Source: a virus
Length of the DNA: 64,000 nucleotides
Strand: one strand, 5' to 3'
Virus record (IMG/VR): IMGVR_UViG_3300025127_008281
Location: 1 to 64,000 of that record
Part shown: positions 1 to 64,000 of the stretch, piece after piece
How the letters are laid out: each line of letters begins with the position of its first letter
How positions within the stretch are numbered: position 1 is the first letter of the stretch
Notes under the pieces: model-generated
The model's input: the letters and a program-made list of their open reading frames with translations, nothing else
Databases searched by the model: none
What the model was told of the DNA's origin: nothing
Position numbers and translations under genes: made by a program

Positions 1-207
1 CTAGAAGTAAGTTTTTAACATCTCGATCTGGTCATGATACATCGAGATTATATTCAACTCTTTCTCAATGGCTTCTAGTATATCAGGGTGTTCGCCAACA
101 CCGGCCGCGTTATGAAAGTATACTTCCACATTGGCCTTATGCTTTGCGATGTGTCCTTCTGCGTGTTTTATCATAGCCTCGATCATTAATTTTTTGTCGT
201 ATGCCAT
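1..207 (-). CDS. Small hypothetical protein, 68 aa
   Basis: Complete ORF ending in TAG at the window edge. It is predicted helical and rich in Lys, His and Glu, with no signal peptide or membrane segment. The start is supported by AAGGATGG upstream of the ATG and by a consensus sigma70 promoter about 20 nt further up. I do not recognise the family. Its strong private promoter suggests early, independent expression. Confidence 0.6.
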   Translation of the reverse strand: MAYDKKLMIEAMIKHAEGHIAKHKANVEVYFHNAAGVGEHPDILEAIEKELNIISMYHDQIEMLKTYF

Positions 208-228
208 TTTATTACCATCCTTTCTAAT

Positions 229-257
229 ATTATAAAGTTAAAACATATATTTGTCAA
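229..257 (-). promoter_or_regulatory. Consensus sigma70 promoter
   Basis: On the minus strand the -35 box TTGACA (252-257) and -10 box TATAAT (229-234) are both perfect, with a 17-bp spacer. It drives the 68-aa gene at 207. Predicted leader is about 15 nt and contains a Shine-Dalgarno-like AGGA. Confidence 0.8.
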
Positions 258-271
258 CTTACTAATATGAA

Positions 272-919
272 TTATCTAAATCTGTATGTTTCTATAGAGA
301 TAAATTCTTTGCACCATTCTTCTTTATTGTAAACCCAATCACCACCTATCATGGACGAATGATATTGATAATTCATCCACGCAACCAGATCTCCTGGATT
401 TTTCCATGGCATAAGTTTTTTTATGCCAAAGTTTTTAGCGTAATTGCTATTTTTTAGTTGTGGAATAACATCATCTCTCTCGATCATTAGTGGCTGATCC
501 TCTTTTGGTGGAGAGTCAAAGAATGCAGTTCCGGGTTTGCATCCAGCTTTCCATTGCAATGGAATCAAAAAAGTATATCCATTCCGATACTTTTTCCTAC
601 TTTCAAGTAGATGTTCAGAGGTTCTTACATCACTATGTGGTCCAAAAGGATAGTACAGATATCGTAGGCTTCCTTCGTGTATATAAAAGTCACCCATGTC
701 TGTTTTTAATTTTGCAATTAATTTGTGAATAGGATTTTTTTCGTATTCCAATCTTAGTGGTCGATCGGAGCAACCGTCCATTCCATAGATGGTGCAATGA
801 TCACTGTTGTCAATGACCGGTCCGCCAGTAAGTGTACCGCCTACTGCGGCATAAAAATTTTTAATCTCTGCCAGTAGTTCATTGTCAACGTATTTTTCTT
901 TATAGATGAGTTCGTTCAT
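272..919 (-). CDS. 2OG-Fe(II) oxygenase-like protein
   Basis: 215-aa soluble protein. Its centre has the iron-binding HxD motif in context GPHSDVR (about residues 94-100). A distal His in YQYHSSM near residue 188 and the pattern FLIPLQW...GTAFFDSP fit the double-stranded beta-helix of 2-oxoglutarate/Fe(II) dioxygenases. Such enzymes hydroxylate small molecules, proteins or nucleic acids using 2OG and O2; the substrate here is unknown. This is the first of five oxygenases of this type in the window. A late-type promoter lies 13 nt upstream, and the gene is divergent from the 1001-3030 pair. Confidence 0.65.
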   Translation of the reverse strand: MNELIYKEKYVDNELLAEIKNFYAAVGGTLTGGPVIDNSDHCTIYGMDGCSDRPLRLEYEKNPIHKLIAKLKTDMGDFYIHEGSLRYLYYPFGPHSDVRTSEHLLESRKKYRNGYTFLIPLQWKAGCKPGTAFFDSPPKEDQPLMIERDDVIPQLKNSNYAKNFGIKKLMPWKNPGDLVAWMNYQYHSSMIGGDWVYNKEEWCKEFISIETYRFR

Positions 920-932
920 GATTGTAACCTAA

Positions 933-940
933 TATTTATG
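933..940 (-). promoter_or_regulatory. T4-type late promoter CATAAATA
   Basis: Reads CATAAATA on the minus strand, 13 nt before the ATG at 919, leaving a leader of only about 8 nt. It differs from the T4 late consensus TATAAATA at one position. Confidence 0.5.
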
Positions 941-988
941 GGATGATTTGTTACGGCAGTGTTTTAATTTCCTCATTTTATTTTACCA

Positions 989-995
989 TTAAATA
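989..995 (+). promoter_or_regulatory. T4-type late promoter TTAAATA, abutting start codon
   Basis: TTAAATA lies exactly 5 nt before the ATG at 1001. In T4 the late box spans about -13 to -6, so the predicted +1 is the A of the start codon and the mRNA would be leaderless. Confidence 0.5.
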
Positions 996-1000
996 ATGAT

Positions 1001-1561
1001 ATGTTAAAAATAAATTTTGAGTGTTTCAAATATAAACGTTGGCCAAAAGTTAAAATTTTCGTAGATGGTGACCTCCTGGAAGAAGTGCATTTCACACAAA
1101 AGCACGAAGAGGTTACTATGCCTTTATCACTTTTGGACGGATCACATCTATTGGAAATTGAGCATTTTAATAAAACTAACGATGACACAGAATACCTTAA
1201 TGGGACTATTTTACAAGACACGAAATTCGAAATTAAAAATATCAATATATTTGATTATGCCATTCCTTATACGCCTTTACTAAATTGCAATTTTATTCCC
1301 GAGTGGAGTAAACTTACCAAGCCAAAAAATTTTGCCTACGAGCTTCCACAAACACGTATCATAGGTCCTAATGGGGTATGGAGTTTTGAATTTTGTACTC
1401 CAATAGATGACTGGATTATAAACCAAAGACGTATAATCAACAACCTTAATAATGTTGTTACATATGAAAGTTACGAGGTAGACTCATTTAGTGTGATCGA
1501 CTACCAAATAACAGATGAAGATAGACAGCTTATAAAGGACATAGAAGCATTAATAAAATGA
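1001..1561 (+). CDS. Hypothetical protein coupled to radical SAM enzyme, 186 aa
   Basis: 186 aa, predicted mostly beta in the first half (VKIFVDGDLLEEVHF and similar alternation), without signal peptide or membrane segment. The half resembling a beta-sandwich carbohydrate-binding fold is only an impression. Its stop overlaps the next start as ATGA, so it is translationally coupled to the B12-type radical SAM gene and probably works with it. Family not recognised. Confidence 0.6.
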   Translation: MLKINFECFKYKRWPKVKIFVDGDLLEEVHFTQKHEEVTMPLSLLDGSHLLEIEHFNKTNDDTEYLNGTILQDTKFEIKNINIFDYAIPYTPLLNCNFIPEWSKLTKPKNFAYELPQTRIIGPNGVWSFEFCTPIDDWIINQRRIINNLNNVVTYESYEVDSFSVIDYQITDEDRQLIKDIEALIK

Positions 1562-3030
1562 TAGATTTAGCAATAATATCATTACCTAGGTTGGACCTTA
1601 CACGTCCTGCAATAGCACCTGCAATTTTATCAAGTTTGGCAAATCAAAAAGGGGTTAAGAATAAAGTTTTTGACTTTGCTCTAGCAACTTATGATAGAAG
1701 CACACGTGATGATTGGCACGAATATGAATTGTTTTGGCAAGTGGATCTAAAGCATCAATTGGCCAAAGAAACAAAAATTAAACTAGATAATCTTTTTGAT
1801 TCATTTGTAGAAGAGGTTCTCAAAGAAAAACCTAGTTGGATAGCAATCAGTGTTTTTACATATAATTCAATCAATGCAACAAACTTATTCCTGGAAAAGA
1901 TAAGATTAAAATCTGATGCTAAAATTATCATCGGCGGAGTAGGAATCGAAACTCGTATAGATGACAAGGCAACCTACGCCCATACAATGCTAGATAAAGG
2001 TTTGATAGATTATTTCTGTGCTGGTGAGGCAGAAACTACCTTTGCCAAATTAATGGCAGGAGAGACCGAGGGACCGGGCATTAACAATTTTGGTTGGAAG
2101 CAGATGGAAAATTTAGATGAAACTCCTGTGCCAAATTACAAGGATTATAATATCGATAACTATCATCATTTGGTTTCGGGTAAAAGTCTATGGGTAAATG
2201 GTAGTCGAGGTTGTGTGAGAAGGTGTGACTTCTGTGATATAGGTGCTCGTTGGAAAAAGTTCAGATTTAGATCAGGTGAAAGTATCTTTAATGAAATAAA
2301 AGAACAGATAAAAATTCATGACATAAAAGGATTTCATTTTGCAGATGCTTTAATAAATGGCTCATTGAAATCATTTACAGATATGAATTATCATCTTTTG
2401 AAAGGTATCGAAGCCAATATTATCCACAGGCCGCAATATGGCGGACACTTTATTGTAAGGCCTTCTAATCAAATGCCAGAGGAGCATTACGCCGTGGCTT
2501 CAAAAGCAGGAATGGACAACATTTCAATCGGGGTGGAAACTGGTAGTGATGCCTTACGTTGGAGGATGAATAAAAAATTTACAAACGATGACGTAGCATA
2601 TCATTTAGAAATGTGTCAGAAGTATGATATCAAAAATTTATTTTTGATGTTTAGTGGACACCCAACAGAGACACTAGATGATCACCACCAAACACTGGAC
2701 ATGTTAAAACGTTTCAAAAAATATGCAGTGTATGGAACTATTTCTGGACTAGAGGTAGGAAACGCCGCCATTATAGATGATACACCTTTGGCACACTGGG
2801 CTAATGAAAATAGATTACATTACAAAAGCGACGGCGTAAGAGGTGATAACCGGATGTGGTTTAATCCGCACAATCCGACATTGACTTTAAGAGAAAGAAT
2901 GAGGCGTCAACTTGAAATATACGATACTGCTATCAATCATGGTTGGCCAATCAATCATGTAACAGGAAATTTAAAGTATATGAAGGTTTTATTGACGCAG
3001 GCCAAAGCAAATAATTTTGAATATTATTGA
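1558..3030 (+). CDS. B12-binding-type radical SAM protein
   Basis: 490 aa. The N-terminal roughly 170 residues resemble a cobalamin-binding Rossmann domain (IAISVFTYNS, AKIIIGGVGIE, CAGEAETTF). They are followed by a radical SAM core whose 4Fe-4S motif CxxxCxxC is seen as GCVRRCDFCDIG near residue 222. GVETGSD and FSGHPTET are typical of the later barrel strands. These enzymes generate a 5'-deoxyadenosyl radical for methylations or rearrangements; the substrate is unknown. It is coupled by ATGA to the preceding gene, and its 3' end overlaps the convergent glutaredoxin gene by 7 nt. Confidence 0.8.
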   Translation: MIDLAIISLPRLDLTRPAIAPAILSSLANQKGVKNKVFDFALATYDRSTRDDWHEYELFWQVDLKHQLAKETKIKLDNLFDSFVEEVLKEKPSWIAISVFTYNSINATNLFLEKIRLKSDAKIIIGGVGIETRIDDKATYAHTMLDKGLIDYFCAGEAETTFAKLMAGETEGPGINNFGWKQMENLDETPVPNYKDYNIDNYHHLVSGKSLWVNGSRGCVRRCDFCDIGARWKKFRFRSGESIFNEIKEQIKIHDIKGFHFADALINGSLKSFTDMNYHLLKGIEANIIHRPQYGGHFIVRPSNQMPEEHYAVASKAGMDNISIGVETGSDALRWRMNKKFTNDDVAYHLEMCQKYDIKNLFLMFSGHPTETLDDHHQTLDMLKRFKKYAVYGTISGLEVGNAAIIDDTPLAHWANENRLHYKSDGVRGDNRMWFNPHNPTLTLRERMRRQLEIYDTAINHGWPINHVTGNLKYMKVLLTQAKANNFEYY

Positions 3031-3251
3031 TCAGCTAGTTTAGTCTCTAATTCATAATAGCCGCCGACATACTCATCATCTAGCCAAATCTGTGGCATCG
3101 TCTTAGCATTAGGTGCCGCTTCTAACAAATCCTGTACTTTCCAACCCTGAGCAATGTTTCGCTCTTCGTATTCTATGCCTTTCATCTTCAAAAGGCTTTT
3201 GGCTTTTTCACAAAATGCACAGGCAGGTTTACTCCATACTATTGCTTTCAT
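3024..3251 (-). CDS. Glutaredoxin
   Basis: 75-aa thioredoxin-fold protein with dithiol active site CAFC at residues 11-14, the cis-Pro loop TMPQ and the GG..EL segment that binds glutathione. Length and motifs are typical of glutaredoxin-3-type proteins. The likely role is to re-reduce the phage ribonucleotide reductase, whose large subunit ends in CEACTI (27603-30032). It follows a small membrane protein gene by 1 nt in the minus-strand run starting at ClpS. Confidence 0.85.
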   Translation of the reverse strand: MKAIVWSKPACAFCEKAKSLLKMKGIEYEERNIAQGWKVQDLLEAAPNAKTMPQIWLDDEYVGGYYELETKLADQ

Positions 3252-3252
3252 C

Positions 3253-3456
3253 TTATTTTCCCTCCAACCGTTGTTTAAATTTCACCCAACCATAGAAAAC
3301 TATGTCATACCATAAGAAGTTTACAAATATACCAAGCATTGTCAATCTTACACCAAGTAAAAGTGCAGGCAGGAAAAACAGTACAAGCCAAAGTGTGATA
3401 AAGTACCTTCTTACATATTCTCTAGGAATAGGCCAAAATATCCAATTAAGAATCAT
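3253..3456 (-). CDS. Small membrane protein, 67 aa
   Basis: Two hydrophobic segments (about residues 18-37 and 41-56) in a Trp/Phe-rich protein with a basic C-terminus, so probably an inner-membrane protein. It overlaps the upstream gene by 11 nt and sits directly before glutaredoxin. Function unknown. Confidence 0.6.
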   Translation of the reverse strand: MILNWIFWPIPREYVRRYFITLWLVLFFLPALLLGVRLTMLGIFVNFLWYDIVFYGWVKFKQRLEGK

Positions 3457-3799
3457 TTTTTTCCAATACTTCTAATAACTTTTTGATTTTTGGTATTTGT
3501 CGTGTGCCGATTATGTGTAACACAATTTTATAATACCATTTTTTGATATTATTAGTAAATCTATATTTGTTTGTGTAGAAATAAAATTTGTCGATGGCTT
3601 TCTTGCATTCAATCAATTTCTTGTCGTATTCATCGGCTTTAAGTGGCTCCTGGATTAGTTTCAGTAATATAGTGTTGAATCTCGCACAGGCCATGTCAAG
3701 TGTTCCGAATAGCTTATCCAAGAAATCGTCACCAGGCAAATTATCTTTTATTGCACTGATAATTTTTTGATTATCCAAAACATATTGTTTGTAATTCAT
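3446..3799 (-). CDS. Hypothetical helical protein, 117 aa
   Basis: Predicted all-helical, Lys-rich soluble protein without recognisable motifs. Its start overlaps the preceding stop by 4 nt, consistent with translational coupling in the ClpS-to-glutaredoxin run. Confidence 0.55.
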   Translation of the reverse strand: MNYKQYVLDNQKIISAIKDNLPGDDFLDKLFGTLDMACARFNTILLKLIQEPLKADEYDKKLIECKKAIDKFYFYTNKYRFTNNIKKWYYKIVLHIIGTRQIPKIKKLLEVLEKNDS

Positions 3800-4005
3800 T
3801 TTCTTTTTTCTCTTTGGAGCAAATATTCTGCAACACGATAAATCCTATGTAGATTTGTTACACTATCTTTCCAATGTTTTTCCATTAATGGTTGTGCCCG
3901 TCTTCGTATTGCTTTATTCCTTTTAGATTCTTTGACACCTTGCTCGAAAACTGCTCCACCCGAAGTTTTTGCTTCGATGTCAAATTCATTTAATTTACTA
4001 CTCAT
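3796..4005 (-). CDS. Hypothetical basic protein, 69 aa
   Basis: Small, strongly basic protein with a cluster of Arg and Lys (KESKRNKAIRRRAQ), so it may bind nucleic acid or ribosomes. It overlaps the ClpS stop codon as ATGA and should be co-expressed with ClpS. Family not recognised. Confidence 0.55.
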   Translation of the reverse strand: MSSKLNEFDIEAKTSGGAVFEQGVKESKRNKAIRRRAQPLMEKHWKDSVTNLHRIYRVAEYLLQREKRK

Positions 4006-4310
4006 TGTTTTTTTACTTTGACCTGTAAAGGAAAATTTTCTTGTCTTGCAAGTAAAGTGGTTTCTATTCCTTTCTGCTCTGCCACTTCGTGAACATAAGA
4101 GCCAACCACGCCCGAGCCCTGTTCGTGAATCCTTTTTGTAATTGCATCTGCCTGCTCTTGGTTTTTGCCAAATATCTGTTTTAGGACCCTAACCACGAAT
4201 TCCATTGATGTGATGTTGTCATTCAAAAATATAACGTCCCACAATCCAGGTTCTTCTAACTTAATTTTTTCTTTGGTAAGTGTTTTTATATCTGTTGTCA
4301 TTTCAATCAT
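4002..4310 (-). CDS. clpS: ClpS adaptor protein
   Basis: 102 aa. In the cell ClpS delivers N-degron substrates to the Clp unfoldase ClpA and restrains other ClpA substrates. The sequence shows the family core: VIFLNDN, then SMEFVVRVL with the gatekeeper Met, the helix RIHEQGSGVVG with the His that contacts the N-terminal residue, and HEVAEQK. The usual NDD is NDN here. No clpA is in the window, so the host unfoldase is the probable partner. A perfect -10 box ends 5 nt before this ATG, so the mRNA is probably leaderless; an alternative in-frame ATG lies at 4301. Confidence 0.88.
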   Translation of the reverse strand: MIEMTTDIKTLTKEKIKLEEPGLWDVIFLNDNITSMEFVVRVLKQIFGKNQEQADAITKRIHEQGSGVVGSYVHEVAEQKGIETTLLARQENFPLQVKVKKQ

Positions 4311-4315
4311 TCCTT

Positions 4316-4343
4316 ATTATAACATACATCAAATAAAAGTCAA
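4316..4343 (-). promoter_or_regulatory. Sigma70 promoter of clpS, predicted leaderless
   Basis: TTGACT (4338-4343), 16-bp spacer containing an extended -10 TG, and perfect TATAAT (4316-4321). The ATG at 4310 falls at the expected +1. Confidence 0.75.
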
Positions 4344-4383
4344 TTTGTGGAAGGGTGGCTGTAACCACCCTATCCATTATGCT

Positions 4384-4824
4384 TTACTTGATGTCGATAA
4401 GTTTTGCTTTCTTGTGTTCTGGAATGATTCTTTCCATGCTTACTTTAAGCAAACCATCCTTAAGTTCCGCACCCTTGACCTCTACATCGTTAGCGATGGT
4501 AAAAGACTTACTGAACATTCTCTTTGAAATGCCTCTGTGTATTACATTACCATCTTCGTCTTTAGTCTCTTCTTGTTTCTTAGATTTGACTGTAAGTAGA
4601 TTCTCTTTGTACTCTACTTCGATGTCTTTCTTGTTGAATCCTGCAAGTGCAAGTTCAACATCATAGGTGTTCTCACCAGTCTTTACTATGTTGTATGGTG
4701 GGAAATTGCCAACAGATCTTCCGAAGAAACTGTCGTCCATCATATGTTCAAAGTGATCGAACATATCATCGAACCCTACGGTTAGTGGTCTTAGGTTATT
4801 AAAAATAGATAGATTGTTTTTCAT
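4384..4824 (-). CDS. Small heat-shock protein Hsp20
   Basis: 146 aa from the ATG at 4824, chosen over an upstream in-frame start because AGGAGG sits 7 nt before it. The alpha-crystallin domain is evident (YDVELALAGFNKKDIEVEY, LTVKSKKQEE, FSKSFTIANDVEV, GLLKVSMERIIPE), with a short N-terminal arm and the IPE-type C-terminal segment. Hsp20 proteins are ATP-independent holdases for unfolding proteins and are a known gene type in marine T4-like phages. It lies between ClpS and bS21/ClpX but has its own strong promoter. Confidence 0.92.
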   Translation of the reverse strand: MKNNLSIFNNLRPLTVGFDDMFDHFEHMMDDSFFGRSVGNFPPYNIVKTGENTYDVELALAGFNKKDIEVEYKENLLTVKSKKQEETKDEDGNVIHRGISKRMFSKSFTIANDVEVKGAELKDGLLKVSMERIIPEHKKAKLIDIK

Positions 4825-4860
4825 GTGCTTTCCTCCTATTGTTAAGCGAGTTAATGTATC

Positions 4861-4885
4861 GAAGATCCTATCTATAGCAATCTTC
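4861..4885. promoter_or_regulatory. Inverted repeat in Hsp20 leader
   Basis: GAAGAT and ATCTTC (6-bp arms, 13-nt loop that itself contains CTAT/ATAG symmetry) lie in the roughly 70-nt leader between the promoter and the AGGAGG of the hsp20 gene. It could be an operator or an RNA element; this is inference. Confidence 0.35.
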
Positions 4886-4902
4886 AATGTTATTTATGCT
4901 AT

Positions 4903-4931
4903 ATTATAGCATATATATTGGAAAGTGTCAA
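4903..4931 (-). promoter_or_regulatory. Consensus sigma70 promoter of Hsp20 gene
   Basis: Perfect TTGACA (4926-4931) and TATAAT (4903-4908) with a 17-bp spacer carrying an extended -10 ATGC. It begins just after the bS21 stop codon. Confidence 0.8.
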
Positions 4932-5198
4932 CTAGTGCCGATTTGGCCTACCAAGGAAACGCTCATCATCTCGTTTGGATTGCAATTTGCGAATTACCAA
5001 TTTTCTTCTTTTACCAGTTTCTCTTTTGATTTCGGATGGCTTTCTGAAATATTGCCTATCCTTTAGCTCTTCAATGAATCGATCGTTTTTGATCCATTTC
5101 TTCATTTTACGGTATGCTCTCATGGCGTCCCCTCCTTCAGGTACGTCCACGTAGTATCCGCTAAATCCCGTTGGTCTTTTTGTTTTGTGTTTTCGCAT
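4932..5198 (-). CDS. rpsU: Ribosomal protein bS21 homologue
   Basis: 88 aa from ATG 5198 (an overlapping longer reading inside clpX is less likely). The core VPEGGDAMRAYRKMKKWIKN followed by RQYFRKPSEIKRETGKRRK matches bS21: short N-terminal beta, helix with alternating Arg/Lys, the conserved KPS turn, and a basic tail. Bacterial bS21 sits near the anti-Shine-Dalgarno end of 16S rRNA and affects initiation. It overlaps the end of clpX by 38 nt and so is probably translated from the same mRNA. Phage bS21 homologues are known in some marine and large phages. Confidence 0.82.
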   Translation of the reverse strand: MRKHKTKRPTGFSGYYVDVPEGGDAMRAYRKMKKWIKNDRFIEELKDRQYFRKPSEIKRETGKRRKLVIRKLQSKRDDERFLGRPNRH

Positions 5199-6420
5199 CA
5201 GTCTTCTTAAACAATAACACAGGGTCAGCTCCATTGTCAACCACATCTGCTGTTATTTGAATCTTATTTACACCTCTTGCTCTCATTTCAGAGGCATCAA
5301 ACTGATAAGGCAACACAATTGAATCTACTATATTTTTAAGTCCCCTGGCATTTGTGCCAAGTGCTTTGGCTTTTTTTGCTATGGCAATCTTTGCATCAGC
5401 TGTGAATTCTATTTTAATGTCATCCAATCCGAAAAGATACTGTGTTTGTTTTATTAATGCATTTTTAGGTTCAGTCAATATTTTTACCAGTTGCTCTTCA
5501 CTTAAACTACTAACACTAGTGATCATCGAAAATCGTCCTACAAATTCTGGAATGAGTCCATATTTGATTAGATCCTCAGGCTTGACCTCAAGTAGATAAT
5601 TTTTATCTTCGGACATGTGTAAAGAAGCTCCAAATCCTATTCCACCGGACTTCCTACTGGAAATCTGCTTTTCAAGTTCGGTAAAAGCACCACCAACTAT
5701 GAACAAGATATTTTTAGTATCCACAACGACCATTTGTTGATCTGGGTGTTTACGTCCACCATGTGGAGGCACTCTGCATTGCGTACCCTCAATGATTTTG
5801 AGCAGTCCTTGTTGTACACCCTCTCCAGAAACATCTCTCGTAATAGAAGAATTTTCACCTTTGCGAGATATTTTGTCTATTTCATCTATAAAAATTATTC
5901 CACGTTCGGTTTTTTCAATATCACCGTTTGCCGCGGCATAAAGTTTTTGCACTACGTTCTCAATGTCATCACCTACGTAACCTGATTCAGTCAATGTAGT
6001 TGCATCTGCCATGGCAAAAGGCACCTCCAAATATTTCGCAATTGTTCTAGCCATTAGAGTTTTACCTGCACCTGTGGCTCCTAATAACAAGACGTTTGAT
6101 TTGTCTAATTCAAAGTCTGTTGGTGGCTGTGTAATTCTCTTGTAGTGATTGGCAACTGCAACACTCATTACCGTCTTGGCCTGTTCTTGCCCAATGACAT
6201 ATTGATCTAAATGTTCCTTAATGGTAACAGGGTTAAGTATTTCTTTGTCACCAGAATACAACTTTTCCTTACGACTTTTTACAATATCTTCATCTAATAT
6301 TTCAACACAAAGTTTTACACATTCGTTACAAATGGCCACCTTTGTGGCGCCCACGATCATTTTTGTGACATCTTTTCTGGACTTACTGCAAAAAGAACAT
6401 GTCATATTTTCTTCAGGCAT
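5161..6420 (-). CDS. clpX: ClpX AAA+ unfoldase
   Basis: 419 aa, about the length of bacterial ClpX. All functional elements are visible: N-terminal zinc domain with Cys 8, 11, 31 and 34; Walker A GATGAGKT (114-121); Walker B IIFIDEID; pore loop GYVG; RKH loop GGRKHPDQQ; the ClpP-docking IGF loop in GGIGFGASL; and sensor-2 GARGLKNI. It should therefore bind host ClpP and process substrates such as ssrA-tagged proteins ending LAA. No clpP is in the window. Its start overlaps the preceding stop as TAATG, so it is coupled to the 121-aa gene upstream. Confidence 0.96.
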
Positions 6421-6785
6421 TATACAAGAGTTTCCTTTATTTTGGTGAATACCTGTTCAACACTTCGCTCGCCATTCACTTCATACGTTTTGTCATCACT
6501 TAAAAGTTCTTCTACGAAAGGAGGTAGATCCTTTTTATCAGCCACAATAAATTTGGATTTCATAGTGGCCTGTTTGATCCATGGGCCGTCGCCGCTGGAT
6601 TCATATATGAACACAGTGATGTTATCGTTTGGAAATAATTTGTTTAGTTGTGTTGCAAATTGATTTTTTTGTTCTTCCTTTAGGTTGATTAGACAGAAAC
6701 TTATTTTGTGTGGATTCAACATCGATGGTGGAGTAACCACTGTGATCGTTCCTAGCGTATCAAAAACTTTCAATCCCATGGACAT
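6420..6785 (-). CDS. Hypothetical protein coupled to ClpX, 121 aa
   Basis: Predicted alternating alpha/beta protein with no signal peptide. AAGGA precedes the start by 9 nt; a second ATG two codons in is possible. Its TAA overlaps the clpX ATG. Family not recognised; position suggests co-regulation with ClpX and bS21. Confidence 0.6.
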   Translation of the reverse strand: MSMGLKVFDTLGTITVVTPPSMLNPHKISFCLINLKEEQKNQFATQLNKLFPNDNITVFIYESSGDGPWIKQATMKSKFIVADKKDLPPFVEELLSDDKTYEVNGERSVEQVFTKIKETLV

Positions 6786-6796
6786 AAATTTTTTCC

Positions 6797-8743
6797 TTAG
6801 TTTATTTGGTTTAGTATATCAATTATAACTTTTTGGTCTTCTTTAGTCAAATCTTTTAGTTCAACCTCACCGCTTTCTAATTTAGTTATTAGTTCGTTAA
6901 TCCTTTGTTCGATTCTTGAGTGGTAGTCTGTATCAGTTGTTATTCTGGTCTTGTATTTGGTAAATTTATCTTTGACATCTTCGATTTTAAAGTCAATGGT
7001 TTCCGATTTGGTTTTGTTCCAAATGGTATCATCATCCTGTTCTTCGTTTTGAACATAGTCTGTAACGTCTTCGAAGTTGCCATGTTGCTTATGGAAGTTG
7101 TCGAGTAATTCGGCTCTTTGCCAATTACTCAGTATCTGCTTTGGGGGCTCAACAACCTTACCTTTCTTATTCACGGGTCTCGCACCTATTCTACCAGTTT
7201 CGGCCTTTTTGATAGGCGTCTCTACACTTTTCGTTTCGGTCATCTTCAAAGCTTCTTCTACAGTTGTTTCCGCTGGATCTTTGACTCCAACATCTGTTAC
7301 GACAACCTCAGTTAAGTCTGGTTTTAATCTTTCGTCATCTTTATTTTCGTAATTTTTATTGAATTCAAAATAACCTTCAACCTCTTCAGGATCAAAACCA
7401 TCTTTGACTTCATTTTTGACCTTAGAGCTTTTCAGGTCTATGTGCGGCACTTTTTGTTCGGCATCATCTTGCTGTATAATTTCAACTGGCTTGTCTTCGG
7501 GCTTTTCGATCTTGCTATTGAAAGCATCTAATTTTTCTTTCCAATCCTTAAGTTGCTCCGTGGCTTTGTCCATTTTTTGTTGGGCATTTGTCTTGCCCAT
7601 CATTTCATTCCATTTTAAAGTTACATCTTCTTCGTCTGGTTTCTCCAGATCAACTATTTCTTGTGGTTTAGGTGCTTTGACCGGAAAACGTTTTACAAGA
7701 CTCTGATTGGCCGCAATCAATAACAACACCGCTAAAGGGTCGAAAACAAATATTATTATCAATATTATCCATCTCACTGCTTCTGATGTATCGACTTTTT
7801 CAGTGATCCCCCAGTCAACTGCCAAAGCGGCGATGTATTTTACAGGGCCAACCTCTGCCTCCAATTTAATCATTTTAGCCTGTAATGGTTCTCTGTCAAT
7901 GATCAAATCATCGATATTGTTCTGTGCTTTCAAAATGTTTGCTTCTGCTATTTCAATTTTTGCCTCCACACCAGATTTGTCATCGACATCACTGCTTCTT
8001 AGCTTTTCGATTCTTTTTTGAATAACGGCAGTGTCTATCGCATAATCTTCTTTTAGTTGGTTGATCCTGTCTTGTGCATCATTGATGCCTTTATTGATCT
8101 GATCACGTTCTGCTTTTTGGGAGGCCTTCAGTTCTGCGGCCGCTTTTTCTTCATTGAAGAAAGATTTATTCGAAGTCAAAACATCGCTGACATCCTTATC
8201 AAGCACAGTCAATCTATCACTTAAATTTTTGATTGTGTTGGTCTCGACTGCAAGTAGTGTTTTGAATTTGTCTTCTACTGCTTTGATATTGTCTTTCTCT
8301 ATGTCTATGGCACCTGAATTGTTGTTTACAACAACAGTTAAATTCTTTTCAGCTCTTTCTATGATGAGAGTTTGTCTTTTGATGTATGTTTCTTCGCTTT
8401 CGATCTTGTCATTTATGATTTCTATCCTTTGGGTAACTGTATCTTCTGCAAGGTTTTGTTCTAGGTGTGCCTTGGATAGGAATCCAAAAATACCCATGGA
8501 CGTGATCAAAGAAAGTATAACCACAGCTATGGTTAGATAGGTCTTTAGTAATACTGGTGTGAACTTCCAGTTACGATACACCCAAGAGGCTGTGATCAGT
8601 TTGCCGATCTCTAAGACTGATCCCATTATCACCACTGGCCAGAAGGCACCTGGAAATATCGTAGCAAGTCCAATAACGGAATAGAATATAGCCACTCCAG
8701 ATATGGATAATGCTGATAGAAGGGTTAGAATTGGCATCATCAT
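6797..8743 (-). CDS. Large membrane protein with coiled coil, 648 aa
   Basis: Start set at ATG 8743, 8 nt after a late-type promoter box. About three or four transmembrane segments lie in the first 90 residues, then a coiled-coil region of about 220 residues (RIEIINDKIESEETYIKRQT and similar), a further membrane helix (IILIIIFVFDPLAVLLLIA), and a long acidic, probably disordered C-terminus. The layout resembles DUF4407-type membrane proteins, but this is not certain. It could span the host inner membrane as a scaffold or act in lysis or superinfection control; function unknown. Confidence 0.65.
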   Translation of the reverse strand: MMMPILTLLSALSISGVAIFYSVIGLATIFPGAFWPVVIMGSVLEIGKLITASWVYRNWKFTPVLLKTYLTIAVVILSLITSMGIFGFLSKAHLEQNLAEDTVTQRIEIINDKIESEETYIKRQTLIIERAEKNLTVVVNNNSGAIDIEKDNIKAVEDKFKTLLAVETNTIKNLSDRLTVLDKDVSDVLTSNKSFFNEEKAAAELKASQKAERDQINKGINDAQDRINQLKEDYAIDTAVIQKRIEKLRSSDVDDKSGVEAKIEIAEANILKAQNNIDDLIIDREPLQAKMIKLEAEVGPVKYIAALAVDWGITEKVDTSEAVRWIILIIIFVFDPLAVLLLIAANQSLVKRFPVKAPKPQEIVDLEKPDEEDVTLKWNEMMGKTNAQQKMDKATEQLKDWKEKLDAFNSKIEKPEDKPVEIIQQDDAEQKVPHIDLKSSKVKNEVKDGFDPEEVEGYFEFNKNYENKDDERLKPDLTEVVVTDVGVKDPAETTVEEALKMTETKSVETPIKKAETGRIGARPVNKKGKVVEPPKQILSNWQRAELLDNFHKQHGNFEDVTDYVQNEEQDDDTIWNKTKSETIDFKIEDVKDKFTKYKTRITTDTDYHSRIEQRINELITKLESGEVELKDLTKEDQKVIIDILNQIN

Positions 8744-8751
8744 TGTAGATA

Positions 8752-8758
8752 TATTTAA
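8752..8758 (-). promoter_or_regulatory. Late promoter TTAAATA, 8 nt before ATG
   Basis: TTAAATA on the minus strand ends 8 nt before the ATG at 8743, leaving a leader of at most about 3 nt. Confidence 0.5.
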
Positions 8759-8803
8759 CAATAGCCTCTAGCCAAATAATGTGCTATTGGATTATTTGGT
8801 AAA

Positions 8804-9442
8804 TTACTCTGCGGAGTATGTTAATGCTGAATCAGTTGGAGTTTGATTAGCAGTGTTTGGTGTGAACGTTGTCACTTCTGTTACCGTGATCGCTTCAACA
8901 ATCTCACCTTCGTTTCCAGATAGCACCGGAGCAACCGTAACCTCTATGTCTGATATAAGTCCCGCACCCGAAGTTGGATTATGCACACTCATTTTCTCAG
9001 TGTGTGTAGTTGTAAGTGCTTCTGCTATCTTGTCTTGGATAAAAAGTGCTCTTGTTGTTGTAGAAGTTGATCCGTCAATAGTTGAACCTGTAGTAGGTAC
9101 AAAATCTGCGTGTTCATAGATCAAAGTAAAGTTTAGATCTGTGATAGGAGAATCACCTTCATCGCTGGCGTATGTTGTAACAATGTTCGCTATTTGACAA
9201 TTTGCTCTGATTTGCAAGTTGTTCATCATTAATTTGAACCTTAGTAAACCTCTTGATACTAACAGTGATTGTGCTAGTGTAGTTGGTTTTGTTGCGAAGT
9301 CATCTGCGTGACATGGTGAAAGTCTTCCACCTGCTGTTGTTTCAGCATCTGTAAATCCAGACATTGCTATGTCTACCGTGAACATTCTGCTCTTTGGCGT
9401 TGCTAATGATACTGCCATTGATTTTGGTTCTACTACTGCCAT
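8804..9442 (-). CDS. Probable virion structural protein, 212 aa
   Basis: Ser/Thr/Ala-rich, predicted beta-rich, lacking signal peptide or membrane segments. Start MAVVEPKSMAVSL is preceded by AAAGGAATT. Composition and the late promoter resemble the structural proteins at 40-42 kb. No homologue recognised. Confidence 0.55.
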   Translation of the reverse strand: MAVVEPKSMAVSLATPKSRMFTVDIAMSGFTDAETTAGGRLSPCHADDFATKPTTLAQSLLVSRGLLRFKLMMNNLQIRANCQIANIVTTYASDEGDSPITDLNFTLIYEHADFVPTTGSTIDGSTSTTTRALFIQDKIAEALTTTHTEKMSVHNPTSGAGLISDIEVTVAPVLSGNEGEIVEAITVTEVTTFTPNTANQTPTDSALTYSAE

Positions 9443-9467
9443 TTGTAATTCCTTTGTTTAATGTACT

Positions 9468-9474
9468 TATTTAG
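9468..9474 (-). promoter_or_regulatory. Late promoter CTAAATA
   Basis: CTAAATA lies 25 nt before the ATG at 9442. Unlike most late boxes here it leaves a normal leader of about 20 nt containing AAAGGA. Confidence 0.45.
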
Positions 9475-9479
9475 TAGAA

Positions 9480-9929
9480 TTATTTATAAAAGGACCAACT
9501 TGGTGAACCTATATATTTGCAGGCATTGTTGGTAGTGTGCTTTGATTTAGTCTTTACTTTAATGTAGGCTTGATATGTACGGCAATAACCGCCCGAAATT
9601 GGGTACGAATGAATAACTCGGACCTTGCCTCCTGCCAGTCTTTTGTCGCTATACCAACTCACAACTTCGCCGTTTTTAGCATTATTAAGCATGAAGAATA
9701 CTGCACTTTGATGTTGCATTTTTTCTTTTTTGTTTAGTCTATATCCCATATATTGTGTGTGACGCCACAAAAAAGCCGGCATACTATATTTGAGATCATC
9801 ACCCAACCAAATTGGGCTTGGCATATTACCAAGGCTATCATCCTGTTCTTTTGGGAAAGAGCCAGCGAATAACTGCGTAGAAAATAGAATTAAACTAATT
9901 GATATTGTGATAACCTTTAACAATTTCAT
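9480..9929 (-). CDS. Exported protein, Rickettsia 17-kDa-antigen-like C-terminus
   Basis: Start set at ATG 9929. An N-terminal signal peptide (KVITISISLILFSTQLFAG) implies export. The C-terminal segment with YCRTYQAYIKVK...TTNNACK and the closing GSPSWSF matches the end of the RT0821/Lpp0805 (17-kDa surface antigen) family of alphaproteobacterial envelope proteins, where CREY...V and A.G.AC..PDG.W recur. It probably acts in the host envelope. It overlaps the upstream exported-protein gene by 35 nt. Confidence 0.55.
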   Translation of the reverse strand: MKLLKVITISISLILFSTQLFAGSFPKEQDDSLGNMPSPIWLGDDLKYSMPAFLWRHTQYMGYRLNKKEKMQHQSAVFFMLNNAKNGEVVSWYSDKRLAGGKVRVIHSYPISGGYCRTYQAYIKVKTKSKHTTNNACKYIGSPSWSFYK

Positions 9930-10260
9930 ATCCACCATCCATTTTTTTACAAGCGATTGATCTCTGTTCGAGAAGCTCGTTGCCGATTGGCATCACCCAT
10001 GTGTAAATTTCACAACTATCTGCAATCCCAAATCCGTGTAAGAAGTCCTTGACTCCATCTTCACATACCAGTTTCTCTTCTGTACGGTTTTCAATAACCT
10101 CACCGCTTTCGTTAACAACTTTTATCTTGGTGACCTCCACATCACAATATTGATCGTGCCAAGGACCACCTGCTTGTGCAGAAGAGCCTATTGCGAAAAA
10201 TATCAAAAATATCATCACCATCACTAGGCCAATAAAATAATAAATTGTTTTATTACGCAT
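9895..10260 (-). CDS. Exported hypothetical protein, 121 aa
   Basis: Signal peptide or N-terminal anchor (YYFIGLVMVMIFLIFFAIGSSAQA) followed by a soluble domain with four Cys that could form two disulfides, fitting a periplasmic location. It starts 3 nt after the lipoprotein gene ends and overlaps the next gene. Family not recognised. Confidence 0.6.
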   Translation of the reverse strand: MRNKTIYYFIGLVMVMIFLIFFAIGSSAQAGGPWHDQYCDVEVTKIKVVNESGEVIENRTEEKLVCEDGVKDFLHGFGIADSCEIYTWVMPIGNELLEQRSIACKKMDGGYEIVKGYHNIN

Positions 10261-10263
10261 GGC

Positions 10264-10737
10264 CTAGAGATTTTCTATATCTTTTTTCTTTATCTCTATG
10301 AGAATGTATGCTCTGTAACTTTTGTGTTTTGTAGTGTAAATTTCAGATTTTACAACCTCATAACCTTTTGCTACAGAATCAGCAATAACATTATTAATAG
10401 TGTCTTGCGAATTACCAGCAATCGTCATTTTCTCATTAGTGCCTTGTTCAACCTTGTTGATGATAGTAGTATTATTCATTTCACCAACAACTCTGTCAAC
10501 AAGTTTTGCCTTGGCAAGAAGCACAGCCTTTTTGACTGCCAACTCCATGTCAGGCGATACTGCTGTCGCCGCCTCTGAGTATTTGAACATAGTTTCTCTG
10601 TCGTACTTTACATACCACTTGGGTGTTTTGTTAACAACCGAGCCCTTGCTCAAATCAGATTTTACCTTGTATGTCGTACATTGTGCCAACATAAGTCCAG
10701 CAACGATAACAAGTATAAGTTTATTCAAGTGTTTCAT
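10264..10737 (-). CDS. Lipoprotein, LPP20-like
   Basis: 157 aa with an N-terminal lipobox (LMLAQC, Cys 20), so probably lipidated. The mature part, with PKWY, AVSPDMELAVKKAVLLAKAKL and a late beta-strand RAYILIEI, resembles the LPP20 family of small outer-membrane lipoproteins. First of three consecutive envelope-directed genes. Substrate or role unknown. Confidence 0.6.
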   Translation of the reverse strand: MKHLNKLILVIVAGLMLAQCTTYKVKSDLSKGSVVNKTPKWYVKYDRETMFKYSEAATAVSPDMELAVKKAVLLAKAKLVDRVVGEMNNTTIINKVEQGTNEKMTIAGNSQDTINNVIADSVAKGYEVVKSEIYTTKHKSYRAYILIEIKKKDIENL

Positions 10738-10745
10738 TTTTTTCC

Positions 10746-10910
10746 TTATCCTTGTAGTTTGTCAACCAATTCTGACAGCGATGCGATTAAATGCGAGACA
10801 ACATTAAACACACTATCAACATTGAAGTCTTCGCTGAATTGTGCATAGCCATCTCCTATCATCGGGTATACTGCAAGAAAGATTGCAAACAATATTATTA
10901 ATCTAATCAT
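10746..10910 (-). CDS. 54-aa exported or membrane microprotein
   Basis: Begins with a hydrophobic stretch (MIRLIILFAIFLAVYPMIG) ending near a GYAQF signal-peptidase-like site, followed by an amphipathic helix (SVFNVVSHLIASLSELVDKL). The ATG is exactly 7 nt past a perfect -10 box, so the mRNA is predicted leaderless. It ends 9 nt before the lipoprotein gene and probably leads that operon. Amphipathic nature would fit a small membrane-active peptide; inference only. Confidence 0.6.
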   Translation of the reverse strand: MIRLIILFAIFLAVYPMIGDGYAQFSEDFNVDSVFNVVSHLIASLSELVDKLQG

Positions 10911-10916
10911 ACAAAA

Positions 10917-10944
10917 ATTATAGCATATTTTCCAAATACGTCAA
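10917..10944 (-). promoter_or_regulatory. Sigma70 promoter, predicted leaderless
   Basis: TTGACG (10939-10944), 16-bp spacer with extended -10 ATGC, perfect TATAAT (10917-10922). The ATG at 10910 is 7 nt past the box. Confidence 0.75.
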
Positions 10945-10984
10945 CCGCAGTTGGTCTTAAAAAAAGTGTTGATTTTATTAGGTT

Positions 10985-11281
10985 TTATAGTATGGTTTTG
11001 ATAAATCCTATGCCGTCAATGCCCAAATATACCAAATACATTACGGTGAAGCCAAAACTCTTACGGCTCCATGCACCATACATAAGAAAGATTGTTGCGA
11101 TTAAGAAAAATATATAAGCAATGAACATAGGAGGATTTGGTGAGTACCACATCAATATCAAAGATGCAATTAGGTTGGAGATCATTCCAATAACTTCACA
11201 ACAAAATCTTACAGGATTAGACTTATAATCCTCTTTGATCCATTCTAGAGTTGATTTTCTACCAATACGTGCCATAGGCAC
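10985..11281 (-). CDS. Small integral membrane protein, 98 aa
   Basis: Three hydrophobic helices (about residues 28-45, 50-68 and 75-92) after a basic N-terminus. Start 11281, or 11275 two codons later. It follows the 128-aa gene by 4 nt. Family not recognised. Confidence 0.6.
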   Translation of the reverse strand: MPMARIGRKSTLEWIKEDYKSNPVRFCCEVIGMISNLIASLILMWYSPNPPMFIAYIFFLIATIFLMYGAWSRKSFGFTVMYLVYLGIDGIGFIKTIL

Positions 11282-11285
11282 ATAC

Positions 11286-11672
11286 TTATTTGTTGCCTTT
11301 CATCAAGGTTATTTCTGTGGCGGCTTTCCTACCCTTTTCGTCGTCATCGTCTGCGAATATCGGCACAAGGTTACTCTTGTGCATCAATCCAATACCCACC
11401 AGTTTTCTTTCACCTGAATAGTGTTGCTCCTTTTTCTTCTTGCCTGTCCCAACAGGAATTTTGTCAGATGTTTTTGGATAGTCGGGATCCTTGGGGGCTA
11501 GATCAGGAAACTCGTAGCCTTTGAATTTTTTTGCCTTCTGCTTTAGGGTATAATTGTCGAGGCCTTGATCCTGTAGCCATTCTTCATGGTTTGCCTGTGC
11601 CTCACGATTTCTTTTTGAATTCTCTATTTTATGTTTTATTCTTTTTGGTAGTTTCAATTGAATAAATCCCAT
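11286..11672 (-). CDS. Hypothetical basic protein, 128 aa
   Basis: Very Lys-rich N-terminal half, likely disordered, and a short C-terminal acidic turn (FADDDDEKG). No membrane segment. It is under a sigma70 promoter whose -10 box ends 6 nt before the ATG, so it is probably leaderless. Family not recognised. Confidence 0.6.
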   Translation of the reverse strand: MGFIQLKLPKRIKHKIENSKRNREAQANHEEWLQDQGLDNYTLKQKAKKFKGYEFPDLAPKDPDYPKTSDKIPVGTGKKKKEQHYSGERKLVGIGLMHKSNLVPIFADDDDEKGRKAATEITLMKGNK

Positions 11673-11678
11673 TCTTAA

Positions 11679-11707
11679 AGTATATATTTAAGGCAGTTTA
11701 TTGTCAA
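11679..11707 (-). promoter_or_regulatory. Sigma70 promoter, predicted leaderless
   Basis: TTGACA (11702-11707), 17-bp spacer, TATACT (11679-11684), then 6 nt to the ATG at 11672. Confidence 0.7.
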
Positions 11708-12350
11708 CTATCGCTTGAAGTATTATTTCTGCGTATTCAGGATTGGTGCTCCAGGCACTCATTCTTATCATTAGGGCCCTATAGTCCCATTTACCAGTGT
11801 CTATTTGTTTTTCTCTTTCTTTTCGAAATTCTTCATATGCAGGATGTCGGTTTAAAATATCAATCATATCCTTAACTGACTTGCATTTAGTCAGATATTT
11901 CTTTACACCCCATGGTGCATCCATGTTACCTTTTGCTTTCATGTGCTCAACATTTTTTAGGTCCCATGTCCTTACTCCAAAAAGTGCATTACCTTCTTTT
12001 GCAAATCTGCTGGTACCCCAGCCTGACTCAACACCTGCCATTGCAATAATAATGCTTGTGGGCACCCTGCTCAATCTATCTGTTGTATAATTTAAGTATT
12101 GTACACATTTCTTAGTAGACTCCAAAAATGTTTGTTTATCTACATATTCGAATTCAGGCTCCTGTAGACCCAAAAGGTGAACTTCACTTAGTTCTTTTTT
12201 ATGAAATTGATCTTCAAGTTTTTCAATGGTCCATGTGTTAGGGTAAAATGTACCACCAACGAACGCACCACCTATTGTGATTCCAACCGCAATTATTGTG
12301 GCAAGTACCCATTTTATAATGCTTGGTTTTTTTGTATCTTGTTTCACCAT
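11688..12350 (-). CDS. Membrane-anchored glucosaminidase (Bax-like)
   Basis: 220 aa. One N-terminal transmembrane or signal-anchor helix (IIKWVLATIIAVGITIGGAFVGG), then a glucosaminidase-type domain with the catalytic Glu in AGVESGWGTSRFAKEGNALFG (E108), followed by GVKKYLTKCKSV and the ending YAEIILQAI of the Bax/FlgJ-like family. These enzymes cleave peptidoglycan glycan strands. The N-terminal anchor suggests an endolysin-type or infection-stage cell-wall hydrolase facing the periplasm. Confidence 0.8.
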   Translation of the reverse strand: MVKQDTKKPSIIKWVLATIIAVGITIGGAFVGGTFYPNTWTIEKLEDQFHKKELSEVHLLGLQEPEFEYVDKQTFLESTKKCVQYLNYTTDRLSRVPTSIIIAMAGVESGWGTSRFAKEGNALFGVRTWDLKNVEHMKAKGNMDAPWGVKKYLTKCKSVKDMIDILNRHPAYEEFRKEREKQIDTGKWDYRALMIRMSAWSTNPEYAEIILQAIVDNKLP

Positions 12351-12414
12351 ATTATTGTGTGGTGTGTGCCGCGGAACTATTGCCTAAACTTGCGAACACA
12401 CACGCACCTCTAAT

Positions 12415-12768
12415 TTAAACAGCAACTTTTTCTGCTGTTGGTTCTGTTGTAGCAGTCTCCGAATATTTGTTTTTGTATTCAGCTTCTGCCGAATTCATAA
12501 AATTATTCCAATCTGCTTTCGATAAACCTGTAAATCTAGTGATCAAACCATCACTCATTATCTTGAAAGATCCACAAAGTTTATGTGTACCGTCTTCTGC
12601 AATCTTATGAACAACACCTGTTGCTTTACCATCGGCGTTCTCTCTTCCCATGATATACATATAGTTTCCAGATCTACCAGTCCACTTGTTGTTTGTTTGT
12701 GTATCAGACTGACATCTTGCCCTAACCTGATCAACAACCAATTGTGCTTTTACTGAACATTTATACAT
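12415..12768 (-). CDS. Hypothetical protein, 117 aa
   Basis: Soluble protein with several Cys and an Ala/Thr/Glu-rich tail. Strong Shine-Dalgarno AGGAGG 7 nt before the ATG and a near-consensus promoter suggest high expression. Family not recognised. Confidence 0.6.
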   Translation of the reverse strand: MYKCSVKAQLVVDQVRARCQSDTQTNNKWTGRSGNYMYIMGRENADGKATGVVHKIAEDGTHKLCGSFKIMSDGLITRFTGLSKADWNNFMNSAEAEYKNKYSETATTEPTAEKVAV

Positions 12769-12792
12769 AATTGTTCCTCCTAAATTACCGTT

Positions 12793-12821
12793 AGTATAAC
12801 AGGTAATGGTATTTCCGTCAA
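12793..12821 (-). promoter_or_regulatory. Sigma70 promoter
   Basis: TTGACG (12816-12821), 17-bp spacer, TATACT (12793-12798). Leader of about 20 nt with AGGAGG, a conventional arrangement in contrast to the leaderless ones. Confidence 0.7.
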
Positions 12822-12836
12822 CTGGGCAAAAAGCCG

Positions 12837-13901
12837 CTATTTTATTGACTTTTTAAAGCCATGTGGAAATAAATCGTCAACTGTTTTAACATCATTTTTG
12901 GTTAGACAGTAGAAATTACTTAACACGCCAACCGAACTCATTTCAGGACGTCCATGGTTCCACCACTTGTTTTCGGTGAAGTCTTTCAATTGTTCTAAAT
13001 GTTCGTGCCATAATTGTAGGAGATCTGGAGCATGTTCACTGCTCCATTGTAAAGCCACTTTTTCTTTTTCATTATGATAGTACAATTTGATTCCTTTGTA
13101 TACTATGTGATTAGTGCCTTCTTCGAGAAAAAGGTTTTTTGGTGGAGATAATTGCCCTGGTGTAGATCTCTTTAGGGAAGTGTCCTCACTTGTTTTATAA
13201 TTTTTCAAAACCCTGTGTGCCTCTTTACTTTGTATTTTTTTATCACAGCTATAAAATTGATAATTGTTAATGTGTGGTTCCAGATCAAGATCTATAAGAT
13301 ACATGTAGTAATGATCTCCATGCTTGATAATATTTTTTTCAGGTTTCTCTGCGCCTGTGATGTGTAGCACGTCCTGTCTAAATTCTTGTCCAAAAATATC
13401 CAAAGGCCAAAACAATCTGAAATAGTTGTGAATGCCAACAGCACCTGATTTTATTTTTTCCTTAGTTACTCCTTGCTTGTAATACTGACGATAATCGTCA
13501 ATAGATAGTGTTTTTATAGATATTTTGGTATTGCGAAGTTTATCACCATGTTTCTTTAAAAAAGGCTCTGCATACTTTTCTATCTCGTAGTCTGCTCCAG
13601 GTATTCCACTTTTCAAGCACACAATCTCATCAACATGAATATTGTTTGATAAGATGTTTGCTAGTATAAAATGACTGTCGGAACCACCCGAGTAATATAA
13701 CTTTAGTTCTTTATACATATTTCTTAGTTCTCTAAGATGATCTGTCATAAGCTCTTGTAATGTTGCCTGCGGCTCAACAGAAAAATCACCGTCATCATAG
13801 GGAGTTACGAATCTTATAGGATTGCCTGTGTGTAGATTTTCTTTTATGGCCTCAAGTTTGTTATAGAACTTTTTTTGTCCAACAGTGTAATAAAATTTCA
13901 T
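12837..13901 (-). CDS. PP-loop ATP pyrophosphatase, asparagine synthetase-like
   Basis: 354 aa. The PP-loop motif SGGSDS (in YYSGGSDSHFILANI, about residues 69-74) marks an enzyme that adenylates a substrate carboxylate or carbonyl, as in asparagine synthetase C-domains and QueC-like enzymes. No N-terminal Cys glutaminase domain is present, so ammonia or an amine must come from elsewhere. It is the last gene of the run beginning with TctA at 19288, 3 nt after the NmrA-like gene, which suggests it acts on a small molecule made in that pathway. Confidence 0.7.
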   Translation of the reverse strand: MKFYYTVGQKKFYNKLEAIKENLHTGNPIRFVTPYDDGDFSVEPQATLQELMTDHLRELRNMYKELKLYYSGGSDSHFILANILSNNIHVDEIVCLKSGIPGADYEIEKYAEPFLKKHGDKLRNTKISIKTLSIDDYRQYYKQGVTKEKIKSGAVGIHNYFRLFWPLDIFGQEFRQDVLHITGAEKPEKNIIKHGDHYYMYLIDLDLEPHINNYQFYSCDKKIQSKEAHRVLKNYKTSEDTSLKRSTPGQLSPPKNLFLEEGTNHIVYKGIKLYYHNEKEKVALQWSSEHAPDLLQLWHEHLEQLKDFTENKWWNHGRPEMSSVGVLSNFYCLTKNDVKTVDDLFPHGFKKSIK

Positions 13902-13904
13902 ATA

Positions 13905-14687
13905 TCACAGATCTCTGTCATTGATAAAACGTCGCTCGAAAATATTTCTGTCCTGATCAATAAACTGCTCAAATGTTCTGCTTTGTGTTTTAAAATGATT
14001 CTTAAGGTCGGAAGATAAAGGTGGATACCAGCCTTCTGTTTTGTAGCGATTTCCAATATGATCCATCATGATTGTGTCTGGATCGCCATCCACCAATTTA
14101 TGAATTCGATTATTGGTTGTGTGTTCGATGTAATTTACAGGGTATCCTTTTGCAATTAAGATATCCTTGATCTCTGTAATTGTGTATTGCATGTCTCCTG
14201 TGCATTTGTAATTTTTATTGTAATGTTCTTTGCGGCCGATACATTGTTCGATAGCAGACGACAAACAAACTGGATCAAGGTAAGGCGCAGGCGCATTTTT
14301 TCTATAATCTAATAATTTTTTATCATCACTTATATACTGCTCAGTGAATATATTATTCATTAATGGAGCAATATCAAAACTGGTGTAAGGTATGCCGCTT
14401 TCTAGCATGAAACTATCTATTTGATTGTGTACCAACCTCCATGGCCCTAGGCTACCTATTTTGATAATGTGTTTTATGTTAGAGTCCATTGCTTTGAGGA
14501 CAAATTGCTTAACAGCCGAGAGCGTGTGTTTATTTTTCGGCAACAACAAAAAAATGTAATCACTATCCAATAAAGGCGTCCAAGTGTCTTCGTCCATAAG
14601 GTCGTATGAAATAAAATTATAATCGCCCTTGAAGTACTCACCGATTTGACTTTTTCGTCCTGTAAATGATATTTTTGCCGGCATCAA
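13905..14687 (-). CDS. NmrA-like NAD(P)-binding protein
   Basis: 260 aa. Rossmann-like start ISFTGRKSQIGEYF, then YIFLLLPKN and IKHIIKIGSLG, and YTSFDIAPLMNNIF, as in NmrA/atypical short-chain dehydrogenases. The glycine pattern is degenerate, so it may be a sensor or a reductase. It starts 1 nt from the preceding oxygenase stop and 3 nt before the PP-loop gene, indicating one operon. Confidence 0.65.
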   Translation of the reverse strand: MMPAKISFTGRKSQIGEYFKGDYNFISYDLMDEDTWTPLLDSDYIFLLLPKNKHTLSAVKQFVLKAMDSNIKHIIKIGSLGPWRLVHNQIDSFMLESGIPYTSFDIAPLMNNIFTEQYISDDKKLLDYRKNAPAPYLDPVCLSSAIEQCIGRKEHYNKNYKCTGDMQYTITEIKDILIAKGYPVNYIEHTTNNRIHKLVDGDPDTIMMDHIGNRYKTEGWYPPLSSDLKNHFKTQSRTFEQFIDQDRNIFERRFINDRDL

Positions 14688-14688
14688 T

Positions 14689-15429
14689 CTATACTGTTAT
14701 TTTTTTAATTGATCCATTTTGCTTCGACTCGAGTATGTAAGAGTCATCGTCCACCATTCCTGTAATTTTCAACAACGGCCTATTGTTTATGCCACAGTTC
14801 GCTGTGCTATGCGGAGTGTTTCTCCAGTCAAAGAAAAGCACATCTCCTTTCTTCCACTTGGTCCAAAAACCAGGCTCGAAATTTACAATCTGCCCAGGAT
14901 GCCAATCGTCTAAGGCAACGAAGCATCTCCAAATATCTTTCTGATCTTTTGGTTGTCTTCTTTGCTTATCATAATCTCTGTCTAAGAAATCCGACTCACT
15001 TCCTTGTTCATAGGTATAACAAGACACAAAATCTATGTGCCTATGCATGAGTGTGCCTGGTAGTTGATTGTTTATATGGCAACTAGGACTTGAGTTGAAT
15101 CCCAATGCAGATGCTATCTTTAGAAGTTCGGGTGAAGGTCTATGCCTGTCGTAGCCGTTGGTAAAGTTATACTTGTTATGATGCTCAATTTCACTGGCCG
15201 TACGTGTTGTGTTAGATATTTCCGTGTGGCTTATTTCAGGTTTGTTGGATATGATTTTATCTACGTCAATATCAAAGTCGACATGAGCACCCACCCAGAA
15301 ACCACTTTTGGTTGGGTCCACCAAGGTATTCATAAACTCTGTAACATTGACCTTTGGATCTTCCAAAAAGGCCAGAAAATCTCTTACCTTGGATATTTCA
15401 TTCCATTTCTTTTTTGCGTAATCTAGCAT
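14689..15429 (-). CDS. 2OG-Fe(II) oxygenase-like protein A
   Basis: 246 aa, paralogous to the protein at 16273-16995. Shared features: a metal-binding HxD in MHRHIDFVS, RCFVALDDWHPGQIV, then KWKKGDVLFFDWRNTPHSTANCG with the distal His, and LLKITGMV. These fit the cupin/DSBH fold of 2OG dioxygenases of the aspartyl/arginyl-hydroxylase-like type. Substrate unknown. A private promoter inside a perfect palindrome lies immediately upstream. Confidence 0.65.
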   Translation of the reverse strand: MLDYAKKKWNEISKVRDFLAFLEDPKVNVTEFMNTLVDPTKSGFWVGAHVDFDIDVDKIISNKPEISHTEISNTTRTASEIEHHNKYNFTNGYDRHRPSPELLKIASALGFNSSPSCHINNQLPGTLMHRHIDFVSCYTYEQGSESDFLDRDYDKQRRQPKDQKDIWRCFVALDDWHPGQIVNFEPGFWTKWKKGDVLFFDWRNTPHSTANCGINNRPLLKITGMVDDDSYILESKQNGSIKKITV

Positions 15430-15439
15430 TTAAATTAAC

Positions 15440-15469
15440 CTATAGCGATATTATAAAGTATCGCTATAG
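15440..15469. promoter_or_regulatory. Perfect 11-bp palindrome around a promoter (operator candidate)
   Basis: CTATAGCGATA (15440-15450) and TATCGCTATAG (15459-15469) are exact inverted repeats with an 8-nt centre. The minus-strand -10 box TATAAT lies mostly in the centre, so a dimeric regulator bound here would block the promoter. It lacks the T-run of a terminator. Confidence 0.6.
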
Positions 15470-15478
15470 ATTTGTAAA
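15450..15478 (-). promoter_or_regulatory. Sigma70 promoter overlapping palindrome
   Basis: TTTACA (15473-15478), 17-bp spacer, TATAAT (15450-15455). Predicted leader to the ATG at 15429 is about 14 nt with no Shine-Dalgarno sequence. Confidence 0.65.
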
Positions 15479-15485
15479 GTTTTAA

Positions 15486-16235
15486 TTAAGCAACTTTTAC
15501 TTTGTCTGCTAGTTCTTTGGTATCAATGAAAGTCATGGTTTCGTTCTTAGTGATATTGTCTAACCATGCATTTCTTTTTACGACTAACATGAAAGCATTT
15601 CTTGGAACATCAGTCAAGTTTTGAGTTTGGTGTCCGGTGTGATCCGGATTGAAAATCAAAAACTGTCCTTTCTGTAGATTAATGCTTACTTCTGAATCAG
15701 CAGTTTTAAATCTGTACCAAGCACCACCTGGTTGATCAGTCAGTTGCACGAATATTCTTAGAGTCTCGCCGTGTTTAGTGCCACGTTGATTGTCAAAGTC
15801 AGTGTGCATCTGCATGTAAGCGCCTGGTTGTTGTTGGAAGATTCTAATCCTCGTTTTTTCACACTGAAACCAGTCACATATTGCGGCCAGTTGTGGCGAA
15901 GAAAGTTTAGAATTAGTGTCTTGATAGTCTGCTGGATTTTCTTCTTTCCAGAAGTCTTGTAGTTGGTCGTGTGTGGTATCTTTACCATCTGCACTTCTAA
16001 AAGAGTTGTAAAGGTATTGAGTGTCTTGGCCTTTCATTGCGTCAACTTTCTCAACTTCCTTAAAGCCTTTTCCTCTCTTTGTGAAGTTTAGAGCCTTCAG
16101 TTCATCTTCCCAGTCTCCTTGGAAAATGTATGAAGAAGCATAGATACCAGTAGAAGGATTCCATCCTTCTGGTTGATGATTGATAACGTTTTCAATCACG
16201 CCGTCTTCATTTGTCTTGGTTTCAAACTTGTACAT
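15486..16235 (-). CDS. 2OG-Fe(II) oxygenase-like protein B
   Basis: 249 aa. HxD motif in MQMHTDFDNQ, RIFVQLTDQPGGAWYRF, and GQFLIFNPDHTGHQTQN with the distal His, followed by a basic strand; typical of 2OG/Fe(II) dioxygenases. It differs from proteins A and C, so it is not a simple duplicate. A perfect T4-type late box 34 nt upstream and AAGGAG before the ATG suggest late expression in addition to readthrough. Substrate unknown. Confidence 0.7.
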   Translation of the reverse strand: MYKFETKTNEDGVIENVINHQPEGWNPSTGIYASSYIFQGDWEDELKALNFTKRGKGFKEVEKVDAMKGQDTQYLYNSFRSADGKDTTHDQLQDFWKEENPADYQDTNSKLSSPQLAAICDWFQCEKTRIRIFQQQPGAYMQMHTDFDNQRGTKHGETLRIFVQLTDQPGGAWYRFKTADSEVSINLQKGQFLIFNPDHTGHQTQNLTDVPRNAFMLVVKRNAWLDNITKNETMTFIDTKELADKVKVA

Positions 16236-16269
16236 AGTTTGTTTCTCCTTAAGGTTTTGACTCCGCTAG

Positions 16270-16277
16270 TATTTATA
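16270..16277 (-). promoter_or_regulatory. Perfect T4 late promoter TATAAATA
   Basis: TATAAATA on the minus strand, overlapping the end of the preceding gene, 34 nt before the ATG at 16235. Leader of about 29 nt with AAGGAG. Confidence 0.6.
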
Positions 16278-16995
16278 TGGCTATATTAAAGTTTTTGTTT
16301 TTTTCTACAAAGTCACTGGTTCCTGTGATTTTAAGTATAGATCTTGCCGAATAACCAGCGTTGGCCGTAGAGTGTGGTACATTTCGCCAATCAAATTTTA
16401 TAACATCACCTTTTTTCCAGTTACACCAATGATCTGTTCCAAACTGCCACATCCATCCAGGTTGCCAATCTGTCAATGCTACAAATATACGATGTAGGTT
16501 TTGCATACCTTTTGGTTGTTTTAGTTTTTTATCTAAGGGTAGGGCACTCAATTTTTCAATGTCCTTGTACCAGCCGTTGAGTGAGTCGCAATGGAGATTT
16601 TTCATACTGCCGGGCTCTTGGACATTAATTGCCACTTTGTAATCCGTGAAACCCAATGCCTCGGCTATCCTATTTGCCAACTCATCTCCACGATATTCCT
16701 TATAACCATAGTCGAAGTTATTGGCCTTTAGTAGTGCTATTTCACTTATGTCTACGTTCTGGTTACCTTCTAGTTTTTCAGAGGCCTTGAGGGATAAATG
16801 GTCAGTGCTGAAACTCCAGTCGCCACCAACCTCACCTATTTTTTCAAAGGTGTAATCGCCAGGCTTGTAGTTGGACAGAGCCAACATGCACTCTGTCCAG
16901 TTGAATGCAGGGTCTTTCAACAACTGCAACCAATCTCCTACGGTTTTGACTTGCTCGTATTTTTTCTTATAATCTATACGATCTCCATGCGACAT
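16273..16995 (-). CDS. 2OG-Fe(II) oxygenase-like protein C
   Basis: 240 aa, paralogue of protein A (14689-15429). It has LHCDSLNGW for the first metal site, RIFVALTDWQPGWMW, NWKKGDVIKFDWRNVPHSTANAG and ILKITGTSD. Its ATG overlaps the TctC stop as TAATG, tying this enzyme to the transporter translationally. Confidence 0.65.
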   Translation of the reverse strand: MSHGDRIDYKKKYEQVKTVGDWLQLLKDPAFNWTECMLALSNYKPGDYTFEKIGEVGGDWSFSTDHLSLKASEKLEGNQNVDISEIALLKANNFDYGYKEYRGDELANRIAEALGFTDYKVAINVQEPGSMKNLHCDSLNGWYKDIEKLSALPLDKKLKQPKGMQNLHRIFVALTDWQPGWMWQFGTDHWCNWKKGDVIKFDWRNVPHSTANAGYSARSILKITGTSDFVEKNKNFNIAI

Positions 16996-17864
16996 TACTC
17001 TTGCAAGTTCTTAACACTTGTCTCCCACTGCGTGGTGATTTGACTAGGTGTAAGATCCCACATTACATTCAGTACTTTGCCGCCTTGAGTATATTCGTAC
17101 ATGGCACTTGCTGAATCCATGTGTACGTCTTTTATTCTTGACCTCAAGGTTGCAACTTCGTCAGCGGTCATGTTTAACGCCAACCAAACTGCATCATATC
17201 CAGCAATCAAAAGTGTGTTGCTTGGATCCATTGTTGCCAACGGTATCAGGTCCGAATCTTTATTAGCACTATACTCATAGAAACAACTTCCACCGTTTTT
17301 GATTATATCTCTGCCGTGTTTAATCGACACCAATGCGTAATCAATTTCGCCGTTATATAATCCAGTTTTAGTTGCCCCTGATCCATCATAAGCAATAGGT
17401 TTTACTTTTGCTCCAAATGATTCCTTGAGTGCCAACACAGCTCTGCTGAAAGGTTTGACTGGTGTGGTATGCCCGACTGTGTGAGTGTTTTTCATGATCG
17501 AATCAGCATCGTAGTTTATCGAACACAAGCTCATCACTGTACTGTCATATCTAACAACCTGCTCTGGTTTCACTTCAAATGTTGCACAGCCACTTCCATC
17601 CCTGCCTACTGCTTCAAAGTCATTAGCCCATGGCATAAGCACAGGACCCTTAATACTTTTCAGCATCTGCACAGCGGTGCAGTAATCGCCAGGAATTTTA
17701 AGGTCTATGTTGTAGTATTTTTGCAGATCTTTAGACACAGCCGTCATCTGCATGGCAAACGAACCTGTCTTTGATCCTGCATTTAATATTGTCAGTGACT
17801 CTTTGGCAAATGAGTTTGACACGAAGAGACAAGAAAATATTAATGTTAGTATTATTTTTCTCAT
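16995..17864 (-). CDS. TctC-like periplasmic solute-binding protein
   Basis: 289 aa with a signal peptide (IILTLIFSCLFVSNSFAK). The rest fits a TctC/TTT solute-binding protein: LTILNAGSKTGSF at the start, IKPIAYDGSGATKTGLYNGEIDYALVS in the middle, and GYDAVWLALNMTADEVATLR near the end. TctC proteins bind carboxylates in the periplasm and hand them to TctA. It lies 98 nt after tctA and is coupled to an oxygenase gene. No tctB is present, as also at the second locus. Confidence 0.75.
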   Translation of the reverse strand: MRKIILTLIFSCLFVSNSFAKESLTILNAGSKTGSFAMQMTAVSKDLQKYYNIDLKIPGDYCTAVQMLKSIKGPVLMPWANDFEAVGRDGSGCATFEVKPEQVVRYDSTVMSLCSINYDADSIMKNTHTVGHTTPVKPFSRAVLALKESFGAKVKPIAYDGSGATKTGLYNGEIDYALVSIKHGRDIIKNGGSCFYEYSANKDSDLIPLATMDPSNTLLIAGYDAVWLALNMTADEVATLRSRIKDVHMDSASAMYEYTQGGKVLNVMWDLTPSQITTQWETSVKNLQE

Positions 17865-17894
17865 TTTTTTCCTTTATATTAACGTTAAAATATA

Positions 17895-17923
17895 ATAATA
17901 ATTGAAAAGAAATGAAAGGTCAA
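17895..17923 (-). promoter_or_regulatory. Sigma70 promoter of TctC gene
   Basis: TTGACC (17918-17923), 17-bp spacer, TATTAT (17895-17900), in the TctA-TctC gap. Leader of about 24 nt with AAAGGA. Confidence 0.6.
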
Positions 17924-17962
17924 GTCTGACAATTATTATAACTTGACTCCAATTAATATTTA

Positions 17963-19288
17963 TTACCAATATAAACTGATCAGTCTGTTTGCGGCATCGA
18001 TCATTCTATCATGCACTAGAAAAGCAAATATAAGAGGCATGGTATCTAACTTGCGTACAATAAAAGCCAAAGGTAAAAGTGCAAGTGCCACTAAGACATA
18101 ATATAAGGTTTGATAGTTGAGATATCCTACCCAAACAATAACTCCAACAAAGCCAATCAATATTGAAGTGTACATTAATTTAATGTTCAGTTGAAATAGT
18201 TTTATAATGTGTTTGGCTAGAGGCCATGCAAGGCAAAGGCCCACTATGTTCAAGAATACGAGGCTAACACCTACCACAACAAAGATATCATTGAATGTTG
18301 TCGTGTCAAGCCTGAATCCTTTTGATTCGACAAGGCCTAATACTAATGCCTCACTGCCGGCTAATGGTATTCCCAAAAGCAACAATGGAAGTAGGTGACT
18401 GAATGCGCCGGCATTGTTTGCGGTCTCTGATGCAACTATTCTTTGCACAGGCGTGGTTTCCCTGCTTTTAGCATCCACCCATGCAAGTTGGCTAGACATT
18501 GTTGTGGTAAGCCCCGGAGCAAGTCCTCCCATAAATCCAAGCATACTATACCAACTGCTGGTTACCCAATTGAAATTGACCTTACTAGGTTTGTAATCTA
18601 ATGTTTTGTAATTCACTTTGGTTGAATAATTTTTTAAAACTTCTGGTAATCCTAATAGAATTATGACAACTACTATCATGGGAAATCCTTGATACAAAAG
18701 ATGACTGTCGAATGTTAAAATTTTGGTCTGTGTCCATTTTTCATATCCTATCAATCCTATTGCAAAACCCGTTATGATAAGCAATATGTTTACCCAGTAT
18801 TTGTTTTCTTTGAATATAAAAACCATGGCACCAAGCACAATACAGTATAAAGAAAACTGCACGAGAGTGTTGAAGAAATGCACGGTATATATCAACCAAT
18901 CCAGTAACAACCAAGTTAATGCCAAAACTATTACGCCGCCAAATGTGGATCCAATTGCACTTCCTACTATCGCCTGATATATTTGTTGCGGACTCTTCAA
19001 ATTCCTTGATTCAATAACGGCAGGTACGGACGAAGACTCGCCAGGTATTCCAAATGTAATTGCAGGTATACTCCCAATGTATTGTGATATTGTTGTAAGT
19101 GCTGTGTATAGAACAATTATTTGCAAAGGTTCTAGATGAATAAGATATGGGAAAATGATCAACAATGCGGCAAAGTTTCCGATGCCTGGTATACATCCAC
19201 TGATCAAGCCAGCCAGTATTCCAATTATTGCAGGGTTGATTAGTTCCATCATAAATGCCAGTGTAGCATAGAAATCAGCAGGAGTCAA
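17963..19288 (-). CDS. TctA-like carboxylate transporter, large membrane subunit
   Basis: 441 aa, roughly 10-12 hydrophobic segments. Signature loops of TctA are seen: ISGCIPGIGNFAALL near the start and the repeated half-site FGIPGESSSVPAV. The start is TTG at 19288 preceded by AGGGA; the first ATG would be at 19252. TctA is the membrane channel of tripartite tricarboxylate transporters, which import citrate or other carboxylates in a Na+ or H+ coupled way. Substrate not determinable. First gene of a run with TctC and three 2OG oxygenases. Confidence 0.85.
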   Translation of the reverse strand: MTPADFYATLAFMMELINPAIIGILAGLISGCIPGIGNFAALLIIFPYLIHLEPLQIIVLYTALTTISQYIGSIPAITFGIPGESSSVPAVIESRNLKSPQQIYQAIVGSAIGSTFGGVIVLALTWLLLDWLIYTVHFFNTLVQFSLYCIVLGAMVFIFKENKYWVNILLIITGFAIGLIGYEKWTQTKILTFDSHLLYQGFPMIVVVIILLGLPEVLKNYSTKVNYKTLDYKPSKVNFNWVTSSWYSMLGFMGGLAPGLTTTMSSQLAWVDAKSRETTPVQRIVASETANNAGAFSHLLPLLLLGIPLAGSEALVLGLVESKGFRLDTTTFNDIFVVVGVSLVFLNIVGLCLAWPLAKHIIKLFQLNIKLMYTSILIGFVGVIVWVGYLNYQTLYYVLVALALLPLAFIVRKLDTMPLIFAFLVHDRMIDAANRLISLYW

Positions 19289-19389
19289 ATGCTGTCCCTA
19301 ATACTACACTGCTCTTGATATTTGTTAGCGAGAAATTCGCACACGGCCCGGCTCACGCATTTAAGACATAGAAGTCGGTTTTTTTGCCG

Positions 19390-19408
19390 GCGTCACTGAT
19401 AGTGGCGC
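19390..19408. other. Hairpin at 5' end of TctA leader
   Basis: GCGCCAC and GTGACGC (minus strand, one G-T pair) enclose a 5-nt loop about 3 nt after the predicted late start site. The whole leader, about 120 nt to the TTG at 19288, is GC-richer than its surroundings and includes GCCGGGCC. No known riboswitch class was recognised. Confidence 0.35.
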
Positions 19409-19416
19409 TACAATGA

Positions 19417-19423
19417 TATTTAG
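19417..19423 (-). promoter_or_regulatory. Late promoter CTAAATA of tctA
   Basis: CTAAATA on the minus strand overlaps the stop of the 50-aa ORF. Transcription would begin near 19411 and run through a structured leader to tctA. Confidence 0.4.
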
Positions 19424-19572
19424 TTTAAATTATTATATTGTTTACAGAGATGGACATAAACTTTTGTCCAGTATTTTTTAAACCATGGATCTTCTGCAGA
19501 AGTCATCATTTGAAAAGCATTATTCAATAATCTTTTTTTGCTTGGTAAAAATTGTTTTGCTAAAGGTGTCAT
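19420..19572 (-). CDS. Small hypothetical protein, 50 aa
   Basis: Basic, Trp/Tyr-containing protein. Its start overlaps the preceding stop as ATGA, which supports a real coupled gene. No signal peptide or known motif. Confidence 0.5.
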   Translation of the reverse strand: MTPLAKQFLPSKKRLLNNAFQMMTSAEDPWFKKYWTKVYVHLCKQYNNLN

Positions 19573-20090
19573 TTAAGATTGGCCAATATTTCTGCTTCCT
19601 TACGTTTGGCTATATCGGCTTTGGCCTGTTGTTCTTCTTCGATCTCTTCCGCTGACTTAACTTTCTCTGGCTCTAATTTCTCAGGAGCTTCTATGGGCAT
19701 ACCTGCATTGTCGAACCATCTGCCATCCGCAGTCACCCTGCAAGGACTATAAAAGTTTTTCTTTTCTTTGGTGATAGCATCTTTGCTCGTTACTAATCTT
19801 CTTTTCGAATATAATTTGCCTGTGTACACTGTGCCATCTGCTTGTACCAATCTTTCGCCACCTTTGAATATACTACCATAGATCCTGTCGATCATAATGT
19901 ATTCCTCACCATCCTCGTCCTTTTTACGTTTTGCCTTGTCGTACTTTTTAGGTAACTTATGGATGTCTTCGGGCATGGACGTGTAGAACATATTTGTGTA
20001 GGAGTGGAATATGTCCCTTTGAAATCTGCTTTGAGGTTTCTCTGTTATCTTGCTAAGATTGTCTAATAATTCTTTTGATTTTTTACTCAT
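19569..20090 (-). CDS. Hypothetical protein, 173 aa
   Basis: Basic centre with beta-type repeats (DRIYGSIFKGGERL, GTVYTGKLYSKRRL) and an acidic coiled-coil-like C-terminus rich in Glu/Lys. No membrane segment. It is coupled to the next gene by ATGA and to the upstream 48-aa ORF in the same way. Family not recognised. Confidence 0.6.
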   Translation of the reverse strand: MSKKSKELLDNLSKITEKPQSRFQRDIFHSYTNMFYTSMPEDIHKLPKKYDKAKRKKDEDGEEYIMIDRIYGSIFKGGERLVQADGTVYTGKLYSKRRLVTSKDAITKEKKNFYSPCRVTADGRWFDNAGMPIEAPEKLEPEKVKSAEEIEEEQQAKADIAKRKEAEILANLK

Positions 20091-20233
20091 AATTCTAAAA
20101 CAACACTGAGGTAAGTAGATGTATTCTCGCGGTTTAGCCTGTCACAACCTCCGCATCTAAAATGCATCAGCCCTAAACGGGTAAAAATAAGATTACAAAT
20201 GAGTAATACACACTTGAACCTCAATGCTGTCAT
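20087..20233 (-). CDS. Small protein with CxxC motif, 48 aa
   Basis: Reading frame with a hydrophobic start and a central FRCGGCDR that could be half of a zinc knuckle. Its TGA overlaps the ATG of the 173-aa gene. The ATG is 9 nt past a good -10 box; an internal ATG (residue 23) would give a 26-aa version. It might be a leader ORF rather than a functional protein. Confidence 0.4.
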   Translation of the reverse strand: MTALRFKCVLLICNLIFTRLGLMHFRCGGCDRLNRENTSTYLSVVLEL

Positions 20234-20242
20234 GATGTTACC

Positions 20243-20271
20243 ATTATATATGAAATTTGGTTATTGGTCAA
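20243..20271 (-). promoter_or_regulatory. Sigma70 promoter
   Basis: TTGACC (20266-20271), 17-bp spacer, TATAAT (20243-20248), reading toward 20090. It overlaps the end of the upstream gene. Confidence 0.65.
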
Positions 20272-20791
20272 CCTGCACACCCAACATCTGAAAATGTTTC
20301 CATATTGTGTAGGTTTCTAGGTCGATAACGTTACCTTTGACATCTTTGATTGTTTTGGTAAATCCTGCGTTCTTGTATCTGCGGAATGGATATTCCCAAT
20401 TTCCCGATAGTTGCCAGTCACCTTCAAGTATGTGTTTGTCATCGTCATCTATTAGACATAGAGGCATCTGTAACACCCAACGACTAGATATCTTGTCGTG
20501 TAGATATGCGGTGATAATCTTGTTTTGTGGAATGACATGTTCAAGATGTTGTTTGCCCTGCATGTCAACTGCTTTGTAATGATATCCCATTGGCGCCAAT
20601 TGTTTCTGCATAGATCTTATGTACAGAACCAGTGAAGTTTTTATGTGTTTTTTTGTAGCCTGGCTCCATCTATCATCAAACAGATCCTGCTTCATCCTAT
20701 CTACGTAGTTTGCCAATTCCTCCAGTGCAGGCCGCTGTTTACTTTTGAAACTTATTTCAGGTAAGTTGTTAAGGTCTTGCAAGTGTTTCAT
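20261..20791 (-). CDS. Hypothetical protein with LEHVIPQ motif, 176 aa
   Basis: Soluble, helical first half. LEHVIPQNKI near residue 83 recalls the first line of HNH nuclease motifs such as in GmrSD C-domains (LEHILPQ), but I see no clear second half, so a nuclease role is only a possibility. Overlaps the preceding gene by 23 nt. Confidence 0.5.
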   Translation of the reverse strand: MKHLQDLNNLPEISFKSKQRPALEELANYVDRMKQDLFDDRWSQATKKHIKTSLVLYIRSMQKQLAPMGYHYKAVDMQGKQHLEHVIPQNKIITAYLHDKISSRWVLQMPLCLIDDDDKHILEGDWQLSGNWEYPFRRYKNAGFTKTIKDVKGNVIDLETYTIWKHFQMLGVQVDQ

Positions 20792-20957
20792 AAAATTGTT
20801 CCTTGTTAATCATCTCTAATTCAACAGCATCGGCTCCTTCATCATAGTGCTCTAAAACTTCTGCCTGTATCTCTTTCCAACTACCCCATAACCATAATTC
20901 CTCTGTTTTATTCTTCTTAGTCACAAAACATCTGTAATAACAAAGTTTATTTGACAT
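20769..20957 (-). CDS. Small hypothetical protein, 62 aa
   Basis: Start chosen at MSNKLCYYRCF (20957), which overlaps the ParB-like gene by 11 nt; a longer form from 21011 would overlap more. Trp-rich centre, acidic second half. Function unknown. Confidence 0.5.
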   Translation of the reverse strand: MSNKLCYYRCFVTKKNKTEELWLWGSWKEIQAEVLEHYDEGADAVELEMINKEQFYETLARP

Positions 20958-22023
20958 ATTTGTTAAAGGCGGTCTGAGCTTCTGAGTCACTCGCGATATC
21001 GCCGTCCTCAAGTTTCAATGTAACATTTGGCATATAGCTTGGCTCGAACGTGCCATCCTCCATCAGGTAAACCTCTCTTAACATGTGGGCCATCGCCACT
21101 GGTGCGTCCCAGCCAACGCCGTTTGCGTGTTGCCATTGTTTCTTGGTGGCCGTATGTATTAGGGTGGCACTCGGACAAACTTTCTTGGCAGTCTCAAGCA
21201 TCTTTGTCATCCAATCATTTGGCAATCTTTTAAGACGTTTGGCTTCCTGTCCCATCTGATATTGCTTCATTAGACCTATAAACAATCCTTGGTTGATCTC
21301 ACCACCTTCTTCTTCTCCATATACGTTCTTTATCGACACAAGGGCGTCGGTCAATCCAACAGGCCCAGCCATCTTTATGCCTTTGTATGCATAATCAAAG
21401 TGTGAGAAATAGTGTTTGTTAGGACCGCATTTGCCCGGACTCTTCCTAACACGTTTAGGCTCAAGATCTATTTCACAAGTGTCAAACACCTGTTGCACCA
21501 AATGTGCAGTTACAACTCTTTCTGTTTCTGTTTCTCCCATTTTGTATCTATGCAATAGACATCTATGAATCTCTTCCGTGCCTGCTCTCAGTATGCCAGA
21601 GTCATTCACTATCTCAAATGCTTCGGCGTCAAAGGCCGGCTCGTCTGTTTCTACTATTGTGACTGGTATCTTTTTCCAACCAAGCAATGCAAGAGCCACT
21701 GCTCGATGTTGTCCGTCAAATATGTATAGTGTCTCTCCGTCTGACCTTTTGACCGCTGATACAGGACAACACACACGTGGGTCAAATTTCTTCATGATGT
21801 TCATCACATGTCCTGCCCTCACGTCACGTTGCACCGAATAGTTGAACGCAAAGTGCTCTAATGGATGATCCTCAACTCCCTTGGGTAACAACCTACCTTT
21901 TGCTATTTGATTCTGTAAATTTACTTTTGCTTCTGCTAATTTGCTTGTCCAGTTTGGTACATCTTGTGGTGCTTCTTTTTTAACCTCGTCGACAACGTCA
22001 AGAAGCATTTTTACCTTGCTCAT
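20947..22023 (-). CDS. ParB/sulfiredoxin-like domain protein
   Basis: 358 aa. An N-terminal region ends in the ParB/Srx catalytic-type motif FDGQHRAVALALLGW (about residues 100-114) preceded by CPVSAVKR. The rest is a long unique domain. ParB/Srx-fold proteins can be CTP-binding DNA partitioning proteins, nucleases, or small-molecule-modifying enzymes; the DGQHR type is common in phages and plasmids. Which role applies here cannot be told. Start has AGGAG 6 nt upstream. Confidence 0.7.
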   Translation of the reverse strand: MSKVKMLLDVVDEVKKEAPQDVPNWTSKLAEAKVNLQNQIAKGRLLPKGVEDHPLEHFAFNYSVQRDVRAGHVMNIMKKFDPRVCCPVSAVKRSDGETLYIFDGQHRAVALALLGWKKIPVTIVETDEPAFDAEAFEIVNDSGILRAGTEEIHRCLLHRYKMGETETERVVTAHLVQQVFDTCEIDLEPKRVRKSPGKCGPNKHYFSHFDYAYKGIKMAGPVGLTDALVSIKNVYGEEEGGEINQGLFIGLMKQYQMGQEAKRLKRLPNDWMTKMLETAKKVCPSATLIHTATKKQWQHANGVGWDAPVAMAHMLREVYLMEDGTFEPSYMPNVTLKLEDGDIASDSEAQTAFNKYVK

Positions 22024-22096
22024 ACAATCTCCTATAGTTAATATGCTGTATCGTTAGAACATGCCAACAATAGGCTAAATCTAAAAATACTATACT

Positions 22097-22125
22097 AGTA
22101 TAATATAGGAAAATGAAAATGTCAA
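22097..22125 (-). promoter_or_regulatory. Sigma70 promoter of ParB-like gene
   Basis: TTGACA (22120-22125), 17-bp spacer, TATACT (22097-22102), directly after the upstream stop. Leader about 70 nt. Confidence 0.65.
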
Positions 22126-22126
22126 T

Positions 22127-22309
22127 CTAATGCAATTCACAACTGGCACGGATTGCGTCTGTGTTGGTAATTGATGTGAACTCCCACTGGGCCTGGATGC
22201 ATGATTCAGCATCAGGGTGTTTAACACGATACCAGCCTTCTCTATCTAAGCTCTCCGCTGTGTGCCATTCTGTGCCTACCAGGAAATATACAACTAGGAA
22301 CCATTTCAT
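22127..22309 (-). CDS. Small exported or membrane protein, 60 aa
   Basis: Hydrophobic start (MKWFLVVYFLVG) and two later Cys. It resembles its upstream neighbour (22313-22519) in plan: short hydrophobic lead, acidic-polar domain, paired Cys. Possibly periplasmic. Family not recognised. Confidence 0.5.
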   Translation of the reverse strand: MKWFLVVYFLVGTEWHTAESLDREGWYRVKHPDAESCIQAQWEFTSITNTDAIRASCELH

Positions 22310-22312
22310 GTT

Positions 22313-22519
22313 TTAGATCGCATTTGGAATCTGCTCACAGGTGAAGTCAGATTTTTCTATTTGATATCCGTACACAGAGAAAGATTCAAGTATTCTGCTA
22401 TGTTTCGCCGAAGCATTTGCCATGCATTCGCTTTTGTTATTATAATATTTTATAGGGTCTTCCTGCATTACCACACATGGGTTTCCTAGAGTACACACCA
22501 CTATAATTACTTTCCACAT
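22313..22519 (-). CDS. Small exported protein, 68 aa
   Basis: Hydrophobic N-terminus (MWKVIIVVCTLG) with four Cys in total, spaced for disulfides. Tandem with the 60-aa gene of similar plan. Function unknown. Confidence 0.5.
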   Translation of the reverse strand: MWKVIIVVCTLGNPCVVMQEDPIKYYNNKSECMANASAKHSRILESFSVYGYQIEKSDFTCEQIPNAI

Positions 22520-22523
22520 TTGC

Positions 22524-22820
22524 TTACCTCGTTTTTTTCTTTCCTAATAAATCTCTTACAGTTTCTTTGCATGAATTGTGCCAGTACACACCTGACTCAC
22601 GCAGTAATTCATTGTTTTTTCTTAGTTTTTCCATTATGCGTTCAATTCTTTTAAACTTTGCCTCTGTTAGTCTTTTATCAATTGCCTTCTCACAAATAGT
22701 CAGTATTTGGTCAATGTCAGGACACGTGATATCAGGAACTTTAGGTGCCTTCTTTCGTATATTAGACCAATAATTGGTTCTTTTTTGTGCCCATTTAAAC
22801 ATTGACTTACCCCTTGACAT
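22524..22820 (-). CDS. Hypothetical basic protein, 98 aa
   Basis: Highly basic at both ends with helical centre and three Cys. Late-type TTAAATA lies 3 nt before the ATG. Family not recognised. Confidence 0.55.
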   Translation of the reverse strand: MSRGKSMFKWAQKRTNYWSNIRKKAPKVPDITCPDIDQILTICEKAIDKRLTEAKFKRIERIMEKLRKNNELLRESGVYWHNSCKETVRDLLGKKKTR

Positions 22821-22823
22821 TAA

Positions 22824-22830
22824 TATTTAA
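22824..22830 (-). promoter_or_regulatory. Late promoter TTAAATA, 3 nt before ATG
   Basis: If used, the +1 would fall just inside the first codon, so an internal start (residue 7) or a different promoter is possible. Confidence 0.3.
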
Positions 22831-22885
22831 TATCATTGAGTAGAGCCAGTTATGCTACTATAAGTTATGTGCTATGTGATTTGGA

Positions 22886-23053
22886 CTACTTTATTCCGTG
22901 TCTTTTCTCGTGATCTCTATGGCCTTTGTGACGGCCCATATAGTACTCACCAGGCTCGTAGTCCCAGACCTTGCCGTGATGTCCACGCCAGTCTGCCCAG
23001 GCCATTCTCAGTTTTACGATTAATCTGACTAACGGGTTGTGACTAATTCTCAT
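22886..23053 (-). CDS. His/Arg-rich small protein, 55 aa
   Basis: Start overlaps the previous stop as TAATG. The C-terminal half has seven His among basic residues (GRHKGHRDHEKRHG), which might bind metal or nucleic acid. Family not recognised. Confidence 0.55.
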   Translation of the reverse strand: MRISHNPLVRLIVKLRMAWADWRGHHGKVWDYEPGEYYMGRHKGHRDHEKRHGIK

Positions 23054-23256
23054 TATCTTCCTAGCTTTTTCTTTCTACCTAATGGTAATAGTTGGTCTTT
23101 GACGTAGACCTCCCCATTCTTCGTCGTCCACTCAATAGTTACCATCTTGGCCTTAGAACTGCCCTGAAATGACTTCACGGCCTTCTTGAAAGAAAGAGCT
23201 TCAACCTCTTTGGTCTCTGTCCCGTCATTAAATTTGAAAATTCTATTTTTTGGCAT
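23053..23256 (-). CDS. Small basic protein, 67 aa
   Basis: Start set at MPKNRIFKF (23256); an upstream extension is antisense to the tmRNA and is rejected. Beta-type N-terminus and very basic C-terminus (GRKKKLGR). Function unknown; coupled to the next gene. Confidence 0.55.
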   Translation of the reverse strand: MPKNRIFKFNDGTETKEVEALSFKKAVKSFQGSSKAKMVTIEWTTKNGEVYVKDQLLPLGRKKKLGR

Positions 23257-23299
23257 ATATTTTAATTTAGCACAAGATTGACAAAAGGTCAAGTCTATG

Positions 23300-23610
23300 C
23301 TTAAATATGACGCAGACGTTGATACATTTGGAATAAACGTTGCGGACGTCGGGGCAGTACCGACCACCTCCACCAATTTATTACTTGGTGGCTTATGTAA
23401 TCCCTTCCGGGGGTGAACTAGGATCGACGGGCGTGTAAAGAAATGTGGAGTTTGTCCAGTTGGAACGAGGTAACGGCCAGTTTTTAAATGCAAACAAAAG
23501 AGCATTAGGATTTGCTGACCTAACGGTTGGTATATCCGGATTGAGATTAGCGGCGTAATAACCAATGATCTCAGGGGCGGCCCCTGCCTTGCAACAGAAG
23601 TGGGGCATAT
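23300..23610 (+). ncRNA. ssrA: tmRNA (transfer-messenger RNA), circularly permuted
   Basis: Two-piece permuted tmRNA; outer ends approximate. The acceptor piece comes first and ends CACCTCC-ACCA at 23375, preceded by a T-arm-like hairpin (23348-23364). After a 33-nt spacer the coding piece starts GGGGGTG (23409), which pairs with CACCTCC (one G-U). It continues into GGATCGACGGG, nearly the universal tmRNA 5' signature. The tag frame starts GCA AAC at 23490 as in E. coli, runs 22 codons and ends ...LRLAA with TAA TAA at 23556. AAATGT (23441-23446) can pair with ACATTT in the acceptor piece, as helix P2. The order is that of alphaproteobacteria. It stalls-rescues ribosomes and tags products for ClpXP. 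The T-loop is not canonical TTCRA. Confidence 0.88.
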
Positions 23611-23618
23611 AACTAAAT

Positions 23619-24863
23619 TTAACTGATAGTGCTGTTTGATTCGTTTTGATCTAATTCGAGCGACACTATTTCTCTGTCTCTCTCATCGAGATTATTAAGC
23701 AGTCTACGACTTTGGTTTATGATACTGCCTCTTGTGCTGAGGCCCAGTTGTTCACAGCATTTGGTGATAATACTTTCAACAAACAAAAAATCAAAACCTT
23801 TTGTGTCGATCCTGTCATCCTTTTTGGCTTTTCCAGCCACCGCATCCAAGTCGGTGTGATCTAAAACATCGGGCAGGCCCCTACTGGCCAAAACTGCATC
23901 GATGACGCTTGACTTATCAGAGTCAGACTCCGTTGTATATATTGGATTAAGTTGTTCTTGATTGGCTTCATAGTCATTGAAATAATTTTGCCAATTTTCA
24001 TTTTGAGCCACCCTCGCCATTAATTGTCTAAGAGCGGGATCCTCTGCCAGGGCGGTGAATGCCTGGTTGTCTGCTAAATCTTCAGTAAAAGTTCTCAAGT
24101 TTGATATGTTTGAACTTTCAAGATTCTTTTGTGTTACTATACTCTCCCTATTATTGACAAGTTGTGTTCTCTTTGTGAGGTAAGGTTCGGATGCCAGGGC
24201 ATTATTAAAATTTGTCTGTGCTGTGGCTAAAGTTGTGGCTCTGTTATCCAAACTGGTTTGAAAATCTGTTGAGTCACCCGTCAATCCAACCACAAAGTTT
24301 TTAAGGTCATCTATGGCTGATTGATATGTGGTATCTGTGGCCAAGCCAGCATTATTGATAAATGTTATTGCCTCTTGTAGACTTATGAAAACAGGTTGAC
24401 TGCTATCTTCTGTATCTAAGAATATATTATTGAGAGACCCTAGGTGATCATTTACAGATCTGTTTTTCTCACCAGGTGTTACTCCAAGCAATTCTGGAAT
24501 CAAAGATTGCACACTTTGTACAAGCTGTAGAATCTCCAAGAAAGAACCTTGTCCTTGATCTTCCGGGGTGCCAGTGATGTCTGGGTTCCCTGGGATAATA
24601 GAACCGTCAAGTATAGTGTTGGTGTGCCTGACCAATTCTCCTAGATATCTACCAATGTTTAAGTGTGGTACATTATCTATGTCATCTCTAAGATCGTTTT
24701 TTTGTGAACTCGTTAATACAGTGCTATCTTCAATGGCAGTATCTAGTTGGATTGACTTTGCCACCCAACCTATTTTTAAATTATTAATTGCATTCTCTAA
24801 ACCTTGATTAGAAAAATTTGGAGTAGACTCCGATAGTGATTTGAGTCCTTTATTGACAGCCAT
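23619..24863 (-). CDS. Probable virion protein coupled to PAAR, 414 aa
   Basis: Asn/Ser/Thr/Asp-rich and predicted largely helical, with repeated heptad-like stretches. No signal peptide. Its ATG overlaps the PAAR stop (TAATG), so it is likely a baseplate or tail component made with the spike tip. Family not recognised. Confidence 0.6.
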   Translation of the reverse strand: MAVNKGLKSLSESTPNFSNQGLENAINNLKIGWVAKSIQLDTAIEDSTVLTSSQKNDLRDDIDNVPHLNIGRYLGELVRHTNTILDGSIIPGNPDITGTPEDQGQGSFLEILQLVQSVQSLIPELLGVTPGEKNRSVNDHLGSLNNIFLDTEDSSQPVFISLQEAITFINNAGLATDTTYQSAIDDLKNFVVGLTGDSTDFQTSLDNRATTLATAQTNFNNALASEPYLTKRTQLVNNRESIVTQKNLESSNISNLRTFTEDLADNQAFTALAEDPALRQLMARVAQNENWQNYFNDYEANQEQLNPIYTTESDSDKSSVIDAVLASRGLPDVLDHTDLDAVAGKAKKDDRIDTKGFDFLFVESIITKCCEQLGLSTRGSIINQSRRLLNNLDERDREIVSLELDQNESNSTIS

Positions 24864-25192
24864 TACAATCTACCACCGCCACCGTTGGCAAATACATTTC
24901 GTGATCCACGTAACATCTTACCAAAATCAGCACTATCGCCTTCTCTTGCAACTGGCTTGTTCCTGATAAAGACATTCGGTGATCCTCTTTTGACTTTCGC
25001 CGCATGAGGCACACAACAAAAGGTGGGGCCACATTTCCTTAGTATGGTGTGTGGCAACAGCCTGTCCCCTGGCCTCAATATGGCTATTCCATTGGCAAAC
25101 ACTTGGAACTGCGATGCTTTCACACCAATTGCCCTCGTGCAGGCATGACCTGTCAAGGCTTTATCGATTATATTTCTTGATATACCTGGCAT
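24863..25192 (-). CDS. PAAR-domain spike-tip protein
   Basis: 109 aa, Gly/Pro/Cys/His-rich PAAR protein. It contains the PAAR-like repeats IAILRPGDRLLPHT, VKRGSPNVFIRNKPVAREGD and LRGSRNVFANGGG. PAAR proteins cap the tail needle (as T4 gp5.4) and sharpen it, usually holding a metal ion through His/Cys. Expressed from a perfect late promoter whose box is 5 nt from the ATG. Confidence 0.85.
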   Translation of the reverse strand: MPGISRNIIDKALTGHACTRAIGVKASQFQVFANGIAILRPGDRLLPHTILRKCGPTFCCVPHAAKVKRGSPNVFIRNKPVAREGDSADFGKMLRGSRNVFANGGGGRL

Positions 25193-25197
25193 ACGAT

Positions 25198-25205
25198 TAT
25201 TTATA
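25198..25205 (-). promoter_or_regulatory. Perfect T4 late promoter, 5 nt before ATG
   Basis: TATAAATA then exactly 5 nt and the PAAR ATG at 25192. The T4 rule puts +1 on the A of ATG, so the mRNA is predicted leaderless. Confidence 0.7.
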
Positions 25206-25219
25206 GAAGCTAAAAACAG

Positions 25220-26473
25220 CTATGATTTCTTATCACGCAGATGTATGGCCTCTGGTATCAATCGTGGCTTTTCAAGCCAACCTACCACAGGTGCCAGTAT
25301 TAGGAAGTATGCAAACCAGTAGCCTGTCCCGATCCTACCCAAAAGTATCCAAAGCCCTTCGGCCGGCATGGCACCAACATACATCAGTAAGAAGAAGTCT
25401 CCTACTAGGAACCAAGTGAATTGTTTCCAGATTGGCCGATATATAGAAGATTTAATTTTCGATGTATCCAGCCATGGTAAAAGTCCCATCACTCCGATTG
25501 CGGACACCATAGCTATCACTCCCCCAAGTTTATCTGGGATAGCTCTTAGGACAGCGTACCAAGGAAGGAAGTACCATTCAGGAACTATGTGAGCTGGTGT
25601 GACCAACGGATTGGCTTCGATGTAGTTGTCTGGATGACCTAGTATGTTTGGAAAGTTAAACAAGAAAAACATGAAAATCAAAATAAAAACTAAAAATGCG
25701 TAGAGATCTTTAACGGTAACATAAGGATGGAACGATACGGTATCTCTTGTATCCTTTGGCTCTACACCGGTTGGATTATTCGATCCTGTCATGTGTAAAG
25801 CAATTACATGGAATACTACGACCGCCACAATGATGAATGCGATTAACCAGTGTAACACAAAAGCCCTGTTTAAGAAAGCGTCGCCAACTGCGTAGTCGCC
25901 CCATAGTAAAGTCACAATAGAATCTCCCACAAGGGGTATGGCACTAAACAGACTGGTTATTACGGTTGCTCCCCAGTAACTCATCTGCCCCCATGGTAGA
26001 ACATATCCTAGGAAAGCAGTGGCCATCATTAGGAAGTAGATTATTATTCCAAATATCCACATCAGCTGTCTTGGTTCTTTGTATGAGCCAAAGTATAGTC
26101 CGCGGAACATATGAATGTACACTGCAATGAAAAAGAATGAGGCCAGGTTCATGTGGGCGTACCTCAACAGCCAACCTCCATTTACATCTCGCATTATCTT
26201 TTCAACGCTATCGAATGCTTCGGCCACACTTGGTTTGTAGTGCATACCTAATACCAATCCTGTGGCTATGAGTCCTAACAAACAAAATGTAAGTATGGCT
26301 CCGAAACTCCAAAAATAGTTTAGATTTTTTGGCACCTGGAAGTCAAGATATTCATGCTTGAACATTCTAAAGATGGGTAGTCGATTGTCCAACCAACCTA
26401 AGGCCCCTGTGAAAGGAGAAGTGTTGTCTTTTACCTTATTGGTATGAACAGGTTTGTAATCCTTATTATCCAT
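25220..26473 (-). CDS. petB: Cytochrome b of bc1 complex
   Basis: 417 aa, full length. Eight or so transmembrane helices. The heme-ligand His pairs are present: helix B RYAHMNLAS...VYIHMFRGLY and helix D LHWLIAF...VFHVIALH. The Qo-site PEWYF motif is intact (VPEWYFLPWYAVLRAIPDK). In the cell cytochrome b carries quinol oxidation in complex III, with the Rieske protein and cytochrome c1, whose genes are not here. The protein would have to assemble with host partners. It sits between PAAR and nrdB on the same strand. An apparently functional respiratory subunit in a phage is unusual. Confidence 0.95.
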   Translation of the reverse strand: MDNKDYKPVHTNKVKDNTSPFTGALGWLDNRLPIFRMFKHEYLDFQVPKNLNYFWSFGAILTFCLLGLIATGLVLGMHYKPSVAEAFDSVEKIMRDVNGGWLLRYAHMNLASFFFIAVYIHMFRGLYFGSYKEPRQLMWIFGIIIYFLMMATAFLGYVLPWGQMSYWGATVITSLFSAIPLVGDSIVTLLWGDYAVGDAFLNRAFVLHWLIAFIIVAVVVFHVIALHMTGSNNPTGVEPKDTRDTVSFHPYVTVKDLYAFLVFILIFMFFLFNFPNILGHPDNYIEANPLVTPAHIVPEWYFLPWYAVLRAIPDKLGGVIAMVSAIGVMGLLPWLDTSKIKSSIYRPIWKQFTWFLVGDFFLLMYVGAMPAEGLWILLGRIGTGYWFAYFLILAPVVGWLEKPRLIPEAIHLRDKKS

Positions 26474-26486
26474 ATTTTAAATATTT

Positions 26487-27587
26487 TTAAAGTTTAAATT
26501 TACTGAATTGGCCTTTTTTGACATCTTGTTTGATGCCACCAACAATGTACGACTCTACTTCTGTCTCCTGTGGAGCCACCTGCATACCTTTGCTAGACAG
26601 CCAGTGCTGTGTCCATGGAAGTGGATTTTGTGATGCTGGTACGTCATACAATGGATCAAAGCCCAATGCTCTTAATCGTTTGTTCGCCGTCCATTCAACA
26701 TATGAACCTAGCAATCTTTCGTTGAGTCCGATTATTGATCCATCTTTGAACAAATGTTTTGCCCATGCTTTTTCTTCTTCAACACAATCTTTGAACATTT
26801 GTATGACAGTTTTTTCAGTTCCTTTTATTGCTTTTGTCATCTCGGGATCATCACCTTTGTACCATGCTTTCAACACATGTGTTGATAAATTAAGATGAGT
26901 TGCCTCGTCTCTTGCAATTAAAGAAAGAATTTTTGCAGAACCTTCCATAAGTTTTAGTTCACCAAATGCAAATGTACAAGCAAATGAAATGTAAAAACGC
27001 AAACCTTCTAGTAAATTTACTGTCATCATCGCAAGATACAATTGCCTTTTCAAATCTATTATCTCGCCTTTGCCCTTTACAAAATAGTCTTCTGCCATCT
27101 TACCAAACTTGTCATACTCGCCTGTGACCGATTTTGCTCTTTTCAATATTTCTTTATCATTCAAAATTGTGTCAAACACTTCACTTGGATCAGGGTAAAC
27201 ATTCTTCATGATATGTGTGTAGGAACGTGAATGTATTGCTTCAAAAAAATCCCAAGTTACAATGCAACCTTCAAGTTCTGGATTTGAAACATATGGCAAG
27301 AACATAAGGCTCGGTCCTCTGCCTTGCACACTGTCCAACAGTGTTTGATATTTTAAGTTAGATGTGAATATGTGTTTTTGCTCTGGTCTGAAAGTTTGAA
27401 AGTCTGCTCTATCTTTTTGTAAAGACACCTCTTCCGGTCTCCAAAAGTAACCTATCATTGTTTGATTCAGCTTGTCAAATTGAGGATATTTGAAAGTGTC
27501 ATATCTTTGCACACCACCATCTTCACCAAAAAACATTGGTTGTTTAGTGAAATCGATATCCTTCTGGTTAAAAACAGTCTTACTCAT
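26487..27587 (-). CDS. nrdB: Ribonucleotide reductase class Ia, small subunit NrdB
   Basis: 366 aa. Diiron and radical residues are in place: WDFFEAIHSRSYTHI (E, H, radical Tyr region), then the later helices LEGLRFYISFACTFAFGE and ARDEATHLNLSTHVL. With NrdA it makes dNDPs for replication and needs glutaredoxin (3024-3251). It directly follows nrdA (15-nt gap), so the two are co-transcribed. Confidence 0.95.
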   Translation of the reverse strand: MSKTVFNQKDIDFTKQPMFFGEDGGVQRYDTFKYPQFDKLNQTMIGYFWRPEEVSLQKDRADFQTFRPEQKHIFTSNLKYQTLLDSVQGRGPSLMFLPYVSNPELEGCIVTWDFFEAIHSRSYTHIMKNVYPDPSEVFDTILNDKEILKRAKSVTGEYDKFGKMAEDYFVKGKGEIIDLKRQLYLAMMTVNLLEGLRFYISFACTFAFGELKLMEGSAKILSLIARDEATHLNLSTHVLKAWYKGDDPEMTKAIKGTEKTVIQMFKDCVEEEKAWAKHLFKDGSIIGLNERLLGSYVEWTANKRLRALGFDPLYDVPASQNPLPWTQHWLSSKGMQVAPQETEVESYIVGGIKQDVKKGQFSKFKL

Positions 27588-27602
27588 AATTTATAATTTT
27601 TG

Positions 27603-30032
27603 TTAAATTGTACAGGCTTCACACTCACCTTCTTCGCCCGCGGTTGTACTTATCTTCTGAGATCCATTTACCCCATTTACGTATGTTGGATTTTCAGGCT
27701 CTAGTATCACGTCCTCTCCTTCATCCTCTTGGGCAGTGCTTATGCCAGCCGGTTGAAGATCTTCTTCTTCTCCTTTGAAGTCATAAGTGTTTTGGTAATA
27801 AGATGTTTTCCAACCAAACTTGTAAGTTGTTAACATATCTTGTGCCATTTCTGATAATGGTACCTCATTGTTTTCAAATTTTAATGGGTTATAACTCCAA
27901 TTTCCTGATATTGCTTGATCGAAATATTTCTGCATCATGGCAACTACATTAATATAACCTTCGTTGCTAGGCATGTCCCAAAGCAGTGTGTAATCATTCT
28001 TTAATTTAGGAAAGCCTGGAACTATCTGTTTTAGTGGCCCTTTTTTGGATTTTTTAATCGAAAGCAGTGCTCTTGGAGGTTCTATGCCATTTGTTTCGTT
28101 GCTGACAACCGAAGAACTTTCAGACGGCATTTGTGCTGATAATGTTGAATGTCTTAATCCATTTTTGGCAATATCTTTCCTTAGACTCTCCCATGCCATT
28201 CTTTGTTTGTGTGGCACTATTTCGTCTATCTCTTTTTTGTAATGATCGATAGGTAATTGTCCATCAGCATATTTTGTTCTATCAAACATTTCACATTTGC
28301 CTTTTTCTTCAGCAAGATTACAACTTGCTCTCAACAAATTGTATTGGAACGCTTCGGATAATCTATCAACTAACTCCCAGGCCTTTGGATCTGAATACTT
28401 AACACCGTTCTTGGCAAGATAATGTGCAAGTCCGATATAACCTATTCCTAAACTCCTTCTTTTCTTTGTGCTTACCTCAGCCGCCTTCACAGGATAATCT
28501 TGATAATCTATGATTTGATCCAGTGCTCTCACACTGAGGTCACATAAATTTTCCAACTCGTTCAAATCTTTTAGGCCACCCACGTTTATTGCCGACAAAA
28601 TACATAGTGCTATTTCACCGTTGTCGTCGTCTATGTGCTGTATGGGTGTTGTTGGCAATGTGATCTCTTGGCAAAGGTTTGACATTGACACTTTGTCTTT
28701 GAATGAACTATGAGAATTCGCGTGGTCTATATTCATGATATAGATACGACCAGTTTCAGCTCTTTCTTTAAGCAAATCAAAAAACAAGTCTTGTGCTGGC
28801 ACAGTTTTTTTTGGAATTGTTTTGTCTTGCTCGTATTTTAAATACAAGTCATCAAACTCTTCTGTGCCAAATGCTTCGTATAATCCTGGTGCCATGTGTG
28901 GAGATATCAAGCTGATATCTTCTTCGTTCATAAATCTTTCATAAAACAGTTTTGATATTTGTACAGAATAATCCATCCGTCTCACTCTGTTGTCCTCTGT
29001 GCCTTTGTTGTTTTTTAGAACCAGTATGTCTTCGATCTCAGGATGCCATATAGGAAAGTGTACGGTTGCATTTCCACCACGCACACCATTCTGTGTACAA
29101 CATCTCACAGTTGATTCGAATTTTTTAAGGAACGGAATGACTCCTGTGTGTTGGACCTCCCCTCCCCTTATTTTAGAATTTATACCTCTGATACGGCCTG
29201 CGTTTATTCCTATGCCTGCTCTTCTGGCAACATACAAACCTATTGCCATATCACTTGAAAAGATACTTGGCAAAGTGTCATCGCTGTCTACAAGAACGCA
29301 AGAAGCAAATTGTCTTATGGGTGTTCTTACTCCTGCCATAACCGGCGTTGGAATATTAATTTTGTGTTGTGAGATTGCATCGTAGTATTTTTTTACATAA
29401 GACATTCTTGATTTTGTTGGATAGTCTGCAAACAAAGTTGCCGCAATCATCATGTACATGTCCTGCGGAGTTTCATACAACTGTCCTGTGCTTCTGTCCT
29501 GCACAAGATATTTGTCTACAATTTGCCTCAATCCTGCATATGTGAAATTCAAGTCTCTATCTCTTCTTATCCATGTGTTGAATCTTTTTATATCACTGGT
29601 TGTGTACTTGTCCACTATCCCTTTGTCATACACACCCAGACGGATATTTCTTAAAACTAATTTTAATAATGGAATGTATTCATATTGACCGTGTGCTTCT
29701 TTTCTGACATCATATGACAAAAGTCTTGCCGCGGCATATTGATAATTTGGAGCTTCTAAACTTATTAAATCATTTGCAGATCTTACTAAAACATTTTGGA
29801 TGTCCTTAGTCGTCATGCCATCATAGAACTGAATGTTGGCATTCATCTCGATCTGAGACGAAGACACGCCGGAGAGTCCTTCGCAGGCCTCTTCGACTAC
29901 GAAATGAATTTTATTAATATCTAGGGGTTCTAGCCTGCCATCTCTTTTTTGAACTTTGATTGTACTAGAGTTGGTGTTCGGCATTATTACTTTTTTATTT
30001 TTTGTTTTGATTGTCTTTGTTTGTGTATCCAT
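27603..30032 (-). CDS. nrdA: Ribonucleotide reductase class Ia, large subunit NrdA
   Basis: 809 aa. An N-terminal ATP-cone-like region is followed by the (alpha/beta)10 barrel. Active-site residues are seen: SCVLVDSDD with the first Cys, NLCQEITLPTTP with the thiyl radical Cys and Glu, and MPSESSSVVSNETNGIEP. It ends CEACTI, the C-terminal dithiol served by glutaredoxin. An alternative start (29984) is 16 codons later. Role: reducing NDPs for phage DNA synthesis. First of an nrdA-nrdB-cytb run. Confidence 0.95.
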   Translation of the reverse strand: MDTQTKTIKTKNKKVIMPNTNSSTIKVQKRDGRLEPLDINKIHFVVEEACEGLSGVSSSQIEMNANIQFYDGMTTKDIQNVLVRSANDLISLEAPNYQYAAARLLSYDVRKEAHGQYEYIPLLKLVLRNIRLGVYDKGIVDKYTTSDIKRFNTWIRRDRDLNFTYAGLRQIVDKYLVQDRSTGQLYETPQDMYMMIAATLFADYPTKSRMSYVKKYYDAISQHKINIPTPVMAGVRTPIRQFASCVLVDSDDTLPSIFSSDMAIGLYVARRAGIGINAGRIRGINSKIRGGEVQHTGVIPFLKKFESTVRCCTQNGVRGGNATVHFPIWHPEIEDILVLKNNKGTEDNRVRRMDYSVQISKLFYERFMNEEDISLISPHMAPGLYEAFGTEEFDDLYLKYEQDKTIPKKTVPAQDLFFDLLKERAETGRIYIMNIDHANSHSSFKDKVSMSNLCQEITLPTTPIQHIDDDNGEIALCILSAINVGGLKDLNELENLCDLSVRALDQIIDYQDYPVKAAEVSTKKRRSLGIGYIGLAHYLAKNGVKYSDPKAWELVDRLSEAFQYNLLRASCNLAEEKGKCEMFDRTKYADGQLPIDHYKKEIDEIVPHKQRMAWESLRKDIAKNGLRHSTLSAQMPSESSSVVSNETNGIEPPRALLSIKKSKKGPLKQIVPGFPKLKNDYTLLWDMPSNEGYINVVAMMQKYFDQAISGNWSYNPLKFENNEVPLSEMAQDMLTTYKFGWKTSYYQNTYDFKGEEEDLQPAGISTAQEDEGEDVILEPENPTYVNGVNGSQKISTTAGEEGECEACTI

Positions 30033-30170
30033 ATTTATCTAAAAGTTAGTTTATTAAGTTTTTCCAAAATTTTTTCACCTGTCATAATAGCAAAACTAGG
30101 TTGTCGTTTTGCGTTTTTATTTTATGCTAATATTACGATAAAAAAGTTTTTTTGTCTACGGATTTAATTA
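30033..30170. other. nrdA upstream region
   Basis: About 140 nt with no long gene. It holds an inverted repeat (CAAAAC 9-nt GTTTTG) and a minus-strand 16-codon ORF ending over the nrdA start region. No consensus promoter was found. Confidence 0.35.
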
Positions 30171-30860
30171 TCACAACCTGTGATTTAAGTAGTCTATTAG
30201 ATATTTTTCCAATCCTAAATATTGCTTATGATCATGATGATGCATGAAAGGATCTAAATTTCTTTGTTTTGACTCTGGTAAATTATCAAACATGTGCCTG
30301 TTGCCACAAAAACTAAACAAATCAATTATGTTTTTATTGGACTCGATAATTTTTAATTTATCAAAACCTTTATAATTATTAATATGCTTCTTTTGAAAAT
30401 TGTTGCACATATCCCAACACAGATATTTTATGTTGTTCAACTCTAAAAATGATGTAAGCCCTATCAAATTTGTAAACATTCTATCCCAATAGGTTCTAAT
30501 ATTTGGGATGATTCCATAATAATTTTCAATCAAACTTTTTATTTTATCGTGTGACACAGATTGATCAACAGAATCATAGTCTATATATTCGGGATTTTGC
30601 ATTGGAAACCAAGTGCCATCAATATTAACATCTTTTTTAGCAATAGATAATTCCCAACGGGTAGATAAAGTAATAGGAATAAGCACGAACCTGGGTTTTG
30701 GATTATTTGAAATGTACTCGATTGTGGTTCTTATAGTTCTATCAAAACTTGTTCCTTGCCTTCCTAAATTTACCGCCTTATCACAATGTAATTTTTTAAT
30801 AAAATCTATAGATGGTTTCCATATCTCCGCAAAACTGCATCCGTTAATCAGTAATGTCAT
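30171..30860 (-). CDS. SGNH-hydrolase-like protein
   Basis: 229 aa. Begins with INGCSFAE, the SGNH block I (catalytic Ser), has NLGRQGTSFDR as a block II type, and near the end HHDHKQYLGLEKYL with Asp-x-x-His spacing. Such hydrolases remove acyl groups from lipids or sugars. In marine phages the type is found with glycan-related genes; here it adjoins the tail-fibre gene. Substrate unknown. Confidence 0.55.
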   Translation of the reverse strand: MTLLINGCSFAEIWKPSIDFIKKLHCDKAVNLGRQGTSFDRTIRTTIEYISNNPKPRFVLIPITLSTRWELSIAKKDVNIDGTWFPMQNPEYIDYDSVDQSVSHDKIKSLIENYYGIIPNIRTYWDRMFTNLIGLTSFLELNNIKYLCWDMCNNFQKKHINNYKGFDKLKIIESNKNIIDLFSFCGNRHMFDNLPESKQRNLDPFMHHHDHKQYLGLEKYLIDYLNHRL

Positions 30861-30869
30861 GTAAAATAA

Positions 30870-32489
30870 TTATACTAAAATTTCTACTTGATATTCCATC
30901 GTGACGTCTGTGGATGAGTCAGATGTTGTCGTGTATTGAACACGGATTGTGTCGTTCCCAGCAGTTGAGTCACCGTCCGATGTCTTGGCTGATAGTATAA
31001 CACCAACATCAGATGTTTCTTCGAAGTCATCGTTGTGTGTGCATAGCTCACCCGCCGCACTGATGGTGAATACACCTGTTCTATACTTGGCGCCCCTGTT
31101 CATCTTGTAGGTTATTCTTACTCCCTTATCAGTAAATCCAGGAAGATATATTCCGGTATCGGTGGCCGACGATGTGTTGTCTGATAAAGTAATTTGTCTA
31201 ACCGCTTTTCTGTGTAAACCTATGCCTTGAACCTCTGGCGGGGTGTTTGATGGATCTGTCGAGTCACCAAAATTAGTATCCCTTTGATCTGTCCTTTCAA
31301 AGAAATCTAGTATGGAAGTACACTCGTCATTGTCAAATTGTAATACCGGTACTTCATTTATACTATTCACGCCTTCAAAATTATTACCAACCGTTTCCGA
31401 ATACCAGTTTCCATAGCTGATAACATTCCTTGTTTGACTGCCCGTGGTTGTGCTTGTTTGTTTAACATAAATGGCTTGTTGTCCTATTGTTGACCAGCTG
31501 TTGCCATTGAAATGAATATCTCTTGGCCCTATGGTCAAACCATTTGTTGATCCGTCGACTGATTCACCAAATATGGCTCCATAGAATGCCTCAGTAAAGT
31601 CACAATTTGTAAACCTTACGTTTGTTACATCAAAACTGAAATCCACAAGCCTTGCAAATTTTGTAAATTGGCATTGATTAAAAATAATTTTTGAACATGG
31701 AAGTGCGGTAGTCGACCTTACAGTTACTCCTTTTGAATTCGAATTATCATCACCACCTGAAGTATAAGATCCTTGAAACTTACAATTATTAAAATACATG
31801 TTTGTTGCATTATCGATACTGATTCCTCCGTAGGCGACTGTGTTCTTGAATGTTATTCCAGTGATATGTATTTGTGTAGGTGTTGTTGCCGAAGCTGAAC
31901 CAATAGAACCATAAACGTTTCCGTCATCGTCTTCCGTCACCGCAACTGCGTTGGTGGCTCCAGAATTGCTTATAATTGTTTTGTCTGGCCCTTCTCCAAC
32001 TATATGTGCAAAAGGAGGAATTGTAAGTGCGGATGTGATCTTGTACACGCCGGCAGGAAAAAACAATGTTCTTCTTGCTCTTGTATCATCTTGATCTGTG
32101 TCGGAATATAATTCGTCTATCGCTCTTTGTATTGCTGAAGTGTCATCTGTTGAATTGTCGCCTTTTGCATCAAAGGCCTTGACAGATACTTTATCATCTA
32201 AAACTTGTTGTAATGTTCTACTAACATCGCCGGATGCGCCTGTGACAATCGGAGTTGAATCTCCTAGGTATCCTTTGTAAGTGTAGGATAGTGCAGTTGT
32301 AAATCCTGAACTGCCAGATGTTACAATCTCTGTGTTTCCCACCGCTGGCGCACCGTCCGCCACGGTACCATTTCCTATAAAAAGTCTTTGCTCGTCAATT
32401 ACCCAGCCTAACTCACCTGCGGCCAATTGCGGCAGATCCGTGCGTTTTCCACGTCTGTGCTGTATTCTTGATATCTGTACTATCGGCAT
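30870..32489 (-). CDS. Tail fibre / beta-helix protein
   Basis: 539 aa from ATG 32489 (an upstream start is rejected because a late box sits 8 nt before this ATG). The N-terminus IVQISRIQHRRGKRTDLPQLAAGELGWV...RLFIGNG is the common marine T4-like fibre/adhesin head. It is followed by a pectate-lyase-like right-handed beta-helix (ISVKAFDAKGDNSTDDT, LFFPAGVYKITSAL, then repeated N/G-rich turns) and a beta C-terminus. Likely binds or degrades a surface polysaccharide of the host. Confidence 0.8.
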   Translation of the reverse strand: MPIVQISRIQHRRGKRTDLPQLAAGELGWVIDEQRLFIGNGTVADGAPAVGNTEIVTSGSSGFTTALSYTYKGYLGDSTPIVTGASGDVSRTLQQVLDDKVSVKAFDAKGDNSTDDTSAIQRAIDELYSDTDQDDTRARRTLFFPAGVYKITSALTIPPFAHIVGEGPDKTIISNSGATNAVAVTEDDDGNVYGSIGSASATTPTQIHITGITFKNTVAYGGISIDNATNMYFNNCKFQGSYTSGGDDNSNSKGVTVRSTTALPCSKIIFNQCQFTKFARLVDFSFDVTNVRFTNCDFTEAFYGAIFGESVDGSTNGLTIGPRDIHFNGNSWSTIGQQAIYVKQTSTTTGSQTRNVISYGNWYSETVGNNFEGVNSINEVPVLQFDNDECTSILDFFERTDQRDTNFGDSTDPSNTPPEVQGIGLHRKAVRQITLSDNTSSATDTGIYLPGFTDKGVRITYKMNRGAKYRTGVFTISAAGELCTHNDDFEETSDVGVILSAKTSDGDSTAGNDTIRVQYTTTSDSSTDVTMEYQVEILV

Positions 32490-32497
32490 GATGCAGT

Positions 32498-32505
32498 TAT
32501 TTATG
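32498..32505 (-). promoter_or_regulatory. Late promoter CATAAATA of tail-fibre gene
   Basis: CATAAATA ends 8 nt before the ATG at 32489, giving a leader of at most 3 nt. Confidence 0.55.
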
Positions 32506-33625
32506 TCCAGCAAGGATTGAACGTTTTGACAAAATTTGTTCCTCTTACACTATCTAACATGTTGAAATATTGCTTGAACCTGCGATGTAATGTGTCGTTG
32601 TATTCGTATTTTGACAACCAATTATCTACTACTTTAACTTTAGGAGAGTTTATCGTGCCTAGCCATTTCCTGAATGAATCAACATCATCCTGTTTGGCAC
32701 TGTCTAAGGTGAGATGCCCTGATCCATCAACAGAGCCGCCATAGATCTCCCCAATTTCAAGTTCGATATCATTCTTAGTGCAGTACTCATATACCTGGCG
32801 GAATGTGTAAAGAGAGGTGTGTTGTAGAATATAGTAAAATAATAATTTGATATTTTTTTCCTTAAGTTTTTTTACATTTGTTTCTATGTCATTCCAATTG
32901 CTTCCGCTTCTAATGTAGTTGTTGTGTTTTCCTATCCCATCTAGGCTTATGTTAATAATCAAATTTGGCCTATCTTGTAACAATTCTAGGGTGCTATCTT
33001 TAAGAGTAGTGCCGTTTGTATTAAATGATAGCTCGGCATCCTTTTTAATTTCTCTAAGAAAATCATTTATGTAAGGATTAATAAAAGGTTCGCCACCTCC
33101 AAAATTTGCCGATACACAATTCCTTAAAATATCATTCAACAATGCCTTGTTATCCTCATCGTTGATCCAATCATGATCGGACTTTAGATATCCAATGCCA
33201 AATTTACTAAACTTTTCAGTATATTTTTTTGCTTCGGCAGACCATTGTGAACTTGCATAAGGACCACACATTGTACATTTCAAGTTACAAAAATTACCAA
33301 GCCTTAGTTCCAAATGCCCAATATCAAATGTTTCTGGGTTGAAAGAATCAAAAGGTTCCTTGAAAAGTCTACTATGATAAGCCCGCCTATTAATTCCATT
33401 GTCTTCACGTTTGATACAATATGTACAACCTCCATCGACTTCGCCATCGAGCATCTTCTGCCTTAGCTTGGTATCCGCTTTGTATTTTTCGAATTCCCAT
33501 ATCTTGTATTGTGGCAAAGAAGATTCATCACGTATGAATTCACAACAAGGCATCAATGTGCCGTCGTTGTCTACGACCATCCCGCGGAACGGAGCCTTAC
33601 AGAATTTATCTGGTTCTGTGTTCAT
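32501..33625 (-). CDS. SPASM/twitch-type radical SAM protein 1
   Basis: 374 aa from ATG 33625. 4Fe-4S motif GNFCNLKCTMCGP (CxxxCxxC) near residue 110, preceded by an N-terminal Cys-rich GTLMPCCEFIRDE and CTYCIKRED, and followed by SANFGGGEPFINP and INISLDG. N-terminal auxiliary Cys clusters are typical of twitch-type enzymes. These modify peptides or sugars. One of three such proteins in 32.5-36.6 kb; the substrate is unknown. Confidence 0.75.
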   Translation of the reverse strand: MNTEPDKFCKAPFRGMVVDNDGTLMPCCEFIRDESSLPQYKIWEFEKYKADTKLRQKMLDGEVDGGCTYCIKREDNGINRRAYHSRLFKEPFDSFNPETFDIGHLELRLGNFCNLKCTMCGPYASSQWSAEAKKYTEKFSKFGIGYLKSDHDWINDEDNKALLNDILRNCVSANFGGGEPFINPYINDFLREIKKDAELSFNTNGTTLKDSTLELLQDRPNLIINISLDGIGKHNNYIRSGSNWNDIETNVKKLKEKNIKLLFYYILQHTSLYTFRQVYEYCTKNDIELEIGEIYGGSVDGSGHLTLDSAKQDDVDSFRKWLGTINSPKVKVVDNWLSKYEYNDTLHRRFKQYFNMLDSVRGTNFVKTFNPCWT

Positions 33626-33631
33626 CAATGT

Positions 33632-33638
33632 TATTTAA
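33632..33638 (-). promoter_or_regulatory. Late promoter TTAAATA, 6 nt before ATG
   Basis: TTAAATA ends 6 nt before the ATG at 33625 of the radical SAM gene. It also overlaps the end of the nuclease gene. Confidence 0.5.
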
Positions 33639-34348
33639 TCTAGTACTTTTTTGTAGTATTCTTCCAGTTTGGCATACCATTTACCTACCCAATTATCGTA
33701 GTTGTCTATGTCAAACGTTTGATATTCGTTGTCTTGTGTACAAATAAAGATACGCCCATTTTTTATCTGCGTGTCATATTGTTTGTTGTGTGCTTCTGCA
33801 TAGGCGACCAGTTGGAGATAATAATCTTCTACCCATTCTTTCTTCTTCAACCTTCTTGCCTGTTTGAAATCCATTATTGCAGGCTCTCCTTTGTACACGC
33901 CAACTAGGTCGGTCGTGCCTGCGTAAAGTTCGGGATAGTAAAGAGATACTTCAGAACCCCATACTTCACTCACATCATTTAATCCATTATCAATTATCAC
34001 ATTGGCCATTTTATGCGCCTTCTGTTGTATTAGATTCGAACCTGGTTTTCTATCTTCTCCTTTAACATGTTTTTCTAGACTACGGTGCATCACCGTTCCT
34101 ATGTTTGCAGACTCTGTTGTGATCTGTTGGGCCTTCTCGGCACCAACTCTTTTGCGCCATGCCTGCAGATGTGTCATGTCCTTGGTGGCTGAAAGAACAG
34201 TTGTAACACTGGGCACCTGTCTGCCATCTGGCGTTTCATAATGCCTCTTTTTATCTTTGGTTACTCTTGCCAATTCGCCGTATGGATATTTTTGAACATA
34301 GGTGATCCCTTTGCTTTTGATCACATCTTCTGATATCTTCATAGACAT
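33635..34348 (-). CDS. PD-(D/E)XK nuclease (RecB/Cas4-type)
   Basis: 237 aa. Catalytic set in order: YAGTTDLVGVYKG, AIMDFKQ (DxK) and the helix YYLQLVAYAEAH (QxxxY motif of RecB/Cas4-like exonucleases). N-terminal SVTTVLSATKDMTHLQAW and GTVMHRSLEKHV are typical of phage exonucleases of this type. Likely role: DNA recombination, repair or host DNA degradation. It lies between two radical SAM genes, with a 9-nt gap to the upstream one. Confidence 0.8.
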   Translation of the reverse strand: MSMKISEDVIKSKGITYVQKYPYGELARVTKDKKRHYETPDGRQVPSVTTVLSATKDMTHLQAWRKRVGAEKAQQITTESANIGTVMHRSLEKHVKGEDRKPGSNLIQQKAHKMANVIIDNGLNDVSEVWGSEVSLYYPELYAGTTDLVGVYKGEPAIMDFKQARRLKKKEWVEDYYLQLVAYAEAHNKQYDTQIKNGRIFICTQDNEYQTFDIDNYDNWVGKWYAKLEEYYKKVLD

Positions 34349-34356
34349 ATTGTATA

Positions 34357-35643
34357 TTACTTTAGGTTTTTTGTCAAAGCTTCTTCCAATAATGGTAAAA
34401 GTTCACGCCAGGTGTTACGTCTCCGATGTTTGTCTTGTGTGTCGTTGTATCTCATGAAAGAATTTTGTAAATGTTGTTCAGTTTCTTTATCAAGTGTATC
34501 TTTACGTAAATTTTCAATTTGTTTATTATAGAAATAAGAGATTCCTGCATAGCCTGTAAAGTAGTCTTTACTCTTCTCTAATTTATCCGCTACCCATAAT
34601 CTATAGTTTCTAGGAGCGGTATCGTAGTTACAAATTTTTGGATACCATACTTGAGACATCCATGATATGTTCACCGTGTTTCCCCAGTCACCATCTGAAA
34701 ACTTTATAAACCATTTTAGCATGTCATCAAGCTGATGTATGTTCAAAAGTTGAACAGCTGGACTAAAGGTTATTTTTCCGTTGCCATGTGTGTCCGAAAG
34801 ACTTTTGTAATAGTTTAAATTTTCAGAAACCTTTTTAAAATTGCTTGGATACCTAATATATTCAGTAACTTCTCCTATGCCATCTAGGCTGGCCCAGATA
34901 GTCCATGATTTCATTTTTGGTAACCATTGTGTCATCTTTGGATTAGTGTTTGTTAAATTGGTTACTATGGTTATGTCCTTATTTTGTAAGGTATTATTTT
35001 TAAAACAATAATCGAGTAGTTCATAGAATTCAGGAATAATTGTTGGCTCTCCGCCGATAATGGTCAATCTTGTAATGTGTTTGCTAACATAGTCTATCAG
35101 TCGCTGTTTAGTTTTTTTATTTTGAAACCATGTGTACTCAACAGAAAGATTATTTGTCCAGTTGTTTACATTGCCACTCTGTTTATATACCCAAGACAAA
35201 AAATCTTTATCCTTCTCACCAATTTCTAATATCTCCTTGCCCACCTGGTTAGAATAATCTTGTCCACACATCTTGCATTTAAGGTTACAAACATTGCCAA
35301 AGTGTAATTCCATAGAGTGGGGCATGTAATCCATGGATCCATCGGCCTTTAGGTTAGAGAGATTAGTTTCCTTGTTGGATTCATTTCGCATTGATTTATA
35401 TCCACGTGCTTCTTGCTGTACACATTTGGTACAAGCCGTAAGTATTTCGCCGTTGGCCATTTTCAATCTGGCATCCTTCATGTAATCGCTATTCCAAATT
35501 TTCTGCAAAGAATCATTGTTGACGTGCAATCTGTCACCCTTTTTATCAGTTGCATTTTCCATAGTTGCACAACACAATCTTAAGGAACCAGACATGTGTA
35601 TGTACTGATGTTGAAAAGGAAAAGCACAATAGGACTTTGTCAT
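34357..35643 (-). CDS. SPASM/twitch-type radical SAM protein 2
   Basis: 428 aa. Start ATG 35643 overlaps the preceding stop as ATGA, so it is coupled to radical SAM 3. The motif GNVCNLKCKMCGQD is near residue 118; N-terminal auxiliary Cys pairs are in LRLCCATMEN and CTKCVQQEARG. LTIIGGEPTIIPE and WASLDG belong to the barrel. A paralogue of radical SAM 1 in domain plan but clearly diverged. Confidence 0.78.
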   Translation of the reverse strand: MTKSYCAFPFQHQYIHMSGSLRLCCATMENATDKKGDRLHVNNDSLQKIWNSDYMKDARLKMANGEILTACTKCVQQEARGYKSMRNESNKETNLSNLKADGSMDYMPHSMELHFGNVCNLKCKMCGQDYSNQVGKEILEIGEKDKDFLSWVYKQSGNVNNWTNNLSVEYTWFQNKKTKQRLIDYVSKHITRLTIIGGEPTIIPEFYELLDYCFKNNTLQNKDITIVTNLTNTNPKMTQWLPKMKSWTIWASLDGIGEVTEYIRYPSNFKKVSENLNYYKSLSDTHGNGKITFSPAVQLLNIHQLDDMLKWFIKFSDGDWGNTVNISWMSQVWYPKICNYDTAPRNYRLWVADKLEKSKDYFTGYAGISYFYNKQIENLRKDTLDKETEQHLQNSFMRYNDTQDKHRRRNTWRELLPLLEEALTKNLK

Positions 35644-36641
35644 TGACAGACTCCACAAACTTGTTGACAAGTCTGTAATTTATATTTTTGCATTTTACCT
35701 TGTATGCCTTTCCATATTTCTTGAAAGTAGTTGCCATTCAGTATTTCTTTTAATGACCTATGATGGATATTCACACTATCGTAATCCGAAATAAGGTTCT
35801 TTGACTCGTGTAATGCAAGGTCTCCGAGATAACAACAAGGGGACACGTTTCCATTTGCGTGTAGAAATATTTCAACGTTCGCATTTGAAAATGACTGACA
35901 AATTATTTTTTGGCTTGTGACTCTTTCGTGTTTGGCCCATTTTTTATTAGAATATTTTTGAACATTATCAGCATTTGGCTTTTCTATTTCGTAATCATCT
36001 ACAGCAATTTTTTTCCTTTGCAACCAATTGCCGTCTTTGTCAAAGTCATCCCATCTGGTTGTGGTTTTACGATTGAAGCTGACAAAACCTAATTGTTGAC
36101 TCAATGCTTCTGCTTCGTCTATTTGATGTTCGTTGTGTCTAAAAATAAGATAATCCCAAATTGCTATGCCCCCTGCATCAGTAAAACTTTTTACATTTTC
36201 CATTATCTTTTCCCATTTTACATTTCTTCTGTATAGATGGTTTGTATCTTGCAGGCCATCAATCGAAAAAATAATTACCACACCCAGTTTTGCCATCTCT
36301 TTGAAAAATTCCGGAGTTCGGGCACCACCATTAGTGTTAAGTGTGAGGGTGGCTTTTGGATTTGTTTTCCTAATGAATTCATATATGTCATAACACTCTG
36401 GATTCATTGTACCATCGCCAACGTTGCCACAGGATCTAAACATTTTTAAATTTTTAATAACATCTGGTCCTATCTTGTATTGTATGTCATCGAGAGTCGT
36501 GTGTCTATTGTTGGTGATTGCCTTAACCAATTTCTGATCGGAATCAAATCTTGCACACATAGGACAGGCCGCGTTGCAATAATTTGACAACTCTGCGTTA
36601 ATATGATTGACGGCGTCAACCGTAATATAGTTGTTATACAT
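35640..36641 (-). CDS. SPASM-type radical SAM protein 3
   Basis: 333 aa. The 4Fe-4S motif LSNYCNAACPMCARF is at residues 17-25 approx., then LTLNTNGGAR and VIIFSIDGLQDTNHLYR. The C-terminal SPASM region carries Cys in NVSPCCYLGDLA and at the end LQTCQQVCGVCQ. SPASM auxiliary clusters are found in enzymes that modify ribosomal peptides or sugars (e.g. dehydrogenases). First gene of the coupled pair 3-2. Confidence 0.8.
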   Translation of the reverse strand: MYNNYITVDAVNHINAELSNYCNAACPMCARFDSDQKLVKAITNNRHTTLDDIQYKIGPDVIKNLKMFRSCGNVGDGTMNPECYDIYEFIRKTNPKATLTLNTNGGARTPEFFKEMAKLGVVIIFSIDGLQDTNHLYRRNVKWEKIMENVKSFTDAGGIAIWDYLIFRHNEHQIDEAEALSQQLGFVSFNRKTTTRWDDFDKDGNWLQRKKIAVDDYEIEKPNADNVQKYSNKKWAKHERVTSQKIICQSFSNANVEIFLHANGNVSPCCYLGDLALHESKNLISDYDSVNIHHRSLKEILNGNYFQEIWKGIQGKMQKYKLQTCQQVCGVCQ

Positions 36642-36657
36642 ATTAGTAATTATCGGA

Positions 36658-37011
36658 TTATTTTCTTCTATTCATAGCAGACTTGGCCATCTTCTTAACC
36701 ACATCGGTTGAACCTTGATTGTCAAAATCCATTTTAGGATCCTTGTCTGCTTCTTTATCGGTCTTTACCACAATTTTGTCTTGATCAAAGTCTGCAACTA
36801 TGTTTTTAAGATCATTGTCTTGGTCATACATTTTCTTGAACACTTCGTAGTTGAACGCCGGGTATCCTGTGTTGGACATGATGCTTTTGACAGCATCCAA
36901 ACTGATCTCTGTTGAGGTATCTCTTTCGTCGGCATCACCTTGCATGTTCATAAGAACATTCATCAATGCGTTTTTAATATCTTTATCTTGATTGAATTCG
37001 TAAAATCTCAT
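36658..37011 (-). CDS. Hypothetical protein, 117 aa
   Basis: Start set at MRFYEFNQDK (37011), 4 nt after the previous stop; a longer reading overlapping it is rejected. Acidic, helical, with a basic last 15 residues. Neighbours are virion-type. Function unknown. Confidence 0.55.
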   Translation of the reverse strand: MRFYEFNQDKDIKNALMNVLMNMQGDADERDTSTEISLDAVKSIMSNTGYPAFNYEVFKKMYDQDNDLKNIVADFDQDKIVVKTDKEADKDPKMDFDNQGSTDVVKKMAKSAMNRRK

Positions 37012-37015
37012 GGGG

Positions 37016-37855
37016 TTACTTCCCCGATAACTTGCCGTAGATCCTGTTTGAAGCTTCGAACACTTCTCTGCTTTCTCTTTGTTCTCTGCCTTCTGGCTCT
37101 GTGCCACCTGCTTCGGCATCAGAGGCTCCAAACTCATCGTCCTCTTCTCCACCTTCCGAGTCCAGTGAGTCTAGATCTGTATCCATGTTCATCGTGTCAT
37201 CGGCGCCCATAGGGTCTGAAGCAACTTCTTCTCCGGTCAAAATTCTTACACCGTTGTCTAGTTCTTGCCTAGTTGTCGTTAAAGTCGCCTCCGCCTGTTC
37301 AATCGCTGGTTGGATTTTTTGCATGAAAGCATCTGCCTTGTCTGCTCCCATTTCGTCTCTGATTCTGTCTGCCAATTCTAGCACACCTTCTGTTTTCATT
37401 GTTGCTAGATCTTCCAAGTACCCTGTGACTTTGTCCATCATGTCCTTGGCCGCTAATATTAATTCTGATTGTTCTTCAACACCCTCTGTCTTCATGGCCT
37501 GTGCCGCCGCTTTCCTATCTGCTGGACTCACTGCTTGTCCTTTTGATAGTTTGTCTTTGATTTCGCCTGTGGCCTTGCCAATAATAGAACTTGCCATGTT
37601 GCCACCGTATTCGTTGATTGCTTGATTCACAATGTCAAGCATCATTTGGCTTTTTTGATAGTCATTGTTTTTAAGCTCTTCACCAAAATGTGTGTTTTGT
37701 GTGATGTTATGAATTTTTGTTCTTATGTGATTTGCTGTGTCTTCCAATTCTTCTTTTGTAAACTTGCTTAGGTCCATGGTTTGATTGAATCTGGATTCAA
37801 ATTCTGCTAAAAGACTTTCGGTTGTAATAGGTTTTGTTAATTCTAAGCTGTTCAT
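37016..37855 (-). CDS. Helical acidic protein, 279 aa (virion or scaffold candidate)
   Basis: Almost entirely helical with coiled-coil-like stretches and a very acidic Asp/Glu/Gly-rich segment from about residue 225. That composition is common in scaffolding or inner-capsid proteins, but no homologue was recognised. Under a late promoter. Confidence 0.5.
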   Translation of the reverse strand: MNSLELTKPITTESLLAEFESRFNQTMDLSKFTKEELEDTANHIRTKIHNITQNTHFGEELKNNDYQKSQMMLDIVNQAINEYGGNMASSIIGKATGEIKDKLSKGQAVSPADRKAAAQAMKTEGVEEQSELILAAKDMMDKVTGYLEDLATMKTEGVLELADRIRDEMGADKADAFMQKIQPAIEQAEATLTTTRQELDNGVRILTGEEVASDPMGADDTMNMDTDLDSLDSEGGEEDDEFGASDAEAGGTEPEGREQRESREVFEASNRIYGKLSGK

Positions 37856-37862
37856 ACAAGTT

Positions 37863-37869
37863 TATTTAG
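37863..37869 (-). promoter_or_regulatory. Late promoter CTAAATA, 7 nt before ATG
   Basis: CTAAATA ends 7 nt before the ATG at 37855; predicted leader about 2 nt. Confidence 0.5.
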
Positions 37870-37872
37870 TTG

Positions 37873-38376
37873 CTACACTCCAAACGTTGAATGGAAAATA
37901 TCTTGTATTTTGGCCTTATATTCGTCGGCATAATAGTTTGCATCATCCAATCTCTGCTGATAGATCTGTTCTTTTACGTCGTCCTTTGCTTTACGGGCCA
38001 ATTTAATAGTGGCCTTAAATTGCTGTATTTCAAATAGTTTAGAAGCAAAATGTGTATCGTAATTTAGCACGTTGTTCGGCACTTGCCTGCCATCCGCCAG
38101 ATAGTGTGCGGTCAAAATTGCAGTCTGTTTTAAATTTATATCATCATGCAATATCCTCGCCTCAACCATGTCTGCAATAACATAGGCGTATCTTGTTCCT
38201 GTATGTTTTTTTGGCACGATAGCAATGTTGCCTATCAGGATACCTTTTGAAAATTGTTTTGGTAAATGACGGAACGGTCTGCGTTTTTCTTCACGCCGTG
38301 CAATTTCCGCCAACTTATGTTTTAAACCATAAGCCTCAATCTGCTTAACCAGTTCCTGTTTATTTTTTATCGGCAT
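37873..38376 (-). CDS. Hypothetical protein, 167 aa
   Basis: Start MPIKNKQEL (38376) overlaps the preceding gene by 17 nt. Basic helical N-terminus; central beta region with TGTRYAYVIADMVEAR; Tyr-rich C-terminus. Typical of conserved unannotated genes in marine T4-like phages. Function unknown. Confidence 0.55.
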   Translation of the reverse strand: MPIKNKQELVKQIEAYGLKHKLAEIARREEKRRPFRHLPKQFSKGILIGNIAIVPKKHTGTRYAYVIADMVEARILHDDINLKQTAILTAHYLADGRQVPNNVLNYDTHFASKLFEIQQFKATIKLARKAKDDVKEQIYQQRLDDANYYADEYKAKIQDIFHSTFGV

Positions 38377-38593
38377 CTTGAACAAATCTTATGCGTCTAT
38401 TTAAAGCATATTGAACGCCTGTGTCAAGTTTTTTCCTTACTAAGATTGATTTGTCAGCAAGTTGTTTTGCTATGTCGACTTCTAACGGATGTAGATCTGT
38501 GTTGCGGAAAGGATGATCGCGATGGGTCCTGATAAAGTCAAGTTGGGTGTCTGTGATCCATACCCGGCATCGCGGTGCTATTTGTACGTACAT
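38360..38593 (-). CDS. Hypothetical protein, 77 aa
   Basis: Arg/Asp-rich small protein, predicted mixed alpha/beta. It overlaps the 167-aa gene and is probably coupled to it. Family not recognised. Confidence 0.55.
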   Translation of the reverse strand: MYVQIAPRCRVWITDTQLDFIRTHRDHPFRNTDLHPLEVDIAKQLADKSILVRKKLDTGVQYALNRRIRFVQDADKK

Positions 38594-38618
38594 ATGTAAT
38601 TGGTAAATTTAAATCTGT

Positions 38619-38924
38619 TTAGCCTGGCATTTTCATCAGGATAACAACCACGGTTGATAATAATCCTGCGACCACTGTGCCGGCAGTGGCGATAATTGTT
38701 TTGGAAGTGCTCTTATGACCTGCTGTCATTTCTTCGTTCATCTTGCCAAGTCGCACTTCAATTGCTGAAAGCCTGTCGTGTAGGCCTTTGTATCTCTCCG
38801 AGCACAGATCTACGTGTGCTTCTAAATTTTGTTTTTCTAATTCAGTTGTACTCATATAATTTCTAATCTCATTTTTGAGGTTCCGTACCTCGAATATTAG
38901 AGCCTGTATATGTGCCTGAGCCAT
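38619..38924 (-). CDS. C-terminally anchored coiled-coil protein, 101 aa
   Basis: A coiled-coil-like helix of about 60 residues (HIQALIFEVRNLKNEIRN...) ends in a C-terminal transmembrane segment (IIATAGTVVAGLLSTVVVILM). This tail-anchored plan recurs in phage proteins involved in lysis or membrane attachment. Function unknown. Confidence 0.6.
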   Translation of the reverse strand: MAQAHIQALIFEVRNLKNEIRNYMSTTELEKQNLEAHVDLCSERYKGLHDRLSAIEVRLGKMNEEMTAGHKSTSKTIIATAGTVVAGLLSTVVVILMKMPG

Positions 38925-38969
38925 AGCCTGAACTGCCTTTGTATTTGCCTATTTGTGCCTTAACCATTA

Positions 38970-39440
38970 CTATTTATTGTAAATTCCTGTGTACGAAAAG
39001 TATGTGTTTATTGTGTTGTGATCCTGTGTGATAAAAGTGCTTGTTGGAAAGGTAGCGGTTTCCTTGCAAAAATTTATGATAGGTACAAGATTGAAGTCAT
39101 CCTTCAGTTGCCCTGTTGGATCCTGTGCATCACCGTAGACCTCCATCTGTTCTGTGAAAAATTGGAAATGCCAACTATTGTGTTTGCCTTCGTAGAATCT
39201 TCCAAAGCCGGTGTTGCCTAAAGTCTGGTCCAACCGCATGGGTGGTTGTTCCCATGTGATGTTTCCTCTGATCTGTAACAATTGTAACATGGTGTTGAAA
39301 TTGTTGTTTTGGTTACGTGCCATGGCCAAACTTTGTTTGTCATGAACCACTTCGCCACCAAGCGTCTTGAAAGGAAAAGGTTTTTGTAAAAGTCCGTTGT
39401 CAGTTATATCTACTAGGGTGTGAACACGAAACTCATACAT
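38970..39440 (-). CDS. Conserved phage protein, 156 aa
   Basis: The start MYEFRVHTLVDITDNGLLQKP and the middle FGRFYEGKHNSWHFQFFTEQ recall an unannotated family in T4-like cyanophages and pelagiphages, probably structural. Its ATG overlaps the upstream stop (TAATG). Confidence 0.55.
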   Translation of the reverse strand: MYEFRVHTLVDITDNGLLQKPFPFKTLGGEVVHDKQSLAMARNQNNNFNTMLQLLQIRGNITWEQPPMRLDQTLGNTGFGRFYEGKHNSWHFQFFTEQMEVYGDAQDPTGQLKDDFNLVPIINFCKETATFPTSTFITQDHNTINTYFSYTGIYNK

Positions 39441-40117
39441 TATTCTTGATCTTCTACCTTATTCCAATACTGCCAATCAGGCTCCAAGTAATCATCTAAT
39501 TTTTTTTGGTAGTCAGGATTTTTCAAAAGCCATTGTTTCAATTGCCTTTCGCCGATCTTCTCCATCTTCATTATGTCTGGTCTTCTGTGTCGGATGTGTT
39601 TTTCGTGCGGCAGGGTACCGTAAAATAGAAGTCTGTGTTTCCTAGCAAAATTGCATAGCCTTTGATCTATGCCTCCATCGATCTTTATCAAGTGTTGTGG
39701 TTTGACCTCTTCCATTATGTCGTGCAATCTCAAAGTGGCTCTGTGAAAGTGTGGCCATTGTGCCATGATTGCCTCGTTGGTCCACCATGAGTAGTAGGGC
39801 AAGAAATACATAAAGTCTTTAATGCCGCTCCACCAACGTTCAAGTGGATGTCTTATACCTGTGAATATTTCGCTCTGATCCTCGTATTTGTCAAAGGGCC
39901 TTTGTTGCAGGATCAATTCAGGACTATAATCACGCCACAGCCAACGTTTAATATTTCTGCCTGCACTGAGATCATGATCGAGATATCTCATACGCCTCAG
40001 GTCCGTCCATCCTTCTGGCATTTTTTCTGGCAGTGCGTAAATGATCGGTGTGATCTCTCTGAGTTTTGAATCTTTGCTTAGAATTATTTTGACTGCTTCG
40101 TCTATGTGTGTTGGCAT
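39440..40117 (-). CDS. Sulfotransferase-like protein, 225 aa
   Basis: FTGIRHPLERWWSGIKDF (about residues 87-104) matches the 3'-phosphate binding motif RxPxxRxxS of sulfotransferases. The 5'-PSB loop is not clear, so activity is uncertain. It would be the first of three such proteins. A late box is 5 nt before the ATG. Confidence 0.5.
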   Translation of the reverse strand: MPTHIDEAVKIILSKDSKLREITPIIYALPEKMPEGWTDLRRMRYLDHDLSAGRNIKRWLWRDYSPELILQQRPFDKYEDQSEIFTGIRHPLERWWSGIKDFMYFLPYYSWWTNEAIMAQWPHFHRATLRLHDIMEEVKPQHLIKIDGGIDQRLCNFARKHRLLFYGTLPHEKHIRHRRPDIMKMEKIGERQLKQWLLKNPDYQKKLDDYLEPDWQYWNKVEDQE

Positions 40118-40122
40118 AGGAT

Positions 40123-40129
40123 TATTTAC
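40123..40129 (-). promoter_or_regulatory. Late promoter GTAAATA, 5 nt before ATG
   Basis: GTAAATA followed by 5 nt and the ATG at 40117; predicted +1 is the A of ATG. Confidence 0.5.
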
Positions 40130-40133
40130 TCAC

Positions 40134-40170
40134 AAAAAAAGGGCGAACCTACAATATAGATCCGCCCTTT
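40134..40170 (-). terminator. Rho-independent terminator
   Basis: On the minus strand CGGGCGGA-type stem: AAAGGGCG and CGCCCTTT (8 bp, about 17-nt loop) followed by a T-run. It ends the cluster of structural genes 42078-40192. Confidence 0.85.
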
Positions 40171-40191
40171 GGTAATATTAACTACTCAATA

Positions 40192-40734
40192 TTATGCGTC
40201 ACCTCTTTGATCAAACATTCCGTACACTGCGTCGATACCTGTTGATACCACGCCGTCTGCAGGTAAAAATCTTACTTTCACCTGTAAGTCGTTGTTTGAA
40301 GAGTCACCAGATAGTCTTGATCTGATTTCCGCTTCGATGTCTGCTTCTGCGTCTGCGATCACTGCCGGTGCACTTGTTTCGTTCTGACCTGGATCCAAGT
40401 TAATGTCTCCAACTGAGTCCGCTGTGTTGTGCTGACCTGGAGTACCTTCGTATATAAACTGATACGAGTCGATACTATTGTTGGCTGTGATACCTGTTGC
40501 TTCTGCGGCATCGTTGTCAGTAGCCTTGGCCGCCAATCTGTATGATTGTGCTAAAAGGTTACCTTTTTCTCTGACCACTTCCGAAACTTTTTGAAAGTCT
40601 GAGTCTTTAGTGTCAGGAGTAGTTGCTGTCGCTGTCATAGACTGAGCAAAAATTACTTCAACGAATGTTAAACCTTTTCCGTTGAATGCTTGTCTTCTTG
40701 ACATATTTGCTGTGGCATTTGATGCTATTGGCAT
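40192..40734 (-). CDS. Tandem virion-type protein 4, 180 aa
   Basis: Ala/Ser/Thr/Asn-rich with LTFVEVIFAQ near the start, a pattern shared with its three upstream neighbours. AGGAGG upstream of the ATG and a terminator after it mark high-level expression. Likely a structural or decoration protein. Confidence 0.6.
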   Translation of the reverse strand: MPIASNATANMSRRQAFNGKGLTFVEVIFAQSMTATATTPDTKDSDFQKVSEVVREKGNLLAQSYRLAAKATDNDAAEATGITANNSIDSYQFIYEGTPGQHNTADSVGDINLDPGQNETSAPAVIADAEADIEAEIRSRLSGDSSNNDLQVKVRFLPADGVVSTGIDAVYGMFDQRGDA

Positions 40735-40758
40735 GTTATATCCTCCTACCTTTAACTA

Positions 40759-41178
40759 TTAGTCAGATTGCGTTTCAGTGTCAGACAAGCCTTTGCTTGC
40801 CGCTGTCGCCGAACTGATCGTTGCCGTTATTTTTGAGTTACTGTTCAACCCTTGTAAAGCGGTTTGAATCGCCGCGATAGTTGTTGTTGAACTGATTGTG
40901 TCTAAAGCATCTGTTCTAACCATGAAAGTCATCTCAGTGTTAGAGTTTGCTAGAACACCTCTTCCTAGAACGTTGACACCTTGGTTTTCAATTGCTTGTC
41001 TGCAAAGTTCTAAACCTGCCGTGTTAGCAGATGCTAACGGAAAAGTTACCTCTGCGTTCATGGCGCTAATGTAGTCAACAGAAAGGAAAGTTAATCCTAC
41101 ACCTTCTGCCTCAAAAAGAGTATTAGGTGATTGGAAGTTAGCAGGGCCTCCTGCTGGTAATGTATTATCGAAAGCCAT
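40759..41178 (-). CDS. Tandem virion-type protein 3, 139 aa
   Basis: Contains GVGLTFLSVDYISAMNAEV aligned in position with LEFLTVD and VKFFHITL of its neighbours, and ends in a Ser/Thr-rich strand. AGGAG-type Shine-Dalgarno. Structural role inferred from tandem similarity and context. Confidence 0.6.
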   Translation of the reverse strand: MAFDNTLPAGGPANFQSPNTLFEAEGVGLTFLSVDYISAMNAEVTFPLASANTAGLELCRQAIENQGVNVLGRGVLANSNTEMTFMVRTDALDTISSTTTIAAIQTALQGLNSNSKITATISSATAASKGLSDTETQSD

Positions 41179-41196
41179 TTTTTATCTCTCCTTCTA

Positions 41197-41604
41197 TTAG
41201 ATTTCTAGGTTGTTCACAACCGCGGTTGTGCCACCATCGTTAAGGTTGATACTGTCTACTGTACCTAATGCTTTGATAGCCGCTAATAAAGTTGTAGCAG
41301 ATGTGCCACCTCTTGCTTGTTCTGTGAACGTGAACGTTCCACCTGAACTTGCTGGACCACCAACGAACATGTCAGTACCTTCAACAATATATGTTTTACT
41401 TGCGTTTGTATCAAACAACGGACCAGATCCTACGATGTTACCGTAAACTCTGATTGTGTTTTCAATCGCATTTAGCGTTTCATTTTTTAACAAATGATTC
41501 GCTAATTCTTCGCCAGCGTCCACAGTCAAAAACTCAAGTTCTTTCCCAAGTAATGAGCTGTTGTCAGCCGATACGAATGTTGTGTTGTTTTCACTTGCTG
41601 GCAT
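41197..41604 (-). CDS. Tandem virion-type protein 2, 135 aa
   Basis: LGKELEFLTVDAGEELA and AIKALGTVDSINL align loosely with the neighbours (short beta strands plus a helix LLAAIKAL). AGGAGG before the ATG; leader carries a 7-bp hairpin. Probably the most strongly expressed of the set. Confidence 0.6.
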   Translation of the reverse strand: MPASENNTTFVSADNSSLLGKELEFLTVDAGEELANHLLKNETLNAIENTIRVYGNIVGSGPLFDTNASKTYIVEGTDMFVGGPASSGGTFTFTEQARGGTSATTLLAAIKALGTVDSINLNDGGTTAVVNNLEI

Positions 41605-41640
41605 TTTTTATCCTCCTTTTTCTCTGATTAAAAATGCATT

Positions 41641-41657
41641 ACTGCCGCTCCGGCAGT
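41641..41657. other. Hairpin in leader of structural gene
   Basis: ACTGCCG - CTC - CGGCAGT, 7-bp stem with 3-nt loop, 35 nt upstream of the ATG at 41604 and just after the late promoter's +1. No T-run, so more likely mRNA stabilising than a terminator. Confidence 0.5.
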
Positions 41658-41667
41658 AAGTTGCAAG

Positions 41668-41675
41668 TATTTATG
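41668..41675 (-). promoter_or_regulatory. Late promoter CATAAATA of structural operon
   Basis: CATAAATA 64 nt before the ATG at 41604. Leader of about 58 nt with a stem-loop and AGGAGG. One of few late promoters here with a long leader. Confidence 0.55.
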
Positions 41676-41703
41676 GTAAAGATTGGTAAATTATGCGATA
41701 ATA

Positions 41704-42078
41704 TTAAGAATTATCCAGTTTTAATTCGGTTTCTGCCACTACAGACAAAGATACTGACTTGTTGTTGACTCCAACACTATCACCCATGTCTCTGATAGCA
41801 GTTTGTAAAGTTGATGCTGTCCAGCCAGGCCTTTCCATGGTTATGTCTATTCTGCCGGTGGCCGCGTTGTCTATCCTTTGATACAATATTGTTCCTCGTT
41901 GTAGGATCACTCTAATTAAGTTGTGAACTGTTTCGTCAAAGTCCAGTTCTGTCCTAACATCTAACACTGAACTATCACTTTGTATGAGAGTGATGTGGAA
42001 AAACTTTACTTCAGCTCCAGCAAAGTTATCTGTGCTACCGATAGCGTCAGTTACTTTAAAATTGTTTGGTGTTGCCAT
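41704..42078 (-). CDS. Tandem virion-type protein 1, 124 aa
   Basis: VKFFHITLIQSD then VLDVRTELDFDETVHNLIRVILQRGTIL. Mixed alpha/beta, similar in plan to the next three genes. Late promoter 7 nt before its ATG, without a Shine-Dalgarno. Confidence 0.55.
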   Translation of the reverse strand: MATPNNFKVTDAIGSTDNFAGAEVKFFHITLIQSDSSVLDVRTELDFDETVHNLIRVILQRGTILYQRIDNAATGRIDITMERPGWTASTLQTAIRDMGDSVGVNNKSVSLSVVAETELKLDNS

Positions 42079-42085
42079 ATATGAA

Positions 42086-42092
42086 TATTTAA
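42086..42092 (-). promoter_or_regulatory. Late promoter TTAAATA, 7 nt before ATG
   Basis: TTAAATA ends 7 nt before the ATG at 42078; it lies just after the stop of the Cys-rich ORF. Confidence 0.5.
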
Positions 42093-42096
42093 TTTA

Positions 42097-42225
42097 TTAT
42101 TTTGAGTCTTTATCTAAGCACTCTTTACAATCACAGATATCACAGGTTCCGCAATTTGTACAAGCTTCTTTGCAGTGCGGTAAACATGCACATCTAAAAC
42201 ATTTATTTTTTCTTTGCTCTGTCAT
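42097..42225 (-). CDS. Cys-rich microprotein, 42 aa (10 Cys)
   Basis: Ten Cys among 42 residues in CxxC and CxC patterns (CFRCACLPHC...CTNCGTCDICDCKEC), plus Lys/Asp-rich flanks. This resembles metallothionein or small multi-zinc proteins; no family match is claimed. It overlaps the end of the 281-aa gene by 23 nt and has no clear Shine-Dalgarno, so expression is not assured. Confidence 0.55.
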   Translation of the reverse strand: MTEQRKNKCFRCACLPHCKEACTNCGTCDICDCKECLDKDSK

Positions 42226-43048
42226 GTATATTTTGTAATAGCCTCACAAAACTATAACCACCTTTTACAATGTCATCGATCATTCTCACAACTGGTGCAT
42301 AGGCCTGCATAACAGGTGCCGGCACAGCTCTGCCCTGCCTTATCATGTCAGCGGCAACTTTGGCACGTCGCACATTTGATGCACCCACCAGCACTCTGTA
42401 ACCAGTCATTTCGTCTGGCGTAAGTTCTGCACCAGGCACGGTTCTTTCTGCATCGACAACATTATCCAACTCAAGTTTTTGCTTGTCTGCAAACTCCTGT
42501 GCCTTTCTCTGTAAGTCAGTTCCAGAAAGTTTTGCCTTAAGTGCTTGTAACAGCCTGGTTGTTGTTAGTTTTTTCCTTCGAGCATCGAGATTTGCATAAT
42601 CACTTATGGCTCTACGCAAATTTTTGTAATCCAAATTGCCTATACCTAAAGCCGATTCCAAATTTGAAAGAAATTGAAAGCTGTTTTTGAAATCTCTTAG
42701 ATATCTACGAATCGCCAGCACAGGCACTGTTTGCCTTTGCCTCAAGGCCATTGCGGCATTTTTATTGGCTAATTTTTTTGTGATCTCAGGATCGCCAGCA
42801 ACAACAGCCAGCATGTTATGAAGATCATTCGAAGTGGGTCGCACCCTATCAAAAGATCCATAGGCCAACGTGTCATTGGCATAGGCCTTTGTGAATCCTA
42901 TTGTCTGTTGGAAACTTCTAAGCAACGTAAGGGTCAGGAAAGACAAATAGATCCTTTCCGTGATTTCTTGGAATGTGTATCGTTGTAGGTCGCTTTGGCG
43001 TCTAACAATCCTGCCTTCAGATACATACTTTAAAAAAGGTGTTAACAT
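42203..43048 (-). CDS. Helical basic protein, 281 aa
   Basis: Almost entirely helical, Arg/Leu-rich, no membrane segment. Late box exactly 5 nt before the ATG. Neighbourhood is virion-type; may be structural. Family not recognised. Confidence 0.6.
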   Translation of the reverse strand: MLTPFLKYVSEGRIVRRQSDLQRYTFQEITERIYLSFLTLTLLRSFQQTIGFTKAYANDTLAYGSFDRVRPTSNDLHNMLAVVAGDPEITKKLANKNAAMALRQRQTVPVLAIRRYLRDFKNSFQFLSNLESALGIGNLDYKNLRRAISDYANLDARRKKLTTTRLLQALKAKLSGTDLQRKAQEFADKQKLELDNVVDAERTVPGAELTPDEMTGYRVLVGASNVRRAKVAADMIRQGRAVPAPVMQAYAPVVRMIDDIVKGGYSFVRLLQNIHDRAKKK

Positions 43049-43053
43049 AAAGG

Positions 43054-43061
43054 TATTTATG
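43054..43061 (-). promoter_or_regulatory. Late promoter CATAAATA, 5 nt before ATG
   Basis: CATAAATA, 5-nt gap, ATG at 43048. It overlaps the first codon of the divergent gene at 43059. Confidence 0.55.
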
Positions 43062-44114
43062 GGTAAAATGCAACGTAATTTTGTTCTGACAGATTTGATG
43101 AAAACTGGTAAACATCAAGATATAGAGCAGTTTATCAGTTCACATAGTCTACCCGATCAATCATTCAGTTTAGAATCGCAATACTATCGATTACACAATT
43201 ACGATTTGGACAGCTATGACAGGCGTTTTGTAATAATTGACGTGCGTCACGACAACAACCGGCTGAAAGGCAGTATAGAGTTTAAAGATGAACTGGAAAG
43301 GAGATGTAAACTTCTGCATAGCCAAGGTTTTGTTTTCATATCAGCCACGCCATGGGAGTCAGCAGATAATATTTCAAAAAGTGAATTGTATCCCGAAGTC
43401 AGCACACAGCATATCATATGGTCAGGTGGCGTGTCGTGGTTTTGGTCGTACATGTATCACAAACACAAAGATACGGAATTTGTTTTTGATCACAATAAAA
43501 AGAATTATGATTTCTTATATCTCAATAAAGGGGTTAGAGAACATAGGACAAATTTGTTTAACAAATTATCTTCAACAGATTTGTTACAAAAAAGTCTTTA
43601 TAGCTTTTGGCCAAACAAAAAATTAGCACAAGACTACGAATTGCCATGGGCACCGGACTATCCTTTTTATGGCATGGATCAGGACATATATGAAAAACCA
43701 TATAATGAAACTGCTTTCAATATTGTATCAGAGTCCAACGACAACGACCACGATGTGTTTATGACAGAGAAAATTTGGAAGCCTATTATTGCACAACAAA
43801 TATTTGTTGTTCACGGTAATCATTTATACCTGCAAAAACTACGTGAAATGGGTTTCAAAACATTTGGCCATTACTTTGATGAATCCTATGACCTAGAAAA
43901 AGATTCAATTAAAAAAATTGATGCCATTCATAAACTATGTAAAGATCTAATGAACAAAAATTGGAAAGATCTATATCTGCAAACTATTAAACTACGTCAG
44001 CACAACCATGATGTGTTTTTCAATAAGGAAAGATTAAGTGAACAGGTGAATAAGACTATCAATTTATTTCTTGAATTTGCTGATAGCGGTCAAATTACGT
44101 CTACTGAAGCCTAA
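43059..44114 (+). CDS. Glycosyltransferase-like paralogue A
   Basis: 351 aa from ATG 43059 (or 43068). The C-terminal half has the block shared by four genes here: DVFMTEKIWKPIIAQQIFVVHGN, LREMGFKTFGHYF, DESYDLEKDSIKKI. TEKxxxP(I/L) with a following VxxG resembles the nucleotide-sugar binding end of fucosyltransferase-like (GT10-type) enzymes, here inferred. Its 3' end overlaps the convergent gene by 51 nt. Confidence 0.6.
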   Translation: MGKMQRNFVLTDLMKTGKHQDIEQFISSHSLPDQSFSLESQYYRLHNYDLDSYDRRFVIIDVRHDNNRLKGSIEFKDELERRCKLLHSQGFVFISATPWESADNISKSELYPEVSTQHIIWSGGVSWFWSYMYHKHKDTEFVFDHNKKNYDFLYLNKGVREHRTNLFNKLSSTDLLQKSLYSFWPNKKLAQDYELPWAPDYPFYGMDQDIYEKPYNETAFNIVSESNDNDHDVFMTEKIWKPIIAQQIFVVHGNHLYLQKLREMGFKTFGHYFDESYDLEKDSIKKIDAIHKLCKDLMNKNWKDLYLQTIKLRQHNHDVFFNKERLSEQVNKTINLFLEFADSGQITSTEA

Positions 44115-45278
44115 CCTATCTACAAGTTTGACAGCGTTGCCTGTCTTGTCTACAGCAACAAATCCTTCTGGTTCTGTGACTTCCAATCCATTCTCGGTCT
44201 GTTGAAATGATCCTATTGCCATCGCTTGGTTCATTTTTTTCAGCACAAACATTTTCATCCTTTGCACCTGTTTGTAAAAAGATAGCATGTTCTGTAATGG
44301 GGCCTTTAGTTTGTTTAGGAATCGTGGCATCTGTTTGATTTTATCTTGTCTCAGGTCCAGAGCCCTTTGTGCTTTTAGACCAGATATTTGTTGTTGCATT
44401 CGATCAATATAAAATTTTCTAAAGCCTTGTAGAAATTGTGTGCTATTCTCAGGCAACTGGCCTTCTTTGACCATGGAATTAATATACATCTGAAAGAATG
44501 GTACAAAATCTTGATTGGCACCAAATAGGTTAGATAGGTTACGTGGCACCCTTGACAATAAACTTTCCAACTTGTCTATCTCAGCCAAAAATATTTTTGT
44601 TTCGTCATCTGTGAATTTTGCACTGCCAGACACATCTTTATAACTTGCGTTATCAAAGAACACTGAACTATTTTTTGAAAATTCTTCAATATTGGCCCCT
44701 GCACTGGCATTCATGTCAGCCAGTGTTTCGCCAACATAGGTAGTATGGAATATGATACCAACTTTTGCCACATCGATTTGTTTTCCCAATTCACTTTGCT
44801 CAGGTACTGCATAGGTAATGGTGTTTGGATTGAATGTTAAATGTGGCTTGCCATCTATGTTTTTTCTAGTTATGTCTTCGTCTGTGAATAGTAGGTCTCC
44901 CTGATACACACCATTCATGTTGATCTTTTTTAAATGCACCAAACATTTAAGCAGTTTTTGTCCGAGATCATCAGTGCCATGATTTTTTGCGATATCTCGT
45001 TTGGTGTAGTTTATTTTTGGACTTTGTGCGAACACCGACTTGGTGCCAACAAAAAATCTATCATTGTCAGGATTTACGCCACAGACAACAGCAGGTGCAC
45101 CGTCCCACTTCACACTCACCTTTACTGCTTCTGAACTACTGCCTTTCAAGGTAAGCAAAAGTCCTCTAAAATATTCTACAACAGCCTTGCCGCCCTCAAA
45201 GCCATCTGTTATGATAATGTCTTCTATGTGTTCTAGGTGTGTCCTTTTGAACTCTGTGAGAACATCTTCAATTAACAT
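44064..45278 (-). CDS. Ligase-like (DUF6267-type) protein, 404 aa
   Basis: VKVSVKWDGAPAVVCG near residue 50 matches motif I (KxDG) of the ligase/nucleotidyltransferase superfamily, and FFVGTKSVF could be motif III. Later motifs are not obvious. The family is common and unannotated in T4-like marine phages (I recall DUF6267). Possible RNA or DNA end-joining or nucleotidyl transfer; inference. C-terminal residues 300-404 are helical. Confidence 0.5.
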   Translation of the reverse strand: MLIEDVLTEFKRTHLEHIEDIIITDGFEGGKAVVEYFRGLLLTLKGSSSEAVKVSVKWDGAPAVVCGVNPDNDRFFVGTKSVFAQSPKINYTKRDIAKNHGTDDLGQKLLKCLVHLKKINMNGVYQGDLLFTDEDITRKNIDGKPHLTFNPNTITYAVPEQSELGKQIDVAKVGIIFHTTYVGETLADMNASAGANIEEFSKNSSVFFDNASYKDVSGSAKFTDDETKIFLAEIDKLESLLSRVPRNLSNLFGANQDFVPFFQMYINSMVKEGQLPENSTQFLQGFRKFYIDRMQQQISGLKAQRALDLRQDKIKQMPRFLNKLKAPLQNMLSFYKQVQRMKMFVLKKMNQAMAIGSFQQTENGLEVTEPEGFVAVDKTGNAVKLVDRLGFSRRNLTAISKFKK

Positions 45279-45280
45279 TC

Positions 45281-45580
45281 TTAATCCTCTTGGTATTCAC
45301 CGTCTTTAATTTTCAGAAGGTTATTTTTTACGTCCTTGTTTTCTTTAATTCTGGCAATGCCTTTAGAGAACTTAGTTTGGTCCATTGTTTTGATTGAGTT
45401 ATGAAAACGCTTCTCCAATTTATATGCAGTTTCAGGATCAAAATTTTCTTTGATATACGTGATCAATCTAATCGCAGAATCAATTATGTGAGATGCACGG
45501 CTCTCAACTACATTTTCCTTATCTTTCTTGTAAGAAATGTTGGATAGTTCATCTAATATACTGCGTGTTTCTTTTTGCAT
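45281..45580 (-). CDS. Hypothetical protein, 99 aa
   Basis: All-helical, Lys/Glu-rich. It precedes the ligase-like gene by 2 nt. Late box 6 nt before its ATG. Neighbour pairing with the ligase-like family suggests a linked role. Function unknown. Confidence 0.55.
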   Translation of the reverse strand: MQKETRSILDELSNISYKKDKENVVESRASHIIDSAIRLITYIKENFDPETAYKLEKRFHNSIKTMDQTKFSKGIARIKENKDVKNNLLKIKDGEYQED

Positions 45581-45586
45581 ATATGG

Positions 45587-45593
45587 TATTTAC
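45587..45593 (-). promoter_or_regulatory. Late promoter GTAAATA, 6 nt before ATG
   Basis: GTAAATA ends 6 nt before the ATG at 45580; predicted leader 1 nt. Confidence 0.5.
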
Positions 45594-45623
45594 ATTTGAT
45601 TGTAACACAATTATAGTAAAAGT

Positions 45624-46289
45624 CTACGGTTTAGCCACTTTTTTATACACAAAATACTTACGGCTGTTGGTGTCGTCACGGATATCAAGTATTTTTAAGT
45701 TGAATTTTTCACTCAGCTCTATAATAAATGGAACATTCCAAGCATAAAATTCAATCCAATCGGCTTCAGGTTTGTCATGCGGCAAGCCAGGATTTACCCT
45801 AAAGAACATTGTGCCACCATCGGCCAGTAGTCTTTCACATCTCTCAACCTCTGCTGTTATCTTGTCTTTACTGCCAAAGTTCACTGAGCCCAGACACAAA
45901 ATCACATCAAACTTTTGATCAGTTTTATATTCCAATGTGCCCACTTGCAGATCGGCATTTTTGTTATAAGGATCAATGCCTATTATATTATTGATTCTGC
46001 CCTTGAATTCATTATAGCCACAGCCTACATCCAGTACCGCTCTCGGTTTGAGATTGTTCACCTCATCGATCAATGCCAGACCAGAGTACTTCCATTTCTT
46101 CATGTCATTCTGCCAATATTTGGAAAAATATTTGTTTAGACATGCATCATCTATGATATTTGCATATTGTTCTAAACTATCACATCGCTTTACATCTACT
46201 CCGAATGTTTCCATAATGTAAGGTTGTGTAATTTTGGTAATATCGTTGTTGCTGAAAGAAAGCAATTCATTGAATATTTTTTTGTTCAT
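45624..46289 (-). CDS. Class I SAM-dependent methyltransferase
   Basis: 221 aa. SAM-binding motif AVLDVGCGYNEF (motif I, about residues 86-97) and DVILCLGSVNF (motif post-I/II), then ERLLADGGTMFFRV, the usual strand order. Substrate not determinable. A weak promoter (TAGACT, 17 bp, TATACT) with the -10 box 6 nt before the ATG suggests another leaderless start. Near the sulfotransferase-like and transporter genes. Confidence 0.75.
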   Translation of the reverse strand: MNKKIFNELLSFSNNDITKITQPYIMETFGVDVKRCDSLEQYANIIDDACLNKYFSKYWQNDMKKWKYSGLALIDEVNNLKPRAVLDVGCGYNEFKGRINNIIGIDPYNKNADLQVGTLEYKTDQKFDVILCLGSVNFGSKDKITAEVERCERLLADGGTMFFRVNPGLPHDKPEADWIEFYAWNVPFIIELSEKFNLKILDIRDDTNSRKYFVYKKVAKP

Positions 46290-46337
46290 TATGATAGTAT
46301 ATAATAAAAAACTTTTATAGTCTATATAGTTTTTTTA

Positions 46338-46919
46338 TTATTGATAAACAAAGACTCTGACATTGTTTTCTTTGTAATCATGTATGGGTGTGTCTTTAGG
46401 ATACTTAATTGCCAGTGTTTTACAAAGTTCTTCATTATTGTACAATTCTACTATTCTTTTTTTATTATTCTGATAGAAAGTTTTTATATCAAAGTTTTGT
46501 TTTTTTATGTGTTCCCACATTCTAGTCCTTGTCCTATAGTATTGATAGTTGGGATATGTGATATTGAATGCTCCTGCTTTGGTCCACCATTCAATACATC
46601 CACCATTGGATCTCAAACACATCACTATTGGATATCCTTTAGTCTTCAGTTCCTCGAGTTCATGAGCGAAAGTGTGACATTTGATTATCCTTCTGCCTAC
46701 ACCACTGAATGGCCCGTCCCAATCTATTGGAGTGAATTCCATTCCCGGATCCCAATATGCTCCAAAGTGCATCACTTTCTTTTCTCCAGGGGTATCAGTC
46801 TCTACGGAGTATGTTCGTTCTTCGGTATAGTCGGTGTGATCAATATCTTCGCTCCAATAGATATTTTTACACACACTGCTCCATTTAGATCCTGGTGCCC
46901 CTGTAAAAAGTATGTACAT
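46338..46919 (-). CDS. P-loop sulfotransferase-like protein, 193 aa
   Basis: Begins MYILFTGAPGSKWSSV, a P-loop-type GxPGSxxS as in sulfotransferase 5'-PSB loops, then RRIIKCHTFAHEL and YPIVMCLRS. Trp-rich middle. Activity unproven. Its ATG overlaps the end of TctC 2, so it is in the same transcript. Confidence 0.5.
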   Translation of the reverse strand: MYILFTGAPGSKWSSVCKNIYWSEDIDHTDYTEERTYSVETDTPGEKKVMHFGAYWDPGMEFTPIDWDGPFSGVGRRIIKCHTFAHELEELKTKGYPIVMCLRSNGGCIEWWTKAGAFNITYPNYQYYRTRTRMWEHIKKQNFDIKTFYQNNKKRIVELYNNEELCKTLAIKYPKDTPIHDYKENNVRVFVYQ

Positions 46920-47965
46920 TATTTCGTAAGATCTTCCTTGTACACTGTGTTGTAACCTAACTGTTTGCTTTTGAAATCAGCCAAAGTTTGAAGTGCTTCA
47001 GGAGTAATAAAAGACTTCAAAGTTTTCACTGCATTATCCCCTTCTGCTCCTGTTCTCCACTCGTATTTGCCGACCTTCTTTTCAATTGCGGCAACTGACT
47101 CGGGATCTTTTATCATCTTGTCCAAAGCCTTAACAAGTTTTTCTTTGTTTGGATTTCCTTTGTTGACCCAAAAGGCTTTTTGCAAAGCATCTCTCCAACT
47201 CTTCACAAGTTTATATGCATCGTAGAAGTCTCCACTCGGAGCGGTCAACCACATCTCTTCATACAACGCCTCGAATGTTGGCTCTTCAAAGTTAGGATCT
47301 GCATTGTGTTCACCTGTTGCTACATCCAGCAAACCATGATGGAACCAAGTGTAGGCGTCACCTTTTTGGATTACCGGCAACACATGCTTTTTGTATGCCG
47401 CAGGATTCTCTCTGGTAGCGTTCAAGTCACCTCTGATGAATGCCAAACGTCTTTCAGATCCTTTCATGCCTTTCACCCAAACAATCTTCTCCTCAAAAGT
47501 TTTAATTGGATCATTGTTAGGTCCTGCCAATAACATGGTTATAGCCATCACTTCAGGAGTCATTCCTGATCCTGATGGAAACTGTATTGGACCATTCAAC
47601 ACATCTGCGTTTTTCCTTGCACCTACAATAATATTTAAATTCATCTGTCCAATGGATTCCCAATCTAAGTAATTGTAGTCGACAGGCTCAACAAGATATG
47701 ATATACCGTTACCCCCATGTGATACCAAAATAGTTTTATTATCAAATCGCAATTCATTTTGGAATTGATTAGGGCCAAGTTGATCCCTTGCACCAGGCTT
47801 GTAGATCAAGTTGATCTTTTCGCCTAGATGTTTCTCCCATTCTGCCACAACTATCTGTGCCCACACAGAAGTTCCACCAGATGGTTTTTGTGGCACGATT
47901 AAATTGTAATCTGCCATGGCTGTTGTTGTCATTAAAAACAAAGCCATTATTGTTTTTTTAAGCAT
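46919..47965 (-). CDS. TctC-like periplasmic solute-binding protein 2
   Basis: 348 aa with signal peptide (KKTIMALFLMTTTAMA). The mature protein has the TctC outline: DYNLIVPQKPSGGTSVWAQIV, LGEKINLIYKPGAR, NFEEPTFEALYEEMW and DPESVAAIEKK near the end. It overlaps its TctA by 8 nt. It is diverged from the TctC at 16995, so the two systems probably carry different carboxylates. Confidence 0.8.
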   Translation of the reverse strand: MLKKTIMALFLMTTTAMADYNLIVPQKPSGGTSVWAQIVVAEWEKHLGEKINLIYKPGARDQLGPNQFQNELRFDNKTILVSHGGNGISYLVEPVDYNYLDWESIGQMNLNIIVGARKNADVLNGPIQFPSGSGMTPEVMAITMLLAGPNNDPIKTFEEKIVWVKGMKGSERRLAFIRGDLNATRENPAAYKKHVLPVIQKGDAYTWFHHGLLDVATGEHNADPNFEEPTFEALYEEMWLTAPSGDFYDAYKLVKSWRDALQKAFWVNKGNPNKEKLVKALDKMIKDPESVAAIEKKVGKYEWRTGAEGDNAVKTLKSFITPEALQTLADFKSKQLGYNTVYKEDLTK

Positions 47966-49394
47966 AATCTAATTTGCTCCTTTTCGTTATTCCCCAATAC
48001 AGTAAAAGTATAACACAAATAATTATAAAGATAAAGATTGGTCTTGAAATTAAATCATTTACAGTATGTAGAGATGTTAGTTGATAAGTGAGATTATATA
48101 TCCTGTCACTCAACAGGTACCCTATCAGTAGTGCTGGCCTACTGACTTGGAATTTTTTACATAGCAGTCCCAATGTTGAGAATGCAATTAGCACCGCAAG
48201 GTCTTCCCATCCGCCACTATATTGTAGAGTTGCCCAAACAATAACGGCAAGTATGAAAGGAAAGTAGTAAACATATGGAATACGTGTTACCCAACCTGCG
48301 AAATATGCCAGTCCATAACATATGAAAGCAGTGATCATTGTGCCTAATAGGAATGCAAATGTCATGCTGTCAAATAATTTGTCATCGTAAAATGTGTCTG
48401 GAGATCCTAGGTCAATTCCTAGATATAAAAATAAGCCCATCAGAATTGCGGCGAATGGTGCTCCAGGAATCCCAAACAACACAGTTGGAATAAATGATGA
48501 GGCTTTCTGAGCATTGTTGGCGCCTTCTGCCCCCACTATACCTCTAACGTTTCCGTTACCAAACTTTTCTTTAGGATTTGCGGCGACCGTGGCGCCGTAA
48601 GCCAACCAGTCTGCCATGGCTCCACCAAGCCCAGGCAAAAGTCCTATGAATGAGCCAATTGCTCCACCTCGTATGCTATCTTTCCAACAGTTAATGGAAT
48701 CTTGGAAACCTTGTTTGACATCTAACCAACTGCCATGTACCGCCTTTACAGAAGTGGTTGTTCTCCTTTTGAACCAACCATCCCATAGTTCTGGTATGGC
48801 GAAAAGTCCTGCTACAAAAGGCAATATTTGCACTCCGTCTTCAAGATATCTCCAACCCATTGTGAAACGGGGAACATTATTAACATCAACCCCAACAAGT
48901 CCTATTGTTATTCCCAAAATGATAGCAAGTGTGCTTCTAACATATTTTCTTGTGGATACAAAGCCAACCGTCACAAAGGCAAGTAATACCAATGCCCACA
49001 GTTCAGGAATGCCCATGAACATGACAACCTGTGTGTACCATGGAAGAAATAAAAAAGTCAGCGATCCCCAGAACAAACCATTTGCAGTGCTTGATGTAAT
49101 GGCGGCCGAAAGTGCTCTTGTTGCCTCTCCATTCTTGGCCATAGGGAATCCGTCCACCATTGTTGCCGCCGCAGAGTTGGCTCCGGGTATGCCCAAAAGC
49201 ACACCACTGAATGAATCACCGGTTGTTGAGGATGCCACAACTGCCACACAGAAGATTACACCCAAGTAAGGATCTCCCACAAAGTAGGGCATGAATCCAA
49301 ATAGTGTGATTAATCCTGTTGTTGCTCCTGCGGCTGGTATTAGGCCAATGATCAAGCCATAAACAATACCTGCCATTAAGATAGCAAGTTCCAT
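47958..49394 (-). CDS. TctA-like carboxylate transporter 2, large membrane subunit
   Basis: 478 aa with about 11-12 hydrophobic helices. The TctA signature LLGIPGANSAAATMVDGFPMAKNGEATRAL is complete, and GLIPAAGATTGLITLFGFMPY matches the first signature loop. FIGLLPGLGGAMADWLAYG is the second half-repeat. Na+/H+-coupled uptake of carboxylates is the family role. Separate locus from the 17963 TctA; both lack tctB. Confidence 0.88.
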   Translation of the reverse strand: MELAILMAGIVYGLIIGLIPAAGATTGLITLFGFMPYFVGDPYLGVIFCVAVVASSTTGDSFSGVLLGIPGANSAAATMVDGFPMAKNGEATRALSAAITSSTANGLFWGSLTFLFLPWYTQVVMFMGIPELWALVLLAFVTVGFVSTRKYVRSTLAIILGITIGLVGVDVNNVPRFTMGWRYLEDGVQILPFVAGLFAIPELWDGWFKRRTTTSVKAVHGSWLDVKQGFQDSINCWKDSIRGGAIGSFIGLLPGLGGAMADWLAYGATVAANPKEKFGNGNVRGIVGAEGANNAQKASSFIPTVLFGIPGAPFAAILMGLFLYLGIDLGSPDTFYDDKLFDSMTFAFLLGTMITAFICYGLAYFAGWVTRIPYVYYFPFILAVIVWATLQYSGGWEDLAVLIAFSTLGLLCKKFQVSRPALLIGYLLSDRIYNLTYQLTSLHTVNDLISRPIFIFIIICVILLLYWGITKRSKLDYA

Positions 49395-49461
49395 ACTAAA
49401 TTATTTCGGGGTTGTCTATGCTGTGAACTTCACTAGGAGCGTTACAGCAAAATATGTAAAA

Positions 49462-49629
49462 TTAATTATTCAACTGGTTTTTTGACTTAACAAAAACTGA
49501 GCCAACTTTTTGGTTATAGGCCTCCAGTTTTTCTGTGAGCTCTTTTATAATTTGTTGATATTCACTAATCTGCACTTCGAGGTTGCCTATCTTAGCTCTT
49601 AAAATTTTGATGTTATCTTCCTTGTCCAT
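49462..49629 (-). CDS. Coiled-coil microprotein, 55 aa
   Basis: Heptad-like helix (ILRAKIGNLEVQISEYQQIIKELTEKLEAY). Overlaps the 46-aa ORF by 17 nt, typical of coupled small genes. Likely dimeric; function unknown. Confidence 0.6.
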   Translation of the reverse strand: MDKEDNIKILRAKIGNLEVQISEYQQIIKELTEKLEAYNQKVGSVFVKSKNQLNN

Positions 49630-49753
49630 TGTATGATTTGTAGGATCTTTTTTTATGTTTGTTCATGGAACTCATCTTTATCCTACTTTTATTTTTACCT
49701 TGAGATGTTTTCTTTGGTTTGCCTTTTTCATATCCGCTGTGTGATCTAATCAT
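49613..49753 (-). CDS. Small basic protein, 46 aa
   Basis: About a third of the residues are Lys/Arg (KGKPKKTSQGKNKSRIK), so nucleic acid or ribosome binding is plausible. Its start is 6 nt past a perfect -10 box; predicted leaderless. Confidence 0.55.
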   Translation of the reverse strand: MIRSHSGYEKGKPKKTSQGKNKSRIKMSSMNKHKKRSYKSYNGQGR

Positions 49754-49759
49754 AACAAT

Positions 49760-49788
49760 ATTATATAGTAGACAAATATTTCAGTCAA
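49760..49788 (-). promoter_or_regulatory. Sigma70 promoter, predicted leaderless
   Basis: TTGACT (49783-49788), 17-bp spacer, TATAAT (49760-49765), then 6 nt to the ATG at 49753. Divergent from the late promoter at 49799. Confidence 0.75.
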
Positions 49789-49798
49789 CCGTATAATA

Positions 49799-49805
49799 GT
49801 AAATA
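49799..49805 (+). promoter_or_regulatory. Late promoter GTAAATA, 5 nt before ATG
   Basis: GTAAATA, 5-nt gap, ATG at 49811 (DUF1178-like gene). Predicted leaderless. Confidence 0.5.
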
Positions 49806-49810
49806 AAAGT

Positions 49811-50239
49811 ATGGCTATAAAATTTTCCTTAATATGCGAATGTTCCGCCAAATTCGAAGGTTGGTTTCCAAGCAATAAAGAATACGAAAGACAAATTGTT
49901 TCAGGAAAATTAACCTGTCCGATGTGTGATAGCACCAGTGTGCGTAAGGACATCATGGCACCTAATGTCAAAAGGAAAAGCAGTCAAATTAAGAGCAAAA
50001 CCAAAGGCCAAGGCAACCTAATGATGAGCGGCCGTGCTAGACAGATATTGAAAACCATAGAACAAACAGTCAAAAGAGAATATACCGATGTTGGTAAAAA
50101 GTTTGCACAGGAGGCCCGAAAGGCATCACGTGGTGAGCGAGATGAGAAGATATACGGCACTGCTACCAAGAAAGAAGTCAAGCAATTACAGAAAGATGGC
50201 ATCGATATTTTTCCTGTTCCAGAAATCAAAGACAATTAA
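49811..50239 (+). CDS. DUF1178-family protein
   Basis: 142 aa. IKFSLICECSAKFEGWFPSNKEYERQI and GKLTCPMCDSTSVRKDIMAPNV match the DUF1178 pattern (two CxC/CxxC pairs for a zinc ribbon, FEGWF..S..F), known mainly from proteobacterial, especially alphaproteobacterial, chromosomes. The rest is a basic helical domain. Function unknown. Its end overlaps the convergent gene by 4 nt. Confidence 0.7.
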   Translation: MAIKFSLICECSAKFEGWFPSNKEYERQIVSGKLTCPMCDSTSVRKDIMAPNVKRKSSQIKSKTKGQGNLMMSGRARQILKTIEQTVKREYTDVGKKFAQEARKASRGERDEKIYGTATKKEVKQLQKDGIDIFPVPEIKDN

Positions 50240-50751
50240 TTTTTGTAATGATCTATTCTTTCAAACACTTCATTAATGTTTAAGATAAGATCACGGTAAT
50301 GATTACTATTTTTTTGCCAATAGGCTAGAGATAGATCCAAGTCCTCATACCTGTATATCTTGTAACGATTTTCGTTCACTACTGATCTTATGATTTTATA
50401 GTTTTTGAAAAAAGTATCGACCAGAGTGACATCAACATTTGTTTTGACCTTCTGTTCTCCATTGAATCTCTGTGTCTTGTTGGTATAAACAAAACTGAGG
50501 CATTGTGTGACAAAATCTTCACGTATCAATATTCTCCATTGTATCTCATCATGCAAGGCCATTATTTTTCCAACATCACTGCATGGCATCACTGAAAAAA
50601 TACAACTTTCTGGTAAATTACCAATGTATTCTTCCAGATCCTTTTGATTCAAATCAAACTCGGGAACAATTTGTAATCCTGTTTCGGCTCCGAGCTGTTG
50701 TTCGTAGGCAGAGTGTCCTGATCTATGCTGACATAAGATTCCTAACTTCAT
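50236..50751 (-). CDS. Sulfotransferase-like protein, 171 aa
   Basis: LGILCQHRSGHSAYEQQLG at the N-terminus resembles a 5'-PSB loop (RSGxS), WRILIREDFVTQCLSFVY the 3'-PB region, and IYRYEDLD a common later motif of Stf0-type sulfotransferases. Probable sulfate transfer to sugar or lipid, inferred. Confidence 0.55.
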   Translation of the reverse strand: MKLGILCQHRSGHSAYEQQLGAETGLQIVPEFDLNQKDLEEYIGNLPESCIFSVMPCSDVGKIMALHDEIQWRILIREDFVTQCLSFVYTNKTQRFNGEQKVKTNVDVTLVDTFFKNYKIIRSVVNENRYKIYRYEDLDLSLAYWQKNSNHYRDLILNINEVFERIDHYKN

Positions 50752-50809
50752 ATAAGATATACTTAATCCACAATAAAAAATACTACAAATTACATTAATT
50801 TTAGAAAGG

Positions 50810-50838
50810 TTGACTTAATACTACTTCTAGTATATAAT
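50810..50838 (+). promoter_or_regulatory. Consensus sigma70 promoter
   Basis: TTGACT (50810-50815), 17-bp spacer, TATAAT (50833-50838). The predicted +1 is near the ATG of a 25-codon leader ORF (50846). Confidence 0.8.
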
Positions 50839-50845
50839 TGTAAAC

Positions 50846-50923
50846 ATGATACGTAGGATAACAGAGATTGAAACTCCGGCGGATCGTTTATTAACAAATA
50901 AGGAAAAGGAAACAATATGCTAA
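50846..50923 (+). CDS. Possible leader peptide, 25 aa
   Basis: Begins at or next to the predicted transcription start and ends by overlapping the next gene's ATG, as coupled or regulatory leader peptides do. It may be a non-functional remnant. Confidence 0.35.
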   Translation: MIRRITEIETPADRLLTNKEKETIC

Positions 50924-51288
50924 CAGGTATGTTTAATACACTTTTTCCTTCTACTAAAAAGGAAAATAAAACCATGGCAAACTCAACTCAATATGTTGTG
51001 TACACAAGAAACTTCAAAACAAGAGCGAAGCAGATTGGTGTATTTGCAGAGCCGGCATCTTCATACAAAGTAAATGGTGAAGTACACGGTGGTAAAATCA
51101 AGTTCAAGAACTTAGCGGTAAAAAATACTGCAAGAAAAACAGCTACTAACAAGTTGTTATCTAAAGGAATTGATTTTACAGTAGAAGTTTTAGGTACAGC
51201 ACCTAAGGCGTCTGCATTGACAATGAAGTCAAACATCATTTCTTTATTAAAGAAATCAGGTAGAAAAGTAATTAATTACTCTGCGTAA
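50917..51288 (+). CDS. Small basic protein with strong promoter and terminator, 123 aa
   Basis: Lys/Ala/Ser-rich, likely mixed alpha/beta: KQIGVFAEPASSYKVNG, HGGKIKFKNLAVKNTARKTATNKLL. Ser/Lys content suggests DNA or RNA binding. A monocistronic unit: perfect promoter, AAGGA upstream, a strong terminator after it, indicating high abundance. A start at 50974 (MANSTQ) is also possible. Family not recognised. Confidence 0.65.
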   Translation: MLTGMFNTLFPSTKKENKTMANSTQYVVYTRNFKTRAKQIGVFAEPASSYKVNGEVHGGKIKFKNLAVKNTARKTATNKLLSKGIDFTVEVLGTAPKASALTMKSNIISLLKKSGRKVINYSA

Positions 51289-51300
51289 TTAATAATTCTA

Positions 51301-51333
51301 AAGGGCGGTGCAGAAATGTGTCGCCCTTTTTTT
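51301..51333 (+). terminator. Rho-independent terminator
   Basis: AAGGGCG (51301-51307) and CGCCCTT (51322-51328), about 14-nt loop, then T-run. Same stem core as the terminator at 40134-40170, in the other direction. Confidence 0.88.
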
Positions 51334-51338
51334 GTGAC

Positions 51339-51345
51339 TTAAATA
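51339..51345 (+). promoter_or_regulatory. Late promoter TTAAATA of the sugar/amidino operon
   Basis: TTAAATA, 5-nt gap, ATG at 51351. Predicted leaderless start of a six-gene operon, right after the terminator. Confidence 0.6.
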
Positions 51346-51350
51346 TCAGG

Positions 51351-51977
51351 ATGGACATCATAAAACATTACTACAATGAAATAGATAGTTTCGGTTGCAT
51401 CAACAGGTACAGGACACTTTATGCGGAGATGGTAAAACAAGCAAAAGGTGGCGAGCACTTTGTTGAAATAGGAGCATGGAAAGGTGCCAGCACAGCTTTT
51501 ATGGCGGTTGAAATTGCAAACAGCGGCAAAGATATAAAATTTGACACAGTGGACACTTGGTTAGGTGCAGATCATTCACCTCAACAGAAGAACGACAAAG
51601 ACGTCATAGAGGGTAATTTGTATGAAGTTTTCCTAAAAAACATCGAACCGGTTGCTGATTATGTGACACCAATACGATCAACGAGTGTCCAGGCAAGTGA
51701 GCAATATGCTGACAAAAGTTTAGACTTCATTTTCATAGATGGCGCACACACTTACGATGACTTAATAGCGGATATCACTGCATGGAGACCAAAACTAAAG
51801 GAAACCGGAGTACTTGCCGGTGATGATTACAGTTGGGGTGGTGTCAGGCGAGCAGTTGATGAGTTATTAGGTGGTGAACTGTTCTTGTTTTTTAATAATA
51901 TAAGAAAAGGCGTAGGAAAGGAATGTTGGGCATTAGACAAAAACTTATCAGCCGATTGGAAGGCCACAAATTGCTAA
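51351..51977 (+). CDS. Class I methyltransferase (Methyltransf_24-like)
   Basis: 208 aa from ATG 51351. Motif I HFVEIGAWKGASTAFMAVE, FDTVDTWLGADH, LDFIFIDGAHTYDDLIADI and AGDDYSWGGVRRAV mark a Methyltransf_24-type enzyme, often acting on sugars. First gene of the coupled operon to 56055. Substrate unknown. Confidence 0.8.
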   Translation: MDIIKHYYNEIDSFGCINRYRTLYAEMVKQAKGGEHFVEIGAWKGASTAFMAVEIANSGKDIKFDTVDTWLGADHSPQQKNDKDVIEGNLYEVFLKNIEPVADYVTPIRSTSVQASEQYADKSLDFIFIDGAHTYDDLIADITAWRPKLKETGVLAGDDYSWGGVRRAVDELLGGELFLFFNNIRKGVGKECWALDKNLSADWKATNC

Positions 51978-52924
51978 AGACAGCAAAAGAATTACTACAA
52001 AAAAAATACAACCTAATTGATATGGATCAGTTTGTATTGGGTGATCGACAACCAAGAGAATTGGAAAATGCGACTGATAAGAAAGTGCCAACGATTCTAT
52101 ACTCAGAGGAGAACATAGAGTTTCTGCAAGAGAGAGACATCAAAGTGTTCACGGACCTTATAAAACTAAACAAAAACATCTGTGTGTTGGCTCACGGAGT
52201 TAGTAAAAACTTTCCATTCGAATTCATTAATCATTTTGACTTTTGGATACAACTTAGACAAATAAATTCCAAGGCCGAACCAATCACACACGACATGACC
52301 AAACCCAAAGACTTTTTATTCTTAAGCAGGAGAGAAACTGAACTACGAGGCTTACTACGTGACAAGTTGACGGAAACTGGCTGTCTAAATAACAGCATCA
52401 TTTCATATGACCGTGGTGACAGGGGCATCAAACATCTTGAAAAACAATATGAACACGTGGCTTTCTTTGACAGAAACTTCAAAGCTGACAACTGTCATTA
52501 CAAGCCGGCCATTTGGCAAGTGCTTCCGCAACAGTTTGCCAACACCAAATATTCTATCGTTGCAGAAACAATAGAGACAAATCATGTGCATTGCATGAGT
52601 GAAAAAATCTTCAAGCCGATCATTGCCGGACACATTTTCATTGCACTTGCAGGGTCAGGTTACCTAAATTATCTAAGACAGTATGGCTTTAAAACATTCC
52701 ATGACTACATAGATGAGTCCTATGACATGGAGACTGATCCCATTAAAAGGGTAGAGAAGATAGTTTTATGTTGTCAGGACATTACATCACGCAACCATAT
52801 TGAACTCTACAAGCAGGTGGCACATATTACCAAACACAATCGTGAACTATTCTTTAATGGGCAACATCTACAAAACTTAAATATCGATATCATTAAAGAG
52901 GTAGAAGAACATTTGAAGACATGA
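51923..52924 (+). CDS. Glycosyltransferase-like paralogue B
   Basis: 333 aa from ATG 51923, overlapping the methyltransferase gene by 55 nt and preceded by TAGGA; a start at 52022 is possible. The C-terminal block SEKIFKPIIAGHIFIALAG, YGFKTFHDYIDESYD matches paralogues A, C and D. Ends ATGA-coupled to the oxygenase gene. Confidence 0.65.
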   Translation: MLGIRQKLISRLEGHKLLKTAKELLQKKYNLIDMDQFVLGDRQPRELENATDKKVPTILYSEENIEFLQERDIKVFTDLIKLNKNICVLAHGVSKNFPFEFINHFDFWIQLRQINSKAEPITHDMTKPKDFLFLSRRETELRGLLRDKLTETGCLNNSIISYDRGDRGIKHLEKQYEHVAFFDRNFKADNCHYKPAIWQVLPQQFANTKYSIVAETIETNHVHCMSEKIFKPIIAGHIFIALAGSGYLNYLRQYGFKTFHDYIDESYDMETDPIKRVEKIVLCCQDITSRNHIELYKQVAHITKHNRELFFNGQHLQNLNIDIIKEVEEHLKT

Positions 52925-53412
52925 TAAAAACACAGATCCCAGTCACTTGGACAGAAGAAGATTACCAAAATCTACCTTGGGTGTGTAATAAAATACCAAC
53001 TGAAAAATTCAATGCGACGGTTGATACTACAAACCTTAACGTGGGCGTGTATATGTGCTTTGATGAAAAAATACTTGGGAAATTTTATAAGGCTGTCGAG
53101 CAATTACCATTAAAGAAAAAGGTTGTTGCAGTAAACAAATTGACGCCAGGACAAATTTTGCCATATCACTCAGACAAATATGCAGAATATAAAAGACGCA
53201 ACAACATAAATGATAAAGATCAAAATAAAATAATAAGATATATTGTGTTCTTGCATGACCAGAAGGCTGGCCATCAACTGTGGATTAAAGATCAAATCTG
53301 CCTTGGTCCTGCCGGTAGTGCCTTTGGCTGGAGTTTCGGCACAGAACACATGGCGGCAAATTTAGGATGGGACGACAGATATATTCTGCAGGTAACTGGA
53401 ATCGATGTTTAG
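52921..53412 (+). CDS. 2OG-Fe(II) oxygenase-like protein, 163 aa
   Basis: HxD motif in LPYHSDKYAEYKRR, FLHDQKAGHQLWIKD, then GWSFGTEHMAANLGWDDRYILQVTGI with the distal His and Arg. Compact compared with proteins A-C. Coupled by ATGA with its upstream neighbour and overlapping the next gene by 8 nt. Confidence 0.7.
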   Translation: MIKTQIPVTWTEEDYQNLPWVCNKIPTEKFNATVDTTNLNVGVYMCFDEKILGKFYKAVEQLPLKKKVVAVNKLTPGQILPYHSDKYAEYKRRNNINDKDQNKIIRYIVFLHDQKAGHQLWIKDQICLGPAGSAFGWSFGTEHMAANLGWDDRYILQVTGIDV

Positions 53413-54379
53413 CACAAACGAATACAGCAGATTAAGAAAAATTATAGTAGGTGACGCCACAGGATCAAAAATTCCCGACATAGACATCAGTTTAAGATGC
53501 GTAAATTATTCTGACAAACTTTCCAAAGCGGAGATCCCAAACGCAGGTCCCTATCCTAAGCAAGTCATTGAGGAAGCTAACGAAGATATTGCAATTTTTA
53601 TTGATTTTTTAAGAAAACAAAATGTAAGTGTGTATCGTCCAGACAGTGAATTCGAGCCGGCATATTCAAAATTTTGTCCAAGAGATACAATTTTTGTACA
53701 CGGAAAAAATTCAATTTTTACACCAATGGCAATTAGATCAAGACAGCAAGAGTGTGATGCTTATAAAAAAATTTTAGCAGATACACAATTAATAAAAATT
53801 AATAGAAACGACTCTTTATACAATAGTAATTGTGTGGGTAATAAAAATATTTTAGCCTTGAATGAAGATGAACCTTGTTTTGACGCCGCAAATGTGCTAA
53901 AGGACAACGATCATGTGTACTATCTCGTTAGTAACAGCGGGAATGCCGCTGGAGCAGACACATTACAAAACATTTTAGGCCAAACTGCTAAGGTAGAAAA
54001 GATTGAAGGTGTGTATTCTTACATGCACCTTGATAGCACCTTGGCGTTTCTGCGTGAAGGACTCCTGCTGGTCAATCCAAGCAGAGTAAAAGACAAAAGT
54101 CAGCTTCCAGAATCATTGCAAAAACACGACATCATTTATGCACCTAAACCTGTGGATATTGGATACCATGGCAATTATTGTAATTCTAGTGCATGGATAA
54201 ATGTCAATCTTTTATCGATAGATCAGAAATTGGTTGTATTGGAAGAAAATCAACATAACCTTAGAAAAATTTTAGAACAACACGGGATAGAATGTGCCAT
54301 GTTACCGATGAGGCATGCCAGAACATTAGGCGGCTGTTTTCATTGTGTTACAATAGACCTAGAAAGAGATAATGTATAA
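53405..54379 (+). CDS. Amidinotransferase 1 (StrB1/AGAT-like)
   Basis: 324 aa. The catalytic triad of the amidinotransferase fold is present: Asp in CFDAANV, His in YMHLDSTLAF, and Cys in GGCFHCVTIDLERD. SKFCPRDTIFV is the N-terminal signature. These enzymes move an amidino group from arginine to an amine (glycine, or inosamine phosphate in streptomycin synthesis). Acceptor unknown. Overlaps both neighbours. Confidence 0.85.
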   Translation: MFSTNEYSRLRKIIVGDATGSKIPDIDISLRCVNYSDKLSKAEIPNAGPYPKQVIEEANEDIAIFIDFLRKQNVSVYRPDSEFEPAYSKFCPRDTIFVHGKNSIFTPMAIRSRQQECDAYKKILADTQLIKINRNDSLYNSNCVGNKNILALNEDEPCFDAANVLKDNDHVYYLVSNSGNAAGADTLQNILGQTAKVEKIEGVYSYMHLDSTLAFLREGLLLVNPSRVKDKSQLPESLQKHDIIYAPKPVDIGYHGNYCNSSAWINVNLLSIDQKLVVLEENQHNLRKILEQHGIECAMLPMRHARTLGGCFHCVTIDLERDNV

Positions 54380-55460
54380 AGTCACACATCAATGGAATAA
54401 ACTAAAAACCTGCGTGGTTGGCAGTGCCTACCCTCCGGAAATTTTTCAATTCATCAAGGACAAACAGTTAAGAAATAGTTTTGAAAAATTAGCAATTGAA
54501 ACAGAGGAAGACATACAGAAACTTGTTATTTTATTACAACAGTTTGGCATAGAAGTGATAAGACCAACGATGCCAAATGAGTTTGAGAAGTTTAAGGTAG
54601 CAAATGGTTATATTGCTCCACCAATATCAGCCAGAGATTTTATGTGTATGATAGATAATAAACTCTATTATCCTGGTTTGCCTAATGTTAATCATGCTTG
54701 GATGGAATTCAGCGACAAATACAATATAGAGAAGAAGACTAACCTATCTCAGAACAAAGATTGGCTAAATTTCCAGAAGCAGGACAAATATATTTTTGAC
54801 AAGAAGCGAAGTTTTTATAACGACATATTCACTTTGGCTCTGCAAAAGGGCAATGAAGTAATTGCCAGTCCTATCGATTATATGAACTCTAGTTTTATCA
54901 CACGTCTAGGAAAAAAAATGATTGTTGGTACGCAAAATTATCATGACGACAAAAAGTCTATAAAGAAAACCTTTGACGAAATGTTTCCTCACAAAGAGAT
55001 TCATGTTGCATCCAGTGAAGGACACTCCGATGGATGTTTCGCTCCAATCAACGAAGGTTTGGTCATAAGTGCCTATGAGGCAATCGATTATAAAAAAACT
55101 TTTCCAAATGCGGAAGTGGTCACGGTGCCACCTGATGTCACTTTGAAGAATGATAAATTTAAAAAACAGATATTGACTGCAGAACACAAATGGTTTCTCG
55201 AAGGTATGGAACACAACAACGACCTAGTAGGAATGGTGGACCATTACTTCAACAACTGGATAGGAAATGTGAATGAGACTGCATTCATGGTAAACATTCT
55301 AATGCTAGATAATAAGAACGCTCTATGTAGCACAGATAACAAACAAGTAAGGAAAGCAATGAAAAGGCACGGTGTCGAACTACACGTGACACCGTTTAAA
55401 CACAAATGGTTTTGGGACTGCGGCATACATTGCCTAACACAGGACTTGGATAGGGAGTAA
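54372..55460 (+). CDS. Amidinotransferase 2 (diverged)
   Basis: 362 aa. Similar order: PPISARDFMCMID, GHSDGCFAPINEGLV and the closing WDCGIHCLTQDLDRE with catalytic Cys. It shares only part of the triad context with amidinotransferase 1, so it may use a different acceptor, reverse the reaction or be an accessory subunit. Start overlaps the preceding gene by 8 nt. Confidence 0.78.
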   Translation: MYKVTHQWNKLKTCVVGSAYPPEIFQFIKDKQLRNSFEKLAIETEEDIQKLVILLQQFGIEVIRPTMPNEFEKFKVANGYIAPPISARDFMCMIDNKLYYPGLPNVNHAWMEFSDKYNIEKKTNLSQNKDWLNFQKQDKYIFDKKRSFYNDIFTLALQKGNEVIASPIDYMNSSFITRLGKKMIVGTQNYHDDKKSIKKTFDEMFPHKEIHVASSEGHSDGCFAPINEGLVISAYEAIDYKKTFPNAEVVTVPPDVTLKNDKFKKQILTAEHKWFLEGMEHNNDLVGMVDHYFNNWIGNVNETAFMVNILMLDNKNALCSTDNKQVRKAMKRHGVELHVTPFKHKWFWDCGIHCLTQDLDRE

Positions 55461-55461
55461 C

Positions 55462-56055
55462 ATGAATTCTATAGAAAAGTTTGAGTATGACCTTGCAAAA
55501 TATTTCAACTCACCATTTGCGGTGTCTACCGACAGTTGTACCCATGCAATAGAATTATGTTTAAGGCTTGTTCGACCTAAACACAAGATCACAGTTCCTA
55601 GCAGGACATATATTAGTGTTCCATTTACTTTGATCAAATTGAATTTGGATTGGGAATTCAAAGATATTGATTGGAAGGACTACTACTACCTTGCTGGCAC
55701 TAATATAATAGATGCCGCGGTATATTTTGAGAAAGATTCCTATGTGGAAAACAGTTTGATGTGTTTGAGTTTCCAACATAGAAAGGCATTGAGTCTAGGA
55801 CGTGGTGGAGCCATCTTATGTTCAAAAAAACAGGATTATGATCTGCTAAAGAAAATGGCCTGGGATGGTAGGGATCACAATAGGTTATGGAAGGAGCAAG
55901 ATATTGATGTTGTTGGCTATCATTATTACATGACTCCAGAAACTGCTGAGCTAGGATCTAAAAAATTAAAAGGTGTTATACCTAAAGCAAGACAAGGCAG
56001 TGCAAACTATCCTTATCTGCCTCAAATGAAAGTTTTCAAAAAAAAATTAAAATAA
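55462..56055 (+). CDS. Compact DegT/DnrJ-type PLP aminotransferase
   Basis: 197 aa, about half the usual length of 360-400. Yet the PLP-site residues are in order: FAVSTDSCTHAIELCL, NIIDAAVYF (Asp for the pyridine N) and LSFQHRKALSLGRGGAIL (the Lys for the Schiff base). The middle and C-terminal domains are shortened. It may need a partner or be a minimal enzyme. DegT proteins make amino sugars. Starts 1 nt after amidinotransferase 2 and ends overlapping the convergent gene by 9 nt. Confidence 0.7.
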   Translation: MNSIEKFEYDLAKYFNSPFAVSTDSCTHAIELCLRLVRPKHKITVPSRTYISVPFTLIKLNLDWEFKDIDWKDYYYLAGTNIIDAAVYFEKDSYVENSLMCLSFQHRKALSLGRGGAILCSKKQDYDLLKKMAWDGRDHNRLWKEQDIDVVGYHYYMTPETAELGSKKLKGVIPKARQGSANYPYLPQMKVFKKKLK

Positions 56056-56397
56056 GTGGTCGTCGGATTGTTTGATCTTGATTTCCACTGCACCTTTTTG
56101 AAGATGCGAAGCAGTTTCCGTCTGTAGAGCATCAAGAGCCGAATGCCAATTCTGAGCATTACCAACGGGTTCAGCATTGAATTGCACTGTAACTTTTAAT
56201 TGTGTTGCGTTGCCATCGTCATCATTAACAACTGCCCATTGTACTTGTGAACACCATTTTTCAAATTCAGCCAATTCATTTGCAGTGTAATAGAAATTCT
56301 TAGCATCGTTAATATTTGAGAAAGTTTGTGGCGTGTAACTTTCATGCTTAGATTCCTGATAACTAATTTTTGTTTGTTTGTTTATGTGTATCGTCAT
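56047..56397 (-). CDS. Hypothetical protein, 116 aa
   Basis: Soluble, beta-rich with Gln/Asn/Lys. Overlaps the end of the convergent DegT gene. Function unknown. Confidence 0.55.
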   Translation of the reverse strand: MTIHINKQTKISYQESKHESYTPQTFSNINDAKNFYYTANELAEFEKWCSQVQWAVVNDDDGNATQLKVTVQFNAEPVGNAQNWHSALDALQTETASHLQKGAVEIKIKQSDDHLF

Positions 56398-56425
56398 TCT
56401 TAATATGCTCCAAATTAATTAAGCA

Positions 56426-57580
56426 CTAGTATTTACCATAATAAACCACATTTTGAGCTTTGGGATAGGTCCTCCATGGATCAAAGATGATTGTTTGATT
56501 ATCTGCTGTTATTTGATCTGTTTCATGTACTCTTACAATCACCTGCACTGGATTGTCAAACCCATTTACTATTTGTCCCCCATGCATTTTTACATAGTGT
56601 TGCACTAAAAGACTGTATGATCCGTCTGTCAGGTCTGTGTGCGGTTTGTAGGAATCGCTAGTGAAAAATACATTTGTGCCGTGTTTAAGGATTGCTTTAG
56701 CCATATTTTCTGCTTGTAATTCTCTTGCTGTCATGATTGAATCAAAAAGATCATATCCCAATCCTAGTTCTTTCGCTAACCATCTTAGGGCAATGTTATC
56801 CCTTGGATGGCAACTGCCTCCATCGCCCATACCGGCTTTCATATATTTTGAACTGACTATCCTTTGAGTGCTCTGTCCCAATGCATTGGTTACATTATCA
56901 ACATTCATGTTGCCCAACTTAACAGCAACATCTTGTATCATGTTGACCAAGGCAATTTTATTACTGATAAAGGTGTTATAGAAGATCTTCATTGCTTCGA
57001 CATCTTCCCATGTTCCAAATTCAATTCGAGGCATGTTATCACATACCTGTATGTAAAAAGCTTCTAGCTGTTTAGCCTTTTCGGCAGTCTCGTAAACACC
57101 CTTCCTGGTGCCTATCATGATCATTTCTGGATTAAGCATGTCCCATGCAACTGTGCCCATTGCAATTAGATAAGGATTATAAATCAACTTGACATTGCTA
57201 ACCAATGGTGCCAACTCACGTCTCACGGTGCCGGGCAACACGGTCGATATGAGAACCAAAGTTTGTTTGGACTGCATGTGTTTATTGCATTTGGCCAATA
57301 CATTTTTTACGGACTCATAGTCAAAGTCCTTTGGTTCTTTGTCACTAATTGGAGTTCTTCCATCATATCCCGGTTCGTGTGGAGTAGGCGTTGCAACAAA
57401 AACAATATCACGATCCTTAACTAGGTCCGCGATTGACACACGTATCTTTATCTTTTGGCTGGACTTTGGCACGATGTCATATCCTGCCACATCAAATCCT
57501 TTGTCGCTTATTGCCTCAGCACAAGGCATGCCTAATTTACCAAGACCGATGAATCCTATCTTTTCTTTATACGTTGACAT
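56426..57580 (-). CDS. UDP-glucose/GDP-mannose dehydrogenase-type enzyme
   Basis: 384 aa. N-terminal NAD site IGFIGLGKLGMPCAEAIS, the middle VLISTVLPGTVRRE, and the catalytic Cys in GDGGSCHPRDNIALRWLA. They fit the family that makes nucleotide-sugar uronates. The C-terminal domain is shorter than in bacterial Ugd but present. It likely feeds the glycosyltransferase-like proteins nearby. Substrate sugar unknown. Confidence 0.85.
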   Translation of the reverse strand: MSTYKEKIGFIGLGKLGMPCAEAISDKGFDVAGYDIVPKSSQKIKIRVSIADLVKDRDIVFVATPTPHEPGYDGRTPISDKEPKDFDYESVKNVLAKCNKHMQSKQTLVLISTVLPGTVRRELAPLVSNVKLIYNPYLIAMGTVAWDMLNPEMIMIGTRKGVYETAEKAKQLEAFYIQVCDNMPRIEFGTWEDVEAMKIFYNTFISNKIALVNMIQDVAVKLGNMNVDNVTNALGQSTQRIVSSKYMKAGMGDGGSCHPRDNIALRWLAKELGLGYDLFDSIMTARELQAENMAKAILKHGTNVFFTSDSYKPHTDLTDGSYSLLVQHYVKMHGGQIVNGFDNPVQVIVRVHETDQITADNQTIIFDPWRTYPKAQNVVYYGKY

Positions 57581-57600
57581 TTATACTAATTATGGCTTGT

Positions 57601-58623
57601 TTAGTTAATATCAAAAACTTTCTTTATCTTATCTTGACTAAGGCTTTTAAAAACTTCATAATTGTTTTCGAGTATTTTCTGCATTTCATCAGACCAATAC
57701 ATATCTATCAAAACATCTAGATCCATTTTATGAATTATATCTATTTGTTTTTGCATCATGTGAATCCTATCCACATTATCATACTTGTCATAACTTTCGT
57801 TCCAGAATTTTCCAAAGGTCTGAAAGCCCAGCCTACGGATGTTTGTTAGATAGTTCTTTGGCCCAAAGACTAAAAATGGAGTTTTGGTTAGCCAACACCT
57901 TGCACTTTTTTCTGTGAAAGCAAAAGTCTGCCCGTTATGAACAGTCTCACAAACTACATCACAAAAGAATTTATTATACCAAGATGCCAAGTCGTACGCC
58001 TCTGTAAAATTTATATACCCAGTGTTCGTGTTATCTTGTTTGTCATCGCTTTTCAAATGTATGGGCAATGCTTTGATAAACTCAGATACCTGATCAATGA
58101 ATTTAGAATCTATACCTTTCTGCATGTGATTTTTATACAGTTCATCCAGATACAGATAACACGGCTGTTTTGTATCTTTGAGATTCTGCCAGTATGTTAT
58201 TAGAGAGTCATCCTTATAGTTGGCATGTATGTAACTGGCAAGTGATAACCTTGGCCACCTACTACCTCCAACCAGTATTGCTGTTTTGTAAACAATTTTT
58301 TTGTCAGATCTAAAAGCAATATCTTGTCCGTGAAATACATCCACACTGCGGTAACATCGTTTAATGTTTGGCCAGCAATCTGACTGCACAAGGTTCTCAA
58401 TTTCAATTAATATTTTGTTGTGCGGATATGCAAATTTGTCACAGAGTCTTTTCAATAAGTCGAGAAAGGGTTCTTTTCCCAACATTACATAGGCAAGATC
58501 TGGAGACTCGTCTATGAAAAGGAATGTGTCTTTATTGTTTGAAATACAGTCGACCACATGTGTCAAGGTTGCAGAAACATTTTGCACTTTGTCATTATGC
58601 ACTACAACATTGAATCTATCCAT
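57601..58623 (-). CDS. Glycosyltransferase-like paralogue C
   Basis: 340 aa. C-terminal TEKSARCWLTKTPFLVFGP, LGFQTFGKFWNESYDKYDNVDRI and VDVLIDMY-like ending align with paralogues A, B and D; the N-terminal half is diverged. Follows the sugar dehydrogenase by gene order (upstream on the minus strand). Confidence 0.6.
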   Translation of the reverse strand: MDRFNVVVHNDKVQNVSATLTHVVDCISNNKDTFLFIDESPDLAYVMLGKEPFLDLLKRLCDKFAYPHNKILIEIENLVQSDCWPNIKRCYRSVDVFHGQDIAFRSDKKIVYKTAILVGGSRWPRLSLASYIHANYKDDSLITYWQNLKDTKQPCYLYLDELYKNHMQKGIDSKFIDQVSEFIKALPIHLKSDDKQDNTNTGYINFTEAYDLASWYNKFFCDVVCETVHNGQTFAFTEKSARCWLTKTPFLVFGPKNYLTNIRRLGFQTFGKFWNESYDKYDNVDRIHMMQKQIDIIHKMDLDVLIDMYWSDEMQKILENNYEVFKSLSQDKIKKVFDIN

Positions 58624-58677
58624 AATGATAGTTATGGCTCGCTATTGGCTCGCTATTAGGTCTTTGAATTTTTTGGA

Positions 58678-58914
58678 TTATCTGGAGTAATCTGGCAAAG
58701 GCCCACCGTACTTCTGGCCCTTGATCCTCTTGCCGGCCACTTTCATTGTCTTACCGCCGACCTTCTCATTTCTGTTGCCGGTCCTACGCATCTTGCCTTG
58801 AGATTTGCAACTACTGACCCAGGATGCAGGCAGTGTGGACATTGGCTTGGAACAAACGCCCTTAGGTGCAGGGCCTATGTTTTCATCTGTGTTGTATATT
58901 TCATGGATCTTCAT
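58678..58914 (-). CDS. Small basic conserved-type phage protein, 78 aa
   Basis: Cys/Lys/Gly-rich with STLPASWVSSCKSQGKMRRTG and a glycine-lysine C-terminus. The SSCKSQG segment recalls an unannotated family of marine T4-like phages. Late promoter 6 nt upstream. Possibly nucleic-acid binding. Confidence 0.55.
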   Translation of the reverse strand: MKIHEIYNTDENIGPAPKGVCSKPMSTLPASWVSSCKSQGKMRRTGNRNEKVGGKTMKVAGKRIKGQKYGGPLPDYSR

Positions 58915-58920
58915 TGTACA

Positions 58921-58927
58921 TATTTAA
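58921..58927 (-). promoter_or_regulatory. Late promoter TTAAATA, 6 nt before ATG
   Basis: TTAAATA ends 6 nt before the ATG at 58914; leader of 1 nt predicted. Confidence 0.5.
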
Positions 58928-58994
58928 CTGATACACAGAAGTTGATCTTGTTAAAATGTAGCACCCTGTAACATAATGTTATCAGTTTATCAGT

Positions 58995-59070
58995 TCCTTA
59001 AGCCTAAGCATCAGCATACTTTAAGCATAAGCATTAGTTAAGATATGTTTAAGCATCAGCACATCAGCAC
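58995..59070. repeat. Short AAGCATMAGCA direct repeats
   Basis: Three or more imperfect copies of TAAGCATCAGCA / TAAGCATAAGCAT stand in about 75 nt between the divergent late genes at 58914 and 59084. They may be a binding site array or slippage-generated. Confidence 0.5.
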
Positions 59071-59071
59071 G

Positions 59072-59078
59072 GTAAATA
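59072..59078 (+). promoter_or_regulatory. Late promoter GTAAATA, 5 nt before ATG
   Basis: GTAAATA, 5-nt gap, ATG at 59084. Predicted leaderless. Confidence 0.5.
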
Positions 59079-59083
59079 TCGTT

Positions 59084-59608
59084 ATGAAGATCACGGAACT
59101 TTTGAATACGCCAAAAAAATCACATGATACTACATCTAGTGGCACTATATATAGTATCGAGTCGGAACCCCAGGCACAAGATATAGTATCACAAGACCAT
59201 GTGCCACAAAAAATCGTGGCGGAGCAGGTTGACGGCAGGATTTTGGAGATGCCGGATCATTCGGCCATCGCGGAAGGAGTCAGCCAAATCTTCAGAAGGC
59301 AGAAAGGTGGAAGGCCCACCAAAGGATTCAGATGCACCTCAGGCCCTCGGAAAGGCCGTATAGTTGCCAAGCCAAGCACCTGTTTCCAGAAGACTGATCC
59401 TGTTCGTTCTGCCAAGATCAGAAAGAAGAGACAGCAGAAGGCAAGGATAGCCGGCAAGAAATTGGCACAGACCAAAAGGTCGGGAGCAGGCGCAAGGAGA
59501 CTGGCAGGAGTTCAGATCAAGAAAAGAAAAGGCACTCAACCCAAGCTGGGTGGAGCAAGGACAGGCTCAAGGCCATTGATGAAATCCAGAACGGTCAAGG
59601 CTAGATAG
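59084..59608 (+). CDS. Lys/Arg-rich protein, 174 aa
   Basis: Start MKITELLNTPKK (59084) fixed by the late box. The last 100 residues are dominated by Arg/Lys/Gly (GRPTKGFRCTSGPRKGR ... RSGAGARRLAG), suggesting nucleic acid binding or a packaged internal protein. Has two Cys. The GFRCTSGPRKGR motif also occurs in unannotated marine phage proteins, as I recall. Ends overlapping the convergent gene. Confidence 0.6.
   Translation: MKITELLNTPKKSHDTTSSGTIYSIESEPQAQDIVSQDHVPQKIVAEQVDGRILEMPDHSAIAEGVSQIFRRQKGGRPTKGFRCTSGPRKGRIVAKPSTCFQKTDPVRSAKIRKKRQQKARIAGKKLAQTKRSGAGARRLAGVQIKKRKGTQPKLGGARTGSRPLMKSRTVKAR
59126..59160. repeat. Inverted repeat with shared GGCACTATATxTAGTATCGA element
   Basis: GATACTACATCTAGT and ACTATATATAGTATC form an imperfect 15-bp inverted repeat with a 3-nt centre, inside the Lys/Arg-rich gene. 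Its right part (59141-59160) recurs with one mismatch at 63390-63409. Confidence 0.55.
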
Positions 59609-60773
59609 AATCAAAATAGTCTTTTAATTTTTTCCAAAGATCAAACTTGTGTCTTCCTATCTTTGATAGTAGGATTTTTTGGTTGTGTTCACATATATCT
59701 CTAGATTGATCATAGAATTGTTTGGCATTGGTCATATCCAATTTGGATAGCAGGTCGGCAATGGCTTCGGCCCTTTGCTGATGTCCACTCAGTCTATCAT
59801 AAGATTCGTCAATAAGGCTATTAAATGTTTTAAATCCAATGCGTCTTAGATTCTCGAGATAATGCTTATTGCCTACAACCACAAAAGGATGTTTCATAAG
59901 TATTGGTTTACAAATTTTTTCAGTCACATAGAAACTATCATCATTATCTTGTCCTCCATAGGTTTCACACACCACCTCAAAGCAGGATTTTTTATAATAA
60001 TCCAACATCGGCACCTGGCACGACCTACCGCCAATCGAATCCAACCACTTTGATGGAAAATAGTCATAGGGGTCCTGATGAACAGGTTGCCCGTCGTGTC
60101 CCCCGGTTGTTCTGATGAATGCTTGATCAATGAATGGGCGATCCTTGATGGCATCATAGAATGATTGTCTATGCTCTCTCCCAGTTTCATGAAATCTTAT
60201 CAAACTGAAAAAAGTATGTCGAGGATCGTGACCGGTCTGCAGATGATAAATGTGTGATGTCCAGAAAAATCTTTCGAACCAATGGCTGGTCTCCACAAAT
60301 CTCCAGTTGGGAAATCTCTTTTTGAAATAATTTCCAGCTGATCCGTTTATGAAAATATCTAGTTGAAGTTTTTGGATGGCATCGAAATGTTTTGGGCCAA
60401 ACCCATCAAATCTTATACCATAGTGATCCTTTGAATCATGTTCAAATTTATACTTTACGGCCTTAAGACTATATTGGAAATTGAACAATGGATCTTCACT
60501 TGAATTGATGATCACTTTGATTTTATTAGTCTGACACATCTGCCTGAAGTTGGTATGTGGTGAACTTTCAACCATTAATCTTTCCAGTGTTTTCCATTTG
60601 ATTATCAACAAAATTGGCTCTTCTCCAGAGGCCTTATGTCTTATCACATTAATCAACGGCTCGGTTACAGACAGATCAAGTCTCTGAAAATCAATTTGAC
60701 AGACATCCAGGTATTCACTCAACATATCCTTGACATCAAAATCGACAATTATTTGGTATTTCTGGTCAATCAT
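59601..60773 (-). CDS. Glycosyltransferase-like paralogue D
   Basis: 390 aa. C-terminal VTEKICKPILMKHPFVVVGN, LRRIGFKTFNSLIDESYDR align with paralogues A-C. Start ATG 60773. N-terminal half is unique. Convergent with the Lys/Arg-rich gene (8-nt overlap). Role as in A-C: sugar transfer, inferred. Confidence 0.6.
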   Translation of the reverse strand: MIDQKYQIIVDFDVKDMLSEYLDVCQIDFQRLDLSVTEPLINVIRHKASGEEPILLIIKWKTLERLMVESSPHTNFRQMCQTNKIKVIINSSEDPLFNFQYSLKAVKYKFEHDSKDHYGIRFDGFGPKHFDAIQKLQLDIFINGSAGNYFKKRFPNWRFVETSHWFERFFWTSHIYHLQTGHDPRHTFFSLIRFHETGREHRQSFYDAIKDRPFIDQAFIRTTGGHDGQPVHQDPYDYFPSKWLDSIGGRSCQVPMLDYYKKSCFEVVCETYGGQDNDDSFYVTEKICKPILMKHPFVVVGNKHYLENLRRIGFKTFNSLIDESYDRLSGHQQRAEAIADLLSKLDMTNAKQFYDQSRDICEHNQKILLSKIGRHKFDLWKKLKDYFDSI

Positions 60774-60790
60774 TATAGGAAAAATACTTA

Positions 60791-60838
60791 CCGCTAGATC
60801 TTGTAGTTGATCTCATGACCTGGCACTAGATCCTGTAG
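60791..60838. repeat. Two CTAGATCYTGTAG repeats
   Basis: CGCTAGATCTTGTAG (60792-60806) and GCACTAGATCCTGTAG (60823-60838) lie 31 nt apart. They belong to the family with 59141 and 63390/63421. They lie between paralogue D and the early gene cassette. Confidence 0.45.
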
Positions 60839-60905
60839 GCAAAAAAGTCGCAAGATCATTGGCTTTTTTGGTCGGCTTTATATATAGGCTTTTTTTGGCT
60901 CGAGG

Positions 60906-60933
60906 TTGACGGGTATAGGTTCCATGTTAATAT
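60906..60933 (+). promoter_or_regulatory. Early-cassette promoter 1
   Basis: TTGACG (60906-60911), 16-bp spacer ending CCATGT, TAATAT (60928-60933). Same layout as promoters 2 and 3 below, followed by AAGGAGTTGAAA. Confidence 0.65.
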
Positions 60934-60964
60934 GAATTATGAACAAAGGAGTTGAAAAAATATT

Positions 60965-61222
60965 ATGATAAGTGGATTACAGACAAAAGACATCGAGCAG
61001 ATCTATGATGAGATGACAGATGCCTATACCAAAGGTGACTACCTCGAAGGCGTCACACAATGGGGAGATGATGCTTTGATGTCACCTAAAACATTCGCCG
61101 AAAGATTCCATAATGTATGTTTAGGATTTGGATATCGTGAGGCAGAGATAATTCCTGCCAAGCTGGAGATTGAAGATTGGTGCCGAGAGCATCTACTTCA
61201 TCTAGAAAGTAAGTTCAGATGA
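60965..61222 (+). CDS. Small hypothetical protein, 85 aa
   Basis: Acidic, soluble. AAGGAG upstream though 13 nt from ATG. First of five ATGA-coupled small genes. Family not recognised. Confidence 0.55.
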   Translation: MISGLQTKDIEQIYDEMTDAYTKGDYLEGVTQWGDDALMSPKTFAERFHNVCLGFGYREAEIIPAKLEIEDWCREHLLHLESKFR

Positions 61223-61320
61223 AACAAATGATAGAGAAGTTTAATGTATGGTCTTTGTATTACAGAACCGAGATTGTATATTTTATAGGTGGATTTATCA
61301 TCGGAGCAATATTGATATGA
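61219..61320 (+). CDS. 33-aa single-pass membrane microprotein
   Basis: Basic N-terminus and one hydrophobic segment (YFIGGFIIGAILI). ATGA overlap with both neighbours supports translation. Confidence 0.55.
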   Translation: MKQMIEKFNVWSLYYRTEIVYFIGGFIIGAILI

Positions 61321-61442
61321 AAAATAAAAAATACAAATTAACAAAAAAGGATTGGTTGATCCTATTAGACTTTTGGCCATTGTCAATAATGACACCGGTC
61401 ATGTTGATTCTGATATTGTTAGGGCCAATTATAATGCAATGA
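61317..61442 (+). CDS. 41-aa single-pass membrane microprotein
   Basis: Lys-rich start and a hydrophobic C-terminal helix (MTPVMLILILLGPIIM). Coupled by ATGA to the genes on each side. Function unknown. Confidence 0.55.
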   Translation: MKNKKYKLTKKDWLILLDFWPLSIMTPVMLILILLGPIIMQ

Positions 61443-61651
61443 TCATAGAAGGAATATTCGGATTAATTTTATCTTTTTCCGCTGGTGGTGACAAGACAGC
61501 AGGAGATCCTGCAGGCATGGTCTTGAAAGGCATTCTACAAGGAAACAAGATAATCCAAAAAGAAAAGAACAAAGAAATGGATGACAGCATCCATGAAGAA
61601 TTACACATCATGACTAAAGATTATATCTACAAATTGGGAGGACTAAAATGA
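61439..61651 (+). CDS. Small hypothetical protein, 70 aa
   Basis: Hydrophobic start then Gly/Lys-rich, acidic tail. ATGA overlaps at both ends. Family not recognised. Confidence 0.55.
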   Translation: MIIEGIFGLILSFSAGGDKTAGDPAGMVLKGILQGNKIIQKEKNKEMDDSIHEELHIMTKDYIYKLGGLK

Positions 61652-61884
61652 CAATAAACGAAACACATAAACATCATTTCCAGGTGGCCGACATCGGTGC
61701 TTGGGATTTGGATGAAGACAGAAGTATTGTACCGAGCATCCAAAATTCACTCAAAGCATCGGGCATCACAGCCGTTGTAGATGCCGACGAGATGAACTCG
61801 GCAGGATTCACGGTCTACACCTATTCTCCGAGAGAAGTGGTTGAAAAAGCATTGGAAGATGATGGCATTGATCTCGAGGACTAA
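61648..61884 (+). CDS. Acidic protein, 78 aa
   Basis: Strongly acidic (DLDEDRSIVPS ... LEDDGIDLED). Start ATGA-coupled. A DNA mimic or small regulator is conceivable, not shown. Last of the cassette. Confidence 0.55.
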   Translation: MTINETHKHHFQVADIGAWDLDEDRSIVPSIQNSLKASGITAVVDADEMNSAGFTVYTYSPREVVEKALEDDGIDLED

Positions 61885-61915
61885 TAAGCCAATGAATATG
61901 CGACTTTTTAGGCGG

Positions 61916-61943
61916 TTGACGGTATTACCATCCATGTTATACT
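61916..61943 (+). promoter_or_regulatory. Early-cassette promoter 2
   Basis: TTGACG (61916-61921), 16-bp spacer ending CCATGT, TATACT (61938-61943), then AAAGGAGTTGAA before the ATG at 61968. Nearly identical to promoter 1. Confidence 0.7.
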
Positions 61944-61967
61944 GAATTATTAACAAAAGGAGTTGAA

Positions 61968-62264
61968 ATGAATAAAAAACTACAAAAAATACTATCAGAC
62001 ATATACTATATGGATGGTACAGAGTTATCGGCCGTGATAGATGCCGTTAAGTTAAGAAGAAATCAAATACATAGCTCAGATGCCCATAAGTTTAGATTCG
62101 GCGATAAGGTTTCGTTCCAAGGTAGAAGAAATTCTATTTTGAAAGGTACCGTCGAAAAAGTGAAAATCAAATATGTATTGGTAAGAACTGACAGCGGAAC
62201 TAGATGGAATGTTCCTGGTTCTCATCTTACATTGATCCAATCCAAGGAGGCCGTTGATGCCTAA
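61968..62264 (+). CDS. KOW-like small protein, 98 aa
   Basis: N-terminal helix then FGDKVSFQGRRNSILKGTVEKVKIKYVLVR, a KOW/SH3-like beta barrel as in RNA-associated proteins. AAAGGAG 8 nt before ATG. Overlaps the next gene by 8 nt. Confidence 0.55.
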   Translation: MNKKLQKILSDIYYMDGTELSAVIDAVKLRRNQIHSSDAHKFRFGDKVSFQGRRNSILKGTVEKVKIKYVLVRTDSGTRWNVPGSHLTLIQSKEAVDA

Positions 62265-62928
62265 TTGGTGCGATAACCAAATTACTATCACGGGGCCGAA
62301 TTCCGTGATAGAAAAGATAGAAAAGATCGTTAAAGATGAAAGTAATAATGTAGAAAAAGGATTATTACAATTCTTCCATCCAATGCCTAAGGAGTTGATG
62401 GAGACAGAGGCAGGTCCGATAGCGAAAACTAAAAAAGAAAAACAGGCCAGACAGGCAAGGAAGTTGGAGTTCGGCGCAGAAAATTGGTACGATTGGCGAG
62501 TGAACAATTGGGGAACCAAGTGGGAGTTGTGTGAATTCTACGGCGTAGACAGACAATATCTCTCAGAACAGAGCGAGGGAGAGTCTACAATATCGTTTTC
62601 ATTCAGTTCGGCCTGGGCACCACCGATTGGTGCTTATGAGAAGTTCTTGGAGAATAATTCGGATTGTTTCATTAGGGCTTATTATTACGAAGGCGGATGT
62701 GACTTTATGGGATTATGGGAAGATGGAGTAGACGATTGTTATACTCCAAGCGATTACAAATCCACAGATGACTTTTGGCAGGACGGCATAGGTTCAACCC
62801 TAGATGATGTTTTCAACATCACGGAGTCAATGGCAGAGTACGAAGCTGAACAGGAAGAAGAAAGACTGAACGAGGATGTCTACAAGTATTCCAAAGGCGA
62901 GAAGATCAACATAGGGGAGGATGCCTAA
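62257..62928 (+). CDS. Api92-like protein with ferredoxin-like fold (DUF1281/YubB-type)
   Basis: 223 aa from ATG 62257. MPNWCDNQITITG at the start and WYDWRVNNWGTKWE in the middle are signature lines of the DUF1281/Api92-like family found in phages and plasmids. FSFSSAWAPPIGAYEK follows. Function unknown. Its stop overlaps the next start (TAATG). Confidence 0.7.
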   Translation: MPNWCDNQITITGPNSVIEKIEKIVKDESNNVEKGLLQFFHPMPKELMETEAGPIAKTKKEKQARQARKLEFGAENWYDWRVNNWGTKWELCEFYGVDRQYLSEQSEGESTISFSFSSAWAPPIGAYEKFLENNSDCFIRAYYYEGGCDFMGLWEDGVDDCYTPSDYKSTDDFWQDGIGSTLDDVFNITESMAEYEAEQEEERLNEDVYKYSKGEKINIGEDA

Positions 62929-63131
62929 TGCCTAAATTTTTAATTAAGGTCAAACACGGAATAACGACAGGTACCAGCACCAAGACAGCAACGGTGGAGG
63001 CCAATGACAAAGACCATGCCTACAGGATGCTGATGGCAGACGGCAATGTTGGTCCTTTTATGGATTGGGAAGAAGACTTTGATGTGGAGTATGACACATC
63101 ACCCCAATATTATATAAAGGAGACCGTATAA
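62928..63131 (+). CDS. Small hypothetical protein, 67 aa
   Basis: Beta-rich with TVEANDKDHAYRMLMADG. TAATG overlap at both ends. Family not recognised. Confidence 0.55.
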   Translation: MPKFLIKVKHGITTGTSTKTATVEANDKDHAYRMLMADGNVGPFMDWEEDFDVEYDTSPQYYIKETV

Positions 63132-63373
63132 TGTGGACAGATGAATTGTTTGACGAGATACAGAAAGGCGATCGTGTGTGGTATGAAACAGCACAGGGTC
63201 AGACCAGATCAGGTAAGGCATTGATGATTGGCCCAATGGGTTGGGTCTTGGACACAGGGGCAGGTGAGCCAAAGGTAGTGAACGAGGGATACAATTATCT
63301 AGGTCACAAGCCTGCCAAGGACAGGGAGCCAGATCACCTGGGTCATTTCCTCAATAAGCATATTGGAGACTGA
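63131..63373 (+). CDS. Small hypothetical protein, 80 aa
   Basis: KGDRVWYETAQGQTRSGKALMIGPMGWVLDTG suggests a small beta-barrel (SH3/KOW-like). TAATG-coupled to the previous gene, AAGGAG before it. Function unknown. Confidence 0.55.
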   Translation: MWTDELFDEIQKGDRVWYETAQGQTRSGKALMIGPMGWVLDTGAGEPKVVNEGYNYLGHKPAKDREPDHLGHFLNKHIGD

Positions 63374-63388
63374 TGAAAGATAATTTTT

Positions 63389-63437
63389 TGGCACTATATC
63401 TAGTATCGATCAGAAGTTGTGGCACTAGATATTGTGG
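63389..63437. repeat. GGCACTATATCTAGTATCGA and GGCACTAGATATTGTGG repeats
   Basis: Two adjacent copies upstream of early-cassette promoter 3, related to those at 59141 and 60822. The first differs from 59141-59160 at one position. Confidence 0.5.
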
Positions 63438-63448
63438 TTTTTGGCAGG

Positions 63449-63476
63449 TTGACGCTTTTACCACCTATGCTATTAT
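63449..63476 (+). promoter_or_regulatory. Early-cassette promoter 3
   Basis: TTGACG (63449-63454), 16-bp spacer ending CTATGC, TATTAT (63471-63476), then AAGGAGTTGAAA and the ATG at 63501. Confidence 0.7.
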
Positions 63477-63500
63477 TAAGAATAAATGAAGGAGTTGAAA

Positions 63501-63878
63501 ATGCAAAAAATAGACTATACAAAAAAACATGGAATCATGGTTGGATACATAGATAGATCCGATAATGTGGTTGCCGTGGAAACAAGTTGGAATATAAGTT
63601 ATACGGCGATGGCCCAGATACTTCGAGACAAATATCCAACTAAAGAAGATGCCATCAAGGCGGTTGATTCACCTGCATTGGTACCAAGTTTTAGAAAAGA
63701 TGACTATTGGTATGTTGATGGATTTGGTGATGTGATTGAATCTAATATATCGTGGCACAAGGAAGTGATGAGAAAACATATCGGTCATTTATTCTTGTTC
63801 ATGAAAGGTACTTGGCAATATTCAGACAATGGTATTGACTGGGAACCAATTTCCGAAATATTGAAGGAGGTGGCATAA
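63501..63878 (+). CDS. Small hypothetical protein, 125 aa
   Basis: Start fixed at 63501 by AAGGAG 6 nt upstream. Trp/Tyr-rich mixed alpha/beta protein, no known motif. Its stop overlaps the next start. Confidence 0.6.
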   Translation: MQKIDYTKKHGIMVGYIDRSDNVVAVETSWNISYTAMAQILRDKYPTKEDAIKAVDSPALVPSFRKDDYWYVDGFGDVIESNISWHKEVMRKHIGHLFLFMKGTWQYSDNGIDWEPISEILKEVA

Positions 63879-64000
63879 TGTCAAGATCGGGTGATAAGAT
63901 GAGATACAATATAAAAGATTATCTCACAGAAAAAGAAGTGAACAAATTAATGGATTTGTTCAACAAGATAAAGTTGGACCTATCAGATGATAGTTTTCCA
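63878..64000 (+). CDS. Partial hypothetical protein at window end
   Basis: Start overlaps the preceding stop (TAATG). The 41 codons visible are polar and continue past the window; no family assigned. Confidence 0.55.
   Translation, partial: MSRSGDKMRYNIKDYLTEKEVNKLMDLFNKIKLDLSDDSFP

Follow-up and report, generated by a model that had tools for sequence, protein, structure and literature searches.

A permuted tmRNA gene with a conserved long tag in a family of phage contigs, nearly all of the long ones with clpX and clpS

Introduction

Genes for tmRNA have been recorded in phages several times. The paper describing phage Melnitz screened 18,146 phage genomes and found 402 with a tmRNA; 53 of the 133 unique structures were two-piece tmRNAs, and 50 of these were marine or aquatic (PMC9004378). 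The tmRNA database holds 79 phage sequences (PMC11915505), and a tmRNA is present in Bacillus phage G (PMC4131195). Phage tmRNAs have been argued to be possible relics of integration into ssrA (PMC9004378), and a tRNA-like fragment of DS6A that has no tag was reported to inhibit rescue (PMC11915505, PMC4131195). Although lists of phage tmRNAs have existed for years, no purpose for them has been put to the test, and the family described here offers a handle on it. An initial annotation of this DNA, made from the letters alone, had regarded a permuted tmRNA gene beside clpX and clpS in one phage as, to its knowledge, undescribed; with 53 two-piece cases in phages already published (PMC9004378) and both a tmRNA and a ClpX in phage G, its main novelty claim fails. 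Here we describe the gene, its long tag and the genes that accompany it.

Results

Architecture of the permuted tmRNA gene

The window, by which we mean the whole 64,000-nucleotide stretch that was analysed, makes up most of a 66,996-base IMG/VR virus record (IMGVR_UViG_3300025127_008281). One tmRNA gene was called in it by ARAGORN, at 23280-23649 on the plus strand, in the permuted class (tmRNA*) and with the tag ANKRALGFADLTVGISGLRLAA followed by two stops. Two models of Rfam 15 match the same place: RF01849 (alpha_tmRNA) at 23256-23609 with 99.6 bits (gathering 50, E 5.5e-26) and RF04321 (tmRNA_permuted) at 23315-23523 with 97.7 bits against a gathering value of 47. The parts of the gene are as follows.

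23278-23306, plus strand: promoter-like element, TTGACA (23278-23283), 17 bases, TTAAAT (23301-23306) (motif in relatives)
23312-23607, plus strand: permuted tmRNA gene (ARAGORN, Rfam)
23312-23375, plus strand: acceptor piece (Rfam, pairing; 5' end placed from the promoter and P2a)
23312-23317, 23324-23329 and 23348-23364, plus strand: P2a strand, P2b strand and T arm of the acceptor piece
23376-23408, plus strand: intervening segment, expected to be removed (sequence)
23409-23607, plus strand: coding piece, also holding the pseudoknot region, tag frame and 3' stem (ARAGORN, Rfam, pairing; 3' end approximate)
23409-23415, 23441-23446 and 23450-23455, plus strand: acceptor strand, P2b strand and P2a strand of the coding piece
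23490-23561, plus strand: tag reading frame ANKRALGFADLTVGISGLRLAA with stops TAATAA (ARAGORN, codon analysis)
23580-23606, plus strand: 3' terminal stem, GCCCC (23580-23584) and GGGGC (23602-23606), flanking GCAACAGAA (23591-23599)

The CCA-bearing acceptor half is encoded 5' of the coding half, which is the arrangement of a permuted two-piece tmRNA. The acceptor strands CACCTCC (23365-23371) and GGGGGTG (23409-23415) are complementary, at exactly the positions that the initial annotation had given, and the first is followed by A-CCA at 23372-23375. The gene also contains GGATCGACGGG, the resume codon in GCA AAC at 23490 and the tag stops TAATAA at 23556-23561, all of which had been noticed before. 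The GGCAGTA T loop and GCAACAGAA are features of the alphaproteobacterial-type alpha_tmRNA (RF01849), a subtype that fits the window gene and is too narrow for the whole tag family, where other members carry other T loops. The earlier reading of a phage-borne permuted tmRNA is thus upheld by ARAGORN and both Rfam models, the gene being of the alphaproteobacterial type and located in a virus record, and the locus at 23312-23607 is confirmed as a circularly permuted tmRNA gene.

A family of long tags under purifying selection

To collect relatives, IMG/VR was searched for patterns taken from the tRNA-like domain, from the tag and from the intervening segment, and 52 further contigs were found to carry a permuted tmRNA with the same kind of tag. 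The tags comprise 34 distinct DNA sequences and 29 distinct peptides and follow the pattern A[NKT]x[KR]A[LF]GFAD[LF]TV-linker-[LM]RLAA, with 22-25 residues. Some tags differ in length but stay in frame, with 23 or 25 residues (AKQKALGFADLTVLAQPEMRLAA in L125, ANKRALGFADLTLLLPSKTELRLAA in L118). The initial annotation had called the 22-residue tag long, and this holds: the 30 tmRNA tags read from SAR11-family genomes, which were reached by way of a Pelagibacter MAG, have 9 residues without exception (for example ANDKFALAA and ANESYALAA).

Over 32 distinct 22-codon tags, pN/pS is 0.06 in the ALGFADLTV block, 0.00 in RLAA, 0.72 in the linker and 0.52 in the first four codons, against 0.82 and 1.89 in the other two frames of the tag DNA; the pairs compared are related by descent, so that these ratios are descriptive. 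The low values in ALGFADLTV and RLAA compared with the other frames indicate that the tag is read and selected as protein. ALGFADLTV and RLAA are under purifying selection, and the linker between them drifts. The gene therefore combines a resume codon with a short frame that ends in a hydrophobic Ala-Ala sequence and is selected as protein, as a tmRNA does.

Other permuted tmRNAs came to light in the same material. Four viral contigs (L014, L015, L022 and L084) have permuted tmRNAs with other predicted tags of 29 residues (AKKSTTFASILPVKVERVSLVQEALAASA, AKASTGEVTVSAKNLKFRTLAAKGQSLAV), and viruses may have long tags more often. A Pelagibacter MAG contig (L216, about 480-720, minus strand) carries another permuted tmRNA with a different tag, which by eye is AAIRLLATETVATEESVYAMAA, with 22 residues; ARAGORN gives another frame there.

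Covarying helices and a conserved promoter element

The helices of the tRNA-like domain were compared over distinct relatives with a control in which strands were swapped between members. P2b is paired in 98% versus 42% in the control, P2a in 99% versus 72%, and the 5-bp T stem in 100% versus 61%, and changes on both sides are seen at most positions of these three helices among distinct family members. Of the checks that had been named for the gene, an Rfam alpha_tmRNA match and pairing conserved in related phages have both come out in its favour. The acceptor stem hardly varies, with three types in the family. Because the helices covary, the acceptor stem, the T arm and P2 can be said to form a tRNA-like domain that joins both pieces. 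The 3' stem around GCAACAGAA has 13 different stem sequences in the family; these were picked by the best pairing in each member and therefore serve as an illustration, not a test. Single-sequence folding without pseudoknots gave a fold energy weakly better than that of shuffles (z -2.0).

In the precursor, the intervening segment can form a hairpin with the CCA end (CCACCAA/TTGGTGG). Many relatives keep this pairing, one of them (L039) with a two-sided change, and unpaired variants occur too. With a pairing of 0.88 versus 0.83 in the control, the hairpin has weak support.

Directly upstream of the gene, the best-scoring site has TTGACA at the same place in 38 of 39 distinct relatives, and the complete 12/12 match to the sigma-70 consensus (TTGACA-17-TATAAT) is present in 11. 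The element in the window predicts a transcript start near 23313, the first base of P2. A generic promoter scan, which applies its own rules, did not list the TTGACA site of the window.

Probable exchange of the tRNA-like domain

Five kinds of T loop are found in the tRNA-like domains that carry the same tag: GGCAGTA (as in SAR11), TTCRANT, TGCAATT/TGCAAAT and a TCGAT type that is shortened. Together with the T loop the D region varies: TTC loops go with TGG or AGG, and GGCAGTA goes with TAG or CAG. For example, members L132 and L146 share the pseudoknot segment and differ in T loop and D region; L132 and L136 share T loop and D region and differ in the pseudoknot segment. We read this pattern as probable exchange of tRNA-like domains by recombination. 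One tag on several T-loop types with matching D regions is a natural experiment on exchangeable tmRNA parts.

The long tag in bacterial assemblies

A pattern search with the ALGFADLTV block over 84,980 species genomes gave seven matches. One of them (L194) duplicates a viral member of the family (L010), the two being one and the same contig of 46,675 bases. Another (L197), 10.7 kb long, belongs to a Pelagibacter MAG and bears a tmRNA of the phage type, and the remaining five have no tmRNA call. By this search the long tag is absent from recognisable bacterial chromosomes among these genomes. In the MAG MED657, two separate contigs each carry a long-tag tmRNA, and there is a further tmRNA whose tag is of the ordinary kind, ANDNEMALAA, with 10 residues (by eye). 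The tRNA-like domain is up to 85% identical to SAR11 tmRNAs, but 83-85% is also reached by other viral-contig permuted tmRNAs, so no host can be assigned from this likeness.

A clpX-clpS block on the same contig

An operon-like block at 4002-6785 on the minus strand holds the genes for a small protein without family, ClpX, bS21, Hsp20 and ClpS.

4002-4310, minus strand: clpS, 102 aa (PF02617, 86.5 bits)
4384-4887, minus strand: Hsp20 chaperone (PF00011, 63.9 bits)
4932-5246, minus strand: homologue of ribosomal protein bS21, its frame overlapping the end of clpX (PF01165, 31.9 bits, cut-off 27)
5161-6420, minus strand: clpX, 419 aa (TIGR00382 score above the cut-off; motifs: zinc finger, GYVG pore loop, IGF loop)
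6420-6785, minus strand: 121-aa protein without family, overlapping the start of clpX

The encoded ClpX has a C4 zinc finger, an AAA+ core and the IGF loop, and scores above the TIGR00382 cut-off, as expected of a ClpX. The IGF loop of ClpX docks ClpP. The initial annotation had placed the tmRNA beside clpX and clpS; the genes do share a contig, but they lie 17-19 kb from the tmRNA and on the opposite strand. The order of the block is kept in the clpX neighbourhoods read (L218-L226), with DnaK added in L218 and L219. In most relatives read, a protein containing (T/V)VTPPS is encoded upstream of clpX, and we suggest that the 121-aa protein may belong to the tag pathway.

Among 46 contigs, clpX is present in 14 and clpS in 12; twelve contigs reach 45 kb or more, and 11 of these carry both. 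The twelfth (L225) has neither and has a ClpP gene near one end of the contig, at 1136-1681. The co-occurrence of tag and clpX may reflect the shared descent of one phage lineage. SmpB was not found in the 46 phage records; ClpP was not found in the window's own record and is present in only one of the 46; an SspB-type adaptor was not found in 18 phage records. SmpB is present in 15 of 21 SAR11-family genomes sampled.

Other genes on the contig

A full-length cytochrome b of the bc1 type (417 aa) is encoded at 25220-26473 on the minus strand. A search of 45 related viral contigs found intact copies in 7, which makes 8 of 46 when the window is counted, and in the phage collection cytochrome b matched a single Helicobacter record. 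That a phage should carry a respiratory-chain gene is worth a study of its own. Two TctA tricarboxylate-transporter membrane proteins are encoded at 17963-19288 and 47958-49394 (both minus strand), each adjoining the gene of a likely exported protein with no Pfam match (16995-17864 and 46919-47965). Two further genes lie at 37016-37855 and 44064-45278 (both minus strand): one is of virion type and weakly matches the jumbo phages Munch and Phosso, and the other is nearest to HTVC008M and cyanophages. Most other structural-looking genes of the window have no PHROG.

Discussion

We consider that the gene probably encodes a working two-piece tmRNA of the phage, whose tagged products would go to ClpXP with the phage's own ClpX. 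The tmRNA would be transcribed from its own promoter of host type, and host tRNA-processing enzymes would cut the precursor into the acceptor piece and the coding piece, which would stay joined by pairing in the acceptor stem and in P2. With the help of the host's AlaRS and SmpB the tmRNA would then be loaded onto ribosomes stalled during infection, translation would resume at GCA, and the 22-residue tag would be added. Its RLAA end is a ClpX-type degron, so that the products are expected to reach a ClpXP in which ClpX is the phage's and ClpP the host's. The host would have to supply SmpB, and also ClpP, because they were not found in the phage records (one record with ClpP apart). On this reading the tmRNA would belong to a translation and proteostasis kit with bS21, ClpX, ClpS, Hsp20 and, in some relatives, DnaK.

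The tag itself raises the tentative possibility of a two-part signal, in which RLAA addresses ClpX and ALGFADLTV addresses a phage-specific adaptor or the phage ClpX, so that products are diverted from host adaptors. Two conserved blocks around a drifting linker of variable length are consistent with it, as are the 9-residue SAR11 tags without the block and the phage clpX and clpS that accompany the tag in nearly all of the long contigs. Against it, no candidate partner emerged and the 18 phage records yielded no SspB-type adaptor; the conserved block could also serve the RNA or the ribosome instead of a protein partner. That ALGFADLTV makes an adaptor or ClpX contact is our guess. As a related proposal, which we think less likely than not, the host tag may have been replaced by a two-part phage tag on several tRNA-like domains, coupled to the phage ClpX/ClpS/bS21 operon. 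If this were true, the phage would decide the destination of rescued polypeptides and would own a trans-translation and proteolysis pathway with ALGFADLTV as its recognition element.

Inhibition of rescue by the tag-less DS6A fragment (PMC11915505, PMC4131195) offers a precedent for a different role, in which the phage tmRNA would compete with the host tmRNA for SmpB or stalled ribosomes. We find this improbable here, as such a competitor has no need for a tag frame with strong purifying selection and intact stops. The likeness of the tRNA-like domain to SAR11 tmRNAs, together with the argument that phage tmRNAs can be ssrA-integration relics (PMC9004378), would suit a passenger gene taken from a host and functionless in the phage; the compensatory changes in all tested helices, the protein-level selection on the tag, the conserved promoter and the occurrence of the tag, which recurs in over 50 contigs but was found in no recognisable bacterial chromosome, make this very improbable. 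A misfiling of bacterial DNA under viruses, as the host-like genes nearby (cytochrome b, TctA) and two bacterial MAGs containing contigs with the long tag might suggest for the window, is scarcely credible given the window's PHROG matches (exonuclease, tail spike, virion; phrog_455 nearest HTVC008M), the recurrence of the tag in more than 50 viral contigs and the separate tmRNA with an ordinary tag in MED657.

Comparison with described systems

Under the reading of a working phage tmRNA that we prefer, what a phage gains from the gene becomes a direct question: does the phage tag send proteins to the phage ClpX? In the literature collection searched there was no publication with the tag sequence and none joining a phage tmRNA with ClpX and ClpS, and a tmRNA family with a bacteria-like body and a conserved tag of over twice the length of the sampled SAR11 tags is apparently undescribed. 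In the phage collection, the 22-residue tag had no tblastn match at E 10, and the tag DNA had only 31-base matches of 87%, partial and at chance level. The whole gene had no blastn match there, a null result that says little because blastn also linked the HTVC008M tmRNA to no other phage.

The Pelagibacteraceae (SAR11) tmRNAs are the closest in their body, with a tRNA-like domain up to 85% identical and the same kind of T loop, but their short tags do not contain ALGFADLTV. Melnitz, a Methylophilales phage, and the pelagimyophages share a permuted tmRNA related to those of alphaproteobacteria in a marine phage, and one protein of the window is nearest to HTVC008M (41%) and Melnitz (39%). In contrast, the tag of the pelagimyophage HTVC008M is ANFNEYALAA, with 10 residues, and the ssrA of Melnitz is accompanied by a glutamine riboswitch, an element that was looked for here and not found. 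Mycobacteriophages (Bxz1, Wildcat and others) likewise carry tmRNA genes in their genomes (PMC4131195), but their hosts are actinobacterial, and the DS6A fragment has a tRNA-like domain but no tag frame. Bacillus phage G, with a tmRNA and a ClpX homologue (47% identity), is a precedent for the two in one phage; its host is of another phylum. Compared with these systems, the phages described here keep a bacterial tRNA-like body and maintain a two-block tag of their own, together with their own ClpX, ClpS and ribosomal S21.
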